From: Mesorhizobium onobrychidis
GTDB lineage: Bacteria; Pseudomonadota; Alphaproteobacteria; Rhizobiales; Rhizobiaceae
Direction of reading: 5' to 3'
NCBI RefSeq assembly: GCF_024707545.1
Contig: NZ_CP062229.1
Span: 62,001 to 126,000, forward strand
DNA: 64,000 nucleotides
The position numbers and the translations under genes are program-made. The notes under the pieces were generated by a model, which saw only the letters and a program-made list of their open reading frames with translations, ran no database searches and was not told the DNA's origin. This document shows, piece after piece, positions 1-64,000 of this stretch. How positions within the stretch are numbered: position 1 is the stretch's first letter; each line of letters begins with the position of its first letter.

Positions 1-583
1 CTTGGCCGCGGGCGACATAGGCGGAGAGGTTCGGATATTCGTCCAGTATACCCGACCCGCTCAACCTTAGCAGCACGTGCACCATCATCAGGTCCCCCGC
101 GCTGAACGCACCATCGAGCCAGTCGGCATCGCCCAGGCGACCGGAAAGTTCGCCCAGCCGGTCACGGATGCGATCCTCGACCATAGGCAGGCGCTGTTCG
201 TGCCAGGTCTCGTCGCGCTCCAGGAGCACGGCGGTTTGGCGCTCAAGGATCGGCGGCTCCACCGTGTTGAGCGCGGCAAACATCCATGAGATCGCGCGCG
301 CCCGCGCATTCCCATCGTCTGGCAGCAGGCCACCATGGCGCTCGGCGATATAGAACACGATTGCCCCCGACTCGAACAGGGCGAGATCGCCTTCCTCATA
401 GGTCGGAATCTGCCCGAAAGGATGGAGTGCTCGATGCGCGGGTTCGTTCATCGCTTTGAACGAAACAAGACGAACCTTGTAGGGCTGGCCGACTTCTTCG
501 AGCGCCCAGCGAACGCGCATGTCACGCGCCAGTCCCCTTCCGCGATCGGGCGACCGTTCAAAGGCGGTGATGGTGGGGGTCAT
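1..583 (-). CDS. glutathione S-transferase family protein (partial, C-terminus outside window)
   Basis: Reads leftward and runs off the window edge, leaving 194 N-terminal codons that begin MTPTITAFERSPDRG. The N-terminal part is a thioredoxin-fold GST domain: the cis-proline stretch GQIPTYEEGD is followed by LFESGAI, where Glu-Ser contacts the gamma-glutamyl group of glutathione in this family. The rest is the helical C-terminal domain, with DADWLDGAFSAGDLMM matching the usual GST capping motif. Cytosolic thiol transferase or detoxification role is likely; the substrate cannot be told. A GGAG ribosome site precedes the ATG. It stands alone, with about 145 bases to the next gene. Confidence 0.9.
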   Translation of the reverse strand, partial: MTPTITAFERSPDRGRGLARDMRVRWALEEVGQPYKVRLVSFKAMNEPAHRALHPFGQIPTYEEGDLALFESGAIVFYIAERHGGLLPDDGNARARAISWMFAALNTVEPPILERQTAVLLERDETWHEQRLPMVEDRIRDRLGELSGRLGDADWLDGAFSAGDLMMVHVLLRLSGSGILDEYPNLSAYVARGQ

Positions 584-729
584 TGGAAGGCTCCGGATGA
601 TTGCATGACGCCATCGTGCGTGACGTCGTCGGTTGAGATCAGTTTCCTCATCTCGTCGTCTCCCTTCTTCGATTGTGGCAACCAAAGGACGAATGTCGAG
701 CCGGAATTCCGACATCTGGGAACTGCTCG

Positions 730-1533
730 TCAATCGCGCGTGACCGCTGCAACGGAGGCGCGTAGCGCTCCGGCGAAATCGGGATGACCATAGAGGTCGT
801 TGTGGCCAGCCGCTATGGCGATGTGGCTGCGCAGATCACGGGCAGCCTCGCGCAGAGGTGCCGAACGTGCGGCAGGAACGATGGTGTCGTTTTCGGCGGT
901 GATTACGGCCGTGGGCACATCGAGGTCACGCAGAGATCCGGCCGCCTCCATGCGGTGCCGCAGCAAGAGGCGAACCGGCAGCCAGGGATAGTGGTGAGCG
1001 GCGAGTTCTCTCAGCGAATCGAAGGGCGTAACCATGACGATGCCGCGCAACGGCCGGGCCGTCGCCAGATCGACCGCAACCGCAGCGCCGACGCTAAGGC
1101 CGATGGCGACGATGCCGGCTTTGGCATCGGTGGCCAGGTGGTCATGGGCGCGTTGGGCGTCCTCGAACAGGGCGGTGGCCGACGGGCTTCCGCTGCTCGG
1201 CGCATAGCCGCGATAATGCAGCGCAGCGACCTCATTTTCGGGGAATAGCTGGTGCAGCATGAGGGCAAGCGCGTCGGCGTTCCAGGCATTGCCGGCGAAT
1301 CCCAGCAGGAGCGGGCGCGGCGCGGCCGGCGTCTGCCTTGCCGGCAGGCGCACCAGAACGACGCGCTCGCCGTCCTCCGTCGCCAGTTCGACATGGCGGG
1401 CCCCGGCCGGCAGATCGGGTCCGAAAGCCGCAAGACCGGCCGGAAAGATCAGCCAGGACTGAAGCACATACACGACGGCGACAATCACCGCATACAATCC
1501 AGCGACTGCGAGCATCAGTTTCAGGAGCCACAT
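730..1533 (-). CDS. membrane-anchored alpha/beta hydrolase (serine aminopeptidase/BEM46-like)
   Basis: 267 residues. Residues 4-26 form one N-terminal hydrophobic segment (signal anchor), so the hydrolase domain probably faces the periplasm. The fold is recognisable from the oxyanion stretch GFAGNAW (about 78-84), HYRGYAPSSG (106-115), the nucleophile elbow GLSVGA with Ser147, the acid Asp216 in AENDTIVP and His244 in AAGHNDL, giving a complete Ser-Asp-His triad. Family members are esterases or peptidases of unknown substrate. It lies just upstream, on the same strand, of nothing recognisable, and 44 bases separate its start from the end of pheA, so it may be the last gene of a kdsB-pheA-hydrolase transcript; this is inference. 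Confidence 0.85.
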   Translation of the reverse strand: MWLLKLMLAVAGLYAVIVAVVYVLQSWLIFPAGLAAFGPDLPAGARHVELATEDGERVVLVRLPARQTPAAPRPLLLGFAGNAWNADALALMLHQLFPENEVAALHYRGYAPSSGSPSATALFEDAQRAHDHLATDAKAGIVAIGLSVGAAVAVDLATARPLRGIVMVTPFDSLRELAAHHYPWLPVRLLLRHRMEAAGSLRDLDVPTAVITAENDTIVPAARSAPLREAARDLRSHIAIAAGHNDLYGHPDFAGALRASVAAVTRD

Positions 1534-1577
1534 CGCAGCAATGTCGCCCGGCGCCCGTCACCTGGCAAGGCGCTGAG

Positions 1578-2441
1578 CTAATCCGCCACCTTCCATTGCT
1601 CGCGCGACTGGCTGGCCGGATAGACGCCAAGGATCCGCATTTCGCGCGAGAAGAAGGCAAGCTCGTCAAGCGCCAGTTTTACCAGCGGATCGTCGGGATG
1701 GCCCTCGATATCGGCGTAAAACAGGGTCGCCGTGAATGCGCCGAGCTGGTAGCTCTCGAGCTTGGTCATGTTGATGCCGTTGGTGGCAAAGCCGCCCATC
1801 GCCTTGTAGAGCGCGGCCGGCACGTTGCGGACGCGGAAGATGAACGTCGTCATCATCCTGGTGTCGGCCGAGGGACGTTCCGCCCACTGCCTGTTCCTGG
1901 TCAGCACGACGAAGCGGGTGACGTTGCTGTCGGTGTCCTCGACATTCTGCTCGATGATGTCGAGCCCGTAGAGCGTCGCGGCCAAGGCCGGCGCCAGCGC
2001 CGCCATGGTGCGGTCCTTCAGCTCGGAGACCAGCTTGGCGGCGCCCGCCGTGTCGCCGGCGACCACCGGCTTCCAGCCGTTCTTGCGGATATATTTGCGG
2101 CACTGGCCGAGCGCATGGATGTGGCTGTGCACGGTCCTGATCTCGTCGCGCCTGACTCCGGGCAGAACCATCAGCTGGAAATGGATCGACAGGAAATATT
2201 CGCCAACGATGTGCAGCTTCGATTCCGGCAGGAGGTGGTGGATGTCGGCGACGCGCCCGGCAATCGTGTTCTCGATCGGGATCATGGCGAGGTCGGCTTT
2301 GCCGGTCTCGACCGCATTGAAAGCATCCTCGAAGGTCGGGCACGGCAACGGCTCCATATCAGGGAACATGTTGCGGCAGGCAGTGTCGGAATTGGCGCCC
2401 GGCTCGCCCTGGAAGGCTATTCTGTTGGTTTTTTCAGGCAT
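1578..2441 (-). CDS. pheA: prephenate dehydratase
   Basis: Converts prephenate to phenylpyruvate in phenylalanine synthesis; cytosolic. 287 residues, the size of the monofunctional enzyme without a chorismate mutase domain. Residues 7-185 are the dehydratase domain: IPIENTIAG at 54-62 and the catalytic TRF triplet at 175-177 (SNVTRFVVL). Residues 197-275 form an ACT domain that senses phenylalanine, with NMTKLESYQ in place of the enterobacterial LTRLESRP. It follows kdsB by 27 bases on the same strand, so the two are probably co-transcribed; this kdsB-pheA order next to a divergent cytochrome c gene is common in rhizobia. Confidence 0.97.
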   Translation of the reverse strand: MPEKTNRIAFQGEPGANSDTACRNMFPDMEPLPCPTFEDAFNAVETGKADLAMIPIENTIAGRVADIHHLLPESKLHIVGEYFLSIHFQLMVLPGVRRDEIRTVHSHIHALGQCRKYIRKNGWKPVVAGDTAGAAKLVSELKDRTMAALAPALAATLYGLDIIEQNVEDTDSNVTRFVVLTRNRQWAERPSADTRMMTTFIFRVRNVPAALYKAMGGFATNGINMTKLESYQLGAFTATLFYADIEGHPDDPLVKLALDELAFFSREMRILGVYPASQSREQWKVAD

Positions 2442-2468
2442 GCCAAATGTCTCAGGTGTCCAAATATC

Positions 2469-3197
2469 TCAGGTTGAAAGGACGGTTCTGGCGCGTTCGA
2501 GATCGTCCGGCGTGTCGACGCCGAACGGCGCCGACTTTACGATCTCGGCATCGATGCGCATACCGGCCTCCAGCGCCCGCAACTGCTCGAGCTTCTCGCG
2601 CCGTTCCAGCGGCGACGGCTTCAGCGCGACGAAGCGTTCGAGCGCTGAGCGGCGATAGGCATAAAGGCCGATGTGGTGATAGAGCGGCCCCTCGCCCCAG
2701 GGTGCCGTGGCGCGGGTGAAGTAGAGCGCCCGCAGCCGTGTCTCCGACAGCGGCGAGCCGACGATCTTGACGACATTCGGATTGGTCTTTTCCTCGTCGC
2801 GCACGATCTCGATGCCGAGCGTGGCGATGTCCACCGTCGCATCCTCGAAAGGCCTCAGCGCAGCATTGATGATGTCGGGATCGATGGTCGGCAGGTCGCC
2901 TTGCACGTTGACGATCGTTTCGACCTTGCGCCCGGGATCCAGCGTGGCCAGCGCCTCGAAGATGCGGTCGGAACCCGATTCGTGGCCGACGCGCGTCATC
3001 ACCGCCTCGAAACCGTGCGTGCGCACCGCCTCCGCCACGCTTTCAGTATCGGTGGCGACCACCACCCGGCCGAGCCCGGCCGCGGCGGCGCGGCGGGCGA
3101 CATGGACGATCATCGGGACGCCGGCGATGTCGGCCAGCGGCTTGCCCGGCAGGCGGGTCGATGCCATGCGGGCCGGGATGAGAATGAGCGTGGACAT
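2469..3197 (-). CDS. kdsB: 3-deoxy-manno-octulosonate cytidylyltransferase (CMP-KDO synthetase)
   Basis: Activates KDO with CTP to CMP-KDO for lipopolysaccharide inner-core synthesis; cytosolic. 242 residues from the chosen ATG, which gives the family N-terminus [20 protein letters not shown], the nucleotide-binding signature. Further hallmarks are VVATDTE, the NVQGDLP metal-binding motif and HIGLYAYRR. An in-frame start 30 codons upstream adds a sequence unlike the family and was not used. Divergent from the cytochrome c gene across about 190 bases. Confidence 0.96.
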
Positions 3198-3390
3198 CGG
3201 GTGATGAAGCGTCCGAAAAAGAGGAAGGGAAAAGTGGCAAAAGGTCTCACTGGAAGCGCCCTTATAGGTGTTGCAACGCCAGAGCAAAAGACCTAGTTTC
3301 CGCCCGATTTGACCGCCTCGCGGGGTGGTTCACGATTACCGACGGACGGAGTGGACGGATCGGTCCGCCGGAAAAGGGAGCCTGGGGCGT

Positions 3391-4044
3391 ATGGACTCTT
3401 TCGAAATCAACAAGCTGATCGGCGGCCTGCTCGGAACCGTGTTCGTCGTCTTCTCGGTCGGCATCATATCCGACGCGCTGTTCGCCTCCCCCGCACCGGA
3501 AAAACCCGGCTTCGCCATCGAGGCGACCGAGGAGCCTGCCGAGGGCGGCCCGGCAGCCCCCGCTGCCGAAGCCAAGCCGATCGCCGAGCTTCTGGCCAAC
3601 GCCAATGTCGAGGCCGGCGCCGCCGTGTTCAAGAAGTGCCAGGCCTGCCACACCGGCGAGAAGGGCGGGCCGAACAAGGTCGGCCCTGATCTGTGGGACC
3701 TCATCGACCGTCCCGTCGCCGAGCATGCGGGCTTCGCCTATTCGGCCGGCATGAAGGAGTTTTCCAAGGGCGGCGCCGAGAAGTGGACCTACGACAACCT
3801 CAACCATTTCCTCCTCTCGCCGAAGAAGCTCGTGAAGGGCACGGCGATGGGCTTTGCCGGCCTGCCGAAGGACGAGGACCGCGCCAACGTCATCGCCTAT
3901 CTGCGCACGCTGTCGGACAGTCCGAAGCCGCTGCCGACACCTGGCGCTTCGGCGGCTGCGCCCGCAGAGGGTGCAGCGCCCGCCAAGCCGGCAGAGGGTG
4001 AAGCACCGGCCGCCCCTGCGGCGCCTGCTGCTCCCGCGCAATAA
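3391..4044 (+). CDS. cycM: membrane-anchored class I cytochrome c
   Basis: Small electron carrier tethered to the inner membrane, between the bc1 complex and terminal oxidases in rhizobia. 217 residues. Residues 10-31 are one uncleaved membrane segment after a short cytoplasmic start (MDSFEINKLI). The heme site is CQACH (Cys83, Cys86, His87) and Met153 in GTAMGFAG is the likely second axial ligand. The last ~40 residues are an Ala/Pro-rich tail. An upstream in-frame GTG-type start was rejected because this ATG sits directly before the membrane anchor and has a GGGAG-type ribosome site. A strong terminator follows. Confidence 0.93.
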   Translation: MDSFEINKLIGGLLGTVFVVFSVGIISDALFASPAPEKPGFAIEATEEPAEGGPAAPAAEAKPIAELLANANVEAGAAVFKKCQACHTGEKGGPNKVGPDLWDLIDRPVAEHAGFAYSAGMKEFSKGGAEKWTYDNLNHFLLSPKKLVKGTAMGFAGLPKDEDRANVIAYLRTLSDSPKPLPTPGASAAAPAEGAAPAKPAEGEAPAAPAAPAAPAQ

Positions 4045-4070
4045 CGCAATTGTAATCGATTCATTCCTTG

Positions 4071-4100
4071 AAAAAGCCGGGTTCAGCCCGGCTTTTTTAA
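4071..4100 (+). terminator. intrinsic terminator after cycM
   Basis: Arms AAAGCCGGG and CCCGGCTTT flank the short loop TTCAG, followed by a T run. The A run before the left arm means it could also act leftward, but no gene ends there from the right. Confidence 0.9.
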
Positions 4101-4203
4101 TGGGAAAAGCCCATGTGCGGCGACATGGCCGGCCTGTCGCGGTTTTCATAGGCGTTAAATGATCTAGATTGTCCGCTGACAGCTATCGCAAAGAGGAGAA
4201 GGC

Positions 4204-6084
4204 ATGACGGTTGGCCGAACGTTTCTCAGATCGATGCTGGTTGTGGCGGCTTTTGCCGGCGGCCTGCAGGCAGCCTTCGCGAACGAATGGCGCACCACAT
4301 CGTCGCTGATCGGCGAATCCAAATATGGCAACAACTTCCAGCACTACGACTACGTCAATCCGGACGCGCCGAAGGGCGGCACGCTGAATTCGGTGGTGCT
4401 CGGCACGTTCGACAGCTTCAATCCGTATATCGTGCAGGGTTCCTTCGCCGCCGGCTTTGTCCCGTTCGGTGGCGGCTTGCTCTACGACACGCTGATGGAG
4501 CAGGCGACCGACGAAGGCAGCGTCAGCCATCCGCTGATCGCCGACGCCTACAAACATCCGGACGACTATTCCTCGGCGACCTACCGTCTCGATCCGCGGG
4601 CCAAATGGCATGACGGCAAGCCGATCACCACCGACGATGTAATCTGGTCGTTTCAGGTGCTGAAGACCAACAGCCCGATGTACAGCCGCTATTTCGAGAA
4701 TGTCACCGATGCGGTCGCGGTTTCCGACCGCGAAGTCGAGTTCCATTTCGACCAGAAGGGCAACCGGGAGTTGCCGAAAATCCTCGGCGATGTCGTTGTG
4801 CTGCCGAAGCACTGGTGGGAAGGTACCGACGCCACCGGCAAGAAGCGCGACATCACCAGGCCGACACAGGAGCCGCCGCTCGGCTCGGCCGCCTACAAGA
4901 TCGCCAGCTTCAAGCCGGGCTCCGAAATCGTCTGGCAGCGCGTGCCGGACTACTGGGGTGCCAAACTGCCGGTAAAGATCGGCCGCGAGAATTTCGACAG
5001 GCAGCGTTTCAGCTACTTTCTCGACGACAATGCCTCCTGGCAGGCCTTCACCAAGGGCGGCTTTGAGGATTTTCGCGTTGAGTCACGTGCCCAGCGATGG
5101 GCGGTCGAGTACACCTTTCCCGCCATCAAAGCGGGGGACGTCATAAAAGCGGAATATCCCACAACCTCGCCGGAACCCATGCAGGCCTACGTGATGAACA
5201 CGCGCCGGCCACTCTTTCAGGACGTGCGCGTGCGCCAGGCCCTGACCTACGCCTATGATTTCGAGAGCATGAACCGCACCATCTTCTTCGGCGCCTATAC
5301 GCGCACGGACAGTTATTTCGAAGGTGGTGATTTGGCCTCAAGCGGCCTGCCGCAGGGCAAGGAACTGGAAATCCTCGAGCCATATCGAGACAAGCTGCCG
5401 CCCGAACTGTTCACCCAGGAGTTCAAGCTGCCGGTCTACAGCACGCCGCAATCTGGGCGTGAAAATCTTCGGAAGGCCTATGACCTCTTCAAGCAAGCGG
5501 GTTGGGTCAATCGCGGCGGCAGGCTCGTCAACGAAAAGACCGGCGAACCGTTCAGGATCGAATTTCTCGGCAACGACCCCGTAGACGAACGCGTCGCCGG
5601 GCCCTTGATTGACAATCTGAGGCGCCTCGGTATCGACGCCACGCTGCGCATCGTTGACGACAGCCAGTACACGAATAGGACCCGTGCTTTCGATTTCGAC
5701 ATGCTGGCGGTTGCAGGCTTCCAGCAATCCAACTCGCCGGGTAACGAACAGCGCGATTTTTTCAGCTCCACTGCAGCCGATACACCCGGGGCACGCAATT
5801 TGGCAGGGATCAAGAACCCGGTGGTCGACGCGCTTATCGACCGGGTGATCTTCGCCACCGATCGGGACGATCTCGTAGCGGCCACCCACGCACTGGACCG
5901 GGTGCTGCTCTGGAATTACTACATGATCCCACAGTGGCACCTGGGAAAAATTCGTATCGCCTATTGGAACAAGTTCGGCATCCCGGAAAAGCAACCGACG
6001 TATAGCGGCGTCGATCAGAATTCCTGGTGGATCGATGCGGACAAGGAAAAGGCGCTGGCGGCAAAATACAAGAGTGGCAATTGA
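4204..6084 (+). CDS. yejA1: peptide ABC transporter substrate-binding protein (YejA family, Sec-exported)
   Basis: Periplasmic binding protein of family 5 for oligopeptides, the first gene of a yej-type importer. 626 residues with a Sec signal peptide (about 1-27, ending AAFANEW). YejA hallmarks are HYDYVNPDAPKGG near the mature N-terminus, WHDGKPITTDDVIWSF and PPLGSAAYKI. Translation starts from an AGGAGAAGGC site. Its stop codon overlaps the next ATG (TGATG). In Escherichia coli and Brucella the Yej system takes up microcin C-like peptides and affects antimicrobial-peptide resistance; the substrate here is not shown by the sequence. Confidence 0.93.
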   Translation: MTVGRTFLRSMLVVAAFAGGLQAAFANEWRTTSSLIGESKYGNNFQHYDYVNPDAPKGGTLNSVVLGTFDSFNPYIVQGSFAAGFVPFGGGLLYDTLMEQATDEGSVSHPLIADAYKHPDDYSSATYRLDPRAKWHDGKPITTDDVIWSFQVLKTNSPMYSRYFENVTDAVAVSDREVEFHFDQKGNRELPKILGDVVVLPKHWWEGTDATGKKRDITRPTQEPPLGSAAYKIASFKPGSEIVWQRVPDYWGAKLPVKIGRENFDRQRFSYFLDDNASWQAFTKGGFEDFRVESRAQRWAVEYTFPAIKAGDVIKAEYPTTSPEPMQAYVMNTRRPLFQDVRVRQALTYAYDFESMNRTIFFGAYTRTDSYFEGGDLASSGLPQGKELEILEPYRDKLPPELFTQEFKLPVYSTPQSGRENLRKAYDLFKQAGWVNRGGRLVNEKTGEPFRIEFLGNDPVDERVAGPLIDNLRRLGIDATLRIVDDSQYTNRTRAFDFDMLAVAGFQQSNSPGNEQRDFFSSTAADTPGARNLAGIKNPVVDALIDRVIFATDRDDLVAATHALDRVLLWNYYMIPQWHLGKIRIAYWNKFGIPEKQPTYSGVDQNSWWIDADKEKALAAKYKSGN

Positions 6085-7970
6085 TGGCGGCGCTCCCCCG
6101 CCGCGTCTCGCTGGCCCGCCGTGACTTTCTGGCCCTGGGCGCTGCTGCCACGGCGGCAGCGCTGCTGCCAGGCCGGGCCTTCGCCGCCATCCCGACAGGC
6201 GTAAAGCTGCACGGCCTGTCGGCCTTCGGCGACCTCAAATACTCCCCAGGTTTCAGGCATTTCGACTATGTCAATCCGGACGCGCCCAAGGGCGGCCAGA
6301 TGAATTTCGCACCGCCGAACTCCACCTTCAACCAGAGCTTCCTGACGTTCAACACCCTGAATTCTCTGGTGTTGAGGGGGGAATCGCCGCCGCGCACCGA
6401 ACTCTGTTTCGATTCGCTGATGGCAAGCGCACTTGATGAGCCGGATGCGGTCTATGGCCGGCTTGCCGCGTCCGTTACCCTGTCGCCGGACCGCAATGGC
6501 TTCCGCTTCAGCCTGCGACCGCAGGCGCGCTTCCACGACGGCTCGCCACTGACAGCGGAGGACGTCGCCTTCGCATTGAAGCTTTACAAGGACAAGGGCC
6601 ATCCGAACCTTTCCCAAGCATTGCGTCATATGACGGAAGCGGTCGCGGTCGATCCAATTACAGTCGACCTCACCTTCAACGGCAAACAATCCGCGCAGAA
6701 TATTCTTGCGGTCGTCGCAATGCCGATCGTGTCCAAAGCCTTTTATACGGTCAATGATTTCGATGCCTCGACGATGAAACCGCCGCTCGGCTCCGGACCT
6801 TACAAAATGGGGCGCGTGGCCGCGGGACAGACCGTCGAATATGAGCGCGTCGCCGACTATTGGGGCCGCGATTTGGCCGTGAACCGCGGCCTCTACAATT
6901 TCGACCGCATCCGCATCGACTTTTACATCAATCGTCAGGCAGCGTTTGAAGCCCTGAAAAAGGGGGACACGCATTTTCGAGAGGAATTTACCTCGCGGGT
7001 ATGGGCGACCGGTTACAACTTTCCGGCGCTGCAGGACGGCAGGGTCGTCAAACGCGAATTTCCCGGCGAGAAAACGCCATCCATGCAGGCTGTCGCGCTG
7101 AACCAGCGTCGTCCACAATTCCGCGATGTGCGCGTCAGGCGGGCTATCGCCAGTTGCTTCGATTTCGAATGGACCAAGCGGGTTCTATTTTACGGCGCCT
7201 ACGAGCGCTCGCAATCGAACTTCGAACGGTCGGATTACAAGGCCGAGGGCCTGCCCTCGCCCGAGGAATTGGCCCTGCTCGAGCCGTTCCGAGCCGAATT
7301 GCCGCCGGAAACCTTCGGCGAAGCGGTGATGCAACCTGTCTCCGACGGTTCGGGCCACGACCGTAAGCTGCTGCGCGCAGCTTCGAGACTGCTTGCCGAA
7401 GCCGGCTGGAAGCGAGCCGGCAATTTCGTCGTCAATGAAAAGGACGAGCGACTGCGGGTGGAAATGCTGGCCGAGGACGACGGCATAGTTCGGCTTTTCT
7501 CCCCGTGGGCCGAGAATATGAAGGCGATCGGGATCGACGCTTCGATCCGGCAGGTCGATTCGACGCAATATGAACAGCGGCAGAGCAATTTCGACTTCGA
7601 TTTCAACCTGCTCGCGTGGTCGATCGGGGCGACGCCGACTGCCGACGGCCTGGAAATCCTCTATGATTCCCGGATGGCGAAAACGCCGGGGATGCGCAAC
7701 TATCCCGGTACGGAAAGCAAAGCCATCGACGCGCTGATCGAGGCGGCCGGCAAGGCGCAGAGCCGGATAGAACTGGTCACGGCGCTCAAAGCGCTCGATC
7801 GGGTCTTGCGCGCGCGGCTAGACTGGATTCCAACGTATTATCTCGCGAATCACCGAGTCGCCTATTGGGACATGTTCGGCTTTCCCGAGCAGAAGCCCGA
7901 TTTCGGCTTTCCGGTCGAGGCGCTGTGGTGGTTCGACAAGGACAAGGCGGCAAAGATTGGCAAAGCCTGA
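6084..7970 (+). CDS. yejA2: second YejA-type substrate-binding protein, with Tat signal
   Basis: 628 residues, a diverged paralogue of its upstream neighbour (shared FDYVNPDAPKGGQM, FHDGSPLTAEDVAF, PPLGSGPYKMG). The N-terminus differs: RVSLARRDFLALGAAA has the twin-arginine pattern, so it is probably exported folded by Tat while its partner uses Sec. The ATG overlapping the upstream stop (TGATG) was chosen; an in-frame start 19 codons earlier lies inside yejA1 and would bury the signal. The two-binding-protein layout matches the Brucella yejA1-yejA2-yejB-yejE-yejF operon. Thirty bases separate it from yejB. Confidence 0.9.
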   Translation: MAALPRRVSLARRDFLALGAAATAAALLPGRAFAAIPTGVKLHGLSAFGDLKYSPGFRHFDYVNPDAPKGGQMNFAPPNSTFNQSFLTFNTLNSLVLRGESPPRTELCFDSLMASALDEPDAVYGRLAASVTLSPDRNGFRFSLRPQARFHDGSPLTAEDVAFALKLYKDKGHPNLSQALRHMTEAVAVDPITVDLTFNGKQSAQNILAVVAMPIVSKAFYTVNDFDASTMKPPLGSGPYKMGRVAAGQTVEYERVADYWGRDLAVNRGLYNFDRIRIDFYINRQAAFEALKKGDTHFREEFTSRVWATGYNFPALQDGRVVKREFPGEKTPSMQAVALNQRRPQFRDVRVRRAIASCFDFEWTKRVLFYGAYERSQSNFERSDYKAEGLPSPEELALLEPFRAELPPETFGEAVMQPVSDGSGHDRKLLRAASRLLAEAGWKRAGNFVVNEKDERLRVEMLAEDDGIVRLFSPWAENMKAIGIDASIRQVDSTQYEQRQSNFDFDFNLLAWSIGATPTADGLEILYDSRMAKTPGMRNYPGTESKAIDALIEAAGKAQSRIELVTALKALDRVLRARLDWIPTYYLANHRVAYWDMFGFPEQKPDFGFPVEALWWFDKDKAAKIGKA

Positions 7971-8000
7971 GATTTTCGCTCAAGCAAGGCAGAGAGCCTG

Positions 8001-9095
8001 ATGGGCGCCTATATCCTGCGCCGCATCCTGCTGATGATCCCGACCCTGTTCGGCATCATGGCGGTGTCCTTCGCCGTCATCCAGTTCGCGCCGGGCGGGC
8101 CGGTCGAGCAGGTCATCGCCAGGCTGACCAACCAGGGCGGCAGCGATCGGCTTGGCGGCGGCGGTGGCGACGCCGGCGGCAGCAATGTCGACGTGGCCGG
8201 CGACGTCGGTTCGAAATATCGCGGTGCGCAAGGGCTCGACCCCGAATTCATCGCCAAGCTGGAAAAGCAGTTCGGCTTCGACAAGCCACCGCTCGAGCGC
8301 TTCGGCATGATGCTGTGGAATTATATCCGGTTCGATTTCGGCGACAGCTATTTCCGTGACATCTCGGTGATCGAGCTGATCCTGGAGAAGATGCCGGTGT
8401 CGATCTCGATCGGGCTGTGGATCACGCTGCTGTCCTACCTGATCTCGATCCCGCTCGGCATCCGTAAGGCAGTCAAGGACGGCTCGGCATTCGACGTATG
8501 GACCAGCGGCGTCGTCATTGTCGGCTACGCCATTCCTGGCTTCCTGTTCGGCATCTTGCTGATGGTGCTGTTTGCCGGCGGATCGTTCTACGACTGGTTC
8601 CCGCTGCGCGGCATCACCTCCGACAATTGGGACCAGCTGTCCTGGCCGGCGCGGATCGTCGACTATCTCTGGCACATGACCTTGCCGCTGACGGCGCTGG
8701 TGCTGTCGGCCTTCGCCACCACGACGCTGCTGACCAAGAATTCGTTCCTCGAGGAAATCCGCAAACAGTATGTGGTGACCGCGCGCGCCAAGGGCCTGTC
8801 GGAACGGCAGGTTCTCTACGGGCACGTCTTCCGCAACGCCATGCTGATCGTCGTCGCCGGCTTTCCGGGGGCCTTCATCTCGGCCTTCTTCACCGGCTCG
8901 CTGCTGATCGAGAACATCTTTTCGCTCGATGGCCTGGGCCTTCTGGGTTTCAGGTCGGTGGTCGAGCGCGACTACCCGGTGGTGTTCGCCAATCTCTACA
9001 TCTTCTCGCTGCTTGGCCTGATTGTCGGGCTCCTGTCCGACCTGATTTATACCTGGGTCGACCCGCGCATCGACTTCGAGCGGAGAGACGTCTGA
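8001..9095 (+). CDS. yejB: peptide ABC transporter permease YejB
   Basis: Inner-membrane permease of the Dpp/Opp class, 364 residues, the same length as Escherichia coli YejB. It begins with the class-typical [18 protein letters not shown] membrane segment, then has a long periplasmic loop containing a Gly-rich stretch (about residues 50-75) characteristic of YejB, followed by five further hydrophobic segments. The ATPase-docking loop [19 protein letters not shown] lies near residues 258-276. The stop overlaps the yejE ATG (TGATG), indicating translational coupling. Confidence 0.94.
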
Positions 9096-10234
9096 TGGCC
9101 GGGGCCGCAGCCGACACGGCGCCGGGCCGGATTGCCCGACCCTGGCTGTCGCCGCTCAACCAGCGGCGCCTGCAGAACTTCAGGGCCAACCGGCGCGGCT
9201 ATTGGTCGTTGTGGATCTTCCTCGTGCTTTTCGTGCTGTCGCTGTTTTCCGAATGGATCGCCAACGACAAACCGGTCCTCGTTTCCTACAAGGGCGAGAT
9301 CCTGTTTCCGGTCCTGGTCGCTTATCCCGAGGAGAAGTTCGGCGGCTTTTATGCGGTCACCGACTATCGCGACCCGGTCATCCAGGACGAGATCAATGCC
9401 CATGGCTGGATGATCTGGCCGCCGGTCCGCTACTCCTACCGGACCGTCAACAACGCCATCCCCGAGGCGGCGCCCACCAAGCCGTCCTGGCTCTATGACG
9501 CCAAGACACGCTGCAACCAGTATCCGCAAGGCGCCGCCGACCCCAATTGCGTCGTCGGCAACTGGAACTGGCTGGGCACCGACGACCAGGCCCGCGACGT
9601 GCTGGCGCGCGTCATCTACGGCTTCAGGGTCTCGGTGCTGTTCGGCCTGATCCTCACCGCCGGCTCGGCGCTGATCGGCGTGACGGCCGGTGCATTGCAG
9701 GGCTATTTCGGCGGCTGGACCGACCTTCTGTTCCAGCGCTTCATAGAAATCTGGTCGGCGATCCCGGTGCTTTATCTGCTCCTCATCGTCGCCGCCATCC
9801 TGCCGCCCGGCTTCTTCATCCTGCTCGGACTGATGCTGCTGTTCTCCTGGGTGGCGCTGGTCGGCGTTGTGCGGGCCGAGTTCCTGCGCTCCCGCAACTT
9901 CGAATATGTCAACGCCGCCCGCGCGCTCGGTGTCCCCAACGGCACCATCATGTTCCGGCATTTGTTGCCCAACGCCATGGTGGCGACGCTGACCTTCCTG
10001 CCCTTCCTGCTCAGCGGCTCGATCTCGACGCTGACCTCGCTCGACTACCTTGGCTTCGGCCTGCCGCCCGGCTCGGCCTCGCTGGGAGAGTTGCTCAAGC
10101 AGGCGCAGCGCAACCTCAACGCGCCATGGCTGGGCATTTCCGGCTTCGTCGTCATCTCGCTGATGCTGTCGCTGCTGGTCTTCGTCGGCGAGGCGACCCG
10201 CGACGCCTTCGATCCGCGCAAGACGTTCAGATGA
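9095..10234 (+). CDS. yejE: peptide ABC transporter permease YejE
   Basis: Second inner-membrane permease of the Yej importer, 379 residues. One N-terminal segment (about 37-55, SLWIFLVLFVLSLFSEW) precedes a large periplasmic domain with YSYRTVNN and WLGTDDQARDV, typical of YejE and OppC-like permeases, then five segments with the docking loop VNAARALGVPNGTIMFRHL. A much longer in-frame start lies inside yejB and was rejected; the ATG chosen overlaps the yejB stop. It overlaps yejF by four bases (ATGA). Confidence 0.93.
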   Translation: MAGAAADTAPGRIARPWLSPLNQRRLQNFRANRRGYWSLWIFLVLFVLSLFSEWIANDKPVLVSYKGEILFPVLVAYPEEKFGGFYAVTDYRDPVIQDEINAHGWMIWPPVRYSYRTVNNAIPEAAPTKPSWLYDAKTRCNQYPQGAADPNCVVGNWNWLGTDDQARDVLARVIYGFRVSVLFGLILTAGSALIGVTAGALQGYFGGWTDLLFQRFIEIWSAIPVLYLLLIVAAILPPGFFILLGLMLLFSWVALVGVVRAEFLRSRNFEYVNAARALGVPNGTIMFRHLLPNAMVATLTFLPFLLSGSISTLTSLDYLGFGLPPGSASLGELLKQAQRNLNAPWLGISGFVVISLMLSLLVFVGEATRDAFDPRKTFR

Positions 10235-11862
10235 GCGAAGCCCCTCTCCTCTCCGTGCGCGATCTCAGTGTCGCCTTCGCGCAAGAAGGCCGCCAGTCGA
10301 TGGCAGTCGACCACATCTCCTTCGACATCGCCAAGGGCGAGACGGTGGCGCTGGTCGGCGAATCCGGCTCCGGCAAGTCGGTCTCGGCGCTCTCGGTGCT
10401 GAAGCTGCTGCCCTATCCGGCCGCCAGCCATCCGTCGGGAAAGATCCTGTTCCAGGGCGCCGACCTGCTCGCCACCGACGAGAAGGCATTGCGCCGTGTG
10501 CGCGGCAACAAGATCACCATGATCTTCCAGGAGCCGATGACCTCACTCAATCCGCTGCACACCATCGAGCAGCAGATCGTCGAGGTGCTGACGCTGCACC
10601 AGGGGCTGGGCGACCGCCAAGCCAAGGCGCGCACCCTGGAACTGCTCAACGAGGTCGGCATCCGCGAGCCGGAGAAGCGGCTCGACGCCTATCCGCACCA
10701 GCTTTCCGGCGGCCAGCGCCAGCGCGTCATGATCGCCATGGCGCTGGCCAACGAGCCGGAACTGCTGATCGCCGACGAACCGACGACCGCGCTCGACGTC
10801 ACCGTGCAGGCGCAGATCCTCGAACTGCTTGCGGAGCTGAAGAGCCGCAAAGGCATGTCGATGCTGTTCATCACCCACGATCTCGGCATCGTCAGAAAGA
10901 TCGCCGACCGGGTCTGCGTGATGACCAAAGGCAAGATCGTCGAGACCGGGCCGACGAAAGATATCTTCGCCAACCCGCAGCACACCTATACGCGGCATCT
11001 GCTTGCCGCCGAACCGAAGGGCAAGCCGCCCGCCGCCAACGCTGCCGCCAAGCCGGTCATGACCGGCCAGGACATAAAAGTCTGGTTTCCGATCAAGAAA
11101 GGCTTTTTCCGGCGCACCGTCGACAATGTGAAGGCGGTCGACGGCATCGACGTCACCGTGCGCGCCGGCCAGACGCTCGGCGTCGTCGGCGAATCCGGCT
11201 CTGGCAAGACGACGCTCGGCCTGGCGCTGGCCAGGATGATCTCGTCGACCGGGACCATTCAGTTCAACGGGCGCGACATTAATGAACTGACGTTCAGTGC
11301 CATGCGGCCGCTGCGGCGCGAGCTGCAGATCGTCTTCCAGGACCCGTTCGGGTCCTTGAGCCCGCGCATGTCGGTCTCCGAGATCATCGAGGAAGGATTG
11401 AAGATCCACGAGCCGAAGCTGTCGCCCGATGAGCGCGACAAGCGCATCGTCGATGTGCTCGGGGAAGTCGGGCTCGATCCCGCCACGCGCAATCGCTATC
11501 CGCACGAGTTTTCCGGCGGCCAGCGCCAGCGTATCGCCATCGCCCGCGCCATGGTGCTCAACCCACGCTTCGTCATGCTGGACGAACCGACCTCGGCGCT
11601 CGACATGAGCGTGCAGGCGCAGGTGGTCGACCTTCTGCGCAGCCTGCAGGCGAAGCACGACCTCGCCTATCTGTTCATCAGCCACGATCTGAAGGTCATC
11701 CGCGCGCTTGCCAACGACGTCATCGTCATGCGCAATGGCAGGATCGTCGAGGCCGGCCCATCCGAACAGATTTTCGAACGGCCGCAGACCGACTATACCA
11801 AGGCGCTGATCTCGGCCGCGTTCAGGATCGAGACGGCGCCGGTCGGCATCGTCAGCGAGTAG
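10231..11862 (+). CDS. yejF: peptide ABC transporter ATP-binding protein YejF (tandem ATPase)
   Basis: 543 residues with two complete ABC ATPase domains in one chain. The first has Walker A GESGSGKS (about 42-49), signature LSGGQRQRV and Walker B LLIADEP; the second, from about residue 280, has [18 protein letters not shown] and VMLDEP. Both end in the oligopeptide-binding ATPase C-terminal extension. It energises the YejBE permeases from the cytoplasm. The ATG used overlaps the yejE stop (ATGA); everything upstream in this frame is a shadow of yejE. It closes the operon, with ghrA following after 28 bases. Confidence 0.95.
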
Positions 11863-11890
11863 CCTGTACAAAGGGAAGAAAACTCCGGAA

Positions 11891-12832
11891 ATGGAAAAAG
11901 GCCGTATTCTGCTTGCCCTCACCGGTATCCATCCACGCCGTTGGCGCGAACTCTTGTCGGCGGAACGCGAGGTGGTGCTCGAGCCGGACGGCGCCAGCGA
12001 TCCTTCGATCACCTATGCGGTGGTTTGGAAGCAACGGCCGAACCTTCTGTCGTCGCTGCCCAATCTGCGCGCCGTCTTTTCGATCGGCGCCGGCGTCGAC
12101 CACATCTTCGCCGATCCCACTTTGCCCGACGTGCCGATCGTAAAGGTCGTGGCCGACAACCTCACCCAATACATGACCGAATATGTCGTCTGGCGGGTGC
12201 TCGATCACCATCGCCAGGGCATGCTCTACCGGTCGCAGCAGCAAAAGAAGATCTGGCACGAGCCGCCGCAGCGGCCGGCCGGCGACATCTCCGTCGGCAT
12301 CATGGGGCTCGGCACGCTTGGCCGCGCGGCGGCGTCGGTGCTTTTGTCGCTCGGCTTTGCGGTCAATGGCTGGTCGCGCAGCGAGCGGCCGATGAAAGGT
12401 GTTTCGACCTATGCGGGCGAGGCCGGGTTGATCCCCTTCCTCAACGCCACCGACATTCTGGTGGTGCTTTTGCCACTCACGCCTCAGACGCAAGGCATCA
12501 TCAATTACGGCGTGCTGAAGGAGCTGAGGAAACGCAACGGCCTCGGCGGTTCGGTGCTGATCAATGCCGGGCGCGGCCGCCTGCAGAAGGATGCCGACAT
12601 TCTGCGCGCGCTGGAGGACGGCACGCTGAAGGAAGCGAGCCTCGACGTGTTCGAGGTTGAGCCGCTGCCGAAGACCAGCCGGCTGTGGAGCCACCCGAAA
12701 GTGTTCGTCACGCCGCATGCGGCGGCGACCTCCGATCCCGTGCATCTGGTGCCGATCATGCTGCGCCAGATGGACGCCTTCGAGCGCGGCGAAAAGCTTG
12801 AGAACCTAGTGGATCGCGACGCAGGGTATTAG
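11891..12832 (+). CDS. ghrA: glyoxylate/hydroxypyruvate reductase A
   Basis: NAD(P)H-dependent reductase of glyoxylate and hydroxypyruvate, a D-2-hydroxyacid dehydrogenase; cytosolic. 313 residues, matching the GhrA length of about 312. The Rossmann motif GIMGLGTLGRAAA lies near 136-148, and the catalytic Arg (NAGRGRL), Glu (DVFEVEPLP) and His (VTPHAAA) regions are all present. It may be a co-transcribed passenger of the yej operon. Its stop codon abuts a palindromic repeat element. Confidence 0.92.
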   Translation: MEKGRILLALTGIHPRRWRELLSAEREVVLEPDGASDPSITYAVVWKQRPNLLSSLPNLRAVFSIGAGVDHIFADPTLPDVPIVKVVADNLTQYMTEYVVWRVLDHHRQGMLYRSQQQKKIWHEPPQRPAGDISVGIMGLGTLGRAAASVLLSLGFAVNGWSRSERPMKGVSTYAGEAGLIPFLNATDILVVLLPLTPQTQGIINYGVLKELRKRNGLGGSVLINAGRGRLQKDADILRALEDGTLKEASLDVFEVEPLPKTSRLWSHPKVFVTPHAAATSDPVHLVPIMLRQMDAFERGEKLENLVDRDAGY

Positions 12833-12936
12833 AGCGCCGCCCGTCCAATTGGACGCGCAAAGAACGCCCTAACACTTTGTGAATCGGCGCATGATCCTTT
12901 CCGGAAATCGATTCCGATTTCCGGGGTCATGCGCTA
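12831..12936. repeat. palindromic intergenic repeat, family A copy 1
   Basis: Composite of two hairpins: AGAGCGCCGC ... CGTCCAATTGGACGCG, then GCGCATGATCCTTTCCGGAA paired with TTCCGGGGTCATGCGC. The second part matches an inverted copy near 34936-34985 and the first part matches copies near 34998-35041 and 53943-53984. It ends at the stop codon of the convergent lipoprotein gene, so it separates two convergent genes and may act as a terminator or RNA stability element. Confidence 0.8.
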
Positions 12937-13293
12937 ACCCGGCAGGCCAAGCTTGTTCTGCTTGGCCGGCTTGCCACATTCGCGGCGGGCGATCGACCGG
13001 TTCATGGCGTCGATCCGGCCGCTTGCCTGTTCGACGTCACGCTGGGTCTTGGAACGGACGTCCGGCGTGAACGGGCCGAGGCCCACCCCCGGATCGGAGA
13101 AGGACGGCTTGGCATCCTGCGGAAGGCGATATTGCTGCGCCAGCCGGTTGCGTTGCGCCAGCAATTGATCGCAAGGCACGCTATCATATTGCAGCGAGGA
13201 CTGGACATTCGCGTCCTGTCGTTCGGCCATCGAGCCGCCGGCGCAGCCGGCCATTGCCAGGCAAGATGCCAGGACCACCAAGTTCCAGCGCAT
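12934..13293 (-). CDS. small outer-membrane-type lipoprotein of unknown function
   Basis: 119 residues. The start MRWNLVVLASCLAMAGCAGG is a textbook lipoprotein signal with lipobox LAMAGC, so the mature protein begins at Cys17; Gly at +2 does not suggest inner-membrane retention. The mature part is polar and predicted helical (DQLLAQRNRLAQQYRLPQ, then DVEQASGRIDAMNRSI) with one further Cys near the C-terminus. A GGAGG ribosome site lies upstream of the ATG. The reading frame stays open far upstream, but that is antisense to the exonuclease gene. Function not recognised. Confidence 0.75.
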   Translation of the reverse strand: MRWNLVVLASCLAMAGCAGGSMAERQDANVQSSLQYDSVPCDQLLAQRNRLAQQYRLPQDAKPSFSDPGVGLGPFTPDVRSKTQRDVEQASGRIDAMNRSIARRECGKPAKQNKLGLPG

Positions 13294-13509
13294 GGAACGT
13301 CCTCCGTGTCGGTATCCCGCCCTTTCGGGCATGCGAATCGGGCCTTTTCGCAGCCGTCGCCATGCCTGGCGCAGCTGAACGAAAAAGGTCGCCGGACGAG
13401 GCCTGATGCGGTTTCGTGACGGAGGTCCCGCCGGCAATTGCCTGTATGCCGAGTCAGCAGTCACTTGCAACAGGCTTCCCGCGCCGGAATTAGCAACTAT
13501 CTTGGAGCC

Positions 13510-14520
13510 ATGCGCGCCAGCGACCTGCTTCATCCCCGGCCCGAGGGCCTCTATTGCCCACCCGGCGATTTCTTCATCGATCCGGTGCGGCCGGTCAACC
13601 GGGCGCTGATCACGCACGGCCATTCCGACCATGCCCGTTCCGGCCACCGCTCGGTGCTGGCCACCCAACAGACGCTGGACATCATGGGGCTGCGCTACGG
13701 CGAGGGCTTTGCCGGGACGACGCAAGCAGCCGCACTTGGCGAGACGGTTGCGCTGAACGGCGTCACCGTAACCTTCCATCCGGCCGGCCATGTGCTCGGC
13801 TCGGCGCAGATCGAGGTCGTGCATCAGGGCACGTGCATCGTCGCGTCGGGCGACTACAAGCGCCAGAGGGACGCGACTTGCGAGCCGTTTGAACCGGTCA
13901 AATGCGACGTGTTCATCACCGAGGCGACCTTCGGCCTGCCGGTATTCCGCCATCCGCCCGATACCGAAGAGATCGCCCGCCTGCTGAAATCGACGGCGCA
14001 GTTTCCCGAACGCGCGCATCTGGTCGGCGCCTATGCGCTCGGCAAGGCGCAGCGCGTCATGCGGTTGCTGCGCGATGCCGGCTACGACAAGCCGATCTAC
14101 ATCCATGGTGCGCTGGCCAAGCTCAGCGACTACTATCAGAGCCAGGGCATCGACCTCGGGACGCTGGAGCCGGCGACAGTCGAAAGCGGCGGCAAGGACG
14201 ATTTCACTGGGGCCATCGTAGTCGGCCCGCCCTCGGCCTTCGCCGATCGCTGGGCACGACGCTTTCCCGATCCGATCTCGTGCTTCGCGTCCGGCTGGAT
14301 GCGCATCCGCCAGCGCGCCAAGCAGGGCGGCGTCGAGCTGCCGCTGATCATTTCCGACCATGCCGACTGGGACGAGCTGACCGCCACGATCAGGGAGACC
14401 GGCGCCTGGGAAATCTGGGTGACGCATGGCCGCGAGGAGGCGCTGGTGCGCTGGTGCGAACTCGAAGGCATCGCCGCCAGGCCGCTGCATCTCGTCGGCT
14501 ATGAGGACGAGGGCGATTGA
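13510..14520 (+). CDS. ligase-associated DNA exonuclease (metallo-beta-lactamase/beta-CASP fold)
   Basis: 336 residues. The metal site HGHSDHA (His36, His38, Asp40, His41) and later HPAGHVLGSA, GDYKRQRD and SDHADWDEL are the expected metallo-beta-lactamase and beta-CASP motifs of the family annotated as ligase-associated DNA exonuclease (YsiA/mRNA 3'-end-processing-factor-like). In Pseudomonas putida the family member is a DNA exonuclease encoded with an ATP-dependent ligase, an Lhr helicase and a phosphoesterase. Here only the ligase follows, across a repeat element. The ATG giving MRASDLLHPRPEGLY was chosen; the longer in-frame start adds an unrelated 24 residues. Confidence 0.92.
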   Translation: MRASDLLHPRPEGLYCPPGDFFIDPVRPVNRALITHGHSDHARSGHRSVLATQQTLDIMGLRYGEGFAGTTQAAALGETVALNGVTVTFHPAGHVLGSAQIEVVHQGTCIVASGDYKRQRDATCEPFEPVKCDVFITEATFGLPVFRHPPDTEEIARLLKSTAQFPERAHLVGAYALGKAQRVMRLLRDAGYDKPIYIHGALAKLSDYYQSQGIDLGTLEPATVESGGKDDFTGAIVVGPPSAFADRWARRFPDPISCFASGWMRIRQRAKQGGVELPLIISDHADWDELTATIRETGAWEIWVTHGREEALVRWCELEGIAARPLHLVGYEDEGD

Positions 14521-14558
14521 GTTGATGGCAGGAACGATCGTCGACGCAGCGCTCTACG

Positions 14559-14718
14559 GCGCCCCCCTCTGGCCTGCCGGCCATCTCCCCCACTTGGGGG
14601 GAGATCGGATGTCGCGCCGGCTTTCGCCAATCACTGACGTTGCAGGACGGGCGGCAAGAACGAAACTGCCAATCTCCCCCCTCGTGGGGGAGATGTCCGG
14701 CAGGACAGAGGGGGGCGC
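14559..14718. repeat. palindromic intergenic repeat, family C copy 1
   Basis: About 160 bases. Outer arms GGCGCCCCCCTCTG and CAGAGGGGGGCGC bracket inner arms CCGGCCATCTCCCCCAC and GTGGGGGAGATGTCCGG, so the whole element is a nested inverted repeat. A second, closely matching copy lies at about 58190-58350, sharing also the central CTTTCGCCAATCAC. It lies between the exonuclease and ligase genes, which are otherwise consecutive. Confidence 0.85.
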
Positions 14719-14754
14719 GACAGAACGCGACGCTCGCCCATGGTTCTCACAGTC

Positions 14755-16356
14755 ATGAACCGCTTCGCCGAACTCCTCGATCGCCTCGTCCTGACGCCGT
14801 CGCGCAACGGCAAGCTGACGCTGCTGACCGATTATTTCCGCAGCGTCGAGGATCCGGATCGCGGCCTGGCGCTGGCCGCCATCACCGGCGACCTGACCAT
14901 CGCGGCGGTCAAGCCGGCGATGCTGCGCATGCTGGTCATGGAACGCATGGACCCGGTGCTGTTCGGCTATTCCTACGACTATGTCGGCGATCTGGCGGAG
15001 ACCGTGTCGCTGGTCTGGCCGCAATCGCCTGCGGATATCGCCAACCATGAGCCGACGCTCGCCGATGTCGTCACAAAGCTGCAGGCGGCGAGCCGTTCCG
15101 ACGGGCCGACGGTGCTGGCCAGACTGCTCGACAGCGCCAGCATCTCAGCGCGCTTCGCCATCATAAAGCTGGTCACCGGCGGCCTGCGCATCGGCGTCTC
15201 GGCGCGGCTGGCCAAGCAGGCGCTGGCCGATCTCGGCAAGGTCGACGTCGCCGAGATCGAAGAACTCTGGCATGGGCTGACGCCGCCCTATGCCGAGCTC
15301 TTCGCCTGGCTGGAAGGCAAGGCAGAAAAACCCAAAAAGACAGCGCTGGCGCTGTTCCGGCCGGTGATGCTATCGAACCCGATCGGTGACGGCGACCTCG
15401 AAAAGCTCGACCCGGCCGACTATGCCGCCGAGTGGAAATGGGACGGCATCCGCGTCCAGGCCGTATCGGAAGGCGGCATTCGCCGGCTCTATTCGCGCAC
15501 CGGCGACGACGTCTCCGGGGCTTTTCCGGACCTCGCAGAGGCGATGAATTTTTCCGCCACCCTCGACGGCGAGCTTCTGGTCGGCGATCCCTTGCAGGCG
15601 ACCGGCACGTTCTCGGACCTGCAGCAGCGGCTGAATCGCAAGAGCGTGACACCGAAGATCCAGCAGCAATACCCGGCCTTCATGCGCTGCTACGACGTGC
15701 TTCAGATCGGCGACGAGGACTTGCGCGCGCGCTCTTTCCGCGAGCGGCGCGGCCGCCTCGAAGCCTTCGTGCAGACGTTCGATCCGAGCCGCTTCGATCT
15801 GTCTCCCCTGGTCGAATTCACCGACTGGCAGGCGCTGGAGGAATTGCGCCGCAAGCCGCTGCATCCGGTCGTTGAAGGCGTAATGCTGAAGCGCTGGGAT
15901 TCGCCGTATCTCACCGGCCGGCCCAAAGGGCCATGGTTCAAATGGAAGCGCGATCCGCACACTGTCGACGCTGTGCTGATGTATGCCCAGCGGGGCCACG
16001 GCAAGCGTTCGAGTTTCTATTCCGATTACACGTTCGGCGTCTGGTCCGGCCCGGAAGGATCGGAGGAACTGGTGCCGGTGGGGAAAGCCTATTTCGGCTT
16101 CACCGACGAGGAACTGAGGCAGATCGACAAATATGTCCGCGACAATACGATCGAGCGCTTTGGCCCGGTCCGCTCGGTACGGACCGACCGCAAGAACGGT
16201 CTCGTGCTGGAGGTGGCGTTCGAAGGGCTCAACCGCTCGACACGGCACAAATCCGGCGTCGCCATGCGCTTTCCGCGCATTTCACGGCTGCGCTGGGACA
16301 AGCCGGCGGCCGAAGCCGATCGCATCGAGACGCTGCAGGCGCTGCTCGACAGTTAG
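14755..16356 (+). CDS. ATP-dependent DNA ligase (LigB/archaeal-type, exonuclease-associated)
   Basis: Seals DNA nicks using ATP. 533 residues, with an N-terminal DNA-binding domain (1-200), then the adenylation domain: motif I EWKWDGIRVQ with adenylated Lys228, motif III ATLDGELLV, motif IV VEGVMLKR and motif V WFKWKRD, and a C-terminal OB domain. This is the family found in the Lhr/phosphoesterase/exonuclease/ligase repair cluster, distinct from NAD-dependent LigA and from LigD. An in-frame start five codons upstream (MVLTV) is possible; the ATG giving MNRFAELLDRL fits the family better. Confidence 0.93.
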   Translation: MNRFAELLDRLVLTPSRNGKLTLLTDYFRSVEDPDRGLALAAITGDLTIAAVKPAMLRMLVMERMDPVLFGYSYDYVGDLAETVSLVWPQSPADIANHEPTLADVVTKLQAASRSDGPTVLARLLDSASISARFAIIKLVTGGLRIGVSARLAKQALADLGKVDVAEIEELWHGLTPPYAELFAWLEGKAEKPKKTALALFRPVMLSNPIGDGDLEKLDPADYAAEWKWDGIRVQAVSEGGIRRLYSRTGDDVSGAFPDLAEAMNFSATLDGELLVGDPLQATGTFSDLQQRLNRKSVTPKIQQQYPAFMRCYDVLQIGDEDLRARSFRERRGRLEAFVQTFDPSRFDLSPLVEFTDWQALEELRRKPLHPVVEGVMLKRWDSPYLTGRPKGPWFKWKRDPHTVDAVLMYAQRGHGKRSSFYSDYTFGVWSGPEGSEELVPVGKAYFGFTDEELRQIDKYVRDNTIERFGPVRSVRTDRKNGLVLEVAFEGLNRSTRHKSGVAMRFPRISRLRWDKPAAEADRIETLQALLDS

Positions 16357-16366
16357 ATTTTGTTTT

Positions 16367-16445
16367 GAGCATCGGATTTTCCCAAAACCGGTTTTCACCC
16401 TCGGGTTGGGTTAAGCCCGTGGGCATGCTTTTGAGTCCGATGCTC
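16367..16445. repeat. palindromic intergenic repeat, family B
   Basis: Outer arms GAGCATCGGA and TCCGATGCTC enclose the sequence AAAACCGGTTTTCACC and an inner imperfect hairpin around TCGGGTTGGGTTAAGCCCG. It fills the space between the convergent ligase gene and the membrane protein gene, whose stop codon touches the right arm. The position suggests a bidirectional terminator; no clear T run is seen. Confidence 0.7.
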
Positions 16446-17680
16446 TACGGAACAATCGAGACGCGGATCTCGTAGATGTCGACCGACTTGCCCTGTTTGT
16501 CAAAGTCGGAATTGATGGCGATGGTGCCGGCAGCACCCGGACGCTTGTCGGGAAACGGCACGTCGAACAGATATTCGTTGCGCTCGTGGCCGACCGCGTA
16601 GCGCTTGCGGCCGCAGTCGCCGAGTTCGCCGAAGTTGCAGTCGACGGAGATCTGCGTCTCCTTGCCCTCCTCGGAGCGGGCGATGATGTCGAATGTGGCG
16701 TGCTTGCCGGCGAGTTTTTCCAGCACGCCTTGCCCGACGTCGAAGCTGATCGCCGAACCGGAGGCGCCCGACCGGATGCGCAGGAAGGAACCGCTGTCGT
16801 CCTGCATGACTTCGGCCTTGGCATCCGAAGGTGCACTGACAAGCGTCGGGTCGCTCGGTGAAAACACATTGATCCAGTCGCGCTCCGCATCGCCGGGGTC
16901 CAGCGGCGAGGCGGTGTCGCTTGGCGGTGTGAAATCATCGTCTTCCACCGTCGGTACCGTTTGCGGCGGGGCCGTGTCGAGTTCGGCCGCCGACTTGAAG
17001 ACGCCGGTCTGCGCAGCGAAATAGAGGCCGATGCCGACAGCTGCGAGCAGCGTCACGCCGAGGAAGATCGCGGTGAGAGGCAGGCGGCGGCCCCTCACCC
17101 GCCTGTCGTCGCGGTCGGGCATCACCTCTGCGTCGTCGTCTCCGGTCGATGGGGGGGGCGACAAGTCGATCTCCGGCGCACCGGGAAAACCCGCTTCGGG
17201 CATGATATCGGGAACGACCGGCAAGACGCGCGAGCGCGGCGCGTCGGAAGCAGGGGGCGCGCCGGATGCAGGAGGCTTCACCGGACCGTCGACAACGACG
17301 TCAGGTGGGGAGGCGGGTTCGGCGTCGGCTCCGGCATCCGGTTCGACTTCGACATCGGCTTCGGCTTCGACGGCGCTGTCAGCCGGCTGCTCCACCGCCG
17401 GTGCTGCAGCGTCATCATCGGTCTGTGGGCCGACGCCGGGAACCGCCGGCAGGAATTCGGATTCGATTTCGGTTATCTTGGCCTGCACCGCCTTGCGGCG
17501 CTTGATGGCGACTTCCACCGTCACGCCCGGGTTGGCCTGCAGGGCACGGTCGAGTGCGGCGAAGGCCGATCGATAGACCCGCTCGCGAAACGCGCGGTCT
17601 TCGGCATTGCCTTTCTCGAAGGCATTCCGGATCGCTTTTTCGATCGCGTCCAAACGGGACCCCTCTGCACGTACGGTCAC
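16445..17680 (-). CDS. hypothetical single-pass membrane protein with acidic Pro-rich linker
   Basis: 411 residues, not recognised. Residues 1-80 are a charged, probably helical cytoplasmic domain (EKAIRNAFEKGNAEDRAFRE). Residues 81-190 are a low-complexity linker rich in Pro, Ala, Asp and Glu. Residues 201-224 are one membrane segment preceded by a cluster of Arg (DDRRVRGRRL), giving N-in, C-out topology. The periplasmic C-terminal 180 residues look folded (SFLRIRSGASGSAISFDVGQ) and contain a close Cys pair (DCNFGELGDCG), which could form a disulfide. The architecture suggests a cell-envelope sensor or scaffold, but no function is assigned. Confidence 0.75.
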   Translation of the reverse strand: MTVRAEGSRLDAIEKAIRNAFEKGNAEDRAFRERVYRSAFAALDRALQANPGVTVEVAIKRRKAVQAKITEIESEFLPAVPGVGPQTDDDAAAPAVEQPADSAVEAEADVEVEPDAGADAEPASPPDVVVDGPVKPPASGAPPASDAPRSRVLPVVPDIMPEAGFPGAPEIDLSPPPSTGDDDAEVMPDRDDRRVRGRRLPLTAIFLGVTLLAAVGIGLYFAAQTGVFKSAAELDTAPPQTVPTVEDDDFTPPSDTASPLDPGDAERDWINVFSPSDPTLVSAPSDAKAEVMQDDSGSFLRIRSGASGSAISFDVGQGVLEKLAGKHATFDIIARSEEGKETQISVDCNFGELGDCGRKRYAVGHERNEYLFDVPFPDKRPGAAGTIAINSDFDKQGKSVDIYEIRVSIVP

Positions 17681-17992
17681 ATTGTCATGATCGTTAGCCG
17701 TAGGCGATCAATCAATCAACGGGCCAGCGGCCGCATTCTTCCTTCGCGACGCATCCAAAGCTCATTTCGGCGGTTTTCGGTAAAGAAATCAACATTTTTC
17801 GCCGATTTCCCGATGCAGCGCCAACGCGATGTCGCGCAACCTGCCGGCGAGTCATCGCGCCACCGCATGGCGGACCGGCGGCTGCCGCTTATAGGCCCGG
17901 CACGGGCCCCACACGAAATGCCAAGTCCCATCTTGAATTTGTGGCGGGTTGCGTCTATCACCCAGCGCATCTTGGAAGCCCTGGCTTCCCGG
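17681..17992. other. intergenic region upstream of tRNA-Thr, nothing recognised
   Basis: About 310 bases between a leftward gene and the tRNA. It must hold the promoters for both. I see no convincing coding sequence, repeat or terminator. Confidence 0.5.
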
Positions 17993-18068
17993 GCCGCTTT
18001 AGCTCAGTTGGTAGAGCACATCATTCGTAATGATGGGGTCAGGTGTTCGAGTCACCTAAGCGGCACCA
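17993..18068 (+). tRNA. tRNA-Thr (anticodon CGT)
   Basis: Full cloverleaf with encoded CCA end. The acceptor stem is GCCGCTT with AAGCGGC, the D arm is AGCTCAGTTGGTAGAGC, the anticodon stem CATCA/TGATG encloses loop TTCGTAA with CGT at 18026-18028 reading ACG, and the T arm is AGGTG-TTCGAGT-CACCT. Its 3' half is echoed by a degenerate copy near 22047-22084, which suggests it has served as an integration site. Confidence 0.97.
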
Positions 18069-18385
18069 AAAAAATCCCTTCAGATAGATCAAGACATTAC
18101 CTAACCATCGCCAAGCGAGACGGCTCCAGTCTTTTGGAAAAGGTAGCAAATAGGTACCAGTCCTAGGGTGCGGTAGCACGGCATGGGCCGCGCCGCTGTC
18201 ATTCTGATAGGTCGCGACGCCGATTCCGTTGGCAGCGTTAATGGCAGCGTCGAGATATTCTGGTGCAGACGTAGGAGAATCCTTCGGTGATGTCTTTTTT
18301 GTCGGTTTTGCAGCGTAATATTGTGGCCTCCACCGGAGTGGGGCGCTGTGCGCCTAATTTTTCCTGGAAACTGGATTCCACGCAT
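18069..18385. other. left end of putative islet, no recognisable gene
   Basis: About 320 bases between the tRNA and the AT-rich lipoprotein gene. Short open frames exist on both strands but none resembles an integrase, excisionase or other known family. An earlier in-frame start of the lipoprotein gene at 18287, preceded by a GGAG, lies here. An A run follows the tRNA CCA end. Confidence 0.4.
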
Positions 18386-18808
18386 ATGCGGCCAAAGAGA
18401 GTAGGTTTCTATGCATGGCTTCTTCTTTTTGGCGTATGTCTCTCGATCCAAGCCTGTGGCAGCGGACGTAGCGGGCAGTCTGTCTCCAGTCAGGATTCGG
18501 CTTGCACTGGCGAAGAAGTAGTTGGCGCGATACAGGGTAATGGCGGTAAATTCATATTTAGCATTTCCGAGCTAAAGGCATTCCTTTCAAAGTATAAAGT
18601 TTGCGAATTTCGTAAAAATTTGGATGTGCCTATTTTTACTAGAAAAAATATTGAATTTACATTGCCTTACGATGTAAAAATAAAAACTAAATCTGAGGGA
18701 GGCAATCTTTCTGGTTGTGTAGAACGTAGATTAGATGCATTTCCACCAGACAGGTATATCGTTTGTTTCGGGCAAGGTCATGATGGCTGGAGAAAAGTAG
18801 AAGGATAA
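18386..18808 (+). CDS. AT-rich hypothetical lipoprotein
   Basis: 140 residues from an ATG that gives a lipoprotein signal: MRPKRVGFYAWLLLFGVC followed by lipobox LSIQAC. A start 33 codons earlier has a better-placed GGAG but would bury the signal. The mature protein has three more Cys (SACTGEE, KVCEFRK, SGCVERR, and IVCFGQG), possibly forming disulfides. Base composition is markedly more AT-rich than every neighbour, with A- and T-ending codons such as AAA, ATT and TTT throughout, a sign of recent acquisition. No family recognised. Confidence 0.6.
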   Translation: MRPKRVGFYAWLLLFGVCLSIQACGSGRSGQSVSSQDSACTGEEVVGAIQGNGGKFIFSISELKAFLSKYKVCEFRKNLDVPIFTRKNIEFTLPYDVKIKTKSEGGNLSGCVERRLDAFPPDRYIVCFGQGHDGWRKVEG

Positions 18809-18892
18809 GAGCTATTCGATCAGCGTTGGTACGTTCTCCCTACCAGGGAACTGGTCATTTGACATTGGGGTTGAGAGCAGAACAGCATGCTA

Positions 18893-20014
18893 TCACTGCG
18901 ACGCTGCCGGCGACAGTCGCAATATTCTTCCCGCTGGCTCGTCGGTCAACGCCATTACCGCGCCGTCGGGGGCCTGCACCACGTCTCGGATACGACTGCC
19001 GAGAGCGAGGACTTCCTCGCCGGCGACCTGCTTTCCGTCAATCCTGACACGAACGATGCCTTCCGCCGACAGTCCGCCAATCAGCAGGTCGCCTCGCCAA
19101 TCGGCAAACATGTCGCCGTTGTAGAAGGTCATGCCGGAAGGCGAGATGACGGGCGTCCAGCTATGGATGGAGCCGGCAAACTCCGGCCTCGTCGACGGAT
19201 CGGGGATGCGTTCGCCCGAATAGTGGCGGCCCCAGCTGACCACGGGCCAGCCGTAATTCTTGCCCGCTTCCGGAATGTTCAGCTCGTCGCCGCCGAGCGG
19301 CCCCATCTCCGCCGTCCAGAGCACTCCGGTTTCGGGATGGAGCGCAGCACTTTGCACATTACGATGGCCGTAGGACCAAATCTCGTCGGCGCCGTCCTTG
19401 CCGACGAAAGGATTGTCGTCAGGCACCGAACCATCGGGATTGATGCGGACGATTGTCCCGAGATGATTGTTCGGGTCCTGCGCCTGCCGCATCTTGAAGC
19501 GCTCGCCGAGCGTGACGAAGAGCTTGCCGTCCGGCGCGAATACCAGGCGGGAGCCGTAGTGGTTCCGGCCGGAGACGGCCGGTTCCTGCCGGAAGATCAC
19601 ATCGAAGTTCGAGAGCGCGCTGCCGTTCTCGTCTAGGCGTCCACGGCCGACGGACGTGGCCGCGCCGCCGCCGCGTTCCTCCGAGTAGGAGAGATAAACC
19701 GTCCGGTTGTTGGCAAAGTCCGGGTCGAGCGCCACATCCAGCAGGCCGCCTTGTCCGCCGGCGAGGACGTCCGGCACACCGTCGATCGGATCGGAAACGG
19801 CACCGTCGGTCGAGACGAGCCGCAGGCGCCCCGGACGCTCGGTGACCAGCAACGCGCCGTCGGGCAGGTAGGTCGCGCCCCAGGGATGTTCGAGCCCTTC
19901 GGCAAAGGTCTCGACCGCAATGCGGCCTGTTTCGCTCTCGACGCTGCTGTCCTGCGCGAGCGAGGGCGCACCGAAGGCAAGAAGAAAAGACGAAGCAATG
20001 AGTATCCGCAGCAT
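18893..20014 (-). CDS. PQQ-dependent aldose sugar dehydrogenase (glucose/sorbosone dehydrogenase family)
   Basis: 373 residues, exported. The signal peptide is MLRILIASSFLLAFGAPSLA. The mature part is the six-bladed propeller of the soluble aldose sugar dehydrogenase (YliI/Asd) family: LEHPWGATYLPDGALLVTER at the N-terminus, GGQGGLLDVALDPDF, the catalytic His region SGRNHYGSRLVF, DEIWSYGHRNVQ and GKNYGWPVVSWG. These proteins oxidise aldoses in the periplasm with PQQ and calcium. No PQQ synthesis gene is in the window. The ATG with a GGAG site directly before the signal was chosen over a start 110 codons upstream. It lies inside the putative tRNA-Thr islet. Confidence 0.9.
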   Translation of the reverse strand: MLRILIASSFLLAFGAPSLAQDSSVESETGRIAVETFAEGLEHPWGATYLPDGALLVTERPGRLRLVSTDGAVSDPIDGVPDVLAGGQGGLLDVALDPDFANNRTVYLSYSEERGGGAATSVGRGRLDENGSALSNFDVIFRQEPAVSGRNHYGSRLVFAPDGKLFVTLGERFKMRQAQDPNNHLGTIVRINPDGSVPDDNPFVGKDGADEIWSYGHRNVQSAALHPETGVLWTAEMGPLGGDELNIPEAGKNYGWPVVSWGRHYSGERIPDPSTRPEFAGSIHSWTPVISPSGMTFYNGDMFADWRGDLLIGGLSAEGIVRVRIDGKQVAGEEVLALGSRIRDVVQAPDGAVMALTDEPAGRILRLSPAASQ

Positions 20015-20487
20015 GATTTCTCCATCCGAAGGGAGGTATAGGGAGGAGCCGCCGGCTCCCCGATATAATGACCGACTGCCGATGCGGTTCCAAGCCGGCG
20101 CGCGCGCCTGGATTTTCAGCTGTGACTTATCACGAGACGAGCCCGGCGCATGTGACCATCCCTCAGGGACGCCAGAGGCCATGGTAGAGTTGCCCTCCCA
20201 TCGCCAACCGGACGGCGTCATCGGCCCCGGATGACGCAGCGGGCCGCGGTGCCGACGGCGCAATTCGCAGATGAAGCACAGGGTGGCGACGCCGGCGAAA
20301 CCGTCGGTGCGGATACAGCGGCCATGGTTGATGCGGCTCCGCAAAAACTAATCTGAAAACAATTGAGCGCGAATGAAAACCAATTGAGACACAACTGAAA
20401 CACATCCACGCGCAGGCGACATCTGCGCGAAACGCTTTGGGGGGATTGTCGAGCCTCACCCAAGACAGGAACGCAGGAGAGTCGCCG
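20015..20487. promoter_or_regulatory. divergent regulatory region between sugar dehydrogenase and globin genes
   Basis: About 470 bases without a convincing gene. It contains two direct repeats, TGAAAACAATTGAG at 20354-20367 and TGAAAACCAATTGAG at 20374-20388, whose CAATTGAG cores are 21 bases apart (two helical turns), and a weaker third (ACAACTGA). They lie about 100 bases before the globin start and could bind a regulator. This is inference. Confidence 0.4.
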
Positions 20488-20913
20488 ATGACACCCGACC
20501 AGATCAGACTTGTCCAGGACAGTTTTCACGAGGTCGTCGCGATCCGCGTGGCCGCCGCCGCGCTGTTTTACGAACGCCTGTTCGCGATCGATGCGGATCT
20601 TCGCGCGCTGTTTCCGGTGAGAGACATGACCAAGCAAGGCGCCAAGCTGATGGCGAGCCTGGGCTTCGTCGTGCACGGATTGGACCGAGCCGACACCATC
20701 CTTCCGACGGTGCGCGTGCTCGCCAGGCGTCACGTGACCTACGGCGTTGAGGAGCGTCATTACCCGATCGTCGGGCAAGCGCTCATCGAGACGCTGGCGG
20801 CCGGCCTCGGCACGGCATTTACGCCGGCCGTCCGCGAAGCTTGGGAGGCGGCCTACGGATTGCTCGCCAGTGTGATGATCGCGGCTGCCCGTGAGGATCA
20901 GCTCGCAGCGTGA
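20488..20913 (+). CDS. single-domain bacterial hemoglobin
   Basis: 141 residues, a flavohemoglobin/Vitreoscilla-type globin without a reductase domain. Heme-pocket residues are all placed as expected: proximal His82 (ARRHVTYGV), CD1 Phe42 (LRALFP), B10 Tyr28 (LFYERLF) and distal Gln50 at E7 (TKQGAKLM). Such proteins bind O2 and NO. The ATG giving MTPDQIRLVQDSF was chosen over one 17 codons upstream. It is followed at once by a small secreted protein on the same strand. Confidence 0.92.
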   Translation: MTPDQIRLVQDSFHEVVAIRVAAAALFYERLFAIDADLRALFPVRDMTKQGAKLMASLGFVVHGLDRADTILPTVRVLARRHVTYGVEERHYPIVGQALIETLAAGLGTAFTPAVREAWEAAYGLLASVMIAAAREDQLAA

Positions 20914-20975
20914 TTTTTGGGATGCAGCCAGGCGACCATCCACCCGAACGACAATTCCAAATGGAGAGAAACACC

Positions 20976-21302
20976 ATGTTCAGATACACAGCTCTTGCAG
21001 CGCTTTGCCTCGTGGCAAGTTCCGCTTCCGCCGGCGAACTCACGGCCCGTCAGGGTGGGACCGTCGATCTCGGCAACTTTCACGGCGTCGTCTACTACAC
21101 GGAGGCGGACGACGGCTACCGGGTGGTCACCACAATGGCGGCAGGCGAAGAAAGTTTGCCGGTACGCTTCGTTGCGACGCTCACCGAGGGCCAGGCGATG
21201 GTGATCTCGGTCCCGGGCGCGTTGGCAGGACCCGGCCAGGCACTCGAAATCTCGCGCGCCAAAGGCAAGCTCGTTGTTGCGACGGTGGAGTCCACCCAGT
21301 AA
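20976..21302 (+). CDS. small secreted protein of unknown function
   Basis: 108 residues with a clear Sec signal (MFRYTALAALCLVASSASAG) and a GGAGAG ribosome site. The mature ~88 residues look all-beta (TVDLGNFHGVVYYTEADDG, GQAMVISVPG, KGKLVVATVES) and lack Cys. Sixty-two bases after the globin gene on the same strand, so possibly co-transcribed. No family recognised. Confidence 0.75.
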   Translation: MFRYTALAALCLVASSASAGELTARQGGTVDLGNFHGVVYYTEADDGYRVVTTMAAGEESLPVRFVATLTEGQAMVISVPGALAGPGQALEISRAKGKLVVATVESTQ

Positions 21303-21428
21303 ACGGGTTGAAAGTTGACGTTGCGACGCAACCGGATAGTCTGCGCCTGCTTCCGCGCCTTCCACAGCGCGAAGAGACAATCGGCACCGCCATTGGGATG
21401 GCTATCGTCCTAACCTCGGAGAAACGAG

Positions 21429-21962
21429 ATGCTCAAGGTGCAAAGTGCGGACGTTCGATTTCGACTTTTTGAGTGTGGACAGTTTTTCTTGATCCTGATG
21501 GGCGCTGGTCTACTTGCGCCGGCCGCTTTTGCCGATGTCGTCGAGACGACGACCCTCGCCGTCGCGGATTTCGAGTTCAGGGATACGTCAGGCGAAGTCA
21601 GGGACCAGACCGCCGAGCACGAAGCGCGACTGAAGGCATTTGGGGTAGCGTTGCAGGATGGCCTTTCGGAGAAGATCAAGCTCGTCGCGTTACCCTGTCA
21701 GGCAGAACAGTGCACCATCAAGGACCCCGGCCTTGTCGATCTTTCGAAACAGGCAAGAACAGCCAGCGCGAAATATCTCCTGATCGGTCAGATGCACAAG
21801 ATGAGCACGCTGGTCGGCTGGGTGAAGTTTGCAGTGCTGGATTTGAGCAACAACAAACCTGTCTGCGATCGATACCTGACTTACCGGGGAGATACCGACG
21901 AAGCATGGCGACGAGCAGCAGAGTTCACGGCGCGTGACGTCGAGAAGCACTGCATTCCGTAG
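21429..21962 (+). CDS. DUF2380-type secreted protein
   Basis: 177 residues with a hydrophobic segment at about 18-36 ending APAAFADV, a probable signal peptide after a longer than usual n-region. The mature part begins with TTLAVADFEFRDTSGEVRDQ, the start of the DUF2380 family, and continues with ALQDGLSEKIKLVALPC and KYLLIGQMHKMSTL. It has four Cys in the mature part, including ALPCQAEQC. These proteins are periplasmic or lipid-anchored and of unknown function. It is the last gene before the degenerate tRNA-Thr copy. Confidence 0.75.
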   Translation: MLKVQSADVRFRLFECGQFFLILMGAGLLAPAAFADVVETTTLAVADFEFRDTSGEVRDQTAEHEARLKAFGVALQDGLSEKIKLVALPCQAEQCTIKDPGLVDLSKQARTASAKYLLIGQMHKMSTLVGWVKFAVLDLSNNKPVCDRYLTYRGDTDEAWRRAAEFTARDVEKHCIP

Positions 21963-22046
21963 GTATCGCGGAAAGTCCGGCGACCGAAATGGGTCGCCGA
22001 CAGCAACGCAATGCAATAGCTTCGGTGATCAGACCGGCAGGAATGC

Positions 22047-22084
22047 GATGCCGTCGCGTGTTCGAGTCACGCAAGCGGCACCAA
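22047..22084 (+). other. degenerate tRNA-Thr 3' half (putative attachment site remnant)
   Basis: Matches the 3' half of tRNA-Thr(CGT): GATG of the anticodon stem, a changed variable loop, then GTGTTCGAGTCAC, two changed bases and AAGCGGCACCAA. Over the last 27 bases 25 are identical to 18043-18069. The changes in the T stem are paired (GCGTG with CACGC instead of AGGTG with CACCT), so it derives from a functional tRNA 3' end, not random similarity. No 5' half is present, so it is not a gene. It reads as the right boundary of an integrated segment. Confidence 0.7.
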
Positions 22085-22089
22085 TATTT

Positions 22090-22329
22090 TCAGCGATCGG
22101 CTGGAGTAGCCGGGCCATCGCCCAGCGACGCCACGGTCTTCAGCGCGCCTTCGAGCATGTCGCCCTTCTCGTCCTTCAACGCGGCTTCGCGCAGGCGCCG
22201 GATCCAGTCGGCGGCGTCATCGCGGTCCTTGAGCAAATCGAGCGCCGACAGCACGCGATCTAACTTCGGCTGGGCGCGGGCGTGGGTGTCGCTGTAGCCC
22301 TTGATCAGCCGGCCCCTGAACCTCAGCAT
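22090..22329 (-). pseudogene. short ORF resembling the C-terminal end of indolepyruvate ferredoxin oxidoreductase
   Basis: 79 codons starting MLRFRGRLIKGYSDTHARAQ and continuing with DDAADWIRRLREAAL and GALKTVASLGDG. From memory this resembles the extreme C-terminus of the large indolepyruvate oxidoreductase subunit with a DUF6537 region; the rest of that protein is absent, because upstream the frame runs into dppF. It ends six bases from the degenerate tRNA copy, so it is probably a gene fragment left at the islet edge. A short independent gene cannot be excluded. Confidence 0.4.
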
Positions 22330-22353
22330 GGCCTGGGAGCCGCGGTTGCGGCG

Positions 22354-23184
22354 TCAGGCGGCCTTCTTCTTCGCCAGCCTCGCCTTGATGCTGGCGACGT
22401 CGGCGCGCGGCGTCGCGGCGAACAGTGTCTTGGTGTAGCTGTGCTTGGGGTCGGCAAAGACCTCGTCGCGTGAGCCGTATTCGACGGCCTCGCCGTAATA
22501 CATGACCATCACGTCGTCGGCGATGTAGCGCACCACCGAAAGGTCGTGGCTGATGAAGACATAGGTCAGCTCGAACTCGTCCTGCAGGTCGGCAAGCAGG
22601 TTGAGCACCTGCGCCTGCACCGACAGATCGAGCGCCGAGACCGGCTCGTCGAGCACCAAAAGGCTCGGATTGAGCATCAGCGCGCGGGCAATGGCGATGC
22701 GCTGGCGCTGGCCGCCCGAGAACATGTGCGGGTAACGGTTGTAATGCTCGGGTCCGAGGCCGACCTTTTTCAGCATCTTCATGGCGAGATCGCGCCGCTC
22801 GTCGGCCGGCCTGTCGGTGTTGATGAGCAGCGGCTCGCCCAGCACGTCGCCGATCTTCTGGCGCGGATTGAGCGAACCATATGGGTTCTGGAAGACGATC
22901 TGCACCTTGCGGCGCATCTCCTTCGACAGCCCATCCTTGGCGATGTCGACCTTGTTACCGTCGATGAAGAGCTCGCCTGCTGTCGCGGGATCAATCAGGG
23001 TGATGATGCGGGCGAGCGTTGACTTGCCGCAGCCGCTTTCGCCGACGATGGCGAGCGTCTTGCCCTTGTCGACACTGAAGGAAACGCCCTTGACCGCGTG
23101 CACCGTGCGCGAGGGACGAAACAGGCCGCCACCGACATGATAGTCGCGCACGATGTTCTTGCCTTCGAGAACCGTCACACTCAT
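22354..23184 (-). CDS. dppF: dipeptide/oligopeptide ABC transporter ATP-binding protein DppF
   Basis: 276 residues, one ABC ATPase with Walker A GESGCGKST (about 50-58), Q-loop VFQNPYGSLNPRQ, signature FSGGQRQRI and Walker B LLVLDEPVSALD, plus the oligopeptide-transporter C-terminal extension (YYGEAVEYG, HSYTKTLFAATP). It pairs with DppD to power peptide import. It overlaps dppD by four bases (ATGA) and is the last gene of the operon. Confidence 0.94.
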   Translation of the reverse strand: MSVTVLEGKNIVRDYHVGGGLFRPSRTVHAVKGVSFSVDKGKTLAIVGESGCGKSTLARIITLIDPATAGELFIDGNKVDIAKDGLSKEMRRKVQIVFQNPYGSLNPRQKIGDVLGEPLLINTDRPADERRDLAMKMLKKVGLGPEHYNRYPHMFSGGQRQRIAIARALMLNPSLLVLDEPVSALDLSVQAQVLNLLADLQDEFELTYVFISHDLSVVRYIADDVMVMYYGEAVEYGSRDEVFADPKHSYTKTLFAATPRADVASIKARLAKKKAA

Positions 23185-24056
23185 GACGCGGCTCCCGTTG
23201 CAGGCCCGCTTCCCGCAGCAGAGGGGGCCGGTTCGAACAGCATGTCGGAAATGGTCGGCAGCCGGTCGCCGACGGCGTTTTCCGGCAGCGCCGACAGCAG
23301 CGCGCGCGTGTAGTTGCTCTTCGGCTGCTCGAACAGCGACAGCACGTCGGCCTCCTCCATCTTGCGGCCCTTGTACTGGACGATGACGCGGTCGGCGGTC
23401 TCGGCCACGACGCCCATATTGTGGGTGATCATGATCAGCCCCATGCCGTATTTGGCCTGCAGGCCAACCAAAAGGTCAAGGATCTGCTTCTGGATGGTGA
23501 CGTCGAGCGCGGTGGTCGGCTCGTCGGCGATCAGCAGCTTCGGATTGCAGGCAATGGCGATGGCGATCATGACGCGCTGGCACTGGCCGCCCGACATCTG
23601 GTGCGGGAACGAGTTCAGCCGCTCTTCCGGATCGGCGATGCCGACCAGCTTCATCAGCTCGATGGCGCGGGCCCGGCGCTGGGCGCGGTCCATGCCCATA
23701 TGGAAGCGCAGCACCTCCTCGATCTGGAAGCCGGCGGTGAAGCATGGATTGAGACTGGCGATCGGCTCCTGGAAGATCATCGAGATTTCCTTGCCGACGA
23801 TCTTGCGGCGCTCGGACGGACTGAGCTCAAGCAGGTCGACACCGTCGAAGGCCATGCGGTCGGCCTTCACTGTCGCCGTGTTCGGCAAAAGCCCCATCAC
23901 CGCCAGCATCGCCACCGATTTGCCGGAGCCGGATTCGCCGACGATCGCCAGCACCTCGCGCGGCTCGATCGACAGGTCGATGCCTTGCACGGCCATGAAC
24001 GGTCCGGCGGCGGTATCGAAGGACACGGTGAGGTTCTTGATCTCGAGAAGAGGCAT
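23181..24056 (-). CDS. dppD: dipeptide/oligopeptide ABC transporter ATP-binding protein DppD
   Basis: 291 residues from the ATG giving MPLLEIKNLTVSFDT. Walker [10 protein letters not shown]-loop IFQEPIASLNP, signature MSGGQCQRV (note Cys where Gln-Arg-Gln usually reads QRQR) and Walker [13 protein letters not shown] are present, with the C-terminal oligopeptide extension (KSNYTRALLSALP). An in-frame start 53 codons earlier lies inside dppC and was rejected. Two bases separate it from dppC. Confidence 0.94.
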   Translation of the reverse strand: MPLLEIKNLTVSFDTAAGPFMAVQGIDLSIEPREVLAIVGESGSGKSVAMLAVMGLLPNTATVKADRMAFDGVDLLELSPSERRKIVGKEISMIFQEPIASLNPCFTAGFQIEEVLRFHMGMDRAQRRARAIELMKLVGIADPEERLNSFPHQMSGGQCQRVMIAIAIACNPKLLIADEPTTALDVTIQKQILDLLVGLQAKYGMGLIMITHNMGVVAETADRVIVQYKGRKMEEADVLSLFEQPKSNYTRALLSALPENAVGDRLPTISDMLFEPAPSAAGSGPATGAAS

Positions 24057-24058
24057 GG

Positions 24059-24976
24059 TCACGACCTCTTCAGCTTGGGGTCGAAGGCATCGCGCAGGCC
24101 ATCGCCGATCAGGTTGATGGCAAGCACCGTGATCAGGATGGCAAGGCCGGGGAAGGTCACCACCCATGGCGCGCGCAGGATGAACTCGCGTGCCGTGGCC
24201 AGCATCGTGCCCCATTCCGGCGTCGGCGGCTGCGCACCGACGCCAAGGAAGCCGAGAGCCGCGGCCTCGAGAATGGCGTTGGAGAAGGACAGCGTCGCCT
24301 GCACGATCAGCGGTGCCATGCAGTTTGGCAAGATCGTCTTCACCATCAGCCTAAGATGACTGGCACCGGCCACCTTGGCGGAGATCACATATTCGCGGTT
24401 CTTTTCGGCCATCACCGCGGCACGGGTGAGCCGCGCGAAATGCGGCTGCAGCACCAGTGCAATCGCTAGCATGGCGTTGAACAGGCCGGGTCCGAGGATC
24501 GCCACCAGAACCAAGGCAAGGAGCAGCGACGGGAAGGCCAGGATGACGTCCATGATGCGCATGATCAGCGTATCGACCCAGCCTCGGAAATAGCCGGCGA
24601 GCACGCCGAGGATGATGCCGCTGGTCAGCGAGAAAACGACGACGACCAGACCGATGAACAGCGAGAACCGCGCCCCGAAAATCAGCCGCGAAAGCATGTC
24701 GCGGCCAACGGCGTCGGTGCCGAGCAGGAACATCGACCTGCCGCCCTCCTGCCAGGCCGGGGGCGTCAGCAGCGCATCGCGAAACTGTTCGTCAGGCGAA
24801 TGCGGCGCGACCAGCGGCGCGAAAATCGCCACCAGCACCAGGGCCGTGAACACGACCAGGCCGATGACGGCGCCTGTGTTCATCGAGTAGTAATGCCAGA
24901 ACTCGGTGAAGGCGCGTTGCCGGCCGCCAGTCGGAATGGCGGCGGCGGTGGCTTCTGCCGTGGTTTGGTCGGTCAT
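24059..24976 (-). CDS. dppC: dipeptide ABC transporter permease DppC
   Basis: 305 residues, inner-membrane permease. Membrane segment 1 is at about 34-55 (AVIGLVVFTALVLVAIFAPL), followed by a periplasmic loop with HSPDEQFRDAL and the conserved LLGTDAVGRDMLSRLIFG, then five more segments and the docking loop YVISAKVAGASHLRLM. Starts one base after the dppB stop, so the two are translated together. Confidence 0.94.
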   Translation of the reverse strand: MTDQTTAEATAAAIPTGGRQRAFTEFWHYYSMNTGAVIGLVVFTALVLVAIFAPLVAPHSPDEQFRDALLTPPAWQEGGRSMFLLGTDAVGRDMLSRLIFGARFSLFIGLVVVVFSLTSGIILGVLAGYFRGWVDTLIMRIMDVILAFPSLLLALVLVAILGPGLFNAMLAIALVLQPHFARLTRAAVMAEKNREYVISAKVAGASHLRLMVKTILPNCMAPLIVQATLSFSNAILEAAALGFLGVGAQPPTPEWGTMLATAREFILRAPWVVTFPGLAILITVLAINLIGDGLRDAFDPKLKRS

Positions 24977-24977
24977 C

Positions 24978-25985
24978 TCACTGCACCCGGATACGTGGGT
25001 TGATGACGGCGTAGAGCACGTCGACGATCAGGTTCACCGCCATGACGATCAGCGCGATGATCAGCAAGCCGCTCTGGACGACAACATAGTCGCGCTTGGC
25101 GATCGCGTCGATCATCCACTTGCCGATACCGGGCCAGGAAAAGATCGTTTCGGTCAGGATGGCGCCCGCCATCAGCGTGCCGACCTGGAGGCCGATGGTG
25201 GTAACGACGGGGATCAGCGCATTGCGAAAAGCGTGAAGCCCGATGACACGGCGCGGCGCCAGGCCCTTGGCGCGGGCGGTGCGGACGTAGTCCTCGCCCA
25301 GCACCTCCAGCATCGCCGACCGCGTCTGGCGCGCTATGACGGCAAGCGGAATCGTCGCCAGCACGATCGCGGGCAGGACCAGATGACTGGCGGCGGACCT
25401 GAAAGCGCCGCTCTTGCCGGAGATCAGGCTGTCGATCAGCATGAACCCCGTCGTCGGCTTGAAGAAATACTGAAGGCCGATGCGGCCGGAAACCGGCGTC
25501 CAGCCGAGATAGCCGGAGAAGAAGATGATGAGCAGCAGCCCCCACCAGAAGATCGGCATCGAATAGCCGGTCAGCGCCACACCCATCGTCGCCTGGTCAA
25601 ACCATGATCCACGCTTGACCGCGGCGAAGATGCCGGCGGGAATGCCGATGAGTACGGCGATGATCAGCGCGATCGTTGCCAGTTCCAGCGTGGCCGGAAA
25701 CAGCGCCTGGAATTCACCGAGCACAGGCCGCTTGGTAGCGATCGATATGCCGAAGTCGCCGGTCAGGACCCTGCCGATATACTCGAGATACTGGACGACA
25801 TAAGGCCGGTTGTAGCCAAACCGCTCGACAAGTTCGGCGTAGCGTTCGGGGCTGACGCCGCGCTCGCCGGCCAGGGCCATGATCGGGTCGCCCGGCAGAA
25901 GCCGGACGAAAGCGAACGCCGCCAGCGATATGCCGAACACGGTCGGGATGATCAAGGCGAGCTTGTGGAGGAGATAGCGGAGCAT
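24978..25985 (-). CDS. dppB: dipeptide ABC transporter permease DppB
   Basis: 335 residues, inner-membrane permease. It starts with the class-typical MLRYLLHKLALIIPTVFGIS and LPGDPIMALAGERG, and carries the docking loop VRTARAKGLAPRRVIGLHAF near 225-243. Six hydrophobic segments are visible. It follows dppA by 58 bases on the same strand. Confidence 0.94.
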   Translation of the reverse strand: MLRYLLHKLALIIPTVFGISLAAFAFVRLLPGDPIMALAGERGVSPERYAELVERFGYNRPYVVQYLEYIGRVLTGDFGISIATKRPVLGEFQALFPATLELATIALIIAVLIGIPAGIFAAVKRGSWFDQATMGVALTGYSMPIFWWGLLLIIFFSGYLGWTPVSGRIGLQYFFKPTTGFMLIDSLISGKSGAFRSAASHLVLPAIVLATIPLAVIARQTRSAMLEVLGEDYVRTARAKGLAPRRVIGLHAFRNALIPVVTTIGLQVGTLMAGAILTETIFSWPGIGKWMIDAIAKRDYVVVQSGLLIIALIVMAVNLIVDVLYAVINPRIRVQ

Positions 25986-26043
25986 CTTACTTCATAGAAC
26001 GGCGGCGCCGGAAGTCCAGCGCCGCCGTCCAATTTCTCAGGAG

Positions 26044-27636
26044 TTATTCGGTGACGTCGACGCCGTCAAACCGATGAATGCCGAGCGGATCCATGACGAA
26101 GCCCGAAACCTTCTTGTTCATCGGCATGAAGACCTTGGAATGGGCGATGGTCAGCCACGGGGCCTCACGCTTGAACACGACCTGAGCTTCCTCGTAGATC
26201 TTGGTGCGCTCGGCGACGTCGGTGGTCGCCTTGCCCTTCTGCAGCAGAGCTTCGAACTCCTGGTTGCACCAGATCGCATAGTTGGACTGGCCGATGGCAT
26301 CGCAGCCAAGCAGGAACAGGAAGTTGTCCGGATCGCCATTGTCGCCGGTCCAGCCGAGCTGGAAGGCGCCGTCACGATCCTTCTGCTTGCCGCGTTCGCG
26401 GTACTCGGTCCATTCGTAGCTGACGATCTCGGCCTTCACGCCGATCTTGGCATAGTCGGCCTGGATCAGTTCCGCGACCCTTTTGGCGTTCGGATTGTAC
26501 GGGCGGCTGACCGGCATTGCCCAGATCTTCATCGACAGGTCCGTGACGCCGGCGTCGGCCAGCATCTTTTTGGCCGCGTCCGGATCGTACGGATCGTCCT
26601 TGATGTCCTTGTTGTAGGACCACATCGTCGGTGGGATCGGGTTTATGGCCGCCTGGCCAGCGCCCTGATAGACCGCATCGAGAATGGCCTGCTTGTTGAC
26701 GGCCATGTTGAGGGCCTTGCGGACCTCGACCTTATCGAAGGGCGCCTGCGTCGTGTTGTAGGCCATGTAGCCGATGTTCAGGCCTTCCTGCTCGTCGACC
26801 TTGAGGTTTGGGTCAGCCTGCAGGCCGGCGATGTCGGCCGGCGCCGGGTACGACATGATATCGCACTCGCCTGCCTTCAGCTTCTGCGCGCGCACGGCCG
26901 GATCGGTCGTGATGGCGAAGATCAGATCGTCGATCTTCTGGCGGCCGCCATAGTAGCCGTCCCATGCCGCATAGCGGATGACCGCATCGACCTGGTAGTC
27001 GACGAACTGGAACGGACCGGTGCCGATCGGCTTCTGGGTGAATTGCTGCCTGGTGCCGGCCTTGTCGAGCTGATCGGCATATTCCTTGGAGACGATCGAA
27101 GCGAAATCCATGCCGAGGTCCGGCAGGAAAGCGACTTCAGGCTTGTTCAGCACGAATTTCACCGTCAGGTCGTCGACCTTGACGATTTCCTTGAGAAGAT
27201 CCGGGAAGCCCATGCCGGCAAAATATTCCCAGCCGGTGCCTGCCAGATAGTCGAACCACGGGTTTTCCTTCTTCCACTGGCGTTCGAAGGAGAAGATCAC
27301 GTCGTCGGCGTTGAGATCGCGCGTCGGCGTGAAGTAGTCCGTGGTCTGGAACTTCACACCCGGCCGAAGCTTGAACGTGTATTCGAGACCGTCGTCGGAA
27401 ACCGTCCAGCTCTCGGCGAGGCCAGGCGTGATGGTGGTCTTGCCGTGTTCGAACTCGACCAGGCGCGAATAGATGGTGCGCGACGACGCGTCGAAGTCGT
27501 TGCCACCGCTCCACGGCGATGGGTCGAAGCCGGCCGGCGACGCCTCCGAGCAGTAGACCAGCTGTTTCGCATTGGCCATGCCGCCGAGGACGCTTGCGGC
27601 CAGCAACGCGGCCGCAAAAGTCAGTTTCTTTTTCAT
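26044..27636 (-). CDS. dppA: dipeptide ABC transporter substrate-binding protein DppA
   Basis: 530 residues, periplasmic peptide-binding protein of family 5. Signal peptide MKKKLTFAAALLAASVLGGM ending ANA, then mature KQLVYCSEASPAGFDPSPWS, which is the DppA N-terminus. Other hallmarks are LRPGVKFQTTDYFTPTRDLN and KPIGTGPFQFVDYQ. DppA proteins bind dipeptides, and some heme or aminolevulinate. An AGGGAG site precedes the ATG; a start 52 codons upstream was rejected as it hides the signal. It is the first gene of the leftward dppABCDF operon. Confidence 0.95.
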   Translation of the reverse strand: MKKKLTFAAALLAASVLGGMANAKQLVYCSEASPAGFDPSPWSGGNDFDASSRTIYSRLVEFEHGKTTITPGLAESWTVSDDGLEYTFKLRPGVKFQTTDYFTPTRDLNADDVIFSFERQWKKENPWFDYLAGTGWEYFAGMGFPDLLKEIVKVDDLTVKFVLNKPEVAFLPDLGMDFASIVSKEYADQLDKAGTRQQFTQKPIGTGPFQFVDYQVDAVIRYAAWDGYYGGRQKIDDLIFAITTDPAVRAQKLKAGECDIMSYPAPADIAGLQADPNLKVDEQEGLNIGYMAYNTTQAPFDKVEVRKALNMAVNKQAILDAVYQGAGQAAINPIPPTMWSYNKDIKDDPYDPDAAKKMLADAGVTDLSMKIWAMPVSRPYNPNAKRVAELIQADYAKIGVKAEIVSYEWTEYRERGKQKDRDGAFQLGWTGDNGDPDNFLFLLGCDAIGQSNYAIWCNQEFEALLQKGKATTDVAERTKIYEEAQVVFKREAPWLTIAHSKVFMPMNKKVSGFVMDPLGIHRFDGVDVTE

Positions 27637-28066
27637 GGAGTACTCCCTGATGTTCTTCCAAGCCCCTCTATCAGGCTCGCGAAGCGCGCATATAAGCACC
27701 GTTTTTCCGGCTTTGGAACACCCCGTTTGCCTACCCCATGGGAACCAGAATTTATTTCTGCGCACTCGCCAAAAAGGAGAAGGAAATGTCAATTACTGCC
27801 TATCACGGTATTGTTAACGACTGCATTTTTTTATTGATCTTCAACCCGGCGTTGGTGAGGAACTGCGACCTTCGGCTGGTCGTTGGCGCGGAAGATTTTC
27901 TTCCCGTCTTGCCGCAGGGGCAGACTTGCACGGCTGCCGATAGTCGCAATACATAGTTGGCATGCTGGTTTTCCTGGGTGCCCGGCAGCAGCGGAGGACG
28001 TCTCTGGCATTCGGAGGCAACGCGGCGGGCAAGCAGAGACAATAAGAACAACCGAGGGAGGGACAG
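27637..28066. promoter_or_regulatory. divergent intergenic region between dppA and fadD
   Basis: About 430 bases that must hold both promoters. One small rightward frame at 27786-27956 (56 codons, start MSITAYHGIVNDCIFLLIFN) has an excellent GGAGAAGG ribosome site 5 bases before its ATG, so a short peptide or leader is possible, but nothing supports it beyond that. No repeat or terminator is seen. Confidence 0.35.
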
Positions 28067-29929
28067 GTGGCAAAAACACCAAGGACAACGGCCCCAGCGA
28101 AAGCGAAGGCCAAAACTGCCGCAAAACCGGCCAGCTCCGACAAGCCAAAGGCGCCGACGGCCAACGCCGTTGCCAAGCCGAAAGCGGCCCCGACAACGGC
28201 TTCATCGGCGTCGAAGCCGGGCCCGGCCAGGAGATTGCCGAAAGCGGTTGGCGCCGGATCGCTGGAAAAGCCTTGGCTCAAGAGCTACCCGAAGGTCGTT
28301 CCTGCCGAGATCGGCGCTCTGCCCTTCGGCTCCATCGGCGATCTGCTCGCCGACGCCTGCAAGCAGTATGCCAGCCGGCCTGCCTTCACCTGCATGGGCA
28401 AGACCATCACCTATGCGGAAGTCGAGCGGCAATCGGCCGCCTTCGGCGCCTATCTGCAATCGATGGGACTGCAGAAAGGCGCGCGCGTGGCGCTGATGAT
28501 GCCGAACGTGCTTCAATATCCGGTGGCGATGATGGCAGTGCTGCGCGCCGGCTATGTCGTGGTCAACGTCAACCCGCTCTACACGCCGCGCGAGCTGGAA
28601 CATCAGCTCAGGGATTCCGGTGCGCAAGCCATCGTCATTCTCGAGAATTTCGCCAACACCTTGCAGGCGGTGATCGCCAAAACGGCAGTCAAGCATGTCG
28701 TGGTCGCGACGATGGGCGACATGCTTGGCGGCCTAAAGGGGACGATCGTCAATCTCGTCGTGCGCCGCGTGAAGAAGATGGTGCCGGCCTGGTCGCTGCC
28801 GGGCCATGTCAAGTTCAACGCCGCGTTGAAAGCAGGCACCGGCATGAATTTCAAGCCGGTGAAGGTCGCTGCCGACGATGTCGCCTTCCTGCAATATACC
28901 GGCGGCACCACCGGCATCTCGAAGGGCGCGGTACTGCTGCACAGCAACGTGCTGGCCAACGTCGCGCAGAACGCGCTGTGGATCGAGGACGCCTTCACGG
29001 TCAAGCCGAAGCCGGCGCATCTCAACTTCATCTGCGCGCTGCCGCTCTATCATATCTTCGCCCTGACGGTGAACGCACTGATGGGCATGCAACTGGGTGG
29101 CCAGAACATACTCATTCCCAATCCGCGCGACATTCCCGGCTTCGTCAAGCAACTCGGCAAAAGCCCGATCCACATCTTTCCAGGCCTCAACACGCTGTTC
29201 AACGCGCTGCTCAACAATGAGGATTTCCGCAAGCTCGACTTCAAGCCGCTGATCCTGACGCTGGGTGGCGGCATGGCGGTGCAGAGGGGTGTCGCCGAAC
29301 GCTGGAAGGCGTTGACCGGCTGCCCAGTCACCGAGGGCTACGGGCTTTCGGAAACCTCGCCGGTGGCCACCGCCAACACATTCAGCAATGGCAACTTCAC
29401 CGGGACGATCGGCCTGCCGCTGCCCTCGACCGAGATCGCCATCCGCGACGACGACGGCAATGATTTGGCGCCCGGCGAAGTCGGCGAGATCTGCATCCGC
29501 GGACCGCAGGTGATGGCCGGTTACTGGAACCGGCCGGACGAGACTGCCAAGGTGATGACCAAGGATGGTTTCTTCAAGTCGGGCGACATGGGCTTCATGG
29601 ACGAACGCGGCTACACCAAGATCGTCGACCGCAAGAAGGACATGATCCTTGTGTCCGGCTTCAACGTCTATCCGAACGAACTCGAGGAAGTGGTGGCCCT
29701 GCATCCGGGCGTGCTCGAAGTGGCGGCGATCGGCGTGCCGGACGAGCATTCAGGCGAAGTACCGAAGCTGTTCGTCGTCAAGAAGGACCCGTTGCTGACC
29801 GCTGAGGTGCTGACCGTCTATTGCCGCGAGAACCTGACCGGCTACAAGCGGCCAAAATACATCGAGTTTCGGACCGAACTGCCGAAGACGCCGGTGGGCA
29901 AGATCCTGCGGCGGGCGTTACGGGGATAG
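28067..29929 (+). CDS. fadD: long-chain fatty acid-CoA ligase
   Basis: Activates fatty acids to acyl-CoA through an acyl-adenylate; first step of beta-oxidation, at the inner membrane. 620 residues. The AMP-binding motif YTGGTTGISKGAVL, GYGLSETSPV, the adenylate motif FKSGDMGFMDERGYTKIVDR and the C-terminal Lys motif KTPVGKILRRALRG are complete. The first ~65 residues are an Ala/Lys/Pro-rich low-complexity extension before the usual FadD start (EKPWLKSYP). The start is GTG after a GAGGGAGGGACAG site. The methyltransferase gene follows after 8 bases. Confidence 0.95.
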   Translation: MAKTPRTTAPAKAKAKTAAKPASSDKPKAPTANAVAKPKAAPTTASSASKPGPARRLPKAVGAGSLEKPWLKSYPKVVPAEIGALPFGSIGDLLADACKQYASRPAFTCMGKTITYAEVERQSAAFGAYLQSMGLQKGARVALMMPNVLQYPVAMMAVLRAGYVVVNVNPLYTPRELEHQLRDSGAQAIVILENFANTLQAVIAKTAVKHVVVATMGDMLGGLKGTIVNLVVRRVKKMVPAWSLPGHVKFNAALKAGTGMNFKPVKVAADDVAFLQYTGGTTGISKGAVLLHSNVLANVAQNALWIEDAFTVKPKPAHLNFICALPLYHIFALTVNALMGMQLGGQNILIPNPRDIPGFVKQLGKSPIHIFPGLNTLFNALLNNEDFRKLDFKPLILTLGGGMAVQRGVAERWKALTGCPVTEGYGLSETSPVATANTFSNGNFTGTIGLPLPSTEIAIRDDDGNDLAPGEVGEICIRGPQVMAGYWNRPDETAKVMTKDGFFKSGDMGFMDERGYTKIVDRKKDMILVSGFNVYPNELEEVVALHPGVLEVAAIGVPDEHSGEVPKLFVVKKDPLLTAEVLTVYCRENLTGYKRPKYIEFRTELPKTPVGKILRRALRG

Positions 29930-29937
29930 GGATAATT

Positions 29938-30681
29938 TTGCGCGATTGCCTTACTGCCGACGACGCGGCGGACGCGCTTTCCCGTCCCGATCCGCTGACA
30001 TTCATCAAGGCGAACATGCGTATCGCCCCTGTTCCCGAGCTTCCCGAAATCCGGCTTTATGCAGCCCATCCAGCGAGCGGTTTGTGGCGGCTCACGCATC
30101 AAGAAGGACAAGCAGCCGAGCCGGAAGAAGAAGGAACCGAAGCCGACGAGTACGGACCCGAGCCGCAGCCACCTTACTGGGCCTATGCCTGGGCCGGCGG
30201 CGCGGTGCTTGCCCGCTACATTCTCGATCGGCCGGAGACCGTGGCCGGGCTTCGCGTGCTCGACCTCGGCGCCGGGTCGGGCCTCGTCGGCATCGCCGCG
30301 GCAAAGGCCGGAGCCAGCCAAGTGATCGCGTCCGAGATCGACCGTAACGGCGTCGCCGCGCTCGCTCTCAATGCGGCGGCAAACGGTGTTACGATCACGG
30401 TGGTCGGCGAGGACATCACCGCTGCTCCGCCGCCGCCGGTGGATGTCGTGGTGGCCGGCGACTTGTTTTACAGGCAAGATCTCGCCGACCGGGTCATCCC
30501 CTTCCTCGATCGCTGCCTGGCCGCCGGCATCAATGTGCTGATCGGCGATCCGGGCCGGGCCTACCTGCCCCGCTCGCGGCTTCGCCTGCTGGCCGAATAC
30601 CAGGTGCCGGATGTCGGCGAGGCAAAAGATGCGGCAACGAAGCTGAGCGGCGTCTTCTCGTTCGAGCGGGAGCAGCCCTGA
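29938..30681 (+). CDS. ETF-beta-type protein lysine methyltransferase (METTL20/ETFBKMT family)
   Basis: 247 residues, class I SAM-dependent methyltransferase. Motif I is LDLGAGSG at 108-115, followed by SEID. The family signature is strong: FIKANM and PEIRLYAAHPASGLWRL at the N-terminus, PPYWAYAWAGGAVLARYILD at 78-97, VVAGDLFYRQDLAD and VLIGDPGR. Human ETFBKMT and an Agrobacterium homologue methylate lysines of electron-transfer flavoprotein beta; the bacterial one also acts on ribosomal L7/L12. Next to fadD this makes sense, since ETF takes electrons from acyl-CoA dehydrogenases. The likely start is TTG, 8 bases after the fadD stop with AGGGA before it; the first downstream ATG would cut the conserved FI..N segment. 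Confidence 0.83.
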   Translation: MRDCLTADDAADALSRPDPLTFIKANMRIAPVPELPEIRLYAAHPASGLWRLTHQEGQAAEPEEEGTEADEYGPEPQPPYWAYAWAGGAVLARYILDRPETVAGLRVLDLGAGSGLVGIAAAKAGASQVIASEIDRNGVAALALNAAANGVTITVVGEDITAAPPPPVDVVVAGDLFYRQDLADRVIPFLDRCLAAGINVLIGDPGRAYLPRSRLRLLAEYQVPDVGEAKDAATKLSGVFSFEREQP

Positions 30682-30685
30682 GAGT

Positions 30686-31408
30686 TCAGGTCATCTCCTT
30701 GACTCTTGCCGAAAGAAAGTCGGGCAGGTCGGCAACCGAATCCAGAATGACGTCGGCGATCTGCGACAGCGATTCCCGCGTGCCGGTGCCGGAGAGCACG
30801 CCGATCGCCAGACCGCAGCCGCCGGCCCGCGCCATCTCCAGATCGTGGCGATTGTCGCCGACCATGGCGATCGCGGCCGGCCTCAGCCCGGTCAGGTCCG
30901 AGAAGGCGAGGATCGTATCGGGCGCCGGTTTCGGATTGGCCACCGCGTCGTAACCATAGGCGGCGTCGAACAGCTGCGCGACACCCAGCGTCAGCAATGT
31001 CTTTTCCGCGCCAGTGGTCGAATCGTTGGTGGCGACGCCGAGCCGGTAGGATTTCCTGTGAAGAACGCCAAGCGTCTCGACGATGCCCGGCAGCGCCACC
31101 GCCATCGACGAGCCCTGCACCGACGTGATCTCGTTGAAGCGAGCGACGGCAAGCATCTGGTCTTCGTCGGACAGTCGCGGAAACCAAAGCTCGACGACAT
31201 CCATGTTGGTGCCGGAGGCAAAGATGGAATCGGGCTTGAAGCGTTTGGTGGCGAAATCGTAGCCCGCCGCGGCAAGCAGCCTGTCGGCCTTCCAGCGGTC
31301 GCCCTCCGACGCATCCATCGCCATGAAATCGGCAACGCCGAGCCATGTCGCATTGAAGTCGACAAGCGTGCCGTCCTTGTCGAACAATATTCCCTTGATC
31401 TCGGCCAA
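30686..31408 (-). CDS. HAD-family phosphatase (phosphoglycolate phosphatase-like)
   Basis: 240 residues from a TTG start. HAD motif I is GILFDKDGTLVDF with nucleophile Asp10 and acid Asp12; motif II is GVATNDST, motif III Lys lies in ANPKPAPDT and motif IV is AMVGDNRHDLEMA. A cap domain lies between motifs I and II. The members nearest in layout are phosphoglycolate phosphatases, but substrate cannot be read from sequence. The TTG has GGAG eight bases upstream and lies five bases after the pgi stop, so it is translated with pgi. The ATG further upstream in this frame lies inside pgi. Confidence 0.85.
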   Translation of the reverse strand: MAEIKGILFDKDGTLVDFNATWLGVADFMAMDASEGDRWKADRLLAAAGYDFATKRFKPDSIFASGTNMDVVELWFPRLSDEDQMLAVARFNEITSVQGSSMAVALPGIVETLGVLHRKSYRLGVATNDSTTGAEKTLLTLGVAQLFDAAYGYDAVANPKPAPDTILAFSDLTGLRPAAIAMVGDNRHDLEMARAGGCGLAIGVLSGTGTRESLSQIADVILDSVADLPDFLSARVKEMT

Positions 31409-31413
31409 GCCGC

Positions 31414-33057
31414 TTACTCCGATCCGCGCAATCGGTGGATGTGTCCCACCAGTCCGGCGGTCGAAGCGTCCCGCTTTGCGGCATTCTCCTTGCCCTCCAC
31501 GACAGGCAGCAGGCCGGTCGCCAGTTCCTTGCCGAGCTCGACGCCCCACTGGTCGAAGGAATTGATGTTGAAGAGCGTGCCTTCGACGAAGACGCGGTGC
31601 TCATAGAGCGCGATCAGCCGTCCGAACGTATGCGGATCGAGTTGTCTGTAGAGGATCGTCACTGAGGGCCGGTTGCCGGAGAAGACGCGGTGCGGGGCGA
31701 TCCTGTCGACTTCGGCGGGCGCCATGCCCTTTGCCAGCATCTGCGCGCGCGCTTCCTCCAGCGTGCGGCCCTTCATGAAGGCCTCCGACTGCGCCAGGCA
31801 GTTGGCGAGCAGCAGATCGTGGTGATGCTTGAGATCCGGCTCATGGCCGATGGCCGCGGCGAGGAATTCGACTGGAATGAAATCGGTGCCCTGGTGGAGC
31901 AGCTGGAAGAAGGCGTGCTGGCCATTGGTGCCGGGCTCGCCCCAGACCAGCGGGCCGGTCGGCGTGGTCACAGTGCCGCCGTCTAGGGTTACGCTCTTCC
32001 CGTTCGATTCCATGTCGAGCTGCTGCAGATAGGCCGGCAGCCTGGACAGGCGCTGATCATAGGGAATGACGGCGCGGGCGGGGTATTGGCAGATCACCCG
32101 ATGCCACCAGCCGATCAGTCCCATCAGCGCCGGCAGGTTCCTGGCCAGCGGCGCCGTCTGGAAATGTTCGTCCATCGCGTGCGCACCATCGAGAAAGGCG
32201 CGAAAATTCTTCGGGCCGACGGCGATCATCACCGGCAGGCCGATCGCGCCCCACACCGAATAGCGTCCGCCAACCCAGTCCCAGAAGCCGAAGACGCGAT
32301 CGGACGCGATGCCGAATTTGGCCACCAGGTCCAGCGCCGTCGAGACGGCGGCGAAATGCTTGCCGACCGCTTCCTTGCCCAGCGCCTTCTGCACCCATTC
32401 GCGCGCCGTCTCGGCATTGGTCATCGTCTCGATGGTGGTGAAGGTCTTCGAGGCGACGATGAACAGCGTGGTTTCGGCGGAAAGGCCCTTCAGCGTGTCG
32501 TGGATATGGGCGCCGTCGATGTTGGACACGTAATGCGTGCGCGGCCCGTCGTGATAGGGCGCCAGCGCCAGCGTCGCCATGGCCGGGCCAAGGTCGGACC
32601 CGCCGATGCCGATGTTGACGATGTCGGTGATCTTCTTGCCGGTGGCGCCGGCGGCCTTGCCGGAGCGCACCGCATCAGCGAAGGCGCCCATCGCATCGAG
32701 GACGGCGACAACCTCCGCCTTCACGTCCTGGCCGTCGAGCACGATGCCCTTGCCGTTCAGGTTGCGCAGGGCGGTGTGCAGCACGGCGCGGCCTTCGGTG
32801 ACGTTGATCCTCCTGCCCGAGAACATCGCGGCGCGCCGGCCTTCGAGATCGGCGGCTCCCGCCAGTTGCTCCAGCAGATCCATCGTCTGCGCATCGACCG
32901 CGCATTTCGACCAGTCGAGCAGCAGGTCGCCGTCGGTGGCGGAGAATTTTTCGAAGCGCTGCGGATCAGCAGCGAAAGCCTCGCGCATGCTGCCCGATTT
33001 TGCCGCACGGTGATCGCGCAGGGCGTCGAGTTGTTTTTGAAAGGACGATTGATCCAC
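31414..33057 (-). CDS. pgi: glucose-6-phosphate isomerase
   Basis: Interconverts glucose-6-phosphate and fructose-6-phosphate; cytosolic. 547 residues, the standard length. Signatures present are [30 protein letters not shown], the catalytic Glu region [19 protein letters not shown] and the C-terminal [14 protein letters not shown]. It is the first gene of a leftward pair with the HAD phosphatase. The region upstream separates it from mocR. Confidence 0.97.
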
Positions 33058-33166
33058 TGCCTCACTCCGAGCCTTGAGATGCCAACATAACAGACCGGAT
33101 GTTTCCGGCGCGTGTCGTCGCGTCCAAACTATCTAGCCGAAATCCACTGGTTTCAATGCGCAGCGA

Positions 33167-33205
33167 TGACGCACTGCGTCAGGCAGGCGATGACGCGTTG
33201 CGTCA
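33167..33205. promoter_or_regulatory. two tandem palindromic operators upstream of mocR
   Basis: TGACGCACTGCGTCA at 33167-33181 is a perfect 7-bp inverted repeat around one base. TGACGCGTTGCGTCA at 33191-33205 is the same with one mismatch. Centres are 24 bases apart, and each is preceded by CGA. They lie between divergent pgi and mocR, about 130 bases before the mocR ATG and 110 before the pgi ATG. Autoregulation by the MocR protein is the simplest reading. Confidence 0.7.
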
Positions 33206-33332
33206 CGCTGGGGAAGGATCACTGGCGTAAATCCCAGCGATCAGAAAAATTGATTGGCGCAACGCCTTGTGCCACCGGTACATTCGACTGGTCCAGCCAA
33301 GTGAAAAGGGCGGGCCATCGAGGAACATTCCC

Positions 33333-34826
33333 ATGCCACAGCGAAACGACACGGCCATATGGTCCGGCCTGTTCCGGATTTCGGCGGAATCCGGCCAGAC
33401 CCTGCAGGCGCAGATCCGTCAAGCGATCGTCGCCGCTATCCTCGACCGGCAAATCGCCGCCTCGATGCCGCTTCCGTCCTGCCGCATTCTGGCCGAGAAA
33501 CTCGGTGTGGCGCGCGGCACCGTGGTGCTGGCCTTCCAGCAGCTGGTCGACCAGGGTTTCCTGGTGGCGCGCGAACGGCGCGGCCATTTCGTCAATCCGG
33601 ACGTGCTGGCGACGCCGGCCAAACCGCATCAGAAGGCGCCCGACCAAGCCAATGAGATCGACTGGAAGGCGCGCCGGCAGATCGCGGCCAGCGACATGCC
33701 GCCGCCGGCCAAGCACGACAACTGGATCAAGTCGTCCTACCCCTTCGTCTATGGCCAGTTCGATCCGGCACTGTTCCCGACCGCCGAGTGGCGCGAGTGC
33801 AATCGCATGGCGCTCGCCGTGCTCGAGATCCGCAACTGGGCGTCCGACATGGTCGACCGCGACGATCCGCTCTTGATCGAGCAGATCCAGGCGCGACTGT
33901 TGCCGCGGCGCGGCATCTTCGCCAATCCCGATGAGATCATCGTCACGCTCGGCGCGCAGAACGCGCTCTACATGCTGGCGACGCTGCTGATGACCAAGGG
34001 CTCCAAGGTGGCCATGGAGGACCCCGGCTATCCCGACGCACGCTCGATCTTCCGGCTGGCGGGCGCCGACGTCACACCGGTCCCGGTCGACCATTCCGGC
34101 ATCGTAACCGCTTCTATTCCCAATGATTCCGGCTTCGTCTTCGTGACGCCCAGCCACCATTGCCCGACCATGGTGCCGCTGTCGGCGGAGCGCCGGCAGG
34201 ATTTGCTGGCGCGCGCGAATCGCCACAACCAGATCATCATCGAGGACGGCTATGACAGCCAGCTTCTGGACGAGGCGCCGCAGCAGGCGCTGAAGAGCCT
34301 CGACCGTTCCGGCCGCGTCATCTATGTCGGCTCGATGTCGAAGACGCTGGCTCCGGGTCTGCGGCTCGGCTACATCGTCGCCTCGGCCGGGCTGATCTCC
34401 GAGCTTCGGGCGCTGCGCCGCTTCATGCTGCGTCATCCGCCGGCCAACAACCAGCGCGCGGTCGCGCTGTTCCTGTCGCTTGGCCATCACGAGGCGCTGG
34501 TGCGGCGGCTGTCGAGCGCCTTCGACGAACGGCGCAAGCGTCTGATCCATGCGATTTCCGCCTTCCTGCCTGAGTGGCGCTCGACCGATTCCGCCGGCGG
34601 CGCGTCGCTCTGGCTCGAAGGGCCGCGCGGCATCGATTCGCGCGGGCTAGCCGAGGCCGCCGCCTCGCGCAGCGTCATCATCGAGCCCGGCGACCGCTTC
34701 TTCGACCGCACCGAAAAGCCGTCACGCTTCATGCGGCTGGGCATCTCCTCGATCGCGCTGCAGCACATCGAGCCCGGCATCCGAGAACTGGCGACGGCGG
34801 CCGGGCGCAGACCGGCGGCGGCTTGA
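33333..34826 (+). CDS. MocR/PdxR-family regulator (GntR HTH fused to PLP aminotransferase-like domain)
   Basis: 497 residues. Residues about 15-85 are a GntR-type winged helix (PSCRILAEKLGVARGTVVLA, RRGHFVN). Residues about 110-490 are a fold-type I aminotransferase domain with the PLP Lys337 in GSMSKTLAPGLRLGYI, ED-GYDSQ for the cofactor ring and FVTPSHHCPTM. MocR proteins sense an amino or vitamin B6 compound through PLP and usually regulate a nearby gene; the neighbour here is the MttB-like methyltransferase, after a repeat. The ATG preceded by GAGGAA was chosen over one 22 codons upstream. Confidence 0.93.
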   Translation: MPQRNDTAIWSGLFRISAESGQTLQAQIRQAIVAAILDRQIAASMPLPSCRILAEKLGVARGTVVLAFQQLVDQGFLVARERRGHFVNPDVLATPAKPHQKAPDQANEIDWKARRQIAASDMPPPAKHDNWIKSSYPFVYGQFDPALFPTAEWRECNRMALAVLEIRNWASDMVDRDDPLLIEQIQARLLPRRGIFANPDEIIVTLGAQNALYMLATLLMTKGSKVAMEDPGYPDARSIFRLAGADVTPVPVDHSGIVTASIPNDSGFVFVTPSHHCPTMVPLSAERRQDLLARANRHNQIIIEDGYDSQLLDEAPQQALKSLDRSGRVIYVGSMSKTLAPGLRLGYIVASAGLISELRALRRFMLRHPPANNQRAVALFLSLGHHEALVRRLSSAFDERRKRLIHAISAFLPEWRSTDSAGGASLWLEGPRGIDSRGLAEAAASRSVIIEPGDRFFDRTEKPSRFMRLGISSIALQHIEPGIRELATAAGRRPAAA

Positions 34827-34935
34827 TGCCTCGTCCGGGCCGAGACCGGCCACCGTTCTTTAGCGCTCTGGCATATGCGACGGGACCGTCTGGCTCATAG
34901 GCTGTGCCAATGCCGACGGCATAGTTCGCAGCATA

Positions 34936-35041
34936 GCGCATGACCCCGGAAACCAGTCTTCGGTTTCCGGAAAGGATCATGCGCAAGCAAGAAAGTCTTA
35001 GAGCGTCCTTTGCGCGTCCAAGTGGACGCGCGGCGCTCTAA
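34936..35041. repeat. palindromic intergenic repeat, family A copy 2 (inverted)
   Basis: Inverted relative to the copy at 12831: GCGCATGACCCCGGAAACC pairs with GGTTTCCGGAAAGGATCATGC as a long hairpin, followed by GAGCGTCCTTTGCGCGTCC and GGACGCGCGGCGCTC as a second one. It lies between mocR and the MttB-like gene, both rightward, so it would be read through if they were co-transcribed. Confidence 0.8.
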
Positions 35042-35112
35042 CGGGGACGAAGCGGGCCGATGGTGGACCAACCACCGCCGCCCGCTTCGCAGCTAAAGGT
35101 GGAGTACCTCCC

Positions 35113-36702
35113 ATGTCAGTGGCTGTTGAGAAGCCGGATACGCCCTCGGACCAACGTTCGCGGCGTTCCGGCGGGCGCGAAGCGCGTCGCGCCATGCGGG
35201 CGGCGCCACTTGCCGACGATATCAAGCCGGTGCGCGCCGGCCTCGAAGGCGGAAGCTACGGGCCGCTCAGCGAAAACGACCGCGAGCGCATTCACGAAGC
35301 GGTGCTGACGCTGCTTGAAACGGTCGGCTTCGCCAATGCCATCCCATCCTGCATCGAGGTGCTGACCGAGGCCGGCGCCACCCTCAGCGAGGACGGCCGC
35401 ATCCGTTTTCCGCGCGCGCTCGTCCTCGGCACCATCAAGAAGGCCGCACGCCACTTCACCCTGCATGGCCAGGATCCCAAGCACGACATGCTGATCCAGG
35501 GTAAGCGCGTGCATTACGGCACGGCGGGCGCCGCGGTGCATCTGGTCGACGTCGAGAAGCGCGAGTATCGCGAGTCGCTGCTGCAGGACATCTATGACGC
35601 GGCCCGCATCGTCGAAGGGCTCGACAACATCCATTTCTTCCAGCGGCCGATGGTGCCGCGCGACATTCCCGATCCGCTCGATATGGATTTCAACACGCTT
35701 TACGCCTGCGTGATGGGCACGTCGAAGCATGTCGGCACTTCCTTCACGGTACGCGAGAACGTCAAGCCGGCGCTCGACATGCTCTATGCGATTGCCGGCG
35801 GCGAAGAGAATTTTCGCGCGCGGCCTTTCGTCTCCAATTCGAACTGTTTTGTCGTACCGCCGATGAAATTCGCCGAGGATGCCTGCGGCGTGCTCGAGGC
35901 CTGCGTCGAAGGCGGCATTCCGATCCTATTGCTGTCGGCCGGCCAGGCAGGCGCCACGGCGCCGGCGGCGATTGCCGGTGCGGTGGTGCAAGCAGTGGCC
36001 GAGGTGCTCGCCGGCCTCGTCTATGTCAACGCCATCAAACCCGGCCATCCGGCGATCTTCGGCACCTGGCCGTTCGTCTCGGACCTCAGGACCGGCGCCA
36101 TGTCCGGCGGCTCGGCCGAGCAAGCGGTGCTGACCGCTGCCTGCGCCCAGATGGCGCAATTCTACGACTTGCCGGGCGGTTCGGCCGCCGGCATGACGGA
36201 TTCGAAACTGCCTGATATTCAGTCCGGTTACGAAAAGGGTATCACTGACGTGATGGCGGGCCTTGCCGGCCTCAACCTCGTCTACGAATCGGCCGGCATG
36301 CACGCCTCGCTGCTCGGCTTCTGCCTGGAAAGCCTGATCATCGACAATGACATGCTCGGCCATTGCCTGCGCTGCGTGCGCGGCATCGAGGTTACCGATG
36401 AGTCGCTGTCGATAGACACCATCGCCGACGTCTGCCTGAAGGGGCCGGGTCACTATCTCGGCAACGAGCAGACGCTGCGGCTGATGCAGACGGAATATTT
36501 CTATCCGGCGGTCGGCGACCGCTTTTCGCCGAAGGAGTGGAACGAGAAAGGCAGGCCCGACATCTTGCAGCGGGCGATCATCGAGAAGAAACGCATCCTC
36601 GCCGAGCGCTTCCCGCGCCATGTCCCGAAGCTGGTCGACGACAAGTTGCGCGCCCGCTTCGGCAATCTTATCCATCTGCCGCGCAGCGGCATGGGCGGCT
36701 GA
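35113..36702 (+). CDS. trimethylamine methyltransferase (MttB) superfamily protein, non-pyrrolysine type
   Basis: 529 residues in one open frame with no in-frame amber codon, so it is a non-pyrrolysine member. Members transfer a methyl group from quaternary amines such as glycine betaine to a corrinoid protein. Visible family stretches are DPKHDMLIQGKRVHYGTAGA, GGSAAGMTDSKLPDIQSGYE and FCLESLIIDNDMLGHCLR. The N-terminal ~45 residues are basic and Arg-rich. No corrinoid protein, activase or methyltransferase partner lies in the window, although rhizobia carry many such paralogues near demethylation genes. The ribosome site is AAGGTGGAG; the upstream region holds a repeat. Confidence 0.88.
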   Translation: MSVAVEKPDTPSDQRSRRSGGREARRAMRAAPLADDIKPVRAGLEGGSYGPLSENDRERIHEAVLTLLETVGFANAIPSCIEVLTEAGATLSEDGRIRFPRALVLGTIKKAARHFTLHGQDPKHDMLIQGKRVHYGTAGAAVHLVDVEKREYRESLLQDIYDAARIVEGLDNIHFFQRPMVPRDIPDPLDMDFNTLYACVMGTSKHVGTSFTVRENVKPALDMLYAIAGGEENFRARPFVSNSNCFVVPPMKFAEDACGVLEACVEGGIPILLLSAGQAGATAPAAIAGAVVQAVAEVLAGLVYVNAIKPGHPAIFGTWPFVSDLRTGAMSGGSAEQAVLTAACAQMAQFYDLPGGSAAGMTDSKLPDIQSGYEKGITDVMAGLAGLNLVYESAGMHASLLGFCLESLIIDNDMLGHCLRCVRGIEVTDESLSIDTIADVCLKGPGHYLGNEQTLRLMQTEYFYPAVGDRFSPKEWNEKGRPDILQRAIIEKKRILAERFPRHVPKLVDDKLRARFGNLIHLPRSGMGG

Positions 36703-36723
36703 GAACGCTTCTCGTTAAAACGG

Positions 36724-37119
36724 TCAGTCGGCCCTCAACCCGTAGCGCTCGACGACCTCGCCACTGATCAGCTTGGCATGCAGCGTCATCAGTATGATTT
36801 GCGCATCGAAGCTGTCTTCGGCCTCAAGTGCCGCCTCGATCCGGCGCTCCGCATTCAGCCTATGTTGAAGGCCGTTGAATTGCTCGAATGCTTCCGGTCC
36901 GGCAATACAATAGCCAAGCAGCTGCGCCACCGGTGGATAGGCTTGTGGTGGCGGCTCGTCAGACCAGTGGTCCTTCATCAGATTGACGATGGTGAGCTTT
37001 GCTCCCTCCGGCACAAGGGCGGGATGAAGGTCGACGCCGCGTAACGCGGCGTCGAGTTGCCTGAGGTCGCCTGAGCGACCGAACATTCCGAGGAAGCCTA
37101 AGGAAGAGCGTCGCGCCAT
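36724..37119 (-). CDS. hypothetical protein
   Basis: 131 residues, no signal or membrane segment. It starts MARRSSLGFLGMFGRSGDLR and has a well-formed alternation of helices (QLDAALRGVDLHPALVPEGA, LNAERRIEAALEAEDSFDAQ), so it is probably a real, mostly helical cytosolic protein. No family recognised. It ends 21 bases from the convergent MttB-like gene and is on the same strand as chrBA, which lies upstream across 54 bases, so it could be a tail gene of that operon. Confidence 0.6.
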   Translation of the reverse strand: MARRSSLGFLGMFGRSGDLRQLDAALRGVDLHPALVPEGAKLTIVNLMKDHWSDEPPPQAYPPVAQLLGYCIAGPEAFEQFNGLQHRLNAERRIEAALEAEDSFDAQIILMTLHAKLISGEVVERYGLRAD

Positions 37120-37173
37120 GATCTTCCTATCCGAATGCCCGACCTACAATGAATCGACGGCCGCACGCAGCCG

Positions 37174-38538
37174 CTATCCGGTCGCTGCCAGCAACACAAC
37201 CCCAGCGAGGGCAGATCCCGCAAGCGTCGGCAGCATGCCGATCTTCAGCTTCAGAATGGCGATCATGGCAGCACAGGACAGCAGCGCCGCACCCCAATCG
37301 ATCGATGAAAACACCGGCACGTCCATGCCAAGACCGATGTTGCGCACTTCGCCGAAGATGACGTGCAAGCCGAACCACAGAGCGAGATTCATGATGACGC
37401 CGACGACGGCGGCAGTGATCGCGGTCAGCGCCGCCGACAGCGCCTTGTTGCCGCGAAGGGATTCGATATAGGGCGCGCCGAGGAATATCCAGAAGAAGCA
37501 AGGGGTGAACGTGGCCCACAGCGTGAGCATCGCGCCAAGCGATCCGGCGAGCAGCGGGCTCAACGATCCGGATTGGCGGAACGCGGCAAGAAAGCCGACG
37601 AACTGCAGGACGAGAATGAGCGGACCCGGCGTGGTTTCAGCAAGCCCGAGGCCATCGACCATTTCACCGGGTGCGAGCCAGCCGAAGGACTCGACCGCTG
37701 CCTGCGCGACATAGGCAAGGACCGCGTAAGCGCCGCCGAAGGTGACGACCGCCATCACGCTGAAGAACCCACCAATCTCAGTCCACACACTGGCGGATCC
37801 GGTGAACGCCCAGATCAGAAGCACGGGGCCGAGCCAGATCGGCAGCCAGATCGCAATGATGCGCGGCGCATGCCATCGCGTCGGCCTGGTGTGGGCCAGT
37901 TCGCCGCGCTCGAACATCAGGTCGACCGCGCCCTTGATGTCGGGAACCGCGTCTTTGCCGTGTGCCGCACCGGAAAAAAGGGCCGGCGCAACACGGTTTC
38001 CAATCCAGCCCGTCACGCCGGCAAGCAGGATGATGAGCGGAAACGGCACGTTCAATGCGTAGATGGCGATGAAGGCGGCGAGCGCGATCGAAACCATGAC
38101 CCGATTCTTCAAGGCACGTCGTCCGATCCGGATCATCGCCTCGATCACGATGGCGAGCACGGCCGCTTTCACCCCGAAAAACAGCGCCTCGACGAGGGGA
38201 GCGTCGCCATACAGCGCATAGAGGATGCTCAAGGTGAGCATCACAAGCGCGCCCGGCGCGACGAACAGGATACCGGCGACCAGGCCACCGATCGTCCGGT
38301 GCAGCAGCCAGCCGATATAGATGGCGAGTTGCTGGGCTTCGGGGCCCGGCAGCAGCATGCAGTAGTTCAACGCATGCAGGAAACGTTGCTCGCCGATCCA
38401 ACGCCGTTCCTCGACCAATTCCTTGTGCATGAGCGCGATCTGCCCGGCCGGCCCGCCGAAGCTGAGCAGGCCGATTTTCGCCCAGAGCTTTACGCCTTCG
38501 CGGAAGGTTGGCGCAGCCGGCGCTTCCGGGGCGCTCAT
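37174..38538 (-). CDS. chrA: chromate efflux transporter ChrA
   Basis: 454 residues, inner-membrane transporter of the CHR superfamily exporting chromate, in the long two-domain form. The N-terminal half has FGGPAGQIALMHKELVEERR and LPGPEAQQLAIYIGW; the C-terminal half repeats the motifs as FGGAYAVLAYVAQAAVE and LAETTPGPLILVLQFVGF. About ten hydrophobic segments. The ATG used overlaps the chrB stop by four bases; the 150 codons upstream in this frame are antisense-like shadow of chrB. Confidence 0.94.
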   Translation of the reverse strand: MSAPEAPAAPTFREGVKLWAKIGLLSFGGPAGQIALMHKELVEERRWIGEQRFLHALNYCMLLPGPEAQQLAIYIGWLLHRTIGGLVAGILFVAPGALVMLTLSILYALYGDAPLVEALFFGVKAAVLAIVIEAMIRIGRRALKNRVMVSIALAAFIAIYALNVPFPLIILLAGVTGWIGNRVAPALFSGAAHGKDAVPDIKGAVDLMFERGELAHTRPTRWHAPRIIAIWLPIWLGPVLLIWAFTGSASVWTEIGGFFSVMAVVTFGGAYAVLAYVAQAAVESFGWLAPGEMVDGLGLAETTPGPLILVLQFVGFLAAFRQSGSLSPLLAGSLGAMLTLWATFTPCFFWIFLGAPYIESLRGNKALSAALTAITAAVVGVIMNLALWFGLHVIFGEVRNIGLGMDVPVFSSIDWGAALLSCAAMIAILKLKIGMLPTLAGSALAGVVLLAATG

Positions 38539-39353
38539 GATGGCTTGCTCGCGCTTGGCCAGTTGTGCGTCTCCTCGGTGGCGTCGCGGCACCATCGGAA
38601 AAACGCATCGTAGAGCAGCATGCCTGCCTCCAGCTGTTCCAGATCGTCGCGAAACATCCGCGACAGGCCAAGCGAGGCGGCCAGGAAGCCGGCTGCCTGG
38701 GGAACCAGATCGAGGCTTGCGGTGTCGGCTGCGCGCACGATCACGGCGAGGCGGTCGAGCGCCTCGGATTCGAGCCCGAACTCTTCGATCATCGTGTCGA
38801 AGGTGCAGCGTTCGCCCCGGTGAGTCCAGAACACATTGTCGATGTCGAAAGGCACGGCCTGAAAGCGATCCGCAGTGGCCGACACTTCGGCCGCCTCGAC
38901 AAAGAGGAAGACCGCGCTCGGATCGATGAAGCGCCTGATCAGCCAGGGGCAGGCGATGCGATCGACCTTCGGGCGGGTCCGCGTCACCCACACGGTGCGG
39001 CCTTTTTCATCGCGGGGCGGTATCTTGCCGGCGTGAACCAGAAGCCCCTTGGCATCGCGCCAGGCTTCGAACCCGCCTTCGAGGGATTCGGCACTGATGC
39101 CCTCGTGCCGCAGCCATGCGGCCACACCTTGCGAGAGCTTTTGTCCTCTTTGGCAAACGACCGCCACTCGGCTGCCGGCGAATTCGGATGCCCAGGTCGA
39201 GACGGTTTTGAAATCACGCCGGCTTGAGGCCGGCAGCAGGCGCGGATCGGCGTTGTAGTCCTCTTCGATGCGAACATCGATGATCGCGGGCGCACCCGGC
39301 AGACCAATCAGACGGGAAAGTTGCGATACGGTGATAGCGGTTGTCGACGGCAT
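38535..39353 (-). CDS. chrB: chromate resistance protein ChrB with rhodanese domain
   Basis: 272 residues. Residues 5-105 form a rhodanese domain with the putative active Cys67 (VAVVCQRGQKLS). Residues about 120-265 are the ChrB C-terminal domain, with VDRIACPWLIRRFIDPSAVF and FTHRGE-type stretch FWTHRGERCTFDTM. ChrB proteins are linked to chromate sensing and resistance. A GGAGG site precedes the ATG; it overlaps chrA by four bases, so the pair is a translationally coupled chrBA operon. The 38 codons upstream in frame were not used. Confidence 0.92.
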   Translation of the reverse strand: MPSTTAITVSQLSRLIGLPGAPAIIDVRIEEDYNADPRLLPASSRRDFKTVSTWASEFAGSRVAVVCQRGQKLSQGVAAWLRHEGISAESLEGGFEAWRDAKGLLVHAGKIPPRDEKGRTVWVTRTRPKVDRIACPWLIRRFIDPSAVFLFVEAAEVSATADRFQAVPFDIDNVFWTHRGERCTFDTMIEEFGLESEALDRLAVIVRAADTASLDLVPQAAGFLAASLGLSRMFRDDLEQLEAGMLLYDAFFRWCRDATEETHNWPSASKPS

Positions 39354-39543
39354 GGCGTCCACCTCCTTGAGAGAGAAGCTTGGACGCGAACGTTGGGCTG
39401 ACGCCTCACGGGGTCGTCGCGATGCACCCCTTGCCATGATCGTGGATTTGTCGCGCCCGCTTGTCAAGCGTCATGCCTGGAGCAAAGGATGCTCTGGCTC
39501 CGGCGGCCGGCTTGGCGGAGCCAGAACACGTCTGGGAGGAACC

Positions 39544-39963
39544 ATGAAAAAGACCTATCACGGCAGCTGCCATTGCGGTGCGGTGCGTTTCGAAGCCGAA
39601 ATCGACCTCGCCGAAGGCATCCGCAAATGCAATTGCAGCTTCTGCTGGAAACTCGGCTACCGGAAATCCTTCGCAGCCTATGAAGCCGTGCGGGTGACGG
39701 ACGGCCGCGACCGGATGCGGGAATACCAGGCGACGCCGTCGAACTGGCCGGAAGGCGACATCAACCACTATATGTGCCCGAACTGCGGCGCGAATTTTCT
39801 CTCGCGCGGCTATCTCGACTTCATGGGCGGGAATTTCTGGGCGGTGAACGTCGCCTGCCTCGACGACGTCACCGAAGAGGAACTCGGCGCAGCACCGATC
39901 GTCTACGAGGACGGCAAGCGCGACAGGCAGGATCAGGCGCCTGATATCACCGGATATCTATAG
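39544..39963 (+). CDS. GFA-family zinc protein (glutathione-dependent formaldehyde-activating-like)
   Basis: 139 residues, one CENP-V/GFA domain. Zinc ligands are visible: Cys9 and Cys11 (GSCHCGAV), Cys29, Cys31 and Cys34 (KCNCSFC) and the CPNC pair near residue 80. The Gfa name implies formaldehyde-glutathione chemistry, but most family members have unknown substrates. Divergent from chrB. The ATG preceded by GGGAGGAACC was chosen; an upstream in-frame start overlaps chrB. Confidence 0.88.
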   Translation: MKKTYHGSCHCGAVRFEAEIDLAEGIRKCNCSFCWKLGYRKSFAAYEAVRVTDGRDRMREYQATPSNWPEGDINHYMCPNCGANFLSRGYLDFMGGNFWAVNVACLDDVTEEELGAAPIVYEDGKRDRQDQAPDITGYL

Positions 39964-39986
39964 GCGCTGCTTGGACGCGGCTCTTT

Positions 39987-40172
39987 CCTTCTCCCCTTCG
40001 TGGGAGAAGGTGGCCGAGCCCACGGGTCTTGCCTCCGGCAAGCCCGAGGACAGGCTCCGCTCGGTCGGATGAGGGGTGTTCCAGCTTGGCACCGACCGCA
40101 CTCCGTCCAACACCCCTCTTCCGTCTCGGCGCTGCGCGCCAATCCACCTTCTCCCACAAGGGGAGAAGGAAA
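39987..40172. repeat. palindromic intergenic repeat, family D copy 1
   Basis: About 185 bases with terminal arms CCTTCTCCCCTTCGTGGGAG and CTCCCACAAGGGGAGAAGG. Inside are CGGATGAGGGGTGTTCCAGC, also present in the copy at 54771-54927, and a hairpin GGTCTTGCCTCCGGCAAGCC. It lies between convergent genes, a likely place for a bidirectional terminator function. Confidence 0.8.
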
Positions 40173-40182
40173 GAAGAGGCGT

Positions 40183-41991
40183 TCAGTGATTGTCCCGCGG
40201 CACGCCCCTGGTGTGCGCCACATCCTGGTATTTCACCGCCGGTTTCAGCACCATTCCTTCGGAAAACTGGTCAACCATGCCGCGCTGGATCTCCTGCCAT
40301 GGCGTCTGGTGCTTGGGGTAGTGATAGCCGCCACTGTTCTGCAGCTCGGCGCGCCGGCGCGTGATCTCGTCGTCGGTGACGAGAATGTCGGCGGTGCCCT
40401 TGCGCAGGTCGATGCGGACGCGGTCACCGGTCTTCAACAGCGCCAGCCCGCCGCCTATGGCGGCTTCGGGCGAGGCGTTGAGGATCGACGGCGAGCCCGA
40501 CGTGCCCGACTGGCGGCCGTCGCCGATGCAGGCCAGCGCATGAATGCCCTTCTTGATGAGATGGGCCGGCGGCTGCATGTTGACGACTTCGGCGCCGCCC
40601 GGATAACCGATCGGACCGGCGCCGCGCATGAACAGGATCGTGTGCTCGTCGATGCCTTGCGCCGGATCGTCGATGCGGGCATGGTAGTCTTCAGGCCCGT
40701 CGAAGACCATGGCGTTGCCTTCGAAGGCCTCGGGGTCGTTCGGGTTCGACAGATAGCGTTCGCGGAATTCGGGCGAGATGCCGCTGGTCTTCATGATCGC
40801 TGAATCGAACAGATTACCCCTAAGATTGATGAAGCCGGCATTGGCTTTCAGCGGCTCGGCGACGGTGCGGATGACGTCGAGATTCTCGTTGACGGCCCCA
40901 CTGCAATTGTCGCCCATCGTCTTGCCGTTGACGGTCATGGCGTCGGGATGGGGCAACAGCCCGGCCCTCATCAGTTCGGCCACCACCGCCGGCACGCCAC
41001 CGGCATGATGATAATCCTCGCCGAGATATTCGCCAGACGGCTGTAGGTTGACGATAAGCGGTATCTTGAGGCCGACCTTCTGCCAGTCGTCATTGTCGAG
41101 CGGCACGCCGAGATGGCGGGCGATGGCATTGAGATGGATCGGCGCGTTGGTCGAGCCGCCGATGGCCGAATTGACGACGATGGCGTTCTCGAAGGCCTGG
41201 CGGGTCATGATGTCGGAGGGCTTCAGATCCTCATGAACCATGTCGACGATGCGTTTTCCCGTCTCATAGGCGATCTGGCCACGCTCGCGATAGGGAGCGG
41301 GGATCGCGGCCGAGCCCGGCAGCTGCATGCCGAGCGCCTCGGCCAAGGAATTCATGGTGGTGGCGGTGCCCATGGTGTTGCAATAGCCGGTGGACGGCGC
41401 CGAGGAGGCGACGATGTCCATGAACTCGTCATAGCCGATTTCGCCCGCCGACAGGCGCTGGCGCGATTCCCAGACGATGGTGCCGGAGCCGGTGCGCTTG
41501 CCCTTGTGCCAGCCGTTGAGCATCGGGCCGACCGACAGCGCGATAGCCGGAATGTTGACGGTGGCGGCGGCCATCAGCAGGGCCGGCGTCGTCTTGTCGC
41601 AGCCGATGGTGAGCACGACGCCGTCGAGCGGGTAGCCATAGAGCACCTCGACCAGGCCGAGATAGGCAAGGTTGCGGTCGAGCGCCGCGGTAGGACGTTT
41701 GCCCGTCTCCTGGATCGGATGGCACGGGAACTCGAAAGGGATGCCGCCCATCGAGACGATGCCCTCGCGCACGCGCTTGGCCAGTTCGAGATGATGGCGG
41801 TTGCAGGGCGACAGATCCGAGCCGGTCTGGGCGATGCCGATCAGCGGCTTGCCCGACATCAGTTCGGCACGCGTCAGCCCGTAATTCAGGTAGCGCTCAA
41901 GGTAAAGCGCCGTCATTCCCGGATTGTCCGGATTGTCGAACCACTCCTGCGAGCGAAATTTCTTTTTTTGCGTGGGGGCGCCGGCCATCAT
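40183..41991 (-). CDS. IlvD/Edd-family dehydratase (probably sugar-acid, L-arabonate dehydratase type)
   Basis: 602 residues. Fe-S ligand cysteines are at 63 (SPCNRHH), 131 ([10 protein letters not shown]) and 204 ([10 protein letters not shown]), as in the [2Fe-2S] sugar-acid dehydratases. The sequence [20 protein letters not shown] and the AYRDH-lacking C-terminus resemble rhizobial L-arabinonate dehydratase more than IlvD of branched-chain synthesis. It would remove water from an aldonate to give a 2-keto-3-deoxy acid. The start is one of two adjacent ATGs; GGAG precedes both. A GntR-type palindrome sits 10 bases before the start. No other sugar gene is near. Confidence 0.85.
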
Positions 41992-42000
41992 GGTCTCCGT

Positions 42001-42015
42001 ATTTGTATGACAAAT
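42001..42015. promoter_or_regulatory. GntR-type palindromic operator before the sugar-acid dehydratase
   Basis: ATTTGT and ACAAAT flank ATG as a perfect 6-bp inverted repeat, matching the TTGT-N3-ACAA pattern of FadR-subfamily GntR operators. A second half site (ATATGACAA) follows at 42018-42026. The position, right before the dehydratase start, suits repression relieved by a sugar acid. No GntR regulator of that subfamily is in the window. Confidence 0.55.
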
Positions 42016-42145
42016 CGATATGACAACGCGCGAGAGCAGGCAAGAGGCACGCGCCATCCGATTCCGGACTTTGGTGCGATAGACATGCGTCTACCCCCAC
42101 GCTAGACCGGATCGGGGTGTGTCAGTTTGTATCCGGGAGATTTTG

Positions 42146-42607
42146 ATGGCTTTGGTGATCGAAGGCGAGGAACGCATCGCCGCATCCCTGCAAAAGGTCT
42201 GGGAAGCGCTGAACGACCCGGACGTTCTAAGGCAGACCATTCCCGGCTGCCAGAGCCTCGAAAAGAAGTCGGACACCGAGATGGCAGCGACCGTGGTGGT
42301 CAAGATCGGCCCGATCAAGGCGACGTTCAACGGCGAGGTTATGCTCAAGAATCTCAACCCGCCGCATTCCTACACCATCCAGGGCGAGGGCAAGGGTGGC
42401 ATCGCCGGCTTTGCGAAAGGCGGCGCCGATGTGACGCTAACCGCCGACGGGCCGGAGGCGACGATCCTCAGATATGCGGCCAAGGCCGATGTCGGCGGCA
42501 AGATCGCCCAGCTCGGCAGCCGGCTGATCGAATCGACGTCGAAGAAACTGGCCGGGCAGTTTTTTTCGAGTTTTGGCGAGAAGGTGGGCGGCTCCCCTCC
42601 CCCTTGA
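42146..42607 (+). CDS. coxG: CoxG-like SRPBCC protein
   Basis: 153 residues, one START/SRPBCC lipid-binding-type domain of the carbon monoxide dehydrogenase subunit G family (MALVIEGEERIAASLQKVWE, RQTIPGCQSLEKK, GGIAGFAKGGADVTL). In CO oxidisers CoxG helps attach the CO dehydrogenase to the membrane; lone copies are common and of unknown role, and no cox genes are near. The ATG after GGGAGA was chosen. The stop codon lies in the loop of a perfect hairpin. Confidence 0.8.
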   Translation: MALVIEGEERIAASLQKVWEALNDPDVLRQTIPGCQSLEKKSDTEMAATVVVKIGPIKATFNGEVMLKNLNPPHSYTIQGEGKGGIAGFAKGGADVTLTADGPEATILRYAAKADVGGKIAQLGSRLIESTSKKLAGQFFSSFGEKVGGSPPP

Positions 42608-42617
42608 GGGGAGGGGA
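42593..42617. terminator. hairpin between convergent coxG and mrp, containing the coxG stop
   Basis: Arms TCCCCTCCCC and GGGGAGGGGA form a perfect 10-bp stem around CTTGA; the TGA in the loop is the coxG stop codon and the right arm ends one base before the mrp stop. The CTCCCCCTTG core is shared with the repeat at 59483, so this may be a repeat remnant acting as a terminator for both genes. There is no T run. Confidence 0.6.
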
Positions 42618-43811
42618 TCACTCGAACACGATGCTCGGCACGGCGGCTGCGGCCGCGCCGCGTTCTTCATTGACCCTGCCCCAGACGTTCGAGGCGATGT
42701 CGCGGTAGATCTTCGCCTCGGCGCTATCGGGCTTCGAGACCACCACCGGCGTGCCGGCATCGGAGCTTTCGCGTATGCCCATTTCGAGCGGCACTTCGCC
42801 GAGGAAGGTGACGCCGAGACGCTCGGCCTCGCGGCGCGCGCCGCCATGGCCGAAGATGTCGTAGCGCTTGCCGGTGTCGGGGGCGAGGAAATAGCTCATA
42901 TTCTCGACGATGCCCAACACCGGCACGTCGACCTTCCTGAACATGTTGAGGCCTTTTCGGGCATCGATCAGGGCCAGATCTTGCGGCGTCGAGACGATGA
43001 CGGCGCCGGCCAGCGGCACCTGCTGGGCCATGGTCAGCTGCGCGTCGCCAGTGCCAGGCGGCATATCGACGACGAGCACATCGAGCGGCCCCCACTCGAC
43101 CTCGCGCAGCATTTGCGTCAATGCCGACATCACCATCGGCCCGCGCCAGATCATCGGCGTCTCCTCATCGACGAGGAAGCCGATCGACATGACCTTCAGG
43201 CCGTAATTCTCCATCGGCTTCAGCACTTTGCCATCGACGGTCTGCGGCCGGCCATGGATGTTGAGCAGCCGCGGCATCGACGGGCCGTAGATGTCGGCGT
43301 CGAGCACACCTACCCTCAAGCCGTTGGCGGCGAGGCCTAGCGCGATGTTGACGGCGGTGGTCGACTTGCCGACGCCGCCCTTGCCCGAAGCGACAGCGAT
43401 GATCGCCTCGATGCCGGGCACGCCGCGCTTGCCCTGGCTGTGCGAGGCTGGCGCATGCGGGGCCGGACGTGGCGCAGCAGCGGGTGCGGCCGGCGGCGCG
43501 GGCCTGGGGGCGGGCCTTTGCGGAACCGGGGCCTCCATGCCGCCGCCTTTCCTTTCCGCCGTCAGCGCAACCACGGCGCCGGCGACACCGGGGATCGCCT
43601 TGACGACCCGCTCGGCGGCGGCACGCAATGGCTCCATCTCTTGAGCCCGGGCGGCAGGGACGGTAATCGAGAAGAAGACCTTGCCATCGGCAATGAAAAT
43701 CTCGGAAACCATGCCGAGGTCGACGATGTTGCCGGTGAAATCCGGTCCATTGACCGTCTTCAGGCGCTCAATGACGATTTCCTTGGTGACGTTTTCCTGG
43801 ACGGCGGGCAT
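42618..43811 (-). CDS. mrp: Mrp/NBP35-family iron-sulfur cluster carrier ATPase (ApbC)
   Basis: 397 residues. Residues 5-85 are an FSCA (DUF59/MIP18) domain, 93-125 a Pro/Ala linker and 135-390 the P-loop ATPase with deviant Walker A GKGGVGKST (143-151), MPPGTGDAQLTM and VSTPQDLALIDARKG. The family delivers Fe-S clusters to apoproteins. The C-terminal CXXC that bridges the cluster in Salmonella ApbC is absent: after IVENMSYF comes LAPDTGKRYD. The ATG giving MPAVQENVTKE was chosen over one 49 codons upstream. About 250 bases before it hold no feature I can identify. Confidence 0.93.
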   Translation of the reverse strand: MPAVQENVTKEIVIERLKTVNGPDFTGNIVDLGMVSEIFIADGKVFFSITVPAARAQEMEPLRAAAERVVKAIPGVAGAVVALTAERKGGGMEAPVPQRPAPRPAPPAAPAAAPRPAPHAPASHSQGKRGVPGIEAIIAVASGKGGVGKSTTAVNIALGLAANGLRVGVLDADIYGPSMPRLLNIHGRPQTVDGKVLKPMENYGLKVMSIGFLVDEETPMIWRGPMVMSALTQMLREVEWGPLDVLVVDMPPGTGDAQLTMAQQVPLAGAVIVSTPQDLALIDARKGLNMFRKVDVPVLGIVENMSYFLAPDTGKRYDIFGHGGARREAERLGVTFLGEVPLEMGIRESSDAGTPVVVSKPDSAEAKIYRDIASNVWGRVNEERGAAAAAVPSIVFE

Positions 43812-44060
43812 CAGCTTTTTCCTCTTTTTCCTCTGCTTTTGCGCATGAGATAATGCAGTTCCCGGGCAGAACCAAGCGGCGGAACGACACGTGCTGCGGC
43901 ATGCGCCCAGAAACCTGCGTTGGCTTGTAGGGTTTTGCGGGGGGCAAACGTTCTTCAAGGAGACACGCCGATCGGCAAGCTGCGGTCGCCAGAAGACGAA
44001 GCGGCCCTATCTTATTGCACAGCTCTCGGACGTGATCACCGGTAAGGAAAGGAGATCGTC

Positions 44061-44438
44061 ATGCTCGCAAACAGCAATGCAACGGCCAATCTCGCGGTGA
44101 AAGATCTGGCCAAGGCCAGGTCCTTCTACGAGGGAACGCTCGGCCTGACTGAGGTCCACAACGAGGGTGGCGAATTGATCGTCTACAGAAGCGGCGACAC
44201 CAGCATCAATGTGTACCACTCGAAGTTCGCCGGAACCAACAAGGCAACTGCGGTGACCTGGATGGTCGGCGACGAGATCGACACCGTCGTCAAGGCGCTG
44301 AAATCGAAGGGCGTCGTCTTCGAGCACTACGAAATGCCGGGCCTGACGCTGGAAGGCGACATCCATGTCGGCTACGGCATGAAGGTCGCATGGTTCAAGG
44401 ATCCTGACGGCAACATTCTGAACCTTGTCGACAGGTAG
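44061..44438 (+). CDS. VOC (glyoxalase/dioxygenase-fold) protein
   Basis: 125 residues, one vicinal-oxygen-chelate domain of two beta-alpha-beta-beta-beta repeats (NLAVKDLAKARSFYEGTLGL; KVAWFKDPDGNILNLVD). The C-terminal FKDPDGN-L is the family signature. Metal ligands are not obvious, so the reaction is unknown. A strong AAGGAAAGGAG site precedes the ATG. It is followed after about 95 bases by the LysR gene. Confidence 0.85.
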   Translation: MLANSNATANLAVKDLAKARSFYEGTLGLTEVHNEGGELIVYRSGDTSINVYHSKFAGTNKATAVTWMVGDEIDTVVKALKSKGVVFEHYEMPGLTLEGDIHVGYGMKVAWFKDPDGNILNLVDR

Positions 44439-44534
44439 GCATCGCCGATAGCGACGCCTGGCCGCGCGCGGATTTCGCCAGGCAACAACAGCGTGCATCT
44501 GGCGCAGCTTCAATTGGCCGGGTAGCTTCCGCCC

Positions 44535-45434
44535 ATGATCGACAAGCTGGAATTCTTCATCACGCTGGCCAGGGAAGAGCATTTCGGCCGGGCGGCGGAG
44601 GTGTGCGGCGTCACCCAGCCGACGCTTTCGGCCGGGATCAAGCAGCTGGAGGGCCAGCTCGGCGTGATGCTGGTTCTGCGCGGCTCGCGCTTTCAGGGGC
44701 TGACGCCGGAGGGAGAACAGGTACTGGTGTGGGCGCGCCGCATCGTCGGCGATACCCGCACCATGCGCGAGGAGATGCGGGCGGCGCGCCACGGCCTTTC
44801 CGGGCGCATCCGCATCGCCGCCATCCCGACGGCGCTGGCCATGGTGGCGCGGCTGACGACACCCTTTCGGGCAAAACATCCCGGCGTCACCTTCTCGGTG
44901 CTGTCGCGCACCTCGATCGAGGTGCTGTCGCTGCTCGGCAATTTCGACATCGACGCCGGCATCACCTATCTCGACAACGAGCCGCTGGGGCGGGTGATCA
45001 GCGTGCCGCTCTATGACGAGCGCTATCAGCTGATCACCGCGGTCGGAAACCCGTATTCCGACCGCGACAAAGTGACATGGGCGGAGCTCAGCCAGCTGCC
45101 GCTCTGCCTGCTGACGCCGGACATGCAGAACCGTCGCATCATCGACCAGCATTTGGCCGAAGCCGGCACAGAGGTGCGGCCGACACTCGAATCCAATTCG
45201 ATGATCGTGCTGTTCTCCCATATCCGTACCGGCAAATGGTCGTCGATCATGCCGCTCAACCTCTCGGAAACATTCGGCTTTTCCGAGCCGATCCGGGCCA
45301 TTCCGATTGTCGATCCGGACGCCAGCCACACCGTCGGGCTGGTGGCGACGCCGCGCGAGCCGCACACCCCGCTGGTCTCGGCGCTGCTGGACGAGGCGAT
45401 GGCGCTGGCAGACGATTTCCGCGCCCGCCACTGA
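44535..45434 (+). CDS. LysR-family regulator, probable activator of the formate dehydrogenase operon
   Basis: 299 residues. The N-terminal winged helix is clear (EHFGRAAEVCGVTQPTLSAG, IKQLEGQLGVMLVLRG) and the rest is a LysR effector-binding domain (GRIRIAAIPTALAMVARLT). It lies directly before the fds operon and on the same strand, as in several formate-oxidising proteobacteria. A 21-base palindrome with LysR spacing lies between its stop and fdsG, supporting control of fds. Formate or a related signal is the expected effector, by inference. Confidence 0.88.
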   Translation: MIDKLEFFITLAREEHFGRAAEVCGVTQPTLSAGIKQLEGQLGVMLVLRGSRFQGLTPEGEQVLVWARRIVGDTRTMREEMRAARHGLSGRIRIAAIPTALAMVARLTTPFRAKHPGVTFSVLSRTSIEVLSLLGNFDIDAGITYLDNEPLGRVISVPLYDERYQLITAVGNPYSDRDKVTWAELSQLPLCLLTPDMQNRRIIDQHLAEAGTEVRPTLESNSMIVLFSHIRTGKWSSIMPLNLSETFGFSEPIRAIPIVDPDASHTVGLVATPREPHTPLVSALLDEAMALADDFRARH

Positions 45435-45459
45435 GCTAGAGATTGCAGGCTGGACGGTG

Positions 45460-45502
45460 TCGATAGAAGATTTCTATCGAGCAACGGATCAGCTTTATTG
45501 AT
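45460..45502. promoter_or_regulatory. probable LysR binding sites upstream of fdsG
   Basis: At 45460-45480, TCGATAGAA and TTCTATCGA are a perfect inverted repeat around 3 bases, containing the LysR pattern ATAG-N7-CTAT. At 45488-45502, ATCA-N7-TGAT has the same spacing; centres are 25 bases apart. This matches the recognition-plus-activation site layout of LysR activators. The fdsG start lies about 65 bases downstream. Confidence 0.65.
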
Positions 45503-45568
45503 TTGGTGGGTTTCCTCTGATTTCCTAAGCACTTAGCGGAAGATTACTACGACCAGGGAGGGCGCTGC

Positions 45569-46048
45569 ATGATCATGCAGCCTGCAAGTACCGAGATCGC
45601 GTCGCGCACAGCGGCGATCATCCAGGAGCTGAAGGGCCTCGAAGGCCCGCTGTTGCCGATCCTCCACGGCATCCAGGAAGAGTTCGGCCATGTGCCGCAG
45701 GACGCGCTGCCGGTGATCGCCGAGGCGTTGAACATCTCCAAGGCGGAGGTGCACGGCGTCGTCACCTTCTATCATGACTACCGCAGCCACCCGGCCGGGC
45801 GGCATGTGCTGAAGCTCTGCCAGGCGGAAGCTTGCCAGTCGATGGGCTCGGACGCCATTGCCGCCAAGCTCAAGCAATTGCTGGGTATCGGCTTCCACGA
45901 GACCGCCCGCGACGAATCGGTGACACTGGAGCCGGTCTATTGCCTCGGCCTTTGCGCCTGCGCGCCATCGGCAATGCTGGACGGCGAGGTGATCGGCCGG
46001 CTCGATGACGAAAAGCTCGACGAGATCGCTGCCCAGGTGCGCTCATGA
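45569..46048 (+). CDS. fdsG: NAD-dependent formate dehydrogenase gamma subunit (NuoE-like)
   Basis: 159 residues, a thioredoxin-like [2Fe-2S] ferredoxin subunit like NuoE. Cluster ligands are Cys84 and Cys89 (LCQAEACQ) and Cys125 and Cys129 (YCLGLCAC). HVPQDALPVIAEALNISKAE and GVVTFYHDY are typical. It passes electrons towards the FMN of FdsB. The ATG lies after GGGAGGGC. Four bases overlap with fdsB (ATGA). Confidence 0.95.
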   Translation: MIMQPASTEIASRTAAIIQELKGLEGPLLPILHGIQEEFGHVPQDALPVIAEALNISKAEVHGVVTFYHDYRSHPAGRHVLKLCQAEACQSMGSDAIAAKLKQLLGIGFHETARDESVTLEPVYCLGLCACAPSAMLDGEVIGRLDDEKLDEIAAQVRS

Positions 46049-47604
46049 CCCCGCGCATCTATATTCCAGGCGATTCCGGCGCGCTGGCGCTCGGTGCGGA
46101 AAAGGTCGCCAAGGCGATTGAGAAGGAATTGGCCGATCGTGGCATCGACGCCAAGATCGTGCGCAACGGTTCGCGTGGCGCCTATTTCCTCGAGCCGATG
46201 GTCGAAGTGGCAACAACAGACAAGGGCCGTGTCGCCTATGGGCCGGTAAAGCCGTCCGACGTCAAAAGCCTGTTCGACAGTGGCTTTCTCACCGGCGGCC
46301 ATCACAAGCGCTGGCTGGGCGTGCCCGACAAGATCCCGTTCCTGGCCAGGCAGACGCGGCTAACCTTTGCGCGCTGCGGCGTCATCAATCCGCTGTCGCT
46401 CGATCATTACAAGGCGCATGGCGGGCTGAAGGGCCTGCAGAACGCCGTGGCGATGGCACCGACCGAAATCGTCAAGCAGGTCACCGAGTCGGGCCTGCGT
46501 GGCCGCGGCGGCGCCGGCTTTCCGACCGGCATCAAATGGAAAACGGTGCTCGATACGACGGCCGACAAAAAGTACATCGTCTGCAATGCCGACGAGGGCG
46601 ACAGCGCCACCTTTGCCGACCGCATGATCATGGAGGGCGACCCCTTCGTGCTGATCGAAGGCATGGCGATCGCCGGCATCGCGACCGGCGCGACCAAGGG
46701 CTTTGTCTATATCCGTTCGGAATATCCGCATGCGGTGGCGATGATGCAAAAGGCGGTCGAGGTCGCCCGCAAAGCCGGCCTGCTCGGCGTCAACGTGCTG
46801 GGCTCGCCCAACGCCTTCGACATGGAAATCCGCGTCGGCGCCGGCGCCTATGTCTGCGGCGAGGAAACCTCGCTGCTCAACAGCCTCGAAGGCAAGCGCG
46901 GCGTCGTTCGCGCCAAGCCGCCGCTGCCGGCCATCCAGGGCCTGTTCGGCAAGCCGACGGTGATCAACAATGTCATCTCACTGGCCTCGGTGCCTGTGAT
47001 CATGGACAAGGGTGCTGCCTTCTACAAGGATTTCGGCATGGGCCGCTCGCGCGGCACCATCCCAATCCAGATCGCCGGCAATGTCAGATATGGCGGCTTG
47101 TTCGAGGCGGCGTTCGGCATGACGCTGGGCGAGATCGTCGACGACATCGGCGGCGGCACGGCGACCGGACGGCCGGTCAAGGCGGTGCAGGTCGGCGGGC
47201 CGCTCGGCGCCTATTTTCCGCGCAGTCTGTTCGACACGCCGTTCGACTACGAAGCTTTCGCCGCCAAGGACGGGCTGATCGGCCATGCCGGCATCACCGT
47301 GTTCGACGACACCGCCGACATGCTGAAGCAGGCGCGCTTCGCCATGGAGTTCTGCGCCATCGAAAGCTGCGGCAAGTGCACGCCGTGCCGCATCGGCTCG
47401 ACGCGCGGCGTCGAGACGATCGACAAGATCGCCAGCGGGATCGAGCCGGAAAAGCAGATCGAGCTGGTGACAGACCTCTGCAACACGATGAAGTTCGGTT
47501 CGCTCTGTGCGCTGGGTGGCTTCACGCCCTATCCGGTGATGAGCGCAATCAACCACTTCCGCGATGATTTCAAGCCGGCGCCGGTCGCCGAAGCAGCAGA
47601 ATAG
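46045..47604 (+). CDS. fdsB: NAD-dependent formate dehydrogenase beta subunit (NuoF-like, FMN and NAD site)
   Basis: 519 residues. An N-terminal ferredoxin-like region (about 1-90) precedes the NuoF core: the FMN/NADH motif GLRGRGGAGFPTGIKWKT, the NADH loop AGAYVCGEETSLLNS, and the [4Fe-4S] motif ESCGKCTPCRIGSTRG near the C-terminus. It reduces NAD+ with electrons from formate. Overlaps fdsG by four bases and ends 10 bases before fdsA. Confidence 0.96.
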   Translation: MTPRIYIPGDSGALALGAEKVAKAIEKELADRGIDAKIVRNGSRGAYFLEPMVEVATTDKGRVAYGPVKPSDVKSLFDSGFLTGGHHKRWLGVPDKIPFLARQTRLTFARCGVINPLSLDHYKAHGGLKGLQNAVAMAPTEIVKQVTESGLRGRGGAGFPTGIKWKTVLDTTADKKYIVCNADEGDSATFADRMIMEGDPFVLIEGMAIAGIATGATKGFVYIRSEYPHAVAMMQKAVEVARKAGLLGVNVLGSPNAFDMEIRVGAGAYVCGEETSLLNSLEGKRGVVRAKPPLPAIQGLFGKPTVINNVISLASVPVIMDKGAAFYKDFGMGRSRGTIPIQIAGNVRYGGLFEAAFGMTLGEIVDDIGGGTATGRPVKAVQVGGPLGAYFPRSLFDTPFDYEAFAAKDGLIGHAGITVFDDTADMLKQARFAMEFCAIESCGKCTPCRIGSTRGVETIDKIASGIEPEKQIELVTDLCNTMKFGSLCALGGFTPYPVMSAINHFRDDFKPAPVAEAAE

Positions 47605-47614
47605 GAGCCTCGCC

Positions 47615-50491
47615 ATGGGTCTCGTTCAGGAAATCGACTACGGCACACCGGCCTCGACCTCCGAGAAGCAGGTGACGCTGACGGTCGACGGCTTTTCGGT
47701 CACCGTGCCGGAAGGCACCTCGATCATGCGCGCCTCGATGGAGGCCGGCATTGCCATCCCGAAGCTTTGCGCCACCGACATGGTCGATGCCTTCGGCTCC
47801 TGCCGGCTCTGCCTGGTCGAGATCGACGGCCGCAACGGCACGCCTTCTTCGTGCACGACGCCGGTGGCGCCGGGTATGGTCGTGCATACCCAGACCGGAA
47901 GGCTGAAGGACATTCGCCGCGGCGTGATGGAGCTCTACATCTCCGATCATCCGCTCGACTGCCTGACCTGTGCGGCCAATGGCGACTGCGAATTGCAGAC
48001 GCAGGCCGGCGTCGTCGGCCTGCGCGACGTGCGCTACGGCTATGAGGGCGACAACCACGTCTTCAAGAAGAACGACGGCGCAGAAAACTTCAAATGGATG
48101 GCGAAGGACGAGTCCAACCCGTACTTCACCTATGATCCGTCGAAGTGCATCGTCTGCTCGCGCTGCGTGCGCGCCTGTGAAGAGGTGCAGGGCACCTTCG
48201 CGCTAACCATCGAGGGCCGCGGCTTTGACAGCCGCGTGTCGCCAGGCATGCATCAGCTCTTCATCGACAGCGAATGCGTGTCCTGCGGCGCCTGCGTGCA
48301 GGCCTGTCCGACAGCGACGCTCTCCGAGAAGTCGGTGATCAAGATCGGCCAGCCGGAGCATTCGGTCGTCACCACCTGCGCCTATTGCGGCGTCGGCTGC
48401 TCGTTCAAGGCCGAAATGCGCGGCGACGAGTTGGTGCGCATGGTGCCCTACAAGGACGGCAAGGCCAATCGCGGCCATAGCTGCGTCAAGGGCCGTTTTG
48501 CCTACGGCTATTCGACCCACAAGGAGCGCATTCTCAATCCGATGATCCGCGAAAAGGTCACCGATCCATGGCGCGAAGTGTCGTGGGAAGAAGCGCTGAC
48601 CCACACGGCCAACGAGTTCCGCCGCATCCAGTACCAGTATGGCCGCACCTCGATCGGCGGCATCACCTCGTCGCGCTGCACGAACGAGGAAACCTATCTG
48701 GTGCAAAAGCTGATCCGCCAGGGTTTCCGCAACAACAATGTCGATACCTGCGCCCGGGTCTGCCATTCGCCGACCGGCTATGGCCTTGGCCAGACCTTCG
48801 GCACTTCGGCAGGCACGCAGGATTTCGATTCGATCGAGAAAACCGACGTGGTGATGATCATCGGTGCCAATCCGACCGACGCGCATCCGGTATTTGCGTC
48901 GCGCATGAAGAAGCGGTTGCGCAAGGGCGCCAAGCTGATCGTGCTCGACCCGCGCCGCACCGACATCGTGCGCTCGGCCCATATCGAGGCGCAGCATCAT
49001 CTGCCGCTGAAGCCCGGCACCAATGTCGCCGTGGTCACCGCGCTTGCCCATGTGATTGTCACCGAAGGCCTGTTCGACGAAGCTTTCATCCGCGAGCGCT
49101 GCGACTGGGACGAGTTCCAGGACTGGGCGTCGTTCGTGGCGCTCCCGGAAAACAGCCCGGAAGTGGTCGGCCAGCTTGCTAATGTCGATCCCGAAGAGAT
49201 CCGCGGCGCCGCACGGCTGTTTGCCACCGGCGGCAATGGCGCGATCTATTACGGCCTCGGCGTGACCGAGCACAGCCAGGGTTCGACCACCGTCATCGCC
49301 ATCGCCAACCTTGCCATGGCGACCGGCAATATCGGCCGGCCGGGCGTCGGCGTGAACCCGCTGCGCGGCCAGAACAATGTCCAGGGCTCCTGCGACATGG
49401 GCTCGTTCCCGCACGAGCTGCCCGGCTATCGTCACGTCTCCGGCGATGCGGTGCGCGATATCTATGAGAGCCTTTGGGGCGTCAAGCTCGACGACGAACC
49501 CGGCCTGCGCATTCCCAACATGCTGGACGCCGCCGTCGACGGCTCATTCAAGGGCCTCTATGTGCAAGGCGAGGACATCCTGCAGTCCGACCCCGACACC
49601 AAGCATGTCGCCGCGGGCCTCGCCGCGATGGAATGTGTTGTCGTCCACGACCTCTTCCTCAACGAGACCGCCAACTACGCGCATGTCTTCCTGCCGGGCT
49701 CGACTTTCCTCGAGAAGGACGGCACTTTCACCAATGCCGAGCGCCGCATCAATCGCGTGCGCAAGGTGATGGCGCCGAAGAACGGGCTGGCCGACTGGGA
49801 AGTGACGCAGAAGCTCGCACAGACGATGGGGCTTGATTGGAACTACCAGCATCCGTCGGAAATCATGGATGAGATTGCCAAGACGACTCCGAGCTTCGCC
49901 AAGGTTTCCTTTGACTATCTGGACAAGATGGGCTCGGTGCAGTGGCCGTGCAACGAGCAGGCGCCGGAAGGCACGCCGATCATGCATATCAGCGGCTTCG
50001 TGCGCGGCAAGGGCAAGTTCATCCGCACCGAATATGTGGCGACCGACGAGAGGACGGGACCGCGCTTCCCGCTGCTGCTGACCACCGGCCGCATCCTGTC
50101 GCAGTACAATGTCGGCGCGCAGACCAGGCGTACCGACAATGTCATGTGGCACAGCGAGGACCGGCTCGAGATCCACCCGCATGACGCCGAAAACCGCGGC
50201 CTGCGCGACGGTGACTGGGTCCGCCTGACCAGCCGCTCCGGCGAGACGACGCTGCGCGCGCTGATCACCGACAAGGTGTCGCCGGGCGTGGTCTATACGA
50301 CGTTCCACCACCCCGACACGCAGGCCAACGTCATCACCACCGACTTCTCCGACTGGGCGACCAACTGTCCGGAATACAAGGTGACGGCGGTGCAGGTCGG
50401 CGCGTCCAACGGGCCATCGGAATGGCAGCTCGACTATGACGAGCAGGCTCGCAACAGCCGTCGCATCGCGACCTTGGAAGCAGCGGAGTAA
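47615..50491 (+). CDS. fdsA: NAD-dependent formate dehydrogenase alpha subunit (molybdenum, multi-Fe-S)
   Basis: Catalytic subunit oxidising formate to CO2; soluble FdsABG type. 958 residues. In order: a NuoG-like [2Fe-2S] domain (LCATDMVDAFGSCRLCLVE), His-Cys3 cluster region, a two-cluster ferredoxin domain (CIVCSRCVRACEE; CVSCGACVQACPT), the MopB [4Fe-4S] motif CAYCGVGCSF, and the bis-molybdopterin domain. The active site CARVCHSPTGYGLG carries the Mo-ligating Cys, not selenocysteine. The ATG after AGGAGCC was used; an in-frame start 17 codons earlier lies inside fdsB. Confidence 0.97.
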   Translation: MGLVQEIDYGTPASTSEKQVTLTVDGFSVTVPEGTSIMRASMEAGIAIPKLCATDMVDAFGSCRLCLVEIDGRNGTPSSCTTPVAPGMVVHTQTGRLKDIRRGVMELYISDHPLDCLTCAANGDCELQTQAGVVGLRDVRYGYEGDNHVFKKNDGAENFKWMAKDESNPYFTYDPSKCIVCSRCVRACEEVQGTFALTIEGRGFDSRVSPGMHQLFIDSECVSCGACVQACPTATLSEKSVIKIGQPEHSVVTTCAYCGVGCSFKAEMRGDELVRMVPYKDGKANRGHSCVKGRFAYGYSTHKERILNPMIREKVTDPWREVSWEEALTHTANEFRRIQYQYGRTSIGGITSSRCTNEETYLVQKLIRQGFRNNNVDTCARVCHSPTGYGLGQTFGTSAGTQDFDSIEKTDVVMIIGANPTDAHPVFASRMKKRLRKGAKLIVLDPRRTDIVRSAHIEAQHHLPLKPGTNVAVVTALAHVIVTEGLFDEAFIRERCDWDEFQDWASFVALPENSPEVVGQLANVDPEEIRGAARLFATGGNGAIYYGLGVTEHSQGSTTVIAIANLAMATGNIGRPGVGVNPLRGQNNVQGSCDMGSFPHELPGYRHVSGDAVRDIYESLWGVKLDDEPGLRIPNMLDAAVDGSFKGLYVQGEDILQSDPDTKHVAAGLAAMECVVVHDLFLNETANYAHVFLPGSTFLEKDGTFTNAERRINRVRKVMAPKNGLADWEVTQKLAQTMGLDWNYQHPSEIMDEIAKTTPSFAKVSFDYLDKMGSVQWPCNEQAPEGTPIMHISGFVRGKGKFIRTEYVATDERTGPRFPLLLTTGRILSQYNVGAQTRRTDNVMWHSEDRLEIHPHDAENRGLRDGDWVRLTSRSGETTLRALITDKVSPGVVYTTFHHPDTQANVITTDFSDWATNCPEYKVTAVQVGASNGPSEWQLDYDEQARNSRRIATLEAAE

Positions 50492-50494
50492 TCC

Positions 50495-51325
50495 TTGAGC
50501 GCGCGCCGCAAAGCCACGACGCAGATCTCGCGGCTGGCACACCGCGCCGGCGGCACTGCGGCCGCCAACCGGATGGTGCCGGAAGAGACGCCGGTGGCGT
50601 TCTCCTTTGCCGGCACCACCCATGCGGTGATGATGGCAAGTCCAGCCGATTTCGAGGATTTCGCGCTCGGCTTCTCGCTGACCGAAGGCATAATCGCCGA
50701 CCGGCAAGAAATCGAGGCGATCGAGGTCGAGGATCACGGCGCCGGCATCGACATCCAGATCAGGCTAAAGGACCAGGCTAACACGCGCTTCGAGGCGCGG
50801 CGCCGGCGGCTGGCCGGACCGGTCGGCTGCGGGCTGTGCGGCATCGAGTCGATCGAGGAGGCGATGCGCTCGGTCGAGACGGTCAGTTCGTCAAAACTTA
50901 CGCTTGCGGCGGACGACATCGTCCGTTCGGTCAAGCTTTTGTCGAAAGTGCAGCCGCTGCATGCCGAGACCGGCGCGGTCCACGCCGCCGGTTTTTATAT
51001 CTCCGGCAAGGGCATCGTCATGGCGCGCGAGGATGTCGGCCGTCATAACGCGCTCGACAAGCTGGCCGGCGCGCTAGCCAAAGCCGGCATCGATGGCACC
51101 TTGGGTGCCGTCGTGGTGACATCGCGCGTTTCGGTCGAGATGGTGCAGAAGACGGCGGCGATCGGCGCTGCGTTCATCATCGCCGTTTCGGCGCCGACGG
51201 CACTTGCCATCCGCACCGCCGAGGACGCCGGCATGACGCTGGTGGCTTTGGTGCGCGGCAATGATTTCGATATCTTCACCCACCCCGAACGGGTGGTTTC
51301 CGGAGTTGCCAAGCATGTCGCATGA
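50495..51325 (+). CDS. fdhD: formate dehydrogenase accessory sulfurtransferase FdhD
   Basis: 276 residues. FdhD hands sulfur to the bis-MGD molybdenum cofactor of formate dehydrogenase; without it the enzyme is inactive. The CXXC motif lies at Cys112 and Cys115 (GPVGCGLCGIES); other hallmarks are FALGFSLTEGII and AREDVGRHNALDKLAG. The start is TTG, three bases after the fdsA stop, with GGAG upstream; a later ATG would cut conserved sequence. Also called FdsC in this operon type. Confidence 0.95.
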   Translation: MSARRKATTQISRLAHRAGGTAAANRMVPEETPVAFSFAGTTHAVMMASPADFEDFALGFSLTEGIIADRQEIEAIEVEDHGAGIDIQIRLKDQANTRFEARRRRLAGPVGCGLCGIESIEEAMRSVETVSSSKLTLAADDIVRSVKLLSKVQPLHAETGAVHAAGFYISGKGIVMAREDVGRHNALDKLAGALAKAGIDGTLGAVVVTSRVSVEMVQKTAAIGAAFIIAVSAPTALAIRTAEDAGMTLVALVRGNDFDIFTHPERVVSGVAKHVA

Positions 51326-51662
51326 CGAAGGCCACATCATGAGCACCAGCGAGAAGCTGGTCCGCATGGCCAATCAGATCGCCGCCTTTTTTCACTCCAA
51401 GCCGCGCGAGGAAGGCATTGCCGGCGTCGCCGAGCATATCAACAAGTTCTGGGAACCGAGGATGCGGCGGCAGTTGTTCGAAATGCTGGACGGCGGTGGC
51501 GAAGGCTTCAACGAGCTTGTCGTGGCCGCCTCGGCAAGGATCAAGCGGCCGGCTGCACCGGAAGCAGTGGGCTTCCGCGCCGATGCCGGGGGCGTCGTTC
51601 CAGGCGGCAAAGGCCCGGGGGCCGGTGAGTCGAATGCCGGGATCGCCGCTTCGCAGAAGTAG
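51315..51662 (+). CDS. fdsD: formate dehydrogenase delta subunit
   Basis: 115 residues. The core is the FdsD signature SEKLVRMANQIAAFF and EHINKFWEPRMRRQLFEML; the last ~45 residues are Gly/Ala/Pro-rich. FdsD is a small subunit needed for maturation or stability of FdsABG. Two starts are plausible: this ATG (MSHDEGHI, GGAG nine bases before, overlapping fdhD by 11) or one 24 bases later (MSTSEKL). It closes the fdsGBA-fdhD-fdsD operon. Confidence 0.92.
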   Translation: MSHDEGHIMSTSEKLVRMANQIAAFFHSKPREEGIAGVAEHINKFWEPRMRRQLFEMLDGGGEGFNELVVAASARIKRPAAPEAVGFRADAGGVVPGGKGPGAGESNAGIAASQK

Positions 51663-51788
51663 TCAGCAAACGTGCCTCTCATGGCCCATACGCTTGCATT
51701 CCCATCTTCTAACGTTTGATCTGCCGTAAGCGTCGCGCCTCTGCTATGCTGAGCGACCAGAAATCGTCGGGCCGGGCGGACAAGTCTC

Positions 51789-53342
51789 GTGAGGCCGATC
51801 GAAACTCGATACGCCCGAAATGGCGACGTGCGGATCGCCTATCAGGTGGTCGGCCAGGGATCGTTCGATCTCGTTTTCGTGCCGGGCTTCATTTCCAATC
51901 TCGACCTGCACTGGGAAGACGAAGGCTACAGCCGGCTGCTGAAGCGGCTTTCAGCCTTCTCGCGGCTGATCCTGTTCGACAAGCGCGGCACGGGCCTGTC
52001 GGACCGTATCGATACCCATCACCTACCTAGCCTTGAAACCCGCATGGACGACGTGCGTGCGGTGATGGATGCCGCCGGCAGCGGCCGAGCGGCATTGCTG
52101 GGTGCTTCGGAAGGCGCGCCGATGGCGATGCTGTTCGCTGCCACCTATCCGGAGCGGACGCGGGCGCTGGTGCTCTATGGCGGCTATGCGCATTTCCACA
52201 AATGGGTGATGCCGCCGGAACGCCTCGACGCCTTCATCGAGATGACCGAGACGGCATGGGGCACCGGCGCCAGCTTGCTGCATTTCGCACCTGGCCGGGT
52301 CGACGATCCCCGTTTTGCCACATGGTGGGGGCGCTTCGAGCGGCCGTCGGCGAGCCCGACGGCGGCAGTGGCGCTGGCGCGCATGAATGCGGCAGTCGAT
52401 GTGCGCGGCGTGCTGGCGGCGATCGGCGCACCAACGCTGCTGATCCATCGCCGCAACGATGCGCGGGTCGACCCCGACGCCAGCCGTTTCCTGGCCAGAA
52501 AGATCGCGAATGCGCGACTGGTCGAGGTGCCAGGGCGCGACCACCCGATCTGGACCGGCGACGTGGACCGCGTGGCGGACCTGATCGAGGAATTCCTGAC
52601 CGGCAAGCACGTCGTGGCCGAGGTGGAGCGTGTGCTGGCTGCGCTTTTGGTGACGCGCATCTACGATACGGCACGGCTCGGTGACCGCATGTGGAGCGAG
52701 CGGAGCCAGCGTTTCCTGGAGATTTGGCGGCTACTGGTCGGGCGCCACGGCGGCCGCACTGCAGGGACGCATGGCGAGATGATGATCTCGCGCTTCGACG
52801 GACCGGCGCGCGCCATACGCTGCGCGGCGGCGCTGCGTGATGCGGCACAGGGGATCTGCGTAGCCAGCGCGCAGGGCGTGCATGTCGGCGAGATTGAATC
52901 CCGCGGGCCGCCAACGGGGCTGACGGCGCGCGTGACGATGCAGCTCGCCGCCCATGCCGCCCGCGGCGACATTCTGGCTTCCCGGCTGGTGGCCGACCTG
53001 GCAACCGGTTCGGGACTTCATTTCGCCGATGCCGGCCGCATCACGCTCGACGAGCTGGGCGAGCCGCTGGCAACGGTCCTGGCGACGTCCGAGCAGCATC
53101 TGGAGCCGGCCTGCCACTCCAGGATCAAGGCGACTGAGCCGGCTGCGCTGACGGCGCGCGAAAGCGAGGTGGTGAGCCTGATCGCCGACGGCAAGAGCAA
53201 TGCCGCCATCGCCACCGAGCTCAGGCTGAGCGAGCATACGGTCAAGCGCCACGTCGCCAACATACTGCTCAAGCTGGACTTGCCGTCGCGGGCCGCGGCG
53301 GCGGCTTTCTCGGCCAGGCACACTGGCCCGGACGGGCCATGA
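51789..53342 (+). CDS. alpha/beta hydrolase - degenerate class III cyclase - LuxR HTH fusion
   Basis: 517 residues from a GTG start. Residues 1-270 are an alpha/beta hydrolase: FDKRGTGLSD, nucleophile elbow LGASEGAP with Ser107, Asp224 (HRRNDARVD) and His252 (PGRDHPIW) give a full triad. Residues 284-433 resemble an adenylate/guanylate cyclase domain (HGEMMISRFDGPARAIRCAA, GVHVGEIE, DLATGSGLHFADAGRITL), but the first metal Asp is replaced (LVTRI for the usual LFTDI) and the second site reads HGE for GD, so it is probably not catalytic. Residues 452-512 are a LuxR HTH (LTARESEVVSLIADGKSNAA, TVKRHVANILLKL). A cytosolic ligand-sensing transcription factor is likely; ligand and targets unknown. 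It stands alone. Confidence 0.85.
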   Translation: MRPIETRYARNGDVRIAYQVVGQGSFDLVFVPGFISNLDLHWEDEGYSRLLKRLSAFSRLILFDKRGTGLSDRIDTHHLPSLETRMDDVRAVMDAAGSGRAALLGASEGAPMAMLFAATYPERTRALVLYGGYAHFHKWVMPPERLDAFIEMTETAWGTGASLLHFAPGRVDDPRFATWWGRFERPSASPTAAVALARMNAAVDVRGVLAAIGAPTLLIHRRNDARVDPDASRFLARKIANARLVEVPGRDHPIWTGDVDRVADLIEEFLTGKHVVAEVERVLAALLVTRIYDTARLGDRMWSERSQRFLEIWRLLVGRHGGRTAGTHGEMMISRFDGPARAIRCAAALRDAAQGICVASAQGVHVGEIESRGPPTGLTARVTMQLAAHAARGDILASRLVADLATGSGLHFADAGRITLDELGEPLATVLATSEQHLEPACHSRIKATEPAALTARESEVVSLIADGKSNAAIATELRLSEHTVKRHVANILLKLDLPSRAAAAAFSARHTGPDGP

Positions 53343-53452
53343 GAGCCATGGCGCTTTCGGGCGAAGCGTCCATAGCAGCATAAGCGCTATCAATTCTTCT
53401 CATGCAAGCTAGGCGGACGTCGCCCGGAAAGGCGCTGCGAAGGGAGGATGAA

Positions 53453-53925
53453 ATGCTGAATGGAAGATCCAATCATTGGTGATGGCGGCGGGCGTTGGCG
53501 CATTGCTGACCATTGCCCCGGCCAATGCCGAGGATGCTTCGGCGACGGCTGCCTACAAGGACATCCAGGCGACGCTCGGCACGGTGCCGGACATGTTCAA
53601 GACACTGCCGGACGTCGCGGTCGCCGGCGCCTGGGCCGAGATCAAGTCGGTGCAGCTCAACCCAAACACTGCGCTCGACAGCAAGACCAAGGAGTTGATG
53701 GGCCTCGCTGTCGCGGCGCAGATCCCCTGTCAGTACTGCGTTTATTTCCACACGCAGGCAGCCAAGCTCAACGGCGCCACCGACGAGGAGATCAAGGAGG
53801 CCTTGGCGATGGCGGAGATCGTACGCCACTGGTCGACGATGCTCAACGGCAGCCAGATCGACCTCGCAACCTTCAAGCAGCAGGCTGATGAGGTGTTCGC
53901 CGCCGTCAAGGCGAAGTCGAATTGA
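53453..53925 (+). pseudogene. secreted carboxymuconolactone decarboxylase-like protein, frameshifted at the signal peptide
   Basis: The AhpD/CMD domain is intact from 53482 on: signal-like MAAGVGALLTIAPANAED, GTVPDMFKTLPDVA, and the redox CXXC with His in PCQYCVYFH. A perfect ribosome site (AAGGGAGGATGAA) instead precedes an ATG at 53453 whose frame gives MLNGRSNHW and stops at once. Adding one G in the TTGGTG at 53477-53482 would join both into one ordinary signal peptide. So either one base has been lost, or the nine-codon frame couples to an ATG in the TGATG overlap. A mature protein of about 130 residues would be a periplasmic peroxidase-like or unknown CMD protein. Confidence 0.6.
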
Positions 53926-53942
53926 GGCAGTGCTCAAAGTCT

Positions 53943-53984
53943 TGGAGCGTCCTTTGTGCGTCCAAGCGGACGCACGGCGCTCCA
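53943..53984. repeat. palindromic intergenic repeat, family A copy 3 (short)
   Basis: GGAGCG and CGCTCC enclose TGCGTCC-AAGC-GGACGCA, a nested hairpin matching the second half of the copy at 34936-35041. The first half (the GCGCATGA part) is absent. Confidence 0.75.
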
Positions 53985-54065
53985 ACCGCTCCCCGTCGAT
54001 GACCGCCGGGCAGCGCTTCTGATCATCAACCGCCCGATCGTGAAGACGGGCACATGGAGGACAAA

Positions 54066-54429
54066 ATGCCGACCAAGACACAGCCAGTGAATGGCGCGGC
54101 GATCAAGAATGCGATCGAAGGCCGTGACCGGAAAAATGCTCGCGAGCTTCTATGCCGCTGACGCGCTGGTGCGGGTGATCGACCGCAACAATCCGCCGAG
54201 CAAGCCGCGCGAAATTCGCGGACGCGCGGCGATCAGCACATTCTGGGACGACATCTGCAGCCGGGCGATGACCCACAAGGTCGACACCACCATCGCCGAC
54301 GGCAACAATCTCGCCTTCACGCAGGCCTGCAGCTACCCGGACGGCACGAAAGTGTTCTGCGCGGCGATGCTGGAACTGAAGGACGGCCAGATTGCGCGGC
54401 AGACCGTCGTGCAGGCATGGGACGAGTGA
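54066..54429 (+). pseudogene. NTF2/SnoaL-like protein, frameshifted
   Basis: A good ribosome site (GGAGG) precedes an ATG giving MPTKTQPVNGAAIKNAIEGR, but this frame ends after 31 codons. The protein resumes one frame over as KMLASFYAADALVRVIDRNN and runs to 54429 with a SnoaL-like fold (VRVIDRNNPPSKPREIRGR, VVQAWDE). Removing one A from the A5 run at 54132-54136 restores a single ~120-residue protein. Family members are small ligand-binding or isomerase-like proteins; function unknown. Confidence 0.6.
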
Positions 54430-54439
54430 GGAGGCGGCC

Positions 54440-54754
54440 ATGTTCAGCGCCAGATGGCAGATCGACGCCAAGTTCGGGCACAAGCAGACAGTGCTCGACT
54501 TGTTGAAAAAAATGGGAGCGCGAGATCGGCTCGCAGGTTGGCATCGCCGAGCTGGAGTTCCAGATCATGACCGGCTCGATCGGCGCACGGGAAGCGACGG
54601 TCGAGTCACATCACCAAGTCAAAGCCTAGCCCAACTGGAAGAGTTCTGCGCCAAGATCGGCAAGATCGACGCGCACGCCGAATGGGGCAAGGAGATGGAG
54701 CCCTATGTCGTGTCGGGCACGAGCCTGTGGAACATTTATCGCATCGTCGAGTAG
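54440..54754 (+). pseudogene. small conserved protein with two compensating frameshifts
   Basis: The ATG follows GAGGAGGC and the frame is open for 104 codons, but the middle third is not protein-like (HRRAGVPDHDRLDRRTGSDG). One frame over, the same stretch reads WEREIGSQVGIAELEFQIMT and GSIGAREATVESHHQVK, which joins smoothly to both ends. So an extra A in the A7 run at 54506-54512 and a missing base near 54621 would explain it. The corrected protein, about 104 residues, starts MFSARWQIDAKFGHKQTVLD and ends GTSLWNIYRIVE; family not recognised. Confidence 0.55.
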
Positions 54755-54770
54755 TGGCCACATCCGATCT

Positions 54771-54927
54771 TCCTTCTCCCCTTGTGGGAGAAGGTGGATC
54801 GGCGCGCAGCGGCGAGACGGATGAGGGGTGTTCCAGCTTGGCGCTTGCTTACCCCTCACCCGGATTGCCAACCGATTTGTAAAGGACAAATCGGGGCAAT
54901 CCGACCTCTCCCACAGGGGGAGAGGTT
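54771..54927. repeat. palindromic intergenic repeat, family D copy 2
   Basis: Terminal arms CCTTCTCCCCTTGTGGGAG and CTCTCCCACAGGGGGAGAGG, with the shared inner CGGATGAGGGGTGTTCCAGC and an added hairpin GATTTGTAAAGGACAAATC. It separates the frameshifted genes from the convergent aldehyde dehydrogenase. Confidence 0.8.
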
Positions 54928-54934
54928 AGAGGCG

Positions 54935-56362
54935 CTACCCGTGCGCCACCATCACATGCCGCACGGCGGTATAATCCTCCAGTGCATAAAGCGACATGTC
55001 CTTGCCGTAGCCGGACTGTTTCAGCCCGCCATGCGGCATCTCATTGGTCAGCATGAAGTGGGTGTTGATCCAGGTGCAGCCATACTGAAGCCGGGCTGCC
55101 GTCGCCATGGCGCGCGAAACGTCTTTGGTCCATACCGACGACGCCAAGCCGTAGTCGCTGTCATTGGCCCAGTTCACCGCCTCGTCGATTTCGGAAAAGC
55201 GGGTAACGGAGACAACCGGCCCGAACACTTCGCGGCGCACGATCTCGTCTTCCTGCAGCGCCCCGGCGACGACGGTCGGCTGGTAGAAGAAGCCGGAGCC
55301 CGCGCCCGGCTTGCCTCCGGTGGTGATCTCGATGTGCTTCAGCTCCGAGGCGCGCTCGACGAAGCTCGAGACGCGGTCGCGCTGGCGGCGTGAGATCAAC
55401 GGCCCGATCTCGTTCTCGGTGTCGTCGGGGCGATTGTATTTGATGGTCGAGACGGCGGAGGAAAGGTCGGCAACGAGCTTGTCGTAGATCTTCTTGCCGG
55501 CATAGATGCGGCAGGCGGCGGTGCAGTCCTGGCCGGCATTGTAGTAGCCGAACGCGCGCAGGCCATTGACCACCGCGTCGAGATCGGCGTCGTCGAAGAC
55601 GATGACCGGCGCCTTGCCGCCGAGTTCCAGATGCGTGCGCTTGACCGATTTGGCGGCGGCCTGCAGCACCTTCTTGCCGGTAGCGACGTCGCCGGTGATC
55701 GAGATCATGTTGATTCTCGGGTGGTTGATCAGCGTGTTGCCGACACTGTCGCCTCTGCCGAGCACGACGTTGACGACGCCTTCCGGCAGGATGTCGGCGA
55801 GGATCTTGGCCAGCTTCAATGCGGTCAGCGGCGTCTGCTCGGACGGCTTGAAGACGACCGTGTTGCCGCCGGCAATCGCCGGCGCCAGCTTCCAGGCCAT
55901 CATCATCAGCGGATAGTTCCATGGCGCGATCGAGGCGACGACACCGATGGCATCGCGGCGGACCATCGAGGTGTGACCGGGGATGTATTCGCCGGCGACC
56001 TGGCCGGGCATCGAGCGGACGGCGCCGGCAAAGAAGCGGTAGCAGTCGACGATCGCCGGGATTTCGTCGTTGAGCACGGCATTGATCGGCTTGCCGCAAT
56101 TGAGCGCCTCGAGGGCGGCGAAATCTTGTGCCGCGGCCTCGATGCGATCGGCGATCTTTAGCAGATAGCCGGAGCGCTGCGCCGGTGTGGTGCGCGACCA
56201 GGTGACGAAGGCCTTTTCGGCCTCCAGCACCGCCGCCTCGATCTGCGCCTGGCTGGCTTCAGGCAGGTTGAGGATAGCCGCCCCGGTCTTCGGATTGAGG
56301 ATTGGCTCCTCGGTTTCGGTGCCCTTCTCGAATTTCGGCCCGATCAGCATCTTTATGTCCAT
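54935..56362 (-). CDS. aminobutyraldehyde-type aldehyde dehydrogenase
   Basis: 475 residues. NAD-dependent oxidation of an aminoaldehyde, such as 4-aminobutanal from putrescine, to the acid. The general-base Glu lies in LELGGKAP, the catalytic Cys in [14 protein letters not shown], and the N-terminal oxyanion Asn in [27 protein letters not shown] closes the C-terminus as in PatD-type enzymes. It is the last gene of a leftward operon with a polyamine-type ABC importer, 29 bases after the second permease, which supports putrescine use. The ATG after GGGAGAG was used. Confidence 0.88.
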
Positions 56363-56391
56363 GGAAGTCTCTCCCTTATGGATTCTTGACG

Positions 56392-57207
56392 TCATTTGCC
56401 CGAACCGGCGATCTGGTCGCCGTCGCGGGTCAGGTAGTAGGCAAGGAGAATAGGCAGCAGCGTCACCAGCACGACCACCATGGCCACGACATTGGTGACT
56501 GGGCGCTGGCGCGGACGGATCAGTTCCTCCAGCATCCAGATCGGCAGCGTCTGCTGCTGGCCGGCGGTAAAGGTGGTGACGATGACCTCATCGAACGACA
56601 GCGCGAAAGCGAGCATGCCGCCGGCGAGCAGCGCGGTGGCGATGTTGGGCAGCACGACATGGCGAAAGGTCTGGAAGCCGTCGGCGCCGAGATCCATCGA
56701 TGCCTCGATCATCGAGCCGGAAGTGCGGCGGAAGCGGGCGACGGCGTTGTTGTAGACAACGACGACGCAGAAGGTGGCGTGGCCAAGCACGATCGTCCAG
56801 AACGAGAACGGAATCTCGGCCAGCGAAAAGGCCGAACGCAGCGCGATGCCGGTGATGATGCCGGGCAGCGCGATCGGCAGGATGACCAGCAGCGAGATGG
56901 TTTCGCGGCCAAAGAACTGTGTTCGCGAAACGGCGGCCGCGCAGAGCGTGCCGAGGACCAGGGCGACGAGGGTCGAGATGGCGGCGACCCTGATCGACAG
57001 CGATAGCGCTTGCCACACGTCCGGGCGGTTCCAGGTGACGGCGAACCATTGCGTCGTCAGCCCCGGCGGCGGCCAGACAAAGCTCTTTTCCTCGGTCGTG
57101 AAGGCATAGATAAAGATCAGGAAGATCGGCAGATGCAGGAACAGCAAACCGCAGGCAGCGGCGATCTTCAGGCCGAGAGGAGCGGATGGTGAGCCATCAG
57201 AGCGCAT
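56392..57207 (-). CDS. polyamine-type ABC transporter permease (PotC/PotI-like)
   Basis: 271 residues, six hydrophobic segments, starting [20 protein letters not shown] with the PotC-like periplasmic [16 protein letters not shown]. The docking loop is [20 protein letters not shown] near 168-187. Inner membrane. Its start overlaps the upstream permease by 11 bases, so the two are translated together. Confidence 0.9.
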
Positions 57208-58162
57208 CGAAAGCCCCCATGCGCTTGGCGCCCCAGAGGTAGAAACCCATGATGACGATGGGCACTACGGTGAAGGCGGCGGCGAGCGGGATGTTGCCGG
57301 CGGTGCCCTGCTGCGAGTAGACGGCCTGGCCGATGAACAGCCGCGAGGTGCCGATAATCTGGGGGATGATGTAGTCGCCCAGCGTCAGCGAGAAGGTGAA
57401 GATCGATCCGGCGACGATGCCAGGCAGAGCCAGCGGGAACAGCACGTTGCGGAAGGTCTGGCCGGGCGAGGCGCCGAGATCGGACGAGGCCTCGACCAGA
57501 TTGCCGGGCACGCGCTCTAGCGCCGCCTGCACCGGCAGGATCATGAAGGGCAGCCAGACATAGACGAAGACGATGAAGGTGCCGGTTGATGACACCGACA
57601 GAGAATTGCCGCCGACGATCGGCAGCGACAGCCAGCCATCGAGCAGCCACAGAAGATGCAGCTTGGCGAGCAGCCAGGTCAGGATGCCTTCCTTGGCGAG
57701 GATGAGCTTCCAGGCGTAGATCTTGACCAGATAGCTCGACCACAGCGGCAGCATGACACCGAGATAGAACAGCGCCTTCCAGCGGCCGCGCGCATAGCGG
57801 GCCGCGTAATAGGCGATAGGGAAGGCGATGATCGCCGAGGCGAGCGTAACCAGAGCCGCCATCGTCACCGTGCGCAGGATGATGTCGAGATTGGCGGCCT
57901 GCAACAGGTCGCCGTAGGTCTTCAGCGTGAATTCGCGGTTGATGAGGCCGGAGAACTCGTCGATCGAGAAAAAACTCTGCAAGAGCAGCGCGAACAGCGA
58001 GCCGATATAGACGATGCCGAGCCACAGCACCGGCGGCAGCAGCATCAACAGCAGCAGCAGCTTCGGCCTGCGCCAGAACAGGTCCGATAGCGCGCCGCGC
58101 AGGCCGCCGGCGCGGGGAAGGAGGGCTGGGGCAGGTTTTGCCTGGGTCGCGGCCAGAGTCAT
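57197..58162 (-). CDS. polyamine-type ABC transporter permease (PotB/PotH-like)
   Basis: 321 residues. An N-terminal stretch of about 35 residues precedes the first membrane segment ([20 protein letters not shown]). The docking loop is [20 protein letters not shown], as expected for PotB/PotH. The ATG giving [11 protein letters not shown] was chosen; upstream codons in this frame are the translated repeat element. About 235 bases, mostly repeat, separate it from the ATPase gene. Confidence 0.9.
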
Positions 58163-58189
58163 GGTTTCTTCGACCGGCCGCGTTCCTTC

Positions 58190-58350
58190 GCGCCCCCCTC
58201 TGTCCTGCCGGACATCTCCCCCACGAGGGGGGAGATTGGCTGTCGCGACTGCTTTCGCCAATCACGAACGTTGCAGAAGAGGCGCCACTGGCGAAGCTGC
58301 CGATCTCCCCCCAAGTGGGGGAGATGTCCGGCAGGACAGAGGGGGGCGCC
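58190..58350. repeat. palindromic intergenic repeat, family C copy 2
   Basis: Outer arms GCGCCCCCCTCTGTCCTGCC and GGCAGGACAGAGGGGGGCGC; inner GACATCTCCCCCACGAGGGG and CAAGTGGGGGAGATGTC. Closely matches 14559-14718. It lies inside the polyamine operon between the ATPase and first permease genes, so it would be transcribed as a long stem-loop. Confidence 0.85.
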
Positions 58351-58397
58351 GTGAAGCGCCGCACTTGGCCTGTCAGCCAAGACTTTCCTCACCGCCA

Positions 58398-59396
58398 TCA
58401 TGCCGGCTCGTCCATCAAATGCAGGTGCTCGCGGTTGAAGGTGAGCACGACCACCTCGCCTTCCCTGGGCAATTTCGCACCGGCCGGCACGATCGCATGC
58501 AATCTCAACCCGTCGGCATCGAGCGCCAGTCTTGTCGTGGCGCCGAGATAATTGGTCGAGACGAGACGAGCGGCAACGCCGTCGCCCTTGGCCGCCCGGC
58601 CGATGCGAATGGATTCAGGCCGCAGGCTGCCCCAGCGATGCTGGCCGGAATAACGCTGAACGAAGTCCGGCGGCAACACATTGGACGAGCCTACGAAATC
58701 GGCGACGAAGCGCGTCTTCGGGCGCTGGTAGATGTCCTCCGGCGTGCCGATCTGCATGATCTTGCCGTCGTTGAAGACGGCGACGCGATCGGCCATCGAA
58801 AGGGCCTCGCCCTGGTCGTGGGTGACGAAGACGAAGGTGATGCCGAGCGCCTTCTGCAGCGACTTCAGCTCCTCCTGCATGTTCTCGCGCAGCTTGAGGT
58901 CGAGCGCGCCAAGCGGCTCGTCGAGCAAAAGCACCTTGGGCTGGTTGACCAGGGCGCGGGCGAGCGCGACGCGCTGGCGCTGGCCGCCGGAAAGCTGGCC
59001 GGGACGGCGGGCGCCGTAGCCCGGAAGCCGCACCAGCGACAATGCCTCCTCGGCCGCCTTCTGCCGCTCGAGCTTGCCGACGCCCTTGACCATCAGCCCG
59101 TAGGCGACATTGTCGAGCACGTTCAGATGCGGAAACAGCGCGTAGTCCTGAAAGACGGTGTTGACGTTACGGCGATAGGGCGGAACGCCTTCGGCGCGTT
59201 CGCCGAAAATGGAGATCGAGCCCGATGTCGGCTGCTCGAAGCCGGCGATCAGGCGCAGGCAGGTCGTCTTGCCGGAGCCTGAAGGCCCGAGCATGGCAAA
59301 GAACTCGCCCGGCACGATGTCGAGATCGACCATATCGACGGCGCGCACGCTGCCGAAATGGCGCGAGACTCTGGCGAACGAAACGGCTGATGTCAT
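58398..59396 (-). CDS. polyamine-type ABC transporter ATP-binding protein (PotA/PotG-like)
   Basis: 332 residues. ABC domain with Walker A GPSGSGKTT (about 37-45), Q-loop VFQDYALFPH, signature LSGGQRQRV, Walker B LLLDEPLGALD and the H-loop FVTHDQGEA, followed by a C-terminal TOBE regulatory domain (LRPESIRIG to the end). It powers the PotB/C-like permeases. About 206 bases, mostly a repeat, lie between it and the binding-protein gene. Confidence 0.93.
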   Translation of the reverse strand: MTSAVSFARVSRHFGSVRAVDMVDLDIVPGEFFAMLGPSGSGKTTCLRLIAGFEQPTSGSISIFGERAEGVPPYRRNVNTVFQDYALFPHLNVLDNVAYGLMVKGVGKLERQKAAEEALSLVRLPGYGARRPGQLSGGQRQRVALARALVNQPKVLLLDEPLGALDLKLRENMQEELKSLQKALGITFVFVTHDQGEALSMADRVAVFNDGKIMQIGTPEDIYQRPKTRFVADFVGSSNVLPPDFVQRYSGQHRWGSLRPESIRIGRAAKGDGVAARLVSTNYLGATTRLALDADGLRLHAIVPAGAKLPREGEVVVLTFNREHLHLMDEPA

Positions 59397-59482
59397 GGGC
59401 TGTCAGTCTGTTACCGGTTTGATGTGTTGACATCGCCGGCGCCGCCACGGATAGCGGGCGGGACCAGCGAACTGCGCGGCAC

Positions 59483-59596
59483 CCTACCTCCCCCTTGTGG
59501 GGAGGTCGCGGCGAAGCCGCGGGTGGGGGCAGGAACTGCCGAGCGAACCCCCACCCCGACGCTGCGCGTCGACCCTCCCCACAAGGGGGAGGGTAA
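59483..59596. repeat. palindromic intergenic repeat, family D-related
   Basis: Terminal arms CCCTACCTCCCCCTTGTGGG and CCACAAGGGGGAGGGTAAGG with inner hairpins GCGGCGAAGCCGC and GACGCTGCGCGTC. It lies between the binding-protein and ATPase genes of the polyamine operon, where binding-protein mRNA is often stabilised by such structures. Confidence 0.8.
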
Positions 59597-59602
59597 GGGA
59601 AC

Positions 59603-60754
59603 TCACCGCCCGCCGATGACTCCGATATAGTCCGACACCCAGCGATAGTAAGGCACGCACTGGTCCTGGGTGGCGCACTTCGACACCGGCGTCTTCCAGA
59701 ACTTTATCTTTTCGAAATTGTCGTAGCCGTTGGTCTTGCAGCCTTCGTCGCCGAGCAGTTCGTTGCCCTTGCAGGCAGCAGGCACCACCGGAAGCGAACC
59801 GAACCAGGCGGAGACATCGCCCTGCACTTTCGGCGATAGCGAGTGCTCCATCCACATATAGGCGCAGTTCGGGTGGGCTGCGTCGGCCGCCAGCATGGTC
59901 GTGTCGGCCCAGCCGGTGACGCCTTCCTGGGGAATGGTCGAAGCGACCGGCTTCTTGGCAGCAACCAGCGTGTTGACCTGGTAGGGCCATGAACCGGAGG
60001 CAACGACGCCTTCGTTCTGGAAGTCATCGACCTGGATGGCAGCGTCATGCCAGTAGCGTCCGACCAACGTGCGCTGGACGCGCAGCAGATCGAGGGCGGC
60101 CTTGTACTGGTCTTCGGTCAGTTCGTAGGGATCCTTGATGCCGAGCTCCGGCTTGTGAAGCATCAGATAGTTGGCGGCATCGGCGATGTGGATCGGCCCG
60201 TCATAAGCCTGGACGCGGCCTTTGTTCGACTTGCCGTCAGGCAAGGTCATCTCCTCGAAGACCACGTTCCAGCTCTTCGGCGCTTCCTTGAACACCTCGG
60301 TGTTGTACATCAGCACATTCGGCCCCCACTGGTAGGGAGCGCCGTAGTGGACGCCGCCAACCGTGAACCACGGCGCATCCTTCAGCCGGTCGTCGACCGT
60401 GTTCCAACTCGGGACGAGATCGGTGTTGATCGGCTGGACCCGCTTGCCGGCGACGAGGCGCAGCGAAGCGTCGCCCGAGGCGGTAACGAGGTCGAAGCCG
60501 CCCTCGTTCATCAGCGCGACCATCTCGTCGGAGGTGTTGGCGGTCTTGATGTTGACTTTGCAGCCTGTGTTCTTCTCGAAAGACGTGACCCAATCGTAGT
60601 TCTTGTCGGTTTCGCCGCGTTCGATGTAACCGGGCCAGGCGACAATGTTGACCTGGCCTTCGCCCTTGCCGAGTTCCTTAACCTGGGCGATCGCCTGGCC
60701 GGAGAAGGCCAGCGCGACCGTTAATGCAGTGCACGACTTCAGGAATGAGTTCAT
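59603..60754 (-). CDS. polyamine-type ABC transporter substrate-binding protein (PotD/PotF-like)
   Basis: 383 residues, periplasmic. Signal peptide MNSFLKSCTALTVALAFSGQ ending AIAQ. The mature part has the PotD/F layout: VNIVAWPGYIERG, FEKNTGCKVNIKTANTSDEM, SGDASLRLVAG and PYQWGPNVLMYN. The C-terminal part carries several Cys (AACKG, GCKTNG, KCATQDQC). Given the adjacent aminoaldehyde dehydrogenase, putrescine or a related amine is the likely ligand. First gene of the operon. Confidence 0.9.
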   Translation of the reverse strand: MNSFLKSCTALTVALAFSGQAIAQVKELGKGEGQVNIVAWPGYIERGETDKNYDWVTSFEKNTGCKVNIKTANTSDEMVALMNEGGFDLVTASGDASLRLVAGKRVQPINTDLVPSWNTVDDRLKDAPWFTVGGVHYGAPYQWGPNVLMYNTEVFKEAPKSWNVVFEEMTLPDGKSNKGRVQAYDGPIHIADAANYLMLHKPELGIKDPYELTEDQYKAALDLLRVQRTLVGRYWHDAAIQVDDFQNEGVVASGSWPYQVNTLVAAKKPVASTIPQEGVTGWADTTMLAADAAHPNCAYMWMEHSLSPKVQGDVSAWFGSLPVVPAACKGNELLGDEGCKTNGYDNFEKIKFWKTPVSKCATQDQCVPYYRWVSDYIGVIGGR

Positions 60755-60879
60755 CGTCGATCTCCCATCTGAGGGGCCGCACTCTCGCGGCGGCTTGGTC
60801 CCTGATTGTCAAAGTGCTGTGAAATTTCCGGTTTCGCAAATTCATTTATCAGAAAGGCGATATCGGTTTTTCCGATAGA

Positions 60880-61806
60880 CTAACGACCGATCTTCTCCGG
60901 CCGCTGGCGGACCATGCGCTGCGACTGGGCAAGCCCGATGAAGTCGCGCGCGGCCTGCGGCAGGCCGGAGCCGCGCCGCCAGACCGTGCCGACCTGGACA
61001 ACCGGCAATGAGCCCGAAATATCGCGCGATTCGATGCGGTCGCCTTCCAGCGACCATGGCCGGTAGACGAGGTCGGGCAGCAGCGCCACGCCGGCGCCGG
61101 TAGCGACGAGGCTGCGCACCGCTTCGACCGAGCGGGTGCGGAAGGCGACATGCGGCTTGGCGGCGATCGCCGCCAGCAGTTTTCCGGTATTCTCTTCGAT
61201 CTCGTCGACGGTCAGCATGATCAGCGGCTCCGAGGCGATATCGCCAATGCCGATGATGTCGGCGCCGGACAGCGGATGGCCAAGCGGTAGCCATAGCCGG
61301 TAGGGCGAGACTTCGAGAATTTCCGATTGCAGGGCGGTGCGGTCGCGCAGGTTCGAGGTGACCATGACGGCGATGTCGAGCTTGCCGCCGATCAGCAGAT
61401 GTTCGAGGTAATCGCCATTGTCCTCGATGGCCGAGATCTCGACGCCCGGATAGGCGCGGCGATAGCGGGCGAGGAGGTCGGACAGCACATAGCCGGCGAC
61501 CAGCGATGTGACGCCGAGTTGCAGCCGGCCGCCAGCCGCCGTTTGCTCGCCGGAGAAGGCGCGGCGCGCATCGGAAACGTCGGCAAGGATCTTTGTCGCG
61601 TGGCGCAGGAACTGGTGGCCCTTGTGGGTGATGTTGAGGCCGCGCGGATGGCGCTCGAACAGTTCGACGCCGAGATCGCCTTCGAGTTCCTTGATCGCTT
61701 CGGTGACCGACGATTGCGAGATGGACAGGTTTTGGGCGGCGCCAGACACCGTGCCTTGCTCGGCGACGGCGATGAAGAACTGCAATTGGCGAATGGTGAA
61801 GGCCAT
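60880..61806 (-). CDS. LysR-family regulator upstream of the polyamine operon
   Basis: 308 residues. The winged helix is clear (MAFTIRQLQFFIAVAEQGTV, SQSSVTEAIKELEGDLGVEL), followed by an effector domain (LQLGVTSLVAGYVL). It lies about 125 bases upstream of the binding-protein gene on the same strand and could be co-transcribed or control it. A GTG five codons earlier is an alternative start; neither has a clear ribosome site. Confidence 0.88.
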   Translation of the reverse strand: MAFTIRQLQFFIAVAEQGTVSGAAQNLSISQSSVTEAIKELEGDLGVELFERHPRGLNITHKGHQFLRHATKILADVSDARRAFSGEQTAAGGRLQLGVTSLVAGYVLSDLLARYRRAYPGVEISAIEDNGDYLEHLLIGGKLDIAVMVTSNLRDRTALQSEILEVSPYRLWLPLGHPLSGADIIGIGDIASEPLIMLTVDEIEENTGKLLAAIAAKPHVAFRTRSVEAVRSLVATGAGVALLPDLVYRPWSLEGDRIESRDISGSLPVVQVGTVWRRGSGLPQAARDFIGLAQSQRMVRQRPEKIGR

Positions 61807-61882
61807 CGCCGGACTAAACACCGGGACGGCAAGGAAGAAAAGCCGCCGATCTCAGGCTCACCGCTTTACTGCTCTGGCCAGG

Positions 61883-62659
61883 TCAGGTCGCGCTTTCGCT
61901 GCCGGCAATGCTGAGCCGCGCGCCCGCTTCCCCAAGGGCTGCGGCGATGGCGCGCGGCGGCGGCCGATCGGTGACGAGTTCGGAAAAACCGTCGAGGCCG
62001 CAGACCTGGACCAGGCCCTGGCGACCGAACTTGGTGTGGTCGGTGACGACGAGCGAGCGCTGGCCGCGCGACAGCACCATGCGGGCGAATTCCGCCTCTT
62101 CCAGATCATAGTCCATCACGCCCGTGACGGCATCGACCGCGCCGGTGGAGATCACCGCATGGTTGACGGAAAAGCGGCTGACGAATTCGATCGCCGAGAC
62201 GCCAAAGGCGGCGCCCGAGTCGCTGCGCAATTCGCCACCGGCCATGTAGACCTTGTTGCCGTTGACGGTGGCCAGCGTGCGGGCGATGTCGGAGGAGTTG
62301 GTAACCACCGTCAACCGCCGGTGGCCGAGCAGTTCGCGGGCCAGGAAAGAGGTGGTGGTGCCGGTGTCGAGCATGATCGATTCGCCGTCGCGGATGGTCG
62401 CGGCAACCATGCGGGCGATGGTGCGCTTGGCATCGGCATTCTCGCGCATGCGCCGCTCGAACGGCGCCTCGCCGGCCATTGACGGCAGGCCGACGGCGCC
62501 ATGCATCTTCAGGATCGAACCGTCACTGGTCAGCGGCTTGACGTCGCGGCGCACGGTCTCCAGGGAGACGCCCAGCCGGTCGGCCAGACTGGCGATGGTG
62601 ACAGTGCCCTCTTCCTGCAGGAGACGCAGGATTTCGCCATGCCGCTTCGAGTGGATCAT
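61883..62659 (-). CDS. DeoR/GlpR-family regulator
   Basis: 258 residues. N-terminal DeoR winged helix (ILRLLQEEGTVTIASLADRL, GVSLETVRRDVKPL), then the sugar-phosphate-sensing domain with the LDTGTTTSF phosphate site and the C-terminal VVTDHTKFGRQG. DeoR members usually repress the adjacent genes and respond to a phosphorylated metabolite. Divergent from a phosphotransferase gene, which fits: the kinase-like product could be the signal. Confidence 0.92.
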   Translation of the reverse strand: MIHSKRHGEILRLLQEEGTVTIASLADRLGVSLETVRRDVKPLTSDGSILKMHGAVGLPSMAGEAPFERRMRENADAKRTIARMVAATIRDGESIMLDTGTTTSFLARELLGHRRLTVVTNSSDIARTLATVNGNKVYMAGGELRSDSGAAFGVSAIEFVSRFSVNHAVISTGAVDAVTGVMDYDLEEAEFARMVLSRGQRSLVVTDHTKFGRQGLVQVCGLDGFSELVTDRPPPRAIAAALGEAGARLSIAGSESAT

Positions 62660-63088
62660 CGGGATTCGGCCCCAATCGGATTGTTGCGCTGCTGACCGCT
62701 TCTAAGGCAAATCGGCCACAGCTTACAAGAAATCCTTGTGGTTTCGGGCAAAAAGCCACAAGTTTTCGTTGACAAGCCAGATCACATGGCGTGACACTGG
62801 CTTGGTGACAGGCTCGGAACTGCCACGGGAGAACGACGGCAGAGCCGCACCAAGATTCGCCTGCCCGAACGGCTGGAAAGTCGTCTGGCGCAAGGGAAAA
62901 GGATTTTTTCGAATCCGCGGGGGCGGATGCCGGAGTCGAAGAACCCGGCACAGGGGCTCGTCGGTGCGGTGCGGGATACCGATCCCGGGATCCCGCACCG
63001 ACGAGAACTTCGCATTTGTCCCTCCTGCCGGCCGCCAGATTTTTGTCGCCCGTGGCGCCTTGAACCCCGCCCAACGAGGGATGGACCT
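62660..63088. promoter_or_regulatory. divergent region with operator-like and hairpin elements
   Basis: About 430 bases between deoR-type and kinase-type genes. ACAAG and CTTGT form a perfect inverted repeat around 5 bases at 62725-62739, and ACAAG recurs at 62758-62762 and 62772-62776, so this is a likely repressor site. A second element at 62958-63006 has the right arm ATCCCGCACCGACGAG pairing with CTCGTCGGTGCGG and GTGCGGGAT; it lies in the probable 5' leader of the phosphotransferase gene. Confidence 0.55.
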
Positions 63089-63973
63089 GTGACCGCCGAG
63101 GACCGCATCCGCGCCCTGCCCTGCTGGACCGGCAACATCGAGATCGCGCCGCTGCCGGGCGGCTTGAGCAACGCCAACTATCTGGTCGAGGACGCCGCCG
63201 GGCGGCATGTCGTGCGCTTTGGCCAGGATTTTCCGTTCCATCACGTCTTTCGCGAGCGCGAGGTGATGACCGCGCGCGCGGCGCACGCCGCCGGCTTCGC
63301 GCCAGCGGTCCATTATTCCGAGCCCGGCATTTTGGTGACGGAATTTCTCGGCGCCAAGACCTATGTCGCGGAAGACGTACGCGCTAATATCGGCCGCGTC
63401 GCCGCCCTGATGCGCGGCTTCCATCGGGAGATGCCCAATCATGTCTCCGGCGCCGGCTTCATGTTCTGGGTGTTCCATGTCATCCGCGACTATGCGCGCA
63501 CGCTGGAGGAAGCCGGCAGCCGCATGCGAAGCGAGTTGCCGCGGCTGCTGACGCTTGCGGACGAACTCGAACGGGCGCAAAAACTGCTGCCGATCGTCTT
63601 CGGTCACAATGACCTTTTGCCGGCTAATATCCTCGACGACGGCCATAGGCTGTGGCTGATCGATTTTGAGTATGCCGGCTTCAACACGGCGATGTTCGAC
63701 CTTGCCGGCGTCGCCTCGAACGCCAGCATGAACGACGAGGAGTCATTCGCCTTCCTGACCGCCTATTTCATGAAGGAGCCGGATGAGGCGATCCGCCGCT
63801 CACATGCGGCCATGCAATGCGCATCGCTGCTGCGCGAGGCGATGTGGAGCATGGTTTCCGAACTTTATCTCGACGCGCCCGGCATCGACTACGTCGCCTA
63901 TACCGACGAAAACCTGACGCGGCTCGATGCCGCGCTGGAAAACTACAGAACGAAATACGGACAAAGATCATGA
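63089..63973 (+). CDS. phosphotransferase of the aminoglycoside/choline kinase fold
   Basis: 294 residues from a GTG start after GAGGGATGG. The kinase-like fold shows GGLSNANYLVED (nucleotide loop), the catalytic HNDLLPANILDD with Asp and Asn, and the metal Asp in LWLIDFEYAGFN. Choline/ethanolamine kinase is the nearest assignment; the true substrate is unknown. It overlaps by four bases (ATGA) the next gene, so they form an operon. Sharing a promoter region with a DeoR regulator suggests control by a phosphorylated product. Confidence 0.87.
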   Translation: MTAEDRIRALPCWTGNIEIAPLPGGLSNANYLVEDAAGRHVVRFGQDFPFHHVFREREVMTARAAHAAGFAPAVHYSEPGILVTEFLGAKTYVAEDVRANIGRVAALMRGFHREMPNHVSGAGFMFWVFHVIRDYARTLEEAGSRMRSELPRLLTLADELERAQKLLPIVFGHNDLLPANILDDGHRLWLIDFEYAGFNTAMFDLAGVASNASMNDEESFAFLTAYFMKEPDEAIRRSHAAMQCASLLREAMWSMVSELYLDAPGIDYVAYTDENLTRLDAALENYRTKYGQRS

Positions 63974-64000
63974 CATTGCCCGCCCACGCCGAGATCGTCG
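63970..64000 (+). CDS. start of a gene cut by the window end (possibly FAD-dependent oxidoreductase)
   Basis: Only ten codons are present, MTLPAHAEIV, starting in an ATGA overlap with the phosphotransferase stop. The opening resembles FAD-dependent dimethylglycine/sarcosine-dehydrogenase-like enzymes, whose N-termini go straight into the GXGXXG dinucleotide motif. That would agree with the choline-kinase-like neighbour, but the evidence is thin. Confidence 0.35.
   Translation, partial: MTLPAHAEIV

Follow-up and report, generated by a model that had tools for sequence, protein, structure and literature searches.

How did a second 3' end of tRNA-Thr(CGT) come to lie about 4.0 kb downstream of the intact gene, in a stretch of DNA where no integrase is seen? 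An earlier note had proposed a single 4-kb islet, either decayed or mobilised in trans. We analyzed the locus in the window, defined here as the whole stretch of 64,000 nucleotides (C1:62001-126000), and compared it with 146 genomes of the genus. The relevant features are listed below, IOR being the indolepyruvate-oxidoreductase gene that comes next after the tRNA remnant.

17993..18068, plus strand: intact tRNA-Thr(CGT), called by ARAGORN and by Rfam (tRNA, 69.9 bits), with T stem AGGTG/CACCT
18070..18890, no strand: variable segment directly 3' of the tRNA, containing the AT-rich ORF
18287-18808, plus strand: AT-rich ORF, putative lipoprotein, no Pfam match
18893..20014, minus strand: PQQ-type glucose/sorbosone dehydrogenase (GSDH-type), PF07995
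20232..20337, minus strand: internal IOR gene fragment (B), out of order relative to fragment A (22090-22329)
20488..20913, plus strand: globin, PF00042
20976..21302, plus strand: small putative secreted protein, no Pfam match
21429..21962, plus strand: DUF3280 protein, PF11684
22047..22084, plus strand: most likely the displaced 3' end of an earlier tRNA-Thr allele (GCGTG/CACGC), 36/38
22090..22329, minus strand: broken C-terminal end of an IOR beta-family gene (fragment A)
22314..22351, no strand: deletion junction, its two sides lying far apart in relatives
22354..23184, minus strand: dipeptide ABC transporter ATP-binding protein (right flank)

Both the tRNA and the second copy of its 3' end proved to be real. 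The 27-mer at 18043-18069 is repeated at 22058-22084 with 2 mismatches; allowing up to 3 mismatches, these are the only two matches within the window, and 100 shuffles gave none. The similarity extends beyond the 27-mer reported earlier, starting at 22047 and covering 38 nt, with 32/38 positions shared with the window's own tRNA and 36/38 with the GCG allele of relatives, so the remnant does match a real tRNA allele, in support of what had been claimed. Its CCA ends at 22083, 6 nt ahead of the IOR stop codon. Measured against the Islander criteria, the intact tRNA and the downstream fragment share one orientation, the fragment reaches the tRNA 3' end instead of being internal to the tRNA, and the distance between the copies falls within the 2-200 kb accepted, while the interval encodes no tyrosine integrase. 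The window repeat begins in the 3' strand of the anticodon stem, short of the anticodon loop, unlike the loop-spanning repeats at integrase-bearing neighbour loci; those in G008, G099, G111 and others begin at or before the loop.

The contents of the interval are as described before, namely a GSDH-type (PQQ) dehydrogenase, a globin, a DUF3280 protein and two small ORFs with no Pfam match; the labels lipoprotein and secreted are putative and come from the look of the N-termini. The stretch of the putative lipoprotein is indeed AT-rich, with a GC content of 0.44 at 18250-18749 compared to 0.57-0.69 in most windows from 16000 to 24500. The absence of a visible tyrosine recombinase was also corroborated, as the window matched neither PF00589 nor an HMM made from ten integrases that sit at tRNA-Thr(CGT) in relatives. 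On this contig, PF00589 is matched no closer than C1:748439, more than 660 kb away and below the family cut-off, and there are 41 PF00589 matches elsewhere in the genome.

According to the comparison across the genus, tRNA-Thr(CGT) is an integration site. The tRNA and a second 3' end were found on one contig in 18 of the 146 genomes, 0.85 to 52 kb apart and with different cargo between them in other species. That integrases target this tRNA, as the reading in the earlier note implies, is supported by nine of these 18 two-copy loci, in which the distal copy has an integrase ORF at a distance of 49-212 bp; in G110 the integrase sits within the interval. The locus of G111 combines, as in the window, an AGG tRNA with a GCG distal copy, and has a 44-kb interval with the integrase beside the distal copy. 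Seven of the 18 loci, including that of the window, have no integrase, and a whole-genome search for PF00589 found none between the copies in G019, G025, G061, G114, G164 and G169. Short intervals without an intact integrase occur in G025 (0.85 kb), G019 (2.6 kb), G061 (3.2 kb) and G015 (3.9 kb). The last of them carries a broken integrase (PF00589 at C45:74224-74403, 32.5 bits, one stop) and is an example of the proposed integrase decay; one ORF of this genome, scanned separately, gave no integrase match.

Regarding empty sites, the tRNA end is separated from the IOR stop by just 14 nt in G124 and by 36 nt in G102, and near-empty sites are present in G122 and G137. Hence, the tRNA directly precedes the IOR in a relative, as the insertion proposal had predicted, and the relatives do not all carry the same five genes. 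Past its CCA, the remnant is followed by sequence (ACCA|ATATTTTCAGCGATC) similar to that which follows the intact tRNA of G124 (ACCA|GCTATTTTCACCGATC), and G135 (ACCA|GTTATTTCACCGATC) is in agreement. The site of G124 could nonetheless be secondary, produced by a later deletion, because many of the 35 relatives first compared have a DUF2158 gene and kilobases of DNA between the tRNA and the IOR. In G158 and G161 a very decayed 3' end, judged by eye, may be kept ahead of the IOR.

The two copies differ in their T stems, and these differences are paired, as noted before: GCGTG/CACGC is a real allele of the genus and the commoner of two. Among 145 tRNAs (all genomes but G070), 84 have GCGTG/CACGC, 60 have AGGTG/CACCT and one has another stem. 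In a tree of the 5' flanks of 141 genomes (four of the 145 tRNA rows, with less than 400 nt of 5' flank, were omitted), the window falls in a 12-genome AGG clade (SH-aLRT 99) whose sister, G119, G166 and G134, has GCG. Because the sister lineage carries this allele, the earlier tRNA of the window's lineage is the most likely source of the remnant, as its displaced 3' end, and AGGTG/CACCT of the intact tRNA is likely the newer allele. That GCG came first is based on the sister clade; the next groups out are mixed (3 GCG to 1 AGG, and 2 to 2).

The explanation that we consider probable is an insertion at the tRNA-Thr site in an ancestor of the lineage. Foreign DNA would have entered the gene bringing a new 3' part (AGGTG/CACCT), which would now complete the tRNA, and the old 3' part (GCGTG/CACGC) would have been pushed away, remaining beside the IOR at 22047-22084. 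Elements with a tyrosine integrase still occupy the site in other species of the genus, and one of this type is the likeliest agent. Subsequent deletions, recombination and insertions would have removed the integrase, left a patchwork of unrelated genes and trimmed the left side of the scar, which now ends at 22046/22047 inside the anticodon stem. Both the order of these subsequent events and the choice of an integrase as the agent of the first insertion, over homologous or illegitimate recombination, are inferred. The lack of an integrase in the window and a repeat that stops short of the anticodon loop speak against the integrase route.

On the right flank, the sequences on either side of the junction at 22314..22351 are 25-33 kb apart in at least 22 relatives (those with both on one contig, among the matches listed), and the deletion cuts into the IOR gene, which in G135 is a 532-aa ORF matching NF006179. 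What lies left of 22046 continues, in G166, G119 and G134, as a pyridoxamine-oxidase-like gene, and this gives 22046/22047 the appearance of a deletion or an illegitimate joint instead of an attP arm. By eye, nothing between the PNPOx gene and the IOR of these three genomes was convincing as a decayed remnant of a tRNA.

One could argue that no integrase was involved. A piece carrying its own tRNA-Thr(AGG) could have come in with homologous recombination acting in the 5' flank and an illegitimate joint forming on the right; in a variant, it would have been a circle that recombined at the tRNA. The resident tRNA would then have been left as a redundant full copy that later lost its 5' half in the window. 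We regard this as somewhat unlikely, although G087 and G169 give it substance: both have the cluster followed, at 21964/21965, by a full-length degenerate tRNA-Thr with about 40-45 nt of 5' flank. An integrase acting simply on the 3' end of a tRNA would not leave such a copy, and for this reason a homologous or illegitimate route has to be considered. A degenerate copy with 5' flank is also seen in G061, without the cluster and with part of the anticodon arm missing, and right-hand joints are unlike among relatives (21964/5, 21971, 21998, about 22003 and 22046). However, G087 and G169 do not group as sisters in the tree of 5' flanks, and their second copies are unlike, with a CGC-type anticodon stem in the former and a mosaic T stem in the latter. 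In addition, the window retains 82 nt of cluster downstream sequence missing from both, so its scar is not a trimmed form of theirs unless a further ancestor is assumed. With joints that differ, a full duplication of this type was not accepted as the direct ancestor of the scar.

Far less probable is a discrete, non-autonomous 4-kb islet mobilised in trans by an integrase encoded elsewhere in the genome. The short intervals of G025, G019, G061 and G015 (with its broken integrase) speak for it, and the PF00589 matches elsewhere in the genome are at best candidates for acting at this tRNA. But the content varies block by block: in 13 close relatives (G016, G020, G072, G087, G089, G119, G127, G134, G135, G164, G166, G167 and G169), the lipoprotein segment, the PQQ block and the globin cluster are gained and lost independently, and the cargo does not behave as a single presence/absence block. 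The variable segment 18070..18890 is missing at the corresponding place in G020, and G167 has about the first 100 bp 3' of the tRNA in common with the window. Among the matches listed for the 146 genomes, part of the lipoprotein ORF was found only as scraps on another contig of G072 (99% identity over 141 bp and 94% over about 107 bp), and the segment had no match in plasmids. The PQQ dehydrogenase lies away from the tRNA in five genomes, on another contig in G087, G134, G135 and G166 and 2.7 Mb away in G119, and adjoins a Tad-type pilus block in G129, G164 and G169; in G129 the tRNA and the gene cluster are on separate contigs. A second globin-like stretch, 86% identical, is at G000:C1:4657771-4658336 (among the matches listed). 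A broken IOR fragment lies inside the interval, and with no integrase within 660 kb trans-mobilisation finds no support. The interval is a patchwork of unrelated genes, not a single mobile unit, and from the earlier proposal we retain the origin at an insertion site, and find the single islet and its mobilisation in trans unsupported. Finally, the 22047 3' end can practically be dismissed as chance or functionally unrelated sequence, given the shuffles, the 36/38 match to a real allele and homologous copies at the same place in G164 and G135.

Returning to the insertion with displacement of the GCG end, we asked how the T stem behaves in the genus. Its type switches at least 17 times on the genus tree with no intermediates, and nine hand-picked pairs with unlike T stems have tRNAs that are identical except at positions 49, 50, 64 and 65. 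We compared how often pairs share the T stem when their 3' flanks are similar or dissimilar, binned by 5' flank distance; the pairs are not independent. The same T stem was found in 30/36 similar vs 63/69 dissimilar pairs at distances of 0-0.1, 42/50 vs 264/319 at 0.1-0.2, 23/28 vs 493/746 at 0.2-0.4, 38/43 vs 1329/2401 at 0.4-0.8, and 3/7 vs 2187/5088 above 0.8. The evidence that the T-stem type travels with the 3' flank is mixed. Of 474 close pairs, 67 have a distal 3' flank that is conserved. Over the 50 nt directly following the tRNA, the mean difference in these is 0.30 with unlike T stems (11 pairs) vs 0.17 with the same one (56 pairs), a nominal p of 0.005 for pairs that are not independent and a stretch that is variable anyway.

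These data allow a tentative proposal, to which we give somewhat less than even chances: mobile elements may carry tRNA body alleles. On this view, elements landing in tRNA-Thr(CGT) in this genus would repeatedly exchange its T arm for the other of two fully paired versions, and what they leave behind would sometimes be limited to the new T arm followed by a short altered stretch. The swap could also be due to homologous recombination between strains. We found no report of T-stem allele swapping by mobile elements in the titles, abstract openings and passages of the open-access literature consulted. If the proposal is true, apparent compensatory evolution in a tRNA stem would be replacement, and the window keeps both versions adjacent. 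Should the pattern hold genus-wide, double compensatory changes in tRNA 3' halves at integration sites should not be taken for stepwise co-evolution, and searches that require an integrase, as Islander does, would overlook such scars.

The locus itself is most likely an ordinary decayed insertion scar, and scars of this kind are already known. It is useful because scar and living tRNA differ in allele, which places the insertion against the sister lineages and suggests that the tRNA body was changed by incoming DNA. The tRNA gene fragments from integrated elements (PMC9897764) are likewise partial, non-canonical tRNA pieces left by integration; the abstract centres on annotation errors in archaea and databases and shows no allele contrast. 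Islander (PMC4383910), as excerpted, catalogues tRNA-targeted genomic islands and prophages with tyrosine integrases, rejects candidates without an integrase and tabulates two site classes, one of them anticodon-centred. The locus in the window shares with its islands an intact tRNA and a displaced 3' fragment in the same orientation, here about 4 kb apart, and departs from them in its missing integrase, its composite content and the two tRNA alleles at its ends. In the same genus, the 40-kb element IMEMsp M2A.F.02-2 is reported to lie next to a gene for tRNA-Thr, in a passage that leaves the anticodon unstated (PMC8627217), but it is a mobilizable IME with a relaxase, unlike the integrase-less window. 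In the related genus Sinorhizobium, the integration hot spots of S. meliloti include tRNA-Thr(GGU), and the passages on its att sites report no substitutions at the tRNA 3' end (PMC11476347). A tRNA-Thr gene is a preferred integration site there too, although the isoacceptor is another one and the two tRNA 3' ends in the window differ.

Both ARAGORN and Rfam place a tRNA-Thr(CGT) gene at 17993-18068 of the window. As the earlier note had claimed, the 27-mer from its 3' end recurs at 22058-22084 with 2 mismatches. This is its single recurrence in the window; in 100 shuffled windows no 27-mer match was found at 3 or fewer mismatches. Similarity to the tRNA starts at 22047. Over these 38 nt, the remnant agrees at 36 positions with a second tRNA-Thr allele known from the genus (T stem GCGTG/CACGC, hereafter GCG), and at 32 with the window's own tRNA (AGGTG/CACCT, hereafter AGG). 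The existence of this second, real allele accounts for the paired T-stem differences, from which descent from a genuine tRNA had rightly been deduced. Two 30-nt patterns, one per allele, each gave a single match in the whole genome (G000, up to 2 mismatches), at the tRNA and the remnant. The features considered are:

17993-18068, tRNA-Thr(CGT)
18070-18890, segment with a putative lipoprotein ORF (lipoprotein segment)
18893-20014, PQQ-type dehydrogenase gene (PQQ)
20232-20337, fragment of the indolepyruvate-oxidoreductase (IOR) gene, out of order
20488-21962, globin cluster
22047-22084, tRNA remnant
36193-36292 (+), Rfam PYLIS_3, the pyrrolysine insertion sequence of mttB, over the gathering threshold; our guess is that it lies in a putative mttB-family gene
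39351-39435 (-), chrB-a RNA (Rfam), over the gathering threshold

The tRNA-Thr(CGT) gene is an integration site in Mesorhizobium. Allowing 2 mismatches, 18 of 146 genomes (G000, G008, G014, G015, G019, G025, G061, G088, G095, G096, G097, G099, G110, G111, G114, G160, G164 and G169) carry a further 3' end on the contig that holds the tRNA, at a distance of 0.85-52 kb. G142 has a 42.3-kb contig without the tRNA but with a 3' end at each edge, while G155 and G072 carry an additional copy on a different contig. Nine genomes (G008, G014, G088, G095, G096, G097, G099, G111 and G160) have an integrase-like ORF close to the distal copy, 49-212 bp from where its core starts; the distance is 1.45 kb in G155, and in G110 the ORF lies within the interval. 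The G008 protein combines PF00589 with an arm-binding domain. Repeats at integrase-bearing sites begin at the anticodon loop or before. G015 retains a broken PF00589 stretch with one stop (L072, C45:74224-74403) near the tRNA in a 3.9-kb interval, and no PF00589 was found between the copies in G000, G019, G025, G061, G114, G164 or G169. G110 (L240) also shows three consecutive tRNA-Thr-like 5' halves, 135 bp apart, followed by an 18-kb interval closed by another 3' end. In G001 (L091) an integrase-like ORF starts ~150 bp past the tRNA, opposite to the usual side (E 1.6e-40 with a profile from ten integrases at this tRNA).

At the right end of the globin cluster, second copies take several forms. 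The window and G164 keep the 3' half alone, from 22047; in G135 the 3' end has decayed further. Full-length degenerate tRNAs with ~40-45 nt of 5' flank occur in G087 and G169, the former with a CGC-type anticodon stem and the latter with a mosaic T stem (AGGTG/CACGC), as if two alleles had recombined in the T loop; this copy lies near 12352 of reversed locus L133, AGGTG on the left and CACGC on the right. In G166, G119 and G134 the sequence continues beyond 22046 and no tRNA piece was found; in G020, G089, G127, G129 and G016 the stretch is deleted. On the facts gathered here, an integrase probably, though not provably, left the scar; the main rival is a homologous or illegitimate route.

The earlier note's observation of a real tRNA remnant stands and its interpretation is partly right, but the single 4-kb islet is not supported: contents differ among relatives, and the interval is a patchwork. 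In G020, PQQ lies ~125 bp past the tRNA, the lipoprotein segment is absent and 21971 is fused to 22288. G016 has ~5 kb ahead of PQQ, with IS66-like genes by eye. The tRNA-PQQ distance grows to ~11-12 kb in G164 and G169, where a Tad-type pilus block (T2SSE ATPase) adjoins PQQ and the 3' ends are 14-15 kb apart. G072 and G167 have PQQ and, among the matches listed, no globin at the tRNA site. In G166, G119 and G134 a GCG tRNA is followed directly by the globin cluster, a PNPOx gene and IOR, with PQQ elsewhere; in G087 and G135 PQQ is on a different contig. The window's IOR gene is truncated and adjoined by dipeptide-transporter genes, which lie 25-33 kb from IOR in at least 22 relatives. Integrase-like ORFs also occur left of PQQ, at ~10 kb in G129 (L146, C219:2253-3476, E 2.6e-27) and ~5 kb in G166 (L143, 3330-4619 of the reversed locus, E 4.5e-45). 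Elsewhere in G129 (L169, C241), ORFs judged by eye include a DNA-methylase-like protein beside the tRNA and several long proteins resembling restriction or defence genes. Among the matches listed, a second globin-region copy, 86% identical, lies at G000:C1:4657771-4658336.

An empty site had been proposed as support, and G124 offers one, with 14 nt from the intact tRNA to the IOR stop codon; this spacer resembles the post-remnant sequence both in the window (6 nt) and in G135 (13 nt). G102 shows a comparable arrangement with 36 nt, and G122 and G137 are near-empty. G124 may nevertheless be secondarily short, because many first-fetched relatives carry a DUF2158 gene (PF09926) and several kb before IOR.

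The census covers 145 of the 146 genomes with one tRNA-Thr(CGT) per genome: 84 GCG, 60 AGG and one other, with no intermediate T stems. Each T stem combines with either common anticodon stem, CATCA/TGATG (64 GCG, 54 AGG) or CCGCA/TGCGG (17 GCG, 5 AGG). On a quick 5'-flank tree built with 141 of the 145 rows, T-stem type requires 18 changes against a shuffled mean of 44.8 (17 counting starred branches only), and anticodon-stem type 5 against 19.8. The window's clade (12 genomes, support 99) is entirely AGG and its sister clade (G119, G166, G134) GCG, so the remnant likely preserves the earlier allele of this lineage; the next groups out are mixed. Close genomes may differ in this tRNA solely at T-stem positions 49, 50, 64 and 65, as L166 (G103) and L288 (G067) do; in such cases, among the 145 loci surveyed, the first 50 nt 3' of the tRNA are often more altered.

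Displaced tRNA fragments are well-known island markers, as in Islander (PMC4383910), and two further papers describe a Mesorhizobium element adjoining a tRNA-Thr gene (PMC8627217) and a Sinorhizobium tRNA-Thr(GGU) integration site (PMC11476347). Our searches of an open-access library turned up no previous account of repeated T-stem replacement. New against these systems are the window's scar, the genus census and the repeated T-stem replacement, and it is this allele-swap pattern that deserves pursuit.
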